Virus record (IMG/VR): IMGVR_UViG_3300010885_001264
Coordinates: 1-20,330 of that record
DNA from: a virus
Strand: one strand, 5' to 3'
Length of the DNA: 20,330 bases
Shown here: positions 1 through 20,330 of the stretch, piece by piece
Position numbering within the stretch: the stretch's first letter is position 1
How the letters are laid out: each line of letters opens with the position of its first letter
The notes under the pieces: generated by a model
What the model was told of the DNA's origin: nothing
What the model saw: the letters and a program-made list of their open reading frames with translations, nothing else
Database searches by the model: none
Program-made: the position numbers and the translations under genes

Positions 1-402
1 GGTCATGGTGGATTTGGAGTTGAAATTCCTTGGATGGCTGGAATTACTGGTAGCACTTGGTTTTGTGGTGGCGGCGGTGCGGCTGCTAATGATACTGGCG
101 GGCTTGGAAATATGGGAATTGGTTTTGGTGTAACAACGGTTGCTGGTGCTGGTAGTGGTGCTGGTAGTGTTGCTACATCTTATAATTCCGTTTCTATATA
201 TAATGGAAGTGCAAACCAAGGCGGTGGTGGTGGTTCTACTAGTGCTAATGGTTCGGCTTGTAATGGCGGCTCAGGAATTGTTATTGTTCGTTACCCAGAT
301 ACTTATAATGCCGCCGCTTCTACAACTGGTAGCCCAACAATTACTGTTGCAAATGGATATAGAACTTATATGTTCTTATCTTCAGGCACTATTACATTCT
401 AG
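1..402 (+). CDS. Glycine-rich tail fibre protein, C-terminal part (5' truncated by window edge)
   Basis: The reading frame is open from base 1, so the ATG at 34 is internal and the real start lies left of the window. The visible 133 residues are very rich in Gly, Ala, Ser and Thr and contain long glycine runs. They end with the pattern GGSGIVIVRYPD, then a short beta-like tail with TGSPTITV and a final SGTITF. I know this ending from C-termini of glycine-rich tail fibre and adhesin proteins in aquatic phages; the assignment is from memory of that pattern, not from a search. The likely role is receptor contact at the fibre tip. The next gene starts 8 bases after the stop, and its ribosome binding site overlaps the TAG. 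Position beside other fibre and collar genes supports a tail role. Confidence 0.75.
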   Translation, partial: GHGGFGVEIPWMAGITGSTWFCGGGGAAANDTGGLGNMGIGFGVTTVAGAGSGAGSVATSYNSVSIYNGSANQGGGGGSTSANGSACNGGSGIVIVRYPDTYNAAASTTGSPTITVANGYRTYMFLSSGTITF

Positions 403-410
403 GAATAAAT

Positions 411-794
411 ATGACACATTTTGCAAAAATTGAAAATGGAATAGTTCTTCAAACAATTGTTGCTGAACAAAATGTTATTGATTCGGGTGTTTTTGGTGAC
501 CCCGACACATGGATTCAAACTTCTTACAATACACATAATAATCAACATCAATTAGGCGGTACACCATTGCGGGGTAATTTTGCTGGTGTTGGTGATATTT
601 ATGATGCGAAATATGATGTTTTTTATCGCCCTCAAGAATATGCAAGTTGGACTATGAATAAAAACACATGGACTTGGGAAGCACCTATTCCTTATCCTGA
701 TGACGGTAAATTTTATGCTTGGGATGAAGAACAAAAGAAATGGATTTTATTTCCAACGGCATCAACTGGTTCAATTCCAATGACAAGAGTATAA
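411..794 (+). CDS. Conserved phage protein of unknown function (tail-fibre neighbour)
   Basis: This is a 127-residue protein with no signal peptide or membrane segment. It is rich in Trp, Tyr and Asp. The central part (YNTHNNQH, then NFAGVGDIYD) and the later part (YASWTMNKNTWTWEAPIPYPDDGK, split here as YASW, TWTWEAPIP and YPDDGK, then a YAWDEE stretch) match a small family I recall in cyanophage and other aquatic phage tail regions. No function is established that I know of. Its aromatic, beta-prone composition and its position directly after the fibre gene suggest a virion or fibre accessory protein, which is inference. The start at 411 is supported by AGGAA at 401-405, overlapping the stop of the previous gene. 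The next ATG follows the stop by one base, so translation is probably coupled. Confidence 0.8.
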   Translation: MTHFAKIENGIVLQTIVAEQNVIDSGVFGDPDTWIQTSYNTHNNQHQLGGTPLRGNFAGVGDIYDAKYDVFYRPQEYASWTMNKNTWTWEAPIPYPDDGKFYAWDEEQKKWILFPTASTGSIPMTRV

Positions 795-795
795 A

Positions 796-1131
796 ATGAA
801 TAATCAACCTATTGTCAATATCGGAATGGTAGCAAATGTTTATATCAGGTCAATGATTTTTGCTGAGGCTGGTGACTGTGAACAATGCCATAAACATACG
901 TTTGACCATATAACTTTGTTGGCTAAAGGTTCTGTAAAAGTAATTAGTGAAGGCGTAGAAACAATATTTAATGCACCGCATATGATTTTTATACCTAAAG
1001 ACAAAAACCATGAATTAATTGCTTTAGAAAAAGATACGTTAGCTTACTGTATTCATGGTATTCGTGAAAAAGATACGGGCGATATTGTTGATGCAAGCAT
1101 GATGGTTAACTACCAAAATACAATTATTTAA
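796..1131 (+). CDS. Small cupin-fold protein (first of three)
   Basis: This 111-residue protein has the layout of a single cupin barrel. Motif 1 is CHKHTFDHITLLAKG, giving H32, H34 and H38; motif 2 is FIPKDKNHELIA, giving H72. The HxHxxxH plus downstream His set can form a mononuclear metal site, with His where many cupins have Glu. The short beta strands between them (SVKVISEG, ETIFNAP) fit the fold. The size suits a stand-alone cupin without an extra catalytic domain. Its substrate cannot be read from sequence; possible roles are virion decoration, sugar binding or an enzyme acting on host metabolites. It sits between two tail-region genes and starts one base after the previous stop. Two further cupins lie at 3811 and 8556. 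Confidence 0.8.
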   Translation: MNNQPIVNIGMVANVYIRSMIFAEAGDCEQCHKHTFDHITLLAKGSVKVISEGVETIFNAPHMIFIPKDKNHELIALEKDTLAYCIHGIREKDTGDIVDASMMVNYQNTII

Positions 1132-1165
1132 AGCATTAGTAGGATAAATTTTAAAGGAAGAAAAT

Positions 1166-2065
1166 ATGTTCGGAATAACTGCCTTTGCCCAGTCGCCCTA
1201 CGCTGCGTTAGGTGGTAATGCTTATTCTTTAAGTATTTCAGAAAATGTTGGTTTAGCAGACTCTAGTACTCAAGCCTATAATTTTGCACAAAGTATTACT
1301 GAAAATTCAAATTTAGCCGATAGTGCTTTATATCCAGGTATCTTCCTTTCGTCTATTATTGAAGCTTCTACTTTAGCGGACTCTAGTACTCAGTTATCAG
1401 CATACTTACAATCATTATCAGAAAACTTTAACCCAAACAACAACCAAACAATTACTGCTGGGTTTAGCTCATCTATCGCAGAAAACGTTAATTTAGCAGA
1501 TTTAAGCGTACAGTATTTTGCCGCTCAACAGACGGATACTGAAAACGTAGTTTTAGGGGATTCAAGCACTCAAGCATCAACTTTTTTACAGAGTTTAACC
1601 GAAAACTTTAATTTAGCAGATACACCAACAATAACAGCACAATTTATTACATCTCTTTCAGAGGCAACTTCATTAGCAGACGTAATAGCTATAGCTGCGC
1701 AGTTTAAACCAAGTATTACCGAAGATGTTACTGTAGCGGCTAGTTATCTTGCCGGATTAGTTCTTTTATTTTCCATTACAGAGAACTTTGGTATTGCCGA
1801 TAGTAATACTGCAACAGCCCAATTTTTAGAATCTATTGCAGAAAACGTTAATTTAGCAGATACCCCTGCAACCCAATTTGCATTTTTACAGTCTATTACA
1901 GAGAATTTTATGATTGCAGACTTTAATAATGTCGTAGGATGGATTAAAATTAATGATAACCAGACTGTTACATGGAACGCTATAAACAACGCAAGTTCAG
2001 TTACTTGGACTAATATCGGCAATAATCAGACCCCAAATTGGGTTATAATCAATGATAATCAATGA
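1166..2065 (+). CDS. Repeat protein built of twelve 20-residue SITENxxLAD units
   Basis: The 299-residue product has a short N-terminus (MFGITAFAQSPYAALGG), then twelve consecutive units of exactly 20 residues (residues 23-262), then an 11-residue-period tail with Trp (residues 259-299). The unit consensus is about S-[IL]-[TSA]-E-N-x-x-L-A-D-[ST] followed by a variable stretch ending in a [YF]-[LA]-[QS] type pattern. Unit 9 has lost the LAD core (it reads VAA there) and unit 4 has PNNN in that place. No membrane segment or enzyme motif is visible. I recall similar SISENVTLAD repeat proteins in tail regions of uncultured aquatic phages, without known function. A fibrous or adhesive virion role is likely but inferred. 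The start is supported by AAAGGAAG at about 1153-1160. Confidence 0.85.
   Translation: MFGITAFAQSPYAALGGNAYSLSISENVGLADSSTQAYNFAQSITENSNLADSALYPGIFLSSIIEASTLADSSTQLSAYLQSLSENFNPNNNQTITAGFSSSIAENVNLADLSVQYFAAQQTDTENVVLGDSSTQASTFLQSLTENFNLADTPTITAQFITSLSEATSLADVIAIAAQFKPSITEDVTVAASYLAGLVLLFSITENFGIADSNTATAQFLESIAENVNLADTPATQFAFLQSITENFMIADFNNVVGWIKINDNQTVTWNAINNASSVTWTNIGNNQTPNWVIINDNQ
1232..1951 (+). repeat. Twelve in-frame tandem 60-bp units (20 codons each)
   Basis: Twelve units of 60 bases run head to tail without any length change, starting at 1232. Units 5 and 11 share an exact 24-base stretch covering AENVNLAD (1478-1501 and 1838-1861), 360 bases apart. Units 1 and 3 share the ACTCTAGTACTCA stretch. 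Units diverge otherwise, mostly in the second half. This is a coding repeat, not a CRISPR array, because the whole period is open in one frame. Confidence 0.9.
1940..2062 (+). repeat. Short Trp repeat at the C-terminus of the repeat protein (period 33 bp)
   Basis: Residues 259-299 read as three units of 11 residues (WIKINDNQTVT, WNAINNASSVT, WTNIGNNQTPN) and a final partial unit WVIINDNQ. Trp is at position 1 and Ile at position 4 of each unit, and Asn/Gln/Ser/Thr fill the turn. The alternation suggests stacked beta strands or turns, as in a solenoid tip. Confidence 0.8.
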
Positions 2066-2075
2066 GGATTAAACA

Positions 2076-2663
2076 ATGTCATCAACCTATTCAACCAATC
2101 TAAGAACAGAACTAATTGGTTCGGGTGACCAATCCGGCACTTGGGGCAATACTACCAACGGTACTTTAGGTTCAATCCTAGAACAAGCAATTGCTGGTGT
2201 TTCAGGAGGTCCTTATATAGGTGGTACATATCCAGTTGTTAACTTCCCAACCGATGCAGATATTACTCTGACTGCCAATAATGGCTCAGTAGACCAATCA
2301 AGAAGTATGGTTTTAGTGATAACAAGTTCGGGTAGTTTAACTGCAACCCGTAACGTGATTGCCCCATCAAGTGCAAGTAAAGTTTATATTATTAAGAACT
2401 CCACAACTGGAGGACAAAGCATACAGATTAAATACTCTACAGGTACAGGGGTTACAGTTGGTAACGGAGCAACGGCGTTTGTTTATGGTGATGGAACTAA
2501 TTTTTACGGGGCCATAACAAGTTTATCAAATTCAACAGGTTGGTCAGTAACACCTAATGGCACAAAACTTTATTTTAACTATAGCGGTACTAATGTGGCT
2601 TCACTGGATAGTTCAGGAAACTTAATTACATTGGGCAGTCATACTGCTGGTGGAACACCTTAA
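2076..2663 (+). CDS. Conserved phage virion-associated protein (STYSTNLR...TELIGSGDQSGTWG family)
   Basis: A 195-residue protein whose N-terminus reads SSTYSTNLRTELIGSGDQSG followed by TWGNTTNGTLGSILEQAI. I recall this N-terminal pattern as frequent in tail-fibre regions of aquatic phages, annotated only as hypothetical or tail protein. The rest is rich in Thr, Ser, Gly and Val with alternating hydrophobic residues, consistent with beta structure, and there is no membrane segment. The C-terminus (FNYSGTNVASLDSSGNLITLGSHT..., cut here) resembles fibre-type beta-helix repeats. The start is supported by GAGGA at 2064-2068, overlapping the previous stop. The following collar-type fibre gene begins 10 bases after its stop, so both are probably co-translated parts of the adsorption apparatus; that is inference. 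Confidence 0.8.
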   Translation: MSSTYSTNLRTELIGSGDQSGTWGNTTNGTLGSILEQAIAGVSGGPYIGGTYPVVNFPTDADITLTANNGSVDQSRSMVLVITSSGSLTATRNVIAPSSASKVYIIKNSTTGGQSIQIKYSTGTGVTVGNGATAFVYGDGTNFYGAITSLSNSTGWSVTPNGTKLYFNYSGTNVASLDSSGNLITLGSHTAGGTP

Positions 2664-2673
2664 GGGGATTTAA

Positions 2674-3180
2674 ATGGCAACGTCTTTAACAAACACTGGA
2701 GTAACATTTCCAGATGCAACAACTCAAACAACTGCGGCTAGTGCATCAATTCCAGCAGGTTCTGTAGTTTTATTTTATCAAGCAGCAGCACCTACAGGCT
2801 GGACACAAGTTACAACTTTAAATGATTACGATTTACGATTGGTAAGTGGTACTGGTGGTGGTACTGGTGGAACAACTGCTTATTCAACTGTATTTGCTAA
2901 TCAAACACCTACTATTACAACAAGTGGATTGAGTGCAGGAGCAACAACTTTATCAACTGCTCAAATACCAAGTCATCTTCATGGTATATCCATTTATACT
3001 GGTTGTTGCGGCTCCGGTACTTCTATATCTTCTGTTGCGGGTCCGGGTGGTGGTACTTTTAACTCAAATTCAGCAGGGGGTGGGGGTTCTCACACTCACA
3101 CCATTGCAGGTTCAGCAACATCTTCAGTAATTACTTTAAATGTCAGATATGCCAACATTATTTTATGCAGTAAGAATTAA
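2674..3180 (+). CDS. Tail-collar / short tail fibre-like protein with HxH metal motifs
   Basis: A 168-residue protein. The segment IPAGSVVLFYQAAAPTGWTQ (residues about 26-45) matches the start of phage tail-collar domains, where a fibre protein is described as AGxVxxFxxxxAPxGWxxx. It is followed by the LRLVSGTGGGTGGT region. Two His pairs are present: H101-L-H103 in PSHLHG and H140-T-H142 in SHTHT. The C-terminus NVRYANIILCSKN matches the conserved end of this family. In T4 gp12 and gp37, HxH motifs at the fibre tip bind zinc or iron in a trimer, so a trimeric metal-bound receptor-binding tip is likely here by family analogy. The start is supported by AAGGGGA at 2662-2668, overlapping the previous stop. 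Confidence 0.85.
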   Translation: MATSLTNTGVTFPDATTQTTAASASIPAGSVVLFYQAAAPTGWTQVTTLNDYDLRLVSGTGGGTGGTTAYSTVFANQTPTITTSGLSAGATTLSTAQIPSHLHGISIYTGCCGSGTSISSVAGPGGGTFNSNSAGGGGSHTHTIAGSATSSVITLNVRYANIILCSKN

Positions 3181-3194
3181 AATAGGATAAAAAA

Positions 3195-3506
3195 ATGAAA
3201 TTAGAATCTAAATCAAATTGTCCATTAAATAATTTTGAACCATGTAAATTATGGGAATGTTCATGGTTTATTGAAATTAAAGGTTCACATCCTCAAACTG
3301 GAACAGAAATTAATGATTGGGGATGTGCTATAGCTTGGATGCCTGTTATGTTAATTGATAATGCAAGACAACAACATTCAACAACATCAGCAGTAGAAAG
3401 TTTTAGAAATGAAATGGTTAAGGCTAATGAAACCTCGCAAAAGATTTTAATTGAAGCAGCAAAAATAACGCATGACGAACCTACATATATTGGGAGTAAT
3501 AAATGA
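3195..3506 (+). CDS. Small four-cysteine phage protein of unknown function
   Basis: A 103-residue soluble protein. The N-terminus carries C9, C17 and C22 in the pattern CPLNNFEPCKLWECSWF, and C44 lies in DWGCAIAWMP. The spacing C-x7-C-x4-C-x21-C could bind a metal ion or an iron-sulfur cluster; this is inference. The second half (NARQQHSTTSAVESFRNEMVKANETSQ..., cut here) is an amphipathic helix. I recall close relatives as hypothetical proteins in aquatic phages, with the same cysteines and the VESFRNEMVKANE stretch. No signal peptide is present, so the cysteines should stay reduced or metal-bound in the cytoplasm. The start has AGGA at 3184-3187. Its stop overlaps the next ATG (ATGA at 3503), which implies coupling. 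Confidence 0.8.
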   Translation: MKLESKSNCPLNNFEPCKLWECSWFIEIKGSHPQTGTEINDWGCAIAWMPVMLIDNARQQHSTTSAVESFRNEMVKANETSQKILIEAAKITHDEPTYIGSNK

Positions 3507-3814
3507 ATTTAACAATTATTAATGAAGATAATGCTGTATATGTTGATGGCATTGCTTTAGCGGGATTAAATTTATCTACAACAGGAATACCTGATAATGT
3601 TCATGCTTTGCAATGGAAAACTAATTTAGGGTGGATTGAGTTTAAAGAAAATTCTAATTTTTCTAAAGACCAAAATGAAATAATTAACGAATTACCTATT
3701 TGGGCTAATAATTGTGTCAATGTTTATAATGCAAAAATATTAGAAATACAAACCCAACAGGCTCGATTAGCTTCACAACCACAACCCATATCTACTGGAA
3801 CTCAAACACTATGA
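3503..3814 (+). CDS. Small conserved phage protein of unknown function
   Basis: A 103-residue protein without cysteines of note or membrane segments. The N-terminal part (NLTIINEDNAVYVDGIALAG) and the block GIPDNVHALQWK, then GWIEFKENSNF, are patterns I recall from small phage proteins near tail fibres; no function is known to me. The N-terminal half is beta-like, and the second half (LPIWANNCVNVYNAKILEIQ) is helical, ending in a Gln/Pro/Thr-rich tail. It overlaps both neighbours by four bases (ATGA at 3503 and at 3811), with GGGAG at 3492-3496 as its binding site. This makes a translationally coupled trio with the four-cysteine protein and the second cupin, so the three may act together. Confidence 0.8.
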   Translation: MNLTIINEDNAVYVDGIALAGLNLSTTGIPDNVHALQWKTNLGWIEFKENSNFSKDQNEIINELPIWANNCVNVYNAKILEIQTQQARLASQPQPISTGTQTL

Positions 3815-4116
3815 GTCAAATAATCCCCCAAAGTAAAGTAATAGCCGCACCTCCAGCACATAGCCTTACTTATGATGGTACAACTTTAAATATATTTCAC
3901 GTTAATAAAGGTGAGGGATTACCTGCTCATAATCATCAATTTGCTCATGCAACTATGTGTATGGCTGGTTCTTGTGTAGTTCGTAAAGATAGTAAAGAAT
4001 TAGTTATGACTAAAATGACGCAACCTGTAAATTTGGTTGCAAATGATTGGCATGAAATTGAAGCACTTGAAGATAACACAGTATTTGCTAATATGTTTGC
4101 TGAAGGTAAATATTAA
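3811..4116 (+). CDS. Small cupin-fold protein (second of three)
   Basis: A 101-residue single-domain cupin. Motif 1 is PAHNHQFAHATMCMAGS, giving H40, H42 and H46; motif 2 is ANDWHEIEALED, giving H81. This is the same HxHxxxH...H set as in the cupin at 796, although the two proteins are otherwise clearly different, so they look like distant relatives rather than a fresh duplication. The preceding strand (TLNIFHVNKGEG) and the following ones (SCVVRKDSKEL, TVFANMF) fit a small barrel. A metal-binding role is supported by the residues; the substrate is unknown. Translation is coupled to the previous gene through the ATGA at 3811-3814. It is the last gene before the lysis block. Confidence 0.8.
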   Translation: MSQIIPQSKVIAAPPAHSLTYDGTTLNIFHVNKGEGLPAHNHQFAHATMCMAGSCVVRKDSKELVMTKMTQPVNLVANDWHEIEALEDNTVFANMFAEGKY

Positions 4117-4122
4117 GGATTT

Positions 4123-4272
4123 ATGGATACTATAGACGTTTTAGCTAAAATTTGGCCCTTATTATTGGCATTTGTATCGCTAGTAATTGTGCTTGCTAAG
4201 ATTGATAATAAAGTAGCCGTACTAGAAGAAAAAGTTAAAACGTTGTTTGACCTATGGAATAAGAAAGATTAA
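4123..4272 (+). CDS. 49-residue membrane protein with C-terminal coil (lysis block)
   Basis: A short frame of 49 codons that fills an otherwise empty gap between the second cupin and the holin. Residues 8-25 (AKIWPLLLAFVSLVIVLA) form one membrane segment. Residues 26-49 (KIDNKVAVLEEKVKTLFDLW, then NKKD) form a charged amphipathic helix with heptad-like spacing. The layout of an N-terminal anchor then a coil is like a very short inner-membrane spanin or a small holin accessory; by length it is too short for a typical Rz, so a firm name is not possible. AAGGA at 4115-4119 lies only three bases before the ATG, which is tight. Its stop is two bases before the next ATG. It matches the direction and spacing of its neighbours, which supports a real gene. 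Confidence 0.75.
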   Translation: MDTIDVLAKIWPLLLAFVSLVIVLAKIDNKVAVLEEKVKTLFDLWNKKD

Positions 4273-4274
4273 GT

Positions 4275-4775
4275 ATGTCTTGGTTAGAACAAGTCGCTCC
4301 TACAATTGCAACAGCGCTCGGAGGTCCTTTAGCTGGGTTGGCGGTTACTGCTATTGCTAAAGTAATTGGCGTTGATGAAAAAGACGTTCAAGGCGTTATA
4401 GATAATGGTAAAATGTCTGCTGACCAAATTGCTCAACTTAAACTAGCGGAATTAGAATTTCAAAAACAAACAAATGAATTAGGTTTAAACTTTGAAAAGC
4501 TCGCTGTAGATGACCGTAAATCGGCTCGTGATATGCAAATCTCTACGCATAGTTTTGTACCTGCTATGTTATCTGTTTTAGTAGTTACAGCATGGGCAGT
4601 TATCCAATATTTTTTATTAACACATGTTATTGCTACTGAAATGCGAGAAATTATTATTCGTATATTAGGTACGCTAGATGCTGCATTAATGCTTGTCCTT
4701 TCTTTTTATTTTGGCTCTTCAAATTCTTCACAGGCTAAAGACAAAATGATTTATAACTCAGTGCCGTCAAAATGA
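4275..4775 (+). CDS. Holin-like membrane protein with three hydrophobic segments
   Basis: A 166-residue protein. The N-terminus has a moderately hydrophobic stretch (residues about 8-31, APTIATALGGPLAGLAVTAI...), a charged helical middle with VDDRKSARDMQ, then two clear membrane segments (about 93-118, FVPAMLSVLVVTAWAVIQYF, and about 128-150, ILGTLDAALMLVLSFYFGSS). The DRKSARDM element and the SFYFGSSNSSQAKDKMI ending are typical of the three-segment holin family related to gene transfer agent holins. The expected role is to open the inner membrane and release the endolysin encoded two genes downstream. It has no obvious separate binding site, so it is probably coupled to the gene before it. 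Its stop overlaps the next ATG (4772). Confidence 0.75.
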   Translation: MSWLEQVAPTIATALGGPLAGLAVTAIAKVIGVDEKDVQGVIDNGKMSADQIAQLKLAELEFQKQTNELGLNFEKLAVDDRKSARDMQISTHSFVPAMLSVLVVTAWAVIQYFLLTHVIATEMREIIIRILGTLDAALMLVLSFYFGSSNSSQAKDKMIYNSVPSK

Positions 4776-4987
4776 CAAAAGAACAATTGGCTACTTGGGT
4801 TACATTAATAGCTACATTTACTTTGTCTATAACCGTTTTATCTATGGTGGGTGTATTTATGTTTGGGTTTTTTGACGATAAAGTAGAAAATCAAAAGTTG
4901 TTTGAAATTGTTGGACCTGCGTTTCAAACGGTTGTAGGTGGTTTTATTGGATTAATTACAGGCATCAAAATAGGAGCAGACGCATGA
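4772..4987 (+). CDS. Small two-segment membrane protein (holin or antiholin candidate)
   Basis: A 71-residue protein with two membrane segments: residues about 8-33 (ATWVTLIATFTLSITVLSMV and onward) and about 46-67 (VGPAFQTVVGGFIGLITGIK). A short charged loop (DDKVENQK) lies between them. I do not recognise a named family. Its ATG overlaps the holin-like gene by four bases, and its stop overlaps the endolysin ATG by four bases, so all three are coupled. That placement suggests a lysis-timing role such as a second holin or an antiholin, which is inference only. Confidence 0.75.
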   Translation: MTKEQLATWVTLIATFTLSITVLSMVGVFMFGFFDDKVENQKLFEIVGPAFQTVVGGFIGLITGIKIGADA

Positions 4988-5580
4988 TTACATCTGAGCA
5001 ATTACAAAAATTTGGTATTGATGCTAAATGGTTACAGCCGTTAAACGATACATTTGAAAAGTTTGAAATTAATACGCCAGCAAGAATGGCTAGTTTTATT
5101 GGTCAGTGTATGCTTGAGTCAGGCAACTTTAATCATTTAGAAGAAAACCTTAATTACTCAGCGGTAAGAATTACGCAAGTCTGGCCCAGAATATCTTTAG
5201 TTAATGCGCAAAACGCAGTAGCTAAGGGTAAACCCGCTATTGCAGAATTAATCTACGGGCATCGTTCTGATTTAGGTAATACTAAAGATGGTGACGGCGG
5301 TTTATTTTTTGGCAGAGGCATCATCCAGTTGACTGGACGTGCAAATTATACGGCGTTTGCTAATGCAATTGGAAAACCTGAAATAGTGGAAAACCCTAGT
5401 TTAGTAGCAACACCTGAGTATGCTTGTTTAAGTGCTGGCTGGTTTTGGAATACAAGGCATTTAAACGACTATGCAGATAAAGCAGATTACGATACTATGA
5501 CTAAACGTATTAATGGTGGTGTATTAGGACTTGCGGAACGCAAAGCAAACATCAGCAAAGTATTAACCATATTAGGGTAA
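4984..5580 (+). CDS. GH19-type endolysin (chitinase-like peptidoglycan hydrolase)
   Basis: A 198-residue protein that looks like a complete glycoside hydrolase family 19 domain. The catalytic Glu is probably E45 in MLESGNF, and the second acidic residue E54 lies in LEENLNYSA. The signature FGRGIIQLTGRANY is at about residues 109-122, with G110, R111 and Q115. The later AGWFWNTRHLNDYADK and the TKRINGG stretch are family hallmarks. GH19 phage enzymes cleave the glycan strand of peptidoglycan to lyse the host. No signal peptide or membrane anchor is present, so export should depend on the holin upstream. A cell-wall-binding domain is not visible. The start has AGGAG at 4972-4976 and overlaps the previous stop. 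Confidence 0.92.
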   Translation: MITSEQLQKFGIDAKWLQPLNDTFEKFEINTPARMASFIGQCMLESGNFNHLEENLNYSAVRITQVWPRISLVNAQNAVAKGKPAIAELIYGHRSDLGNTKDGDGGLFFGRGIIQLTGRANYTAFANAIGKPEIVENPSLVATPEYACLSAGWFWNTRHLNDYADKADYDTMTKRINGGVLGLAERKANISKVLTILG

Positions 5581-5583
5581 ACC

Positions 5584-7773
5584 ATGCTTCAAAAACTACA
5601 GATGCGCCCCGGTGTTAATAGAGAAGGTACTACGCTTGCTAACGAAGGCGGTTGGTTTGCTGGGGACAAAATTAGGTTTCGTTCTGGACAAGTTGAAAAG
5701 ATTGGTGGTTGGACATTAGATAGTGGTACGGTTCAAGCTACAGGTGGTAACTACATAGGTGTTGGTCGCTCATTAAAAAATTGGATAGGTTTAAACGGCT
5801 ATAACTATTTAGGTATTGGTACTAATCAAAAGTTTTATATACAGCAAGGTACAGGTGGTTATTTATATGATGTAACCCCAATTCGTGCAGTATCTTCCGC
5901 TGGCGCTGCTACTTTTGCCGCCACTGCTGGTCTTTCTACTATTACTGTTACTCAAGCGGCGAATGGTGCGCAAACGGGCGATTATGTTACATTTACTAAC
6001 GCAGTTTCTTTAGGCGGTAATGTTACTGCGGCAGTATTAAACAAAGTTGGTGGGTATGCAATAACTTACTTAACAGGCAATACGTACTCTATTACGGTAT
6101 CAGTTACAGCTACTTCAGGTGATTCTGGTACTGGCGGCGGTGCTACAGTAGCAACTTATCAAATTACTTCTGGTAATGCTATCTATACACAAAACGTTGG
6201 TTGGGGCGCTGGTGGTTGGAGTGGTGTAAGTGTAGGTTCTGCAAGTACTGGTTGGGGTTCACCTGCGCCAGCTTCTCAAGGAATTGGTTCACAATTACGG
6301 CTATGGAGTCAATCTAACTATGGGCAAAACTTAGTATTTAACCCACGAGGCGGGCCTATTTATTATTGGGTAATAGATACAAGCCCTAATACATATAATG
6401 TAGCTCAAGTATTGTCAAAAACAAATTCAAATACACAAAATTCTGTAGCTTATTGGTTAACTGATGCTTCTTGTCCAACTATATGCAACTTTGTTATGGT
6501 GTCAGACGCCAGTCGTTTTGTAATCGCTTTTGGTACGGATACATACGGTAATGGTATTCAAAACCCAATGCTTGTTAGCTGGTCAGACCAACAAAATATT
6601 TTAACGTGGACTCCTGCAATTACAAACCAAGCTGGTAATTACACATTAAGTCGTGGCTCACAGATTATTTCAGCCGTGCAAACCCGACAAGAGATTGTAG
6701 TTTTTACTGATATTGCTATTTATTCTATGCAGTATTTGGGTGCGCCGTATGTTTGGGGTTTTAATATCCTTGGCGATAACATATCTGTTATGGGTCCTAA
6801 CTGCACTGTATCGGTAAATAACGTAACTTACTGGATGGGTAAAGATAAGTTCTTCATGTATTCTGGACAAGTACAAACACTACCATGCACATTAAGAGAA
6901 TATGTATTTCAAGATATTAATCAAACTCAATCGTTCCAATTCTTTGCGGGTATTAATGAGGGTTACAATGAGGTTTGGTGGTTCTACTGCTCAGCAGCGT
7001 CTGAAGTCATTGATAAGTATGTCATCTACAACCATTTAGAACAGACTTGGTATTACGGCAATCTTACAAGAACTGCGTGGGCTGATACACCGCTTAGAGG
7101 ATTTCCAACAGCTTTAGGCTATGCTCCTGTAACTACAACAACACAAGCGGTTAGTTTAACTGCAACAACTATTAATGTTGCAAGCAAAGGTGATTTTCCC
7201 AATTCTGGTGTAGTCGAGATTGATGCAGAACGAATTATATATACAGGTTCTACTAGCACTACGCTTACTGGATGTTCAAGAGGGGCTTACGGTACAACTG
7301 CCGCTGTGCATGATGCTGGTGTGGTAGTAACGGATATCGGTGTAATCGATTCTGGCATTATTTACCATGAAAGCGGTGTTGATAATGGCACCGCAAACCC
7401 ACCAGTACCTCTTGATTCTTATATTCAGTCATCTGATTTTGACATTGGGGATGGGCATAACTTTGGGTTTGTGTGGAGAATCATACCGGACATAAGTTTT
7501 AACGGCTCAACAAATGCCGCACCAACTGTAACATTTACAGTATTACCTAGACAAAATCCAGGTTCTAATTATGGTTCATCTGACCTTCCGTCTGTAGCAA
7601 GTGCACAATCTTATGTTGGACAAAGCACTTATGATGTTCAGCAATTTACCCAATACGCTTATTGTAGGATTCGAGGTCGTCAAATGTCTTTAATTATTTC
7701 TTCAGATACTACTGGAGTTCAGTGGCAGTTAGGTGTTCCTAGACTAGATATTAGACCTGACGGCAGGAGATGA
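5584..7773 (+). CDS. Large tail/neck structural protein (phage stabilisation-like)
   Basis: A 729-residue beta-rich protein. The N-terminus (LQKLQMRPGVNREGTTLANE, then GGWFAGDKIRFRSGQVEKIG) is a pattern I recall from podovirus structural proteins related to the phage stabilisation / tail accessory group, of which P22 gp10 is the known member; that link is tentative. Many Trp/Tyr-rich strands follow, consistent with a propeller-like body. Two modules look inserted: residues about 105-205 (ITVTQAANGAQTGDYVTF, then a GNVTAAVL stretch) and about 517-585 (FPNSGVVEIDAERIIYTG, then TLTGCSRGAYGTTAAVHDAG). The second module is frequent in phage tail proteins. The C-terminus QWQLGVPRLDIRPDGRR closes the domain. 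The start has AGGG just upstream, 4 bases after the endolysin stop. No membrane segment or catalytic motif is seen. Confidence 0.75.
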   Translation: MLQKLQMRPGVNREGTTLANEGGWFAGDKIRFRSGQVEKIGGWTLDSGTVQATGGNYIGVGRSLKNWIGLNGYNYLGIGTNQKFYIQQGTGGYLYDVTPIRAVSSAGAATFAATAGLSTITVTQAANGAQTGDYVTFTNAVSLGGNVTAAVLNKVGGYAITYLTGNTYSITVSVTATSGDSGTGGGATVATYQITSGNAIYTQNVGWGAGGWSGVSVGSASTGWGSPAPASQGIGSQLRLWSQSNYGQNLVFNPRGGPIYYWVIDTSPNTYNVAQVLSKTNSNTQNSVAYWLTDASCPTICNFVMVSDASRFVIAFGTDTYGNGIQNPMLVSWSDQQNILTWTPAITNQAGNYTLSRGSQIISAVQTRQEIVVFTDIAIYSMQYLGAPYVWGFNILGDNISVMGPNCTVSVNNVTYWMGKDKFFMYSGQVQTLPCTLREYVFQDINQTQSFQFFAGINEGYNEVWWFYCSAASEVIDKYVIYNHLEQTWYYGNLTRTAWADTPLRGFPTALGYAPVTTTTQAVSLTATTINVASKGDFPNSGVVEIDAERIIYTGSTSTTLTGCSRGAYGTTAAVHDAGVVVTDIGVIDSGIIYHESGVDNGTANPPVPLDSYIQSSDFDIGDGHNFGFVWRIIPDISFNGSTNAAPTVTFTVLPRQNPGSNYGSSDLPSVASAQSYVGQSTYDVQQFTQYAYCRIRGRQMSLIISSDTTGVQWQLGVPRLDIRPDGRR

Positions 7774-7776
7774 CCT

Positions 7777-8049
7777 ATGGCACTAATTACTACTAAAGCT
7801 CCCAAGTTACCCGTTGCTCCACTCGAATATAACAAGTTGTTTTTAGACCAGCTTGAACAAATTTTAGGTTTGTATTTTAATACGATAGATAACGCAGTAG
7901 CAGGGTTAATTAATCCGGCAAGTGGAACAACGGCAAATAGACCCACATTACAGCTTCAAATAGGTCAAATGTATTTTGATACTACTTTAGGTATTCCTAT
8001 TTGGTACAACGGTACTGTATGGAAAAACGCTAGTGGAACTACTGTTTAA
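7777..8049 (+). CDS. Small virion-like protein with a TANRPT...WYNGTVW ending
   Basis: A 90-residue protein. The N-terminal half (residues 10-45) is helical, with LEYNKLFLDQLEQILGLYFN. The second half contains ASGTTANRPTLQLQIGQMYF followed by DTTLGIPIWYNGTVWKNASG. That second pattern is common near the ends of phage fibre and neck proteins and behaves as a small beta module; I know no enzymatic role. The gene starts 3 bases after the previous stop, with AGGAGA at 7765-7770 inside the preceding gene. It is likely a small structural partner of the 729-residue protein. The function is inferred from position and pattern only. Confidence 0.75.
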   Translation: MALITTKAPKLPVAPLEYNKLFLDQLEQILGLYFNTIDNAVAGLINPASGTTANRPTLQLQIGQMYFDTTLGIPIWYNGTVWKNASGTTV

Positions 8050-8070
8050 ATGGTAAAATCACATTAATTC

Positions 8071-8078
8071 TAAGGAGA
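8071..8078 (+). promoter_or_regulatory. Ribosome binding site that supports a GTG start
   Basis: TAAGGAGA lies 4 bases before GTG at 8083. It is one of the strongest anti-16S matches in the window and decides the start of the next gene, which has no ATG at that position. The 33-base gap in which it sits is among the longest untranslated stretches inside the rightward block. Confidence 0.8.
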
Positions 8079-8082
8079 TATT

Positions 8083-8559
8083 GTGGCTGGAATTTTGGGT
8101 GGTGGCGAAGAACTTTTAGGTAGGTCTTTAAATATTGCAAATATAATTGCAAACAACGGTCAAAACACGCCTAACTCTGGTATTGCTGGTCACAAAAATT
8201 CTTTTGATGCGCAAATAATACTGCATGATTTTCAACTTAGAGGTATACCAATTAAAGATGGTATGGCTGGAGTAGCACAAGAATTGAAACAAGGATTAAG
8301 AATGTATCGCCAGTCTAAAACAATCCTTGCAATTAAAAAGTTAAGTCCTACAGAAGCCCAAATACATATTTTTACTTTAGATGATGAACCTACGTTTCAA
8401 AAACTAGTTAATTTTTGGGTGGGTAAATTAAAAGAAGCTGGTTGTAAAATAATTTATGATAGCGTAGCCGACCCACATATGGTTAAAGCACTTCAACAAG
8501 CTGGTGTGCAGTTGCAACAACCCACTAACCCTAAATATAAACTAATGGGGTTAATATGA
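8083..8559 (+). CDS. Phage protein of unknown function, distantly GNAT-like
   Basis: A 158-residue soluble protein starting at GTG. The middle (MAGVAQELKQGLRMYRQSKT) is a helix. The C-terminal half runs strand (AQIHIFTLD), helix (TFQKLVNFWVGKLKEAG), strand (CKIIYDSV), helix (ADPHMVKALQQAGVQL), strand (KYKLMGLI). This order resembles the second half of a GNAT acetyltransferase, but the acetyl-CoA loop with the Q/RxxGxG/A pattern is not present, so it may be an inactive or unrelated alpha/beta protein. I recall similar small proteins in aquatic phages, annotated as hypothetical. The start is supported by TAAGGAG. The stop overlaps the third cupin ATG (ATGA at 8556), which implies coupling. Confidence 0.75.
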   Translation: MAGILGGGEELLGRSLNIANIIANNGQNTPNSGIAGHKNSFDAQIILHDFQLRGIPIKDGMAGVAQELKQGLRMYRQSKTILAIKKLSPTEAQIHIFTLDDEPTFQKLVNFWVGKLKEAGCKIIYDSVADPHMVKALQQAGVQLQQPTNPKYKLMGLI

Positions 8560-8957
8560 ACCAAGTAGCACAAACTACAAGCCAAAAAATTGAAGTTATA
8601 CTGCCTGAGTTAAAAAAATTACCACAAGTAAATTGTTTTGAAAAACATTATTTTGGACCAAGTTTATATATTAAAGAAGTAACAATGCCTGCTGGGGCAG
8701 TTATTGTTGGTAAACCCCACAAAGTAGAGCATATGTGTGTTATGTTACAAGGTAAAATGGTCTTAGTAGCAGAAGATGGGTCTAAAAAAGAAGTTTGTGC
8801 CCCTATGACATTTGTAGGAACTCCCGGACGTAAGGTAGCTTATATAATAGAAACAACAGTTTTTCAAAATATCTATGCAACTGAAGAAACCGATGTAGAG
8901 AAATTAGAAAATATGTTTATTGAAAATTCCCAGCGCTTGCTGGAAAAGGAGATTTAA
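8556..8957 (+). CDS. Cupin-like protein with a degenerate metal site (third of three)
   Basis: A 133-residue protein with a cupin-like core between residues about 35 and 110. The segment VGKPHKVEHMCVMLQGKMVL aligns with motif 1 of the other two cupins: K53 is where their first His stands, while H55 and H59 keep the second and third. The motif 2 region reads TPGRKVAYIIE with no His, so two of four ligands are missing. The protein is therefore either metal-free or uses other ligands; a binding or structural role is more likely than catalysis. The ending YATEETDVEKLENMFIENSQ is a helical tail absent from the other two. Its ATG overlaps the previous stop. The next gene starts right after its stop, with AAAAGGAG inside its 3' end. 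Confidence 0.7.
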   Translation: MNQVAQTTSQKIEVILPELKKLPQVNCFEKHYFGPSLYIKEVTMPAGAVIVGKPHKVEHMCVMLQGKMVLVAEDGSKKEVCAPMTFVGTPGRKVAYIIETTVFQNIYATEETDVEKLENMFIENSQRLLEKEI

Positions 8958-8958
8958 T

Positions 8959-10329
8959 ATGGCTTTTGTTGATGTGGCTTTAGCTGTTGGTACGTTTGTT
9001 GGGGCTGATGCTCTTGGCGCTGGCGCTGCTACCTTAATTGGCGGAGGTCTTTTGGGGGCTGGTGCTGGCGGACTTTATGGCGGTTTAACTGGCGGCAATG
9101 TTGGTAAAGATATGTTATATGGCGGACTTTTAGGTGCTGGCGGTGCTTATTTAGGCGGTGCGGGGGCTGCTACTACCCCGGCAATGGAAACTGCGCAAGC
9201 GGGTACTTTGGGTGGAGCTAATTCTATAGGCACAGTTGCTAATGCAGTTGCTAACCCATCCTTATCTTCACTTCCTGCAGCTAATATTATGGCAGATACA
9301 GGTGGTATGGCTCTTCCAGGAATGGCTTCAGGTGCTGTTTCCGCCGCTGGAATTGGAGCTGGAACTGCGGCAAGTGGATTAGCAAGTTATTTACCTACTG
9401 CAAAACAAGCGGCAATGGGATTAACTGCGGCGGCATTATTAAAAAATGCGACACAAAATAATGTGCCTACTCAACTTCAACAGCCAAATAGCAATCCAAT
9501 GGGGCTTGCTAGGTTATCGCCTAATTTTAAAGGATACCAACCAAATCAACCAAACCCATACTATAACGCACAGTATCCAAATTATGTGCAAAATCCATAT
9601 GCACCGATACAAATGGCTGAAGGTGGATTAACTCCTTCTGACTCACAAGGTACTGTTGAACAAATGTCCCGTGAAAATGCTATGGGGGGTAATACAATGT
9701 TTCCTCAGTCCGGCATAGGCGGTTTAACTGGCGCAAATACATATCAAAACGCTACTAATACTCCAATGGGGTCTAATGTTATAGAACCAACCGACGCTAT
9801 TACTGACCCTTATACTGGTCAAATGAAGTTTGCTTCAGGCGGACATTTATCATCGTCCCCTAGTATTCCTGATACAGGCATTTTCTATGACAGTGATTTG
9901 ACAACTAAAAACTTACCTGCATGGAATGCAGCTCAAGCTAAGTACAAGCAAATAGCGGGTAGAGCAAATATTAAATCGTTAGCATTACCTAAAACAAATA
10001 TAGAAAAATTAGGTGGTGATTTTTCTGATACTGGCGCATCAGGTGGTATTGCTACATTAGGTTCTTACTCAGATGGTGGACATTTGCTTAAAGGTCCCGG
10101 TGATGGTATGAGTGATAACATACCTGCACAAATTGGAAAGCATCAACCTGCTCGTTTAGCCGACGGTGAATTTGTTGTACCTGCCGATGTGGTGTCACAT
10201 TTAGGTAATGGTTCGACTGAAGCTGGCGCTAAAAAATTATATACCATGATGGATAAAGTAAGACAAGCAAGAACTGGTAAAAAAGCTCAAGGAAAACAAA
10301 TTAAAGCAGATAAATTTTTGCCCACATAA
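8959..10329 (+). CDS. Glycine/alanine-rich virion or ejection protein with GPGDGMSD C-terminal module
   Basis: A 456-residue protein. I chose the ATG at 8959, which has AAAAGGAG a few bases before it; the in-frame ATG at 8920 would overlap the third cupin by 38 bases and add an atypical, charged N-terminus. Residues 1 to about 165 are Gly/Ala-rich and hydrophobic (with GAGAATLIGGGLLGAGAGGL), resembling membrane-active or ejected internal proteins. A Pro/Asn/Tyr-rich middle follows. The C-terminal module contains YSDGGHLLKGPGDGMSD, then QPARLADGEFVVPADVVSHL and GNGSTEAGAKKLYTMMDKVR; I recall this module from podovirus structural proteins, without a proven role. Motifs AEGGL, ASGGH and SDGGH recur. 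The next gene's ATG abuts its stop. Participation in the internal or tail channel is inference. Confidence 0.75.
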   Translation: MAFVDVALAVGTFVGADALGAGAATLIGGGLLGAGAGGLYGGLTGGNVGKDMLYGGLLGAGGAYLGGAGAATTPAMETAQAGTLGGANSIGTVANAVANPSLSSLPAANIMADTGGMALPGMASGAVSAAGIGAGTAASGLASYLPTAKQAAMGLTAAALLKNATQNNVPTQLQQPNSNPMGLARLSPNFKGYQPNQPNPYYNAQYPNYVQNPYAPIQMAEGGLTPSDSQGTVEQMSRENAMGGNTMFPQSGIGGLTGANTYQNATNTPMGSNVIEPTDAITDPYTGQMKFASGGHLSSSPSIPDTGIFYDSDLTTKNLPAWNAAQAKYKQIAGRANIKSLALPKTNIEKLGGDFSDTGASGGIATLGSYSDGGHLLKGPGDGMSDNIPAQIGKHQPARLADGEFVVPADVVSHLGNGSTEAGAKKLYTMMDKVRQARTGKKAQGKQIKADKFLPT

Positions 10330-10761
10330 ATGTTAAGATTTGCTCAGTCGTTAGAAGCTAAACAAGTTGCAGCTGATATACTGCTTAAAGAAGTTGGGGT
10401 TCAACCTTGTGGTGATTTACAAGCATTGTTTTGGGTTGATGCAGAAAATAAAATTGAATGGGTTGTAGGTTATACGGCTTTTATAGGTAAGACTTGTCAA
10501 GTGCATTTTGTTAATCTTAAGGGTGGGTATACCCCCAAAGGATTATTGTTTGGTGCGTTTGATTTTCCGTTTAACCATTGTGGTTTAGAAAAAGTATTTG
10601 GTATAGTTAATAGCAAGAATACAAAAGCTGTTGAATATGATAGAAAAGTCGGGCTTAAAGAAGCTTTACGATTTGAAGGTATGCACGATAATGACGGCGA
10701 TTTAATAGTCCTATACATGGATAAAGCCGATTGTAGATGGATTAGGGAGCGTAGAAAATGA
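10330..10761 (+). CDS. GNAT-family acetyltransferase
   Basis: A 143-residue protein with a GNAT-like order of elements: strands [10 protein letters not shown] and [10 protein letters not shown], a helix over [14 protein letters not shown], then strand and helix in [20 protein letters not shown] and the ending [20 protein letters not shown]. The [16 protein letters not shown] segment is typical of GNAT helix 4 and the Asn-binding part of the acetyl-CoA site. The classical RxxGxG loop is replaced by GGYTPKG, which is a deviation that may or may not bind CoA. T7-like and other podoviruses encode a related small acetyltransferase near internal virion genes; the target is unknown. The ATG abuts the previous stop, and the stop overlaps the next ATG (10758), so it is translated within the virion gene block. 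Confidence 0.8.
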
Positions 10762-13124
10762 GATATGATTTAGAATCAACACTGCCTGAACGGGCATTTA
10801 AAAAGAGTTTATTTAAGAACGCCCCCGCAACTTTAGAAGGCGGTAAGGGCGGTGGTGGTGGTGGAACGCCTGCTCCAACGCAATCTACTTCATACCAAAC
10901 TAACATACCCGAGTATGCGCAACCGTATGTAGAGAACATGCTTAATGCTACACAAAGCCAATTGTTTAATACAGATTCTAGTGGCATAACCGGATTTAAA
11001 CCTTACCAGCCATATAGTTCTAACCCGTCAGATTACTATGCTGGGTTTAGTCCGATGCAGCAACAAGCGCAATCGGCAGCTGCTAATTTACAAACCCCCG
11101 GACAGTTTAATCAAGGTAGTGCTTTAACAGGCATGGCTGGATTAGGTTCAATGCAAGCGGGACAAAATTTTCAAAATATGGCAACTGACCCTAATGCGGT
11201 TAATGCTTATATGAACCCATATTTGCAGGCTAGTTTACAACCACAATTACAAGAAATGCAACGTCAGTATGGTATTACTGGCGCACAACAAGCTGGACAA
11301 GCTACACAAGCAGGCGCATTTGGTGGTGGTAGAGATGCTGTTATGGCGGCTGAAAACGAACGCAACAAGAATATGGCAATGAACCAAGCCATTGGTCAAG
11401 GGTATAACACAGCGTTTAATAACGCTCAAAGCCAAATGAATGCTGGCGCACAGTTAAATCTACAAGGTTTAAATCAAGCTGGTCAAGCTGGAGCTGGATT
11501 AGCCGGTATTGGTGGTCAGCAACTTGCCGCACAACAAGGCATTATTGGTACTCAAACACAACAAGGTGGAGCTCAGCAAGCTGCGGAACAAAGCAAGATT
11601 AATCAAGCTGTTCAAGATTACGGTACGGCTCAACAATACCCAATGATGCAATTAGGTTTAATGTCTAATATGTTGCGTGGGTTACCAATGCAATCTACGG
11701 CGGTTCAATCTTACCAAGCACAAGCACCTGTTGCACAACAAGCTGCCGGTTTACTCGGCGCATACAATGCTTATACAGGTAAAAAAGAAGGCGGCGCAAT
11801 TAAAGCTATGGCTAAGGGCGGTATTGCCGATGCTATACCTGGATATAAATCTGGTGTTTTAGTTGGCTTAGAAAATACAATTGATGACATAGCACAGTCT
11901 GATGTATATGCAGGGGAAGGACAAAAACAATTACCTAAGTTAATGCAACAATCAACAAGCCCCGGTATTAAACAACTTATTGCTACTAAACAAGCTGAAG
12001 ATCAAATGGGTCAAAACATGTCTGGTGTAGCTGCAGGTAATACAGGCGACTTAGGTATGAACATGGCTGAAGGTGGAATTATTCCTAGGTTTGCTGGTAA
12101 AGAAACTAGCGAAGTTAAAGACCCATATGGTTTAACTGCCGCTGCTACTGAAGCAACAAAAGGTTATGCAACTCCTGAAGAAACCCTTGCAACAACCCAA
12201 GGACTACAAAAAACTGCGTTGCAAAATTTACAAGGAAACTTATCTCCTGAAGAATTAGAACAACAAAAATATGTTGCAGAACGTAGAACAGGATTATCTG
12301 AAAAACAACGCCGAGCAGAAAAAATGAATGAAGCTTTAGCATGGCTAGAAGCAGGTTCTACTGTAGGTGGGTTAGGTACTGCTGCTATTGCCGGTGGTAA
12401 AAAGTATATGTTAGGTCAAGCTGATATTAACAAAACTTATGAAGACTTAAACGATAACTTAATTAAACAAGCAGCTGAAATTAAAAAAGCTCAACGTGCT
12501 GAAGCTAATGGCAATATTGATAAAGCTCAAACCCACTATGAAAAAGCTACGGGATATAAATTAGCAGCAGTTAAAGATAATGCTTCATTTCAAAATACAC
12601 TCACAACACATGAAATGGATAATACAAGCCGTGAAAGAGCTGCTCAAATTAATGCAGCTGTTCATGCTGCACCAACGGAACTTTTAAAACAAAGACTAAA
12701 ACAGTACACGGAAGAATTAACTGCGAAACATAAGGCTGAAGGTTTACCACCACCTACGTTATATGACATAGAAACTCGAATGACTCAAGCAACTAAAACA
12801 GCTGATGAAACAATTGCAGGGGCGGATAGAAGACTTGCTAAGGGAAAATATGCTGATTTCTTAGCAACGTTGCCTTATGATCCATTAATTGCAGTAGATG
12901 TTCAAAAAGCGTCTAAAGGCGATAAAGACGCTGCAGCTAGGGTAGAAAAATATAAACAAGAAAGAAAAGCAGAACTTGGCCTTACATCAGTTGCTCCGCC
13001 ATCACAAAACACAGGTGGAGTACCACAAGGTGCTGTTGATGCTTTAAAGAAAGACCCAAAGTTAGCGGAACAATTTGATACAAAATATGGCCCAGGTGCA
13101 GCAAGTAAAATACTAGGTAGATAA
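10758..13124 (+). CDS. Gln/Ala/Gly-rich internal or tail virion protein
   Basis: A 788-residue protein. The N-terminus has a glycine run (residues about 29-36), then [20 protein letters not shown], a pattern I recall from aquatic podovirus structural proteins. Residues about 100-330 are a long Gln/Ala/Gly-rich helical region containing [21 protein letters not shown] middle part carries [15 protein letters not shown] and [12 protein letters not shown], echoing motifs in the 456-residue protein upstream. The C-terminal 300 residues are charged and helical ([20 protein letters not shown] and onward), ending without a known domain. No membrane segment or catalytic motif is apparent. AGGGAG at 10744-10749 is its binding site, and its ATG overlaps the acetyltransferase stop. 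By order and size it may correspond to a T7-type internal core protein, which is inference. Confidence 0.75.
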
Positions 13125-16100
13125 ATGGCAAACTTTTTTGACCAATATGACGAGGCAACAAAAGAGAAACCAGCTAATAATTACTTCGATAGATTTGACG
13201 TAAATCCTAAAGAAGAAAAAAAAGCTGAAAACTATTTTGATAAGTTTGATGCTAAACCCGAACCTACGCCGGAAACAGAAAGTTTTTCTACGCTTAGACA
13301 ATGGGCAGATTTACCTTTAAAAGGTACACAAGGTGCAATCATGGGTATTCGTATGGTTGCCGATGCTTTTGGTGCTGGTAGCGAAACAAGCAAAACATTA
13401 AAAAGCGGTGAAGATTATCTTGGTGAATTAATGAGTGCGCAGTCTAAACAAGACTCTAAAGAAATTTCACGCATTATGAAAGAAGCTGAAGATAAAGGCG
13501 CATGGGAACAAGTTAAAGCTGGATTAAAAGCTTTAAGCGTAGCCCCAGCTGATATTATTGTAAATTCGCTAGGTACAGCTGCTCCAGCTATTATTGCTGG
13601 TTTAGGCTTAACTGTTTTAAGTGCGCCAGCTGCGGTTGTTACAGCAGGTGGTATGGGTGTTGGCGCTCTTATGGGCGCTGGTAATATTAAAAGTACTATA
13701 TATGATGCTGTTAAAGAAGAGCTAGGCAAGACTGATATACCTAAAGATAAGATTGAAGAAATAGCGCAACAAGCTCAAAATTACAAAGGCAAAAATTTAG
13801 ACATGATTGCTCTTGGGACTATTATTAATGCTGTAGGTGCTGGTACAGGTATTGAACCTGCAATAGCTAAAAATTTAGCTAAAGGAATTATAGCAAAAGT
13901 AGGTAAAGACGAAGCTAAAAATATTGTTAAAGAAGAAACTAAAAATCTTACCAAAGAAGAAACTAAACTTCTTGCTAAAAAAGAAGCCGCACAAATTGCT
14001 AAAGAAAAAGCCGAAGAGGAAACTAAAAATATTGCTAAACAGGGCATTAAAAAATATGCTGCTAAAGAAGGCGCAACAGAATTTGGTACAGAATTTACTC
14101 AAGCTGGGCAAGAACAATTTTCTGAAAACCTTGCATTACGCCGAGAAGGTTATGACGTACCATTAATGCGTGGCGTTATTAGTAATGCCGTGCTTGAAGG
14201 TATTGCTGGGTTAGGTATGGGTTTTGGTGTTGGGGTAAACACTGCCTATCAAGCTAAACAAGAAGTAGCTAAACTTAACCAAGAAACCAAAGATATTATT
14301 AAACAGGACTTAGAGTCTAAAGGTATTAATGCAACTGATGAGCAACTAGATGAGGTTGTAGAAAGTGTTAATAAAATTAGAGAGGAGAAAAAACAAAATG
14401 TTGCAAGAGATAATAATCGAGTTGACACCGGAACTAATCAGCCAAGCGTTCTTGTATCTGAAGAGCAAGCAGGACAAGGAACCACCACAGGGGCTGGAGA
14501 AACTACCACTACAGACATGGGTGGAGCTGGACAGACTGTTGCAGGACTTGGAAATCGAGAAACTAATGAGCCTAGTGCATTAACAGGAGTTAACCCGAAT
14601 TTAAATTTTGGTAAAGCGTTAAGTCTTGGCGCTGCTGATAAAGCATATATACAAATGTTTGATGCTTATAAAAATGGCTCAACAAAAATGGGCGGTCTTG
14701 AAGATTCAGTATTGCGCACAGCTAAAATAGAGGGGATTGTTTTTAATTCTCCTGAAGAAATTCAACAGTATGCAAATAATAATCAAGAAAAAATTAAGCA
14801 AACAGCTCAAGAAATACGTTTAGAAAATATTAAAAAAAACAAAAATCAAACTAAACCGGCTACCGTTATAGCAGAAGAAACTAATGAGCCTAGTGCACTA
14901 GAATCAAAAACAGTTGAAGAGTTGCAAGACATTAAGAACAACTACGAAGTAGAACAAAAAATAAACTTATACAAAAATGGCAACATACCAAAAGAAGGTA
15001 CTAAACGCCGCCAAGAATATGATGCGTTACAAATACGTATAGACAACGTTAATTCACTTATTACACAAAAAACTGCGCCAGAACAAACTGCACCGGTTAA
15101 TGTAAATGGTAAACAAATTACGCCAGAAAGCCAAACAAAAGCTGCAAAATTAGGCGAGTATCAAAATGCAATGATTGATGCGATGAATGGGTCTACATAC
15201 AATCCTGCACTTGTGCCACAAGAAACTTTAAATGAGTTAGAAAGTAACGAGTTAATAAAACTTAGTGCCGACAATAAACTTGAGTTATTGCCTAAAGGTA
15301 AGCAGATGCTTGTGCAAATGCAAAAAGGTGGTACCAACCTAGAAGAAATTTTTGCTAATTTTATTAAACCTATTGAGCCAGAACAAACTGCACCGTGGGA
15401 ATATGGGGTTATTAAACCTACCGATTTTACTCAGTTTAAAGAAGGTGTGCCCGGTAGTAACGTTACCGAGGCCGAGACAACGGGGCAAACTCAAGAACAA
15501 ACAGCCGAAGAAGATAAAGTTCGTACAGCTAATAATATACCTCGTATTGAAACGTTGCCTGAAGACTTGCAACGGAACCCTATAGTTCAGCAATACCATA
15601 ATTTATTTAGTGAATGGTTGGCAGCTAAAGACTTAAATGACGAAGTCGGTCAAAAAGAAATAGCCGCACAAATGCGTACTATACGAGCAACTTTACCTGA
15701 AGGACATCCTTCAGTTGTAGCGCAGCCTAAAGCTAAGGGTAAAGGCAACGGAAAAAATAAAAAAGAAAAAGTAGCACTTTCAGATGAAAGCGATATAGAC
15801 AGCCCAAAACTTAGTGAAGGCTCTGATATTTTATTTAAACCGGTACATCCTTTAGTTGATGCGGCTATACACAAAGGTGATTTACGTGCAGCGTTACAAG
15901 CAATAGTAAAAACTGGGGGTAACTATCTCAGCAATTTAGCAGCTAGATTATTAACTTTGAATACTAATGTAGTTATCGGCTATGACTTACAAGACAAATT
16001 AATACCTAAATATCTTGATACAGTTAAAGATCAAAAAGGTCGTATTGTTCAGTTTATTGAAATCATCCGTCCTGATATTTATAACCAGCATTTTAATGAG

Positions 16101-19100
16101 TCATTAATGCTTGACCCGTTAACGCAACTTACAGAATCATTTAACAAACTTAAAAACGGTGATTTTGGTTTAAATTTAAAAAGTTTTGAAAAAGATTTAA
16201 GTGATATAACTAGAGTTTATAACGGTGCTGTGGCTGCTAACAGTGCCCCTGGATTTTTTTATAACAATTCAATTTCGTTTAATAGTGAGTTTGACCGTAA
16301 AAAATATGGCAAAGGTCCTGCTACCACACAAACTTTTATGCACGAAGTTATCCATGCATTTACACATTGGGCAATTAACAACCCTGGGTTATTAAACGCA
16401 GAACAAAAAAAAGCTTTAGATAATTTAAATACATTATATGAACAAGCTAAAGCTAAAACAAAAAATCCTGAGCTATATGGGTATAGAACACTACACGAAT
16501 TTGTAGCCGAAGCATTTAGTAATGTTAAATTTCAAAGAGAATTGCGGCAAATAAGCGCTGGTCCTGAAACTGCGGCTAAACAATCACTCTGGTCTAGATT
16601 TATACATACTATATATAGATTGCTTAACACACCAAATAAAAAAGGTGAAATTTGGGGCACCAACAATGTTTTATTCCATACACTGGCTAATACAGATATT
16701 TTATTCTCGGCTAGAAAAGGCGAAGATACTGCCGACATAAACTCGCCATTAATGGCACCAACTGGGTTTAATGTTAAAAATGGCAAAGTAAAAGTTAATG
16801 AACGAGAAACTGGACTTATTAATTCATTGATTGGTAACCGTCAAAAGTTTAGTAGCCTTAACAAAAATAATCTATCGTCGTTTCTTAGCACTTTAAATGA
16901 CCAATACAGAAGGTACTTGCTTGGTGGGTTAACACTTGATCAGATGACTGATATTGTTGGTGAAGCTTTACCGCAGTTTAAAGAATACGTTAGAGCAATA
17001 GATGCAATGCTTGATACTCGTAATAAAATATTACTTGAAGGTGAAAAGTCTCTTAAAGATTGGAGTCATCTACTAGAAAGTAATCCAGAAAAAGCTAAAC
17101 AACTTGGCACTGCAATGATTGAAGCAACGTTTGCTAAATTAGATCCTGATCCAAAAGTTGCAGGATATGATGCGGCTAAATTTAAACATACTAAACAAGG
17201 GCAACGTGCTCTTGCTGCGTGGAAAGAACTAGAGTCTGGTAAAGATGCCGACAAAGCTATAGCAATCTACCGTGATGTGCGTGGTTTTTACGAACGTCGT
17301 ATGGAAGAATATATCAAAATTGAACTAGATAGATTAGTCGAACGTGAACAAGTAAATAAGACTACACCAGAAAAAATTAAAGAATTAAAAGACGCACGGG
17401 AAAAAGACCTTAGAAAAGATATTATTAAACCTTATTTTCCTATTAAACGTTTTGGTGATTACTGGATACAGGTAGGTAAGGATACTGATAAAGTATTTAT
17501 GCAGTTTGAAAATGCTGCTGCCCGTAATATAGCTTTACAAGAAGCTTATGATGACTTAATAAAACAAGGGCATACCGAAGATGACATATTAGGTGCAGGT
17601 GGTTTGCTTGATTATGGTAACCAATTTAAAGTTGAAATGAGCCAAAAGTTAGCTGACTACGCACAGCTCAGCAAGTTGCATGATTTAATTAATGACACAA
17701 CGGTAGAAGTGCAGTCAGGCAGTGCGGTAGATAAAGCCGAGTCGTTACGTGATAAATTAAACGAAAACATTGACCAATTATATTTGGAGTTAATGCCGTC
17801 AGAAAGCATTAAAAAAATGTTTATACACCGTAAGAACGTTGCGGGTCCTAGCCAAGATATGCTTCGTGCGTTTGCTGTGTCTCGGCAACGTGTTGCTTAT
17901 CAACGCTCAAGGTTCCAACACTTACCACAATTATTTTTAATTCTTAAAGCAGCTAATAAACGTTTAGCTTCAATGCCGTTTGATGAAAAAACTAAATGGC
18001 GTGACTATGTACGTGAGTTAGAACTTAACCTTAAAACTGCTGTACTTGAACCACCTAAACAAAGTAAGCTAACAACTTATTTAACTCAATTTGGGTTCTT
18101 ACAATACTTAACTGCCCCTGCTTCGGCAGTTGTTAACATGATGGCAGTACCCGGTATTTATATCCCGGCAGCTGCGCCTAAATATGGTGCAAGTAACGTA
18201 GCAACTTCTTTGGCTAAATATAATCGTATGCTTGGTGGCACAGGTTTTACTGATGAGCGTACAGGCAAATGGGAGTTTTGGTCTTTAGCCCGTGCAGAAT
18301 TACAGAATTTAAACTTTGCTGGTACAGAAGCAAACAAAGTAACTTTACCTGCTGGTAAAACTCTTGCTGATGTGTATCAAGAAGGTGTGTCTCGCAACGT
18401 TATTGACGTAACTTTATCGCATGATGCCGCAGCAATCGGCGAACAACCATCAAACGAATATACAGGTCGTTGGCAGAAAGTTATGTATTACGCTAGTTTA
18501 CCGTTTCATGCTGCTGAAAAATATAACCGTGAAACAACATTCATGGCTACGTTTGATATGGCATATAGAAAGTATATTGACAAAGGATATACAAAAGAAA
18601 ATGCTTATGAAGCTGCGGTAGATGATGCCCGTGATTTAGTTCAAAGCACTATGTTTAACTACAACACTATAAACAAACCTCGTTACTTCCGGGGTGATTT
18701 CCGTAATGTTTTATTGCAATTTAAAATGTATCCGCAACATATGACTGTACTTATGTTTAGAACCTTTCAAAAAGGTTGGGCTAGTACCGCAAAAGCTGAA
18801 ATGGAAAAATATAAAGAACAAATTTTAAAATCCCCACAAGATGTACAAGATAAATTAATTGCTGAAAAAGAAGCTGAACTAAAACAATTAGGTAAAGAAG
18901 CTAAACAACAATTTATGGGTATGATGGGCATGACATTTTTATTTGCTGGTGCATCAGGACTGCCATTATTTTTTATATTTGAAGCTGTAGCTACTGCATT
19001 CCATGCAGTGTTTGGTGATGACGATGAACCTTTTGATGTAGATAATTGGTTTAAAAATTGGTGTAATCGCACATTTGGTGGGTTTGTTGGTGATTCCATA

Positions 19101-19787
19101 TCTCGTGGTTTAGTATCTCAAGCTACCGGATTAAACTTTGCTGACCGTATGAGTGTTAACTTAAACGATATGTGGTTTCCTGATGTTAAGAAAAGTAATG
19201 ATGAAGTACAGTATATGCAAAATATGATAACTAATTTACTTGGGCCAACAGCAGGTGCGTTTTTAAACTACGGCGAAGCATTGAAACGTTATAACGATGG
19301 GCACACAGAACGTGCATTTGAGGCAATCGTGCCAGCGGCTATTAAAAATGTAATGGTTGGTACTAGATATTTAGTCGAAGGAAAAGCTCTTACATTAAAA
19401 GGTGCTGAGTTAGATTCTAATGTAACTGCGGGTAAAGCACTTGCACAGATGCTTGGTTTTACTCCCGAAGAAATTGCACAAAAACAAAAAGCGTCTATTG
19501 AGATGAAAGGTGCTGAACAAGAAATATTAAATCGGCATACTGATTTGCTTAACTCTTTCTTTATTGCTATGGATGCTGGTGATTCAGATATGCTTGAAAG
19601 AGTTATGGGTAAAATAATTAAATTTAACGTTGCTAATCCTGGGTCTGCAATAAAAGCGGATACATTGCGTACGTCAGTAATTAAGCGCTATAAAGATAGA
19701 GCTTTAGCTAATATTACAGGTGGAATGGGCATTAATAAAAAACTTGCCCCACAACTAAAAGATATGCTTGGCTACGCAGAGGAATAA
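13125..19787 (+). CDS. 2220-residue polyvalent internal virion protein with HExxH metallopeptidase motif
   Basis: One uninterrupted frame, starting directly after the previous stop. Residues 3-42 hold three copies of N-[FY]-F-D-x-[FY]-D. A hydrophobic stretch spans about 145-190, and a Lys/Glu 8-residue repeat lies at 265-296. Residues about 425-720 are low-complexity linkers. Residues about 945-1150 form a metallopeptidase-like domain: MHEVIHAFTH (H1073, E1074, H1077) and later LHEFVAEAF (E1129 a possible third ligand). From about 1200 it is long-helical (YRRYLLGGLTLDQMTDIVGE), with hydrophobic pieces near 1670 and 1931-1962. This fits large polyvalent phage proteins that are packaged in the capsid and ejected; the peptidase could process virion or host proteins. 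It carries a candidate nested gene at 14398-14583. The product is much longer than T7 gp16 (about 1300 residues). Confidence 0.85.
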   Translation: MANFFDQYDEATKEKPANNYFDRFDVNPKEEKKAENYFDKFDAKPEPTPETESFSTLRQWADLPLKGTQGAIMGIRMVADAFGAGSETSKTLKSGEDYLGELMSAQSKQDSKEISRIMKEAEDKGAWEQVKAGLKALSVAPADIIVNSLGTAAPAIIAGLGLTVLSAPAAVVTAGGMGVGALMGAGNIKSTIYDAVKEELGKTDIPKDKIEEIAQQAQNYKGKNLDMIALGTIINAVGAGTGIEPAIAKNLAKGIIAKVGKDEAKNIVKEETKNLTKEETKLLAKKEAAQIAKEKAEEETKNIAKQGIKKYAAKEGATEFGTEFTQAGQEQFSENLALRREGYDVPLMRGVISNAVLEGIAGLGMGFGVGVNTAYQAKQEVAKLNQETKDIIKQDLESKGINATDEQLDEVVESVNKIREEKKQNVARDNNRVDTGTNQPSVLVSEEQAGQGTTTGAGETTTTDMGGAGQTVAGLGNRETNEPSALTGVNPNLNFGKALSLGAADKAYIQMFDAYKNGSTKMGGLEDSVLRTAKIEGIVFNSPEEIQQYANNNQEKIKQTAQEIRLENIKKNKNQTKPATVIAEETNEPSALESKTVEELQDIKNNYEVEQKINLYKNGNIPKEGTKRRQEYDALQIRIDNVNSLITQKTAPEQTAPVNVNGKQITPESQTKAAKLGEYQNAMIDAMNGSTYNPALVPQETLNELESNELIKLSADNKLELLPKGKQMLVQMQKGGTNLEEIFANFIKPIEPEQTAPWEYGVIKPTDFTQFKEGVPGSNVTEAETTGQTQEQTAEEDKVRTANNIPRIETLPEDLQRNPIVQQYHNLFSEWLAAKDLNDEVGQKEIAAQMRTIRATLPEGHPSVVAQPKAKGKGNGKNKKEKVALSDESDIDSPKLSEGSDILFKPVHPLVDAAIHKGDLRAALQAIVKTGGNYLSNLAARLLTLNTNVVIGYDLQDKLIPKYLDTVKDQKGRIVQFIEIIRPDIYNQHFNESLMLDPLTQLTESFNKLKNGDFGLNLKSFEKDLSDITRVYNGAVAANSAPGFFYNNSISFNSEFDRKKYGKGPATTQTFMHEVIHAFTHWAINNPGLLNAEQKKALDNLNTLYEQAKAKTKNPELYGYRTLHEFVAEAFSNVKFQRELRQISAGPETAAKQSLWSRFIHTIYRLLNTPNKKGEIWGTNNVLFHTLANTDILFSARKGEDTADINSPLMAPTGFNVKNGKVKVNERETGLINSLIGNRQKFSSLNKNNLSSFLSTLNDQYRRYLLGGLTLDQMTDIVGEALPQFKEYVRAIDAMLDTRNKILLEGEKSLKDWSHLLESNPEKAKQLGTAMIEATFAKLDPDPKVAGYDAAKFKHTKQGQRALAAWKELESGKDADKAIAIYRDVRGFYERRMEEYIKIELDRLVEREQVNKTTPEKIKELKDAREKDLRKDIIKPYFPIKRFGDYWIQVGKDTDKVFMQFENAAARNIALQEAYDDLIKQGHTEDDILGAGGLLDYGNQFKVEMSQKLADYAQLSKLHDLINDTTVEVQSGSAVDKAESLRDKLNENIDQLYLELMPSESIKKMFIHRKNVAGPSQDMLRAFAVSRQRVAYQRSRFQHLPQLFLILKAANKRLASMPFDEKTKWRDYVRELELNLKTAVLEPPKQSKLTTYLTQFGFLQYLTAPASAVVNMMAVPGIYIPAAAPKYGASNVATSLAKYNRMLGGTGFTDERTGKWEFWSLARAELQNLNFAGTEANKVTLPAGKTLADVYQEGVSRNVIDVTLSHDAAAIGEQPSNEYTGRWQKVMYYASLPFHAAEKYNRETTFMATFDMAYRKYIDKGYTKENAYEAAVDDARDLVQSTMFNYNTINKPRYFRGDFRNVLLQFKMYPQHMTVLMFRTFQKGWASTAKAEMEKYKEQILKSPQDVQDKLIAEKEAELKQLGKEAKQQFMGMMGMTFLFAGASGLPLFFIFEAVATAFHAVFGDDDEPFDVDNWFKNWCNRTFGGFVGDSISRGLVSQATGLNFADRMSVNLNDMWFPDVKKSNDEVQYMQNMITNLLGPTAGAFLNYGEALKRYNDGHTERAFEAIVPAAIKNVMVGTRYLVEGKALTLKGAELDSNVTAGKALAQMLGFTPEEIAQKQKASIEMKGAEQEILNRHTDLLNSFFIAMDAGDSDMLERVMGKIIKFNVANPGSAIKADTLRTSVIKRYKDRALANITGGMGINKKLAPQLKDMLGYAEE
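13131..13250 (+). repeat. Three N-[FY]-F-D-x-[FY]-D motifs at the N-terminus of the large protein
   Basis: NFFDQYD (residues 3-9), NYFDRFD (19-25) and NYFDKFD (36-42) are spaced by 16 and 17 residues and separated by charged Lys/Glu/Pro linkers. FDxFD-type repeats are known to me from the N-termini of other phage polyvalent and internal proteins. They may be short binding peptides for a partner virion protein; this is inference. Confidence 0.8.
13917..14012 (+). repeat. Four in-frame 24-bp units encoding Lys/Glu-rich octapeptides
   Basis: The units read KNIVKEET, KNLTKEET, KLLAKKEA and AQIAKEKA (residues 265-296 of the large protein). They are followed by EEET and KNIAKQG, which looks like a further displaced partial unit up to about 14045. 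The composition predicts a charged helix or coiled coil. The antisense and +1 open frames here are by-products of this composition. Confidence 0.8.
14381..14387 (+). promoter_or_regulatory. Shine-Dalgarno-like site before the nested ORF
   Basis: AGAGGAG lies inside the large virion gene, 10 bases before the ATG at 14398, with an A-rich spacer (AAAAAACAAA). In the host frame it encodes part of REEKKQN. AG-rich codons are common here, so chance is possible, but strength and distance suit an internal start. Confidence 0.5.
14398..14583 (+). CDS. Candidate nested (overprinted) gene, 61 residues, +1 frame inside the large virion gene
   Basis: This frame starts at ATG 14398 and ends at TAA 14581-14583, entirely inside the 2220-residue gene. 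The product begins MLQEIIIELTPELISQAFLY and continues with LKSKQDKEPPQGLEKLPLQT, then WVELDRLLQDLEIEKLMSLV and a final H. It reads like a compact helical protein: helix, a PP-containing turn, then an amphipathic helix. The same bases in the host frame (residues about 425-486) give a low-complexity Thr/Gly/Ala linker (TTTGAGETTTTDMGGAGQTV), as expected if the nested frame carries the selected sequence. AGAGGAG at 14381-14387 provides an initiation site. The function is unknown; there is no membrane segment. The alternative is that the ORF is a chance frame in a helical-biased, A-rich gene. A longer in-frame ATG at 14365 lacks a good binding site. Confidence 0.55.
   Translation: MLQEIIIELTPELISQAFLYLKSKQDKEPPQGLEKLPLQTWVELDRLLQDLEIEKLMSLVH
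14559..14579 (+). repeat. Direct repeat copy A (21 bp), at the 3' end of the nested ORF
   Basis: This 21-base segment recurs exactly at 14877-14897, 318 bases (106 codons) downstream. In the host frame it encodes ETNEPSA. In the +1 frame, with the bases just after it, it encodes KLMSLVH followed by a stop. Confidence 0.85.
14877..14897 (+). repeat. Direct repeat copy B (21 bp)
   Basis: Exact second copy of the segment at 14559. The +1 frame again reads KLMSLVH and then a stop (TAG at 14899), but it is closed upstream by TAG at 14869, so no second nested gene survives here. The host frame reads ETNEPSAL in both copies. Confidence 0.85.
15078..15095 (+). repeat. Direct repeat (18 bp) encoding PEQTAP, copy A
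   Basis: This 18-base segment recurs exactly at 15378-15395, 300 bases (100 codons) downstream in the same frame. Both copies fall in low-complexity linkers of the large virion protein (APEQTAPV and EPEQTAPW). Together with the 21-bp repeat it shows that this linker region contains repeated pieces. Confidence 0.8.
15378..15395 (+). repeat. Direct repeat (18 bp) encoding PEQTAP, copy B
   Basis: Second exact copy of the segment at 15078. After it the sequence changes to WEYGVIKPTDF, so only the short motif is shared. Confidence 0.8.
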
Positions 19788-19811
19788 AAAAACCCCACCG
19801 AGGAGGTGGGG
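19786..19811 (-). terminator. Intrinsic terminator for the leftward transcript
   Basis: A perfect 7-bp stem CCCCACC / GGTGGGG with a 5-base loop GAGGA lies at 19793-19811. On the minus strand it is followed directly by seven T (bases 19792-19786), the classic arrangement for a leftward terminator. On the plus strand the hairpin is followed by TACAAAT with no T-tract, so it should stop rightward transcription only weakly, although the rightward block ends two bases before it. The bases 19812-19867 between it and the leftward gene hold nothing else I can identify. Confidence 0.8.
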
Positions 19812-19867
19812 TACAAATAACTTCTCGAAAGGGGCAATCGAAACCATCAATCACCAAGGCAAGTATA

Positions 19868-20065
19868 CTACTTTATCCGCCAAACTCGCAAGCCCTGAAT
19901 GCCATGTTCAATAACTACACGTATTTCTATAGCATAGCGTAATCTTTTTGTAGTCCTCTTCACCTGACTAAGCGCATCTTCAGTATCCAAACAAGGTATA
20001 AAGAAAGATGCGCCGACTATAAACTTAGCCCAGTTAATCCTAAAATCAATCCCGTGAATCAGCAT
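19868..20065 (-). CDS. Small phage protein of unknown function (SFFIPCLD pattern)
   Basis: A 65-residue protein on the minus strand. The pattern WAKFIVGASFFIPCLDTEDA, then a basic helix VKRTTKRLRYAIEIRVVIEH and the ending GIQGLRVWRIK, look like a real small domain. I recall proteins of this size with a GxSFFIPCL segment from phage early regions, without a known function; basic residues would suit nucleic acid binding, which is inference. The ATG at 20065 overlaps the 3' end of the upstream leftward gene by 20 bases, and no clear binding site precedes it, so it may depend on translational coupling. It lies just before the leftward terminator. Confidence 0.7.
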   Translation of the reverse strand: MLIHGIDFRINWAKFIVGASFFIPCLDTEDALSQVKRTTKRLRYAIEIRVVIEHGIQGLRVWRIK

Positions 20066-20330
20066 TTATGTATTGTTCTGCATCTAAGAAATGGTCATTA
20101 TCCAAGTTAAATACGTACACATCAACCGCAGGTGACTGAAGTTTAGTGCCCTTAGACAAACGTTTTTTAACTTGTTTCATGTAAATCTTGTCGGCTTCTA
20201 AACCTTTCAATGTGTTCTTTAAATCAATCTGCTGCTTGGAACAATAGGTTCTTAAGTGCTTTGCATTAATAAATAGTAGTTTAGTATCAGGCTCAATACG
20301 TACCAACAACTCATTAAACTTAGGCTCGAC
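20046..20330 (-). CDS. C-terminal part of a leftward phage gene (truncated by window edge)
   Basis: The frame is open to base 20330 on the minus strand, so the apparent TTG start at 20309 is not needed and the gene continues beyond the window. The visible 94 residues contain LLFINAKHLRTYCSKQQIDL, then LKGLEADKIYMKQVKKRLSK and GTKLQSPAVDVYVFNLDNDH. The helix-helix-strand layout with KKRLSKGTK followed by SPAVDVYVF resembles the C-terminal winged-helix-like end of phage replicative primase/helicase proteins as I remember them. That match is weak, and the rest of the gene is needed to name it. The opposite orientation to the virion genes fits an early or replication module. Confidence 0.65.
   Translation of the reverse strand, partial: VEPKFNELLVRIEPDTKLLFINAKHLRTYCSKQQIDLKNTLKGLEADKIYMKQVKKRLSKGTKLQSPAVDVYVFNLDNDHFLDAEQYINADSRD

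Follow-up and report, generated by a model that had tools for sequence, protein, structure and literature searches.

The Rz1 gene of phage lambda lies wholly within Rz in a different frame and is translated from an internal start (PMC5295617), and the embedded lysis genes of RNA phages are likewise nested in a different frame and internally started (PMC7693330). Polyvalent proteins are large phage products predicted to be injected, among whose domains LPD39 has been described as potentially enzymatic (Iyer et al. 2017, PMC5512222); a term search of that paper gave neither "overlapping" nor "overprint". In the locus presented here, a small gene is predicted to lie out of frame within a giant polyvalent protein gene.

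A nested reading frame in a polyvalent protein gene

The window, i.e., the whole stretch of 20,330 nucleotides of viral DNA that was analysed, carries a 2220-codon ORF on the plus strand (13125-19787). A preliminary description had proposed an overprinted gene inside it, and its coordinates, frame and spacer were confirmed: a 61-codon ORF (14398-14583, plus strand) with an ATG start and a TAA stop occupies the +1 frame relative to the large ORF, and is preceded by the Shine-Dalgarno sequence AGAGGAG (14381-14387, plus strand) at a spacing of 10 bases. The length of the bare ORF is unremarkable, since an ATG ORF of at least 61 codons occurred in the +1 or +2 frame in 65% of synonymous shuffles of the large gene; an ORF of that length with a Shine-Dalgarno sequence occurred in 1.4%. 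Other long +1 or +2 ORFs of the window (15403-15585, 18421-18621 and 9446-9631) lack a Shine-Dalgarno sequence, do not rank with the stretches of least synonymous change in their genes, and were treated as chance. Common gene callers, to our knowledge, permit only short overlaps between genes on the same strand, so that a fully nested gene is likely to be missed.

The C-terminal part of the large protein is similar to LPD39 and DarB-like polyvalent proteins. An LPD39 domain was detected above the cut-off at residues 1259-1411 (16899-17357, plus strand; E 7.7e-13), the match to a DarB-like PHROG had an E-value of 5.3e-60, and proteins of named phages are about 24-28% identical to this C-terminal part. 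Judged by these two similarities, the large gene belongs among the polyvalent protein genes. Its neighbours include an endolysin gene, a gene for a virion structural protein and, immediately upstream (10758-13124, plus strand), a gene with weak similarity to the DNA ejection protein family phrog_4287 (E 0.0011); genes for similar products were found near most of the overlap-bearing genes examined. This neighbourhood suggests that the large protein is probably packaged in the virion and injected. The earlier designation of the containing gene as a virion gene agrees with its neighbours and with its LPD39 and DarB-like similarity, and we infer it from these rather than from virion proteomics. 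Elsewhere in the window, three short ORFs (796-1131, 3811-4116 and 8556-8957) appear cupin-like from a reading of their translations, and the last matches short tail fibre PHROGs.

The large frame across the overlap (14397-14582, plus strand) encodes a linker rich in A, G, P, T and V, downstream of a conserved N-terminal region (13257-14204, plus strand) that is common to most carriers of the small gene. Some carriers (L055/L056/L185/L186/L199, L194/L195/L201 and L203) have N termini with no or only short matches to this region; the C-terminal part of L203 is 53% identical to that of the window while its N terminus is unrelated, and in L012 and L042 it is the C-terminal part that is not matched to the window's. 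From these alignments, the small gene is placed where the exchangeable N- and C-terminal parts of LPD39/DarB-related polyvalent proteins meet. The motif TN[QE]PS[VA]L occurs three times in the large protein, twice inside the overlap (14433-14453 and 14562-14582) and once outside it (14880-14900).

Relatives and start signals of the small gene

A search with the 61 residues identified products of 87%, 57% and 56% identity in other viral contigs, nested in ORFs of ~2000 codons. Relatives were collected using the N-terminal region of the large protein as the query, and a profile then located the same small ORF in most of them; after later scans the family comprised 132 viral loci with 74 distinct sequences, all from uncultivated phages, and further carriers beyond these 132 loci were found in other searches. 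The products are 55-73 residues long. Stops in the +1 frame of relatives would have spoken against the proposed gene; the frame is open in all 74 distinct sequences and in each lies in the +1 frame of a long ORF, with none free-standing. The stop codon is TAA in 34, TAG in 31 and TGA in 9, and each of the 15 contigs searched whole has a single copy. Searches for free-standing homologues found none among the fetched loci, among named phages (by tblastn), in genome contigs (which were searched with both the small and the large protein), or in 26 contigs of large-gene relatives lacking the small gene, for which the query was one that matched 15/15 carrier contigs. Six isolate regions with a similar C-terminal part also contain no copy of the small gene.

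On a tree of 78 large-gene relatives, the small gene is present in 52 and absent from 26, which indicates that the large protein is not dependent on it everywhere. Presence and absence require 7 changes on this tree, as opposed to about 22 with shuffled labels, a count that does not separate gain from loss. Two uncultured spring phage genomes, MW202496.1 and MW202701.1 (L058 and L059), have genes with a short N-terminal similarity to the large protein, and the small gene is absent from the part of them that was read. Other +1-frame ORFs were observed among large-gene relatives that lack the window's small gene. Far downstream in the large gene, L024 (9736-9999), L027 (9848-10165), L113 (9998-10309) and L053 (9970-10317), all on the plus strand, have a different ORF sharing the motif LDLNNLPFDPA; in the one pair compared (L024/L027, 34 codons) the substitution pattern favours neither reading. 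In a sister clade, L100 (7508-7657), L106 (7502-7651) and L109 (7427-7576) have a basic 49-codon +1-frame ORF (VDKPSPYEQRLLRQ...) with AAGGA in the corresponding linker. The protein is the same in all three, and none of the few base changes alters it, although these numbers are tiny.

The start signals of the small gene recur across the family. All 74 distinct sequences have a start codon (ATG in 61, GTG in 13, TTG in none), and a Shine-Dalgarno match of at least 5 bases is found in 61/74 and none recognisable in 5/74. The Shine-Dalgarno counts lean upward, because whichever candidate start near the conserved domain had the longest match was the one picked. The spacer is exactly 6 bases in 53/74, so that the 10-base spacer of the window is longer than usual; neither this constant spacing nor the missing TTG was, in the strict sense, selected for by the start-picking rule.

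Selection on the two frames

Substitution rates were compared in 18 disjoint pairs of relatives, with each locus used once and phylogenetic independence not guaranteed, covering 1057 codons in the overlap and 30452 outside it. Pattern scans could not use alignments A2 and A4, whose diversity was too great. Fourfold-degenerate sites of the large gene had changed at 16/546 (2.9%) in the overlap versus 4093/11222 (36.5%) elsewhere, a ~12-fold suppression of synonymous change that spans the small ORF but spares its flanks. With 30-codon bins, the two that cover codons 0-59 from the small start had rates of 0.029 and 0.037 and every other bin 0.25-0.47, the drop starting at the small start codon and stopping near the small stop. 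An unbiased scan of the window against its nearest relative, L087, gave the same location, with the six lowest windows of the large gene beginning within 14400-14475 and covering 14400-14580. Differences at the first, second and third codon positions of the large frame were 0.252, 0.128 and 0.089 in the overlap and 0.177, 0.123 and 0.383 outside it, i.e., the most variable position of the overlap is the third of the small frame, which is the first of the large frame. Among 493 single differences, those silent in only the small frame made up 50.5%, against an expected 25.8%, and those silent in only the large frame 15.6%, against an expected 29.2%. Amino-acid identity is 0.84 in the small protein; the large frame has 0.68 across that stretch and 0.78 in the remainder of its protein. 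By these measures constraint is stronger on the small frame than on the large one, and the substitution patterns show strong purifying selection on the predicted small protein in its own frame. The large frame is evidently selected as well, since a stop would enter it in 94% of cases when the small proteins are recoded synonymously at random. The low-complexity linker noted earlier in this frame was recovered across the family, in which A/G/P/T/V account for 67% of overlap residues, compared to a fraction of 0.50 predicted from the codon shadow alone; the low complexity of the large frame is partly a by-product of the small protein's codons.

Conservation in relatives and the substitution rates together rule out a chance ORF at 14398-14583. 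Constraint by an RNA or DNA element (a structure, packaging or recombination signal) instead of a second protein would also suppress synonymous change, but the suppression is frame-specific, its limits are those of the small ORF, the first position of the large frame varies more in the overlap than elsewhere, and the product is kept across indels with a conserved Trp; this explanation was rejected on the frame-specific pattern and is very improbable. Equally hard to credit is production of the +1 product by programmed frameshifting from the large frame. The +1 frame is indeed open for some codons 5' of the start in most relatives (median 22 codons), but in five sequences (L012, L084, L097, L108 and L153) the small frame has a stop codon immediately 5' of its start codon, so that a frameshift upstream could not feed these ORFs, and the start codon and Shine-Dalgarno sequence recur at constant spacing. 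Frameshifting was rejected on account of these abutting stops, and internal initiation at the Shine-Dalgarno sequence is the likely, remaining route to the small product. Taken with the conserved +1 frame, the start signals and the suppressed synonymous change, which bear out the overprinted gene first proposed, 14398-14583 is very probably a functional gene nested out of frame, real and translated. Ribosomes would initiate within the mRNA of the large polyvalent gene and yield an acidic, mostly helical protein of 55-73 residues. The large frame is kept open through the overlap, where its linker tolerates double coding, and this DNA lies at the joint where the large protein exchanges its N- and C-terminal modules.

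The small protein, its possible role and related systems

The small proteins have a mean net charge of about -5, a median pI of 4.8, 23% Leu and almost no Gly. A Trp is present in all 70 distinct proteins, and the C-terminal residue is His or Gln in 68/70. AlphaFold predicts two helices for the window member (pLDDT 72) and, using a 72-sequence alignment, helices at residues 7-18 and 34-53 for L012 (pLDDT 87); the helix, PP turn, single Trp and amphipathic helix read from the window's product alone match these models and the family consensus. No significant family or fold match was obtained in Pfam, PHROGs, NCBIfam, PADLOC or PDB, where scattered hits involved 1-3 members each; matches to NblA (E 0.0019) and to a PADLOC entry (E 0.0006), each in 1/72 members, were judged to be chance. 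Inspection of the translations revealed no lipobox or hydrophobic N terminus and no evident signal sequence or membrane segment.

The genomic association prompts a guess, which we consider possible rather than probable, that the small product could assist virion assembly as a late accessory (e.g., a chaperone or adaptor), serving either the large injected protein or the ejection-protein neighbours. The idea of a direct partner is weakened by the fact that no N- or C-terminal module is shared by every carrier. The gene could be real and its product instead act on the bacterial host, in takeover, anti-defence or timing, merely sharing the mRNA of the large gene: small phage proteins often do so (reviewed in PMC11323111), and a gene that stays at the joint while both flanking modules are exchanged need not depend on the large protein. 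This host-directed role is the main rival and only slightly less probable than the accessory guess; against it, the gene is always nested in this one gene beside virion-type genes and never free-standing, and its product has no consistent match in the PADLOC library. Compatible with a functional overprinted gene is the reverse history, in which the small gene is the older and a fusion of two genes across it gave rise to the large-frame linker. The greater conservation of the small protein, a low-complexity linker that is in part a shadow of the small gene's codons, and the meeting of unrelated N termini at the same point all fit this order of events, but 0/74 sequences have a free-standing copy or a split large gene, and the large gene is uninterrupted in relatives without the small gene; we regard it as an open contender, somewhat short of even. 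Similarly tentative is the broader proposal that the module joint of giant phage polyvalent proteins may be a recurrent dual-coding site, where the small gene stays while unrelated N- and C-terminal parts are exchanged and where sister lineages that lack it carry different +1-frame genes, whether in that linker or at another place in the large gene.

The overlap described here represents a statistically solid and widespread candidate for an overprinted gene in tailed phages, and its product a new small protein family open to direct testing. The linkers of giant phage proteins merit a systematic search for hidden genes by the same fourfold-site test, and knowing the role of the small protein would inform the question of how huge injected proteins are produced, packaged or prevented from doing harm.

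Like lambda Rz1 and the embedded lysis genes, the small gene is fully nested out of frame, probably with an internal start. Unlike Rz1, a lipoprotein spanin that works with the product of its host gene, the small protein has no evident signal for export or membrane insertion, and it is embedded in a giant polyvalent protein gene; an Rz1-like embedded o-spanin does not fit, as the acidic two-helix product shows no lipoprotein signal on inspection of the translations and the containing gene is not an i-spanin gene. The LPD39 domain and DarB-like similarity ally this containing gene with the polyvalent proteins of Iyer et al. (2017, PMC5512222). As in virus genes born by overprinting (reviewed in PMC8227390), constraint on the dual-coded stretch is frame-specific and one frame is of low complexity; here it is the small protein that looks folded and the large frame that is of low complexity. 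Nesting of phage genes out of frame is itself known; within the reach of the searches, the novelty lies in a small protein family that lacks free-standing relatives and in its position where the modules of a giant polyvalent gene are exchanged.
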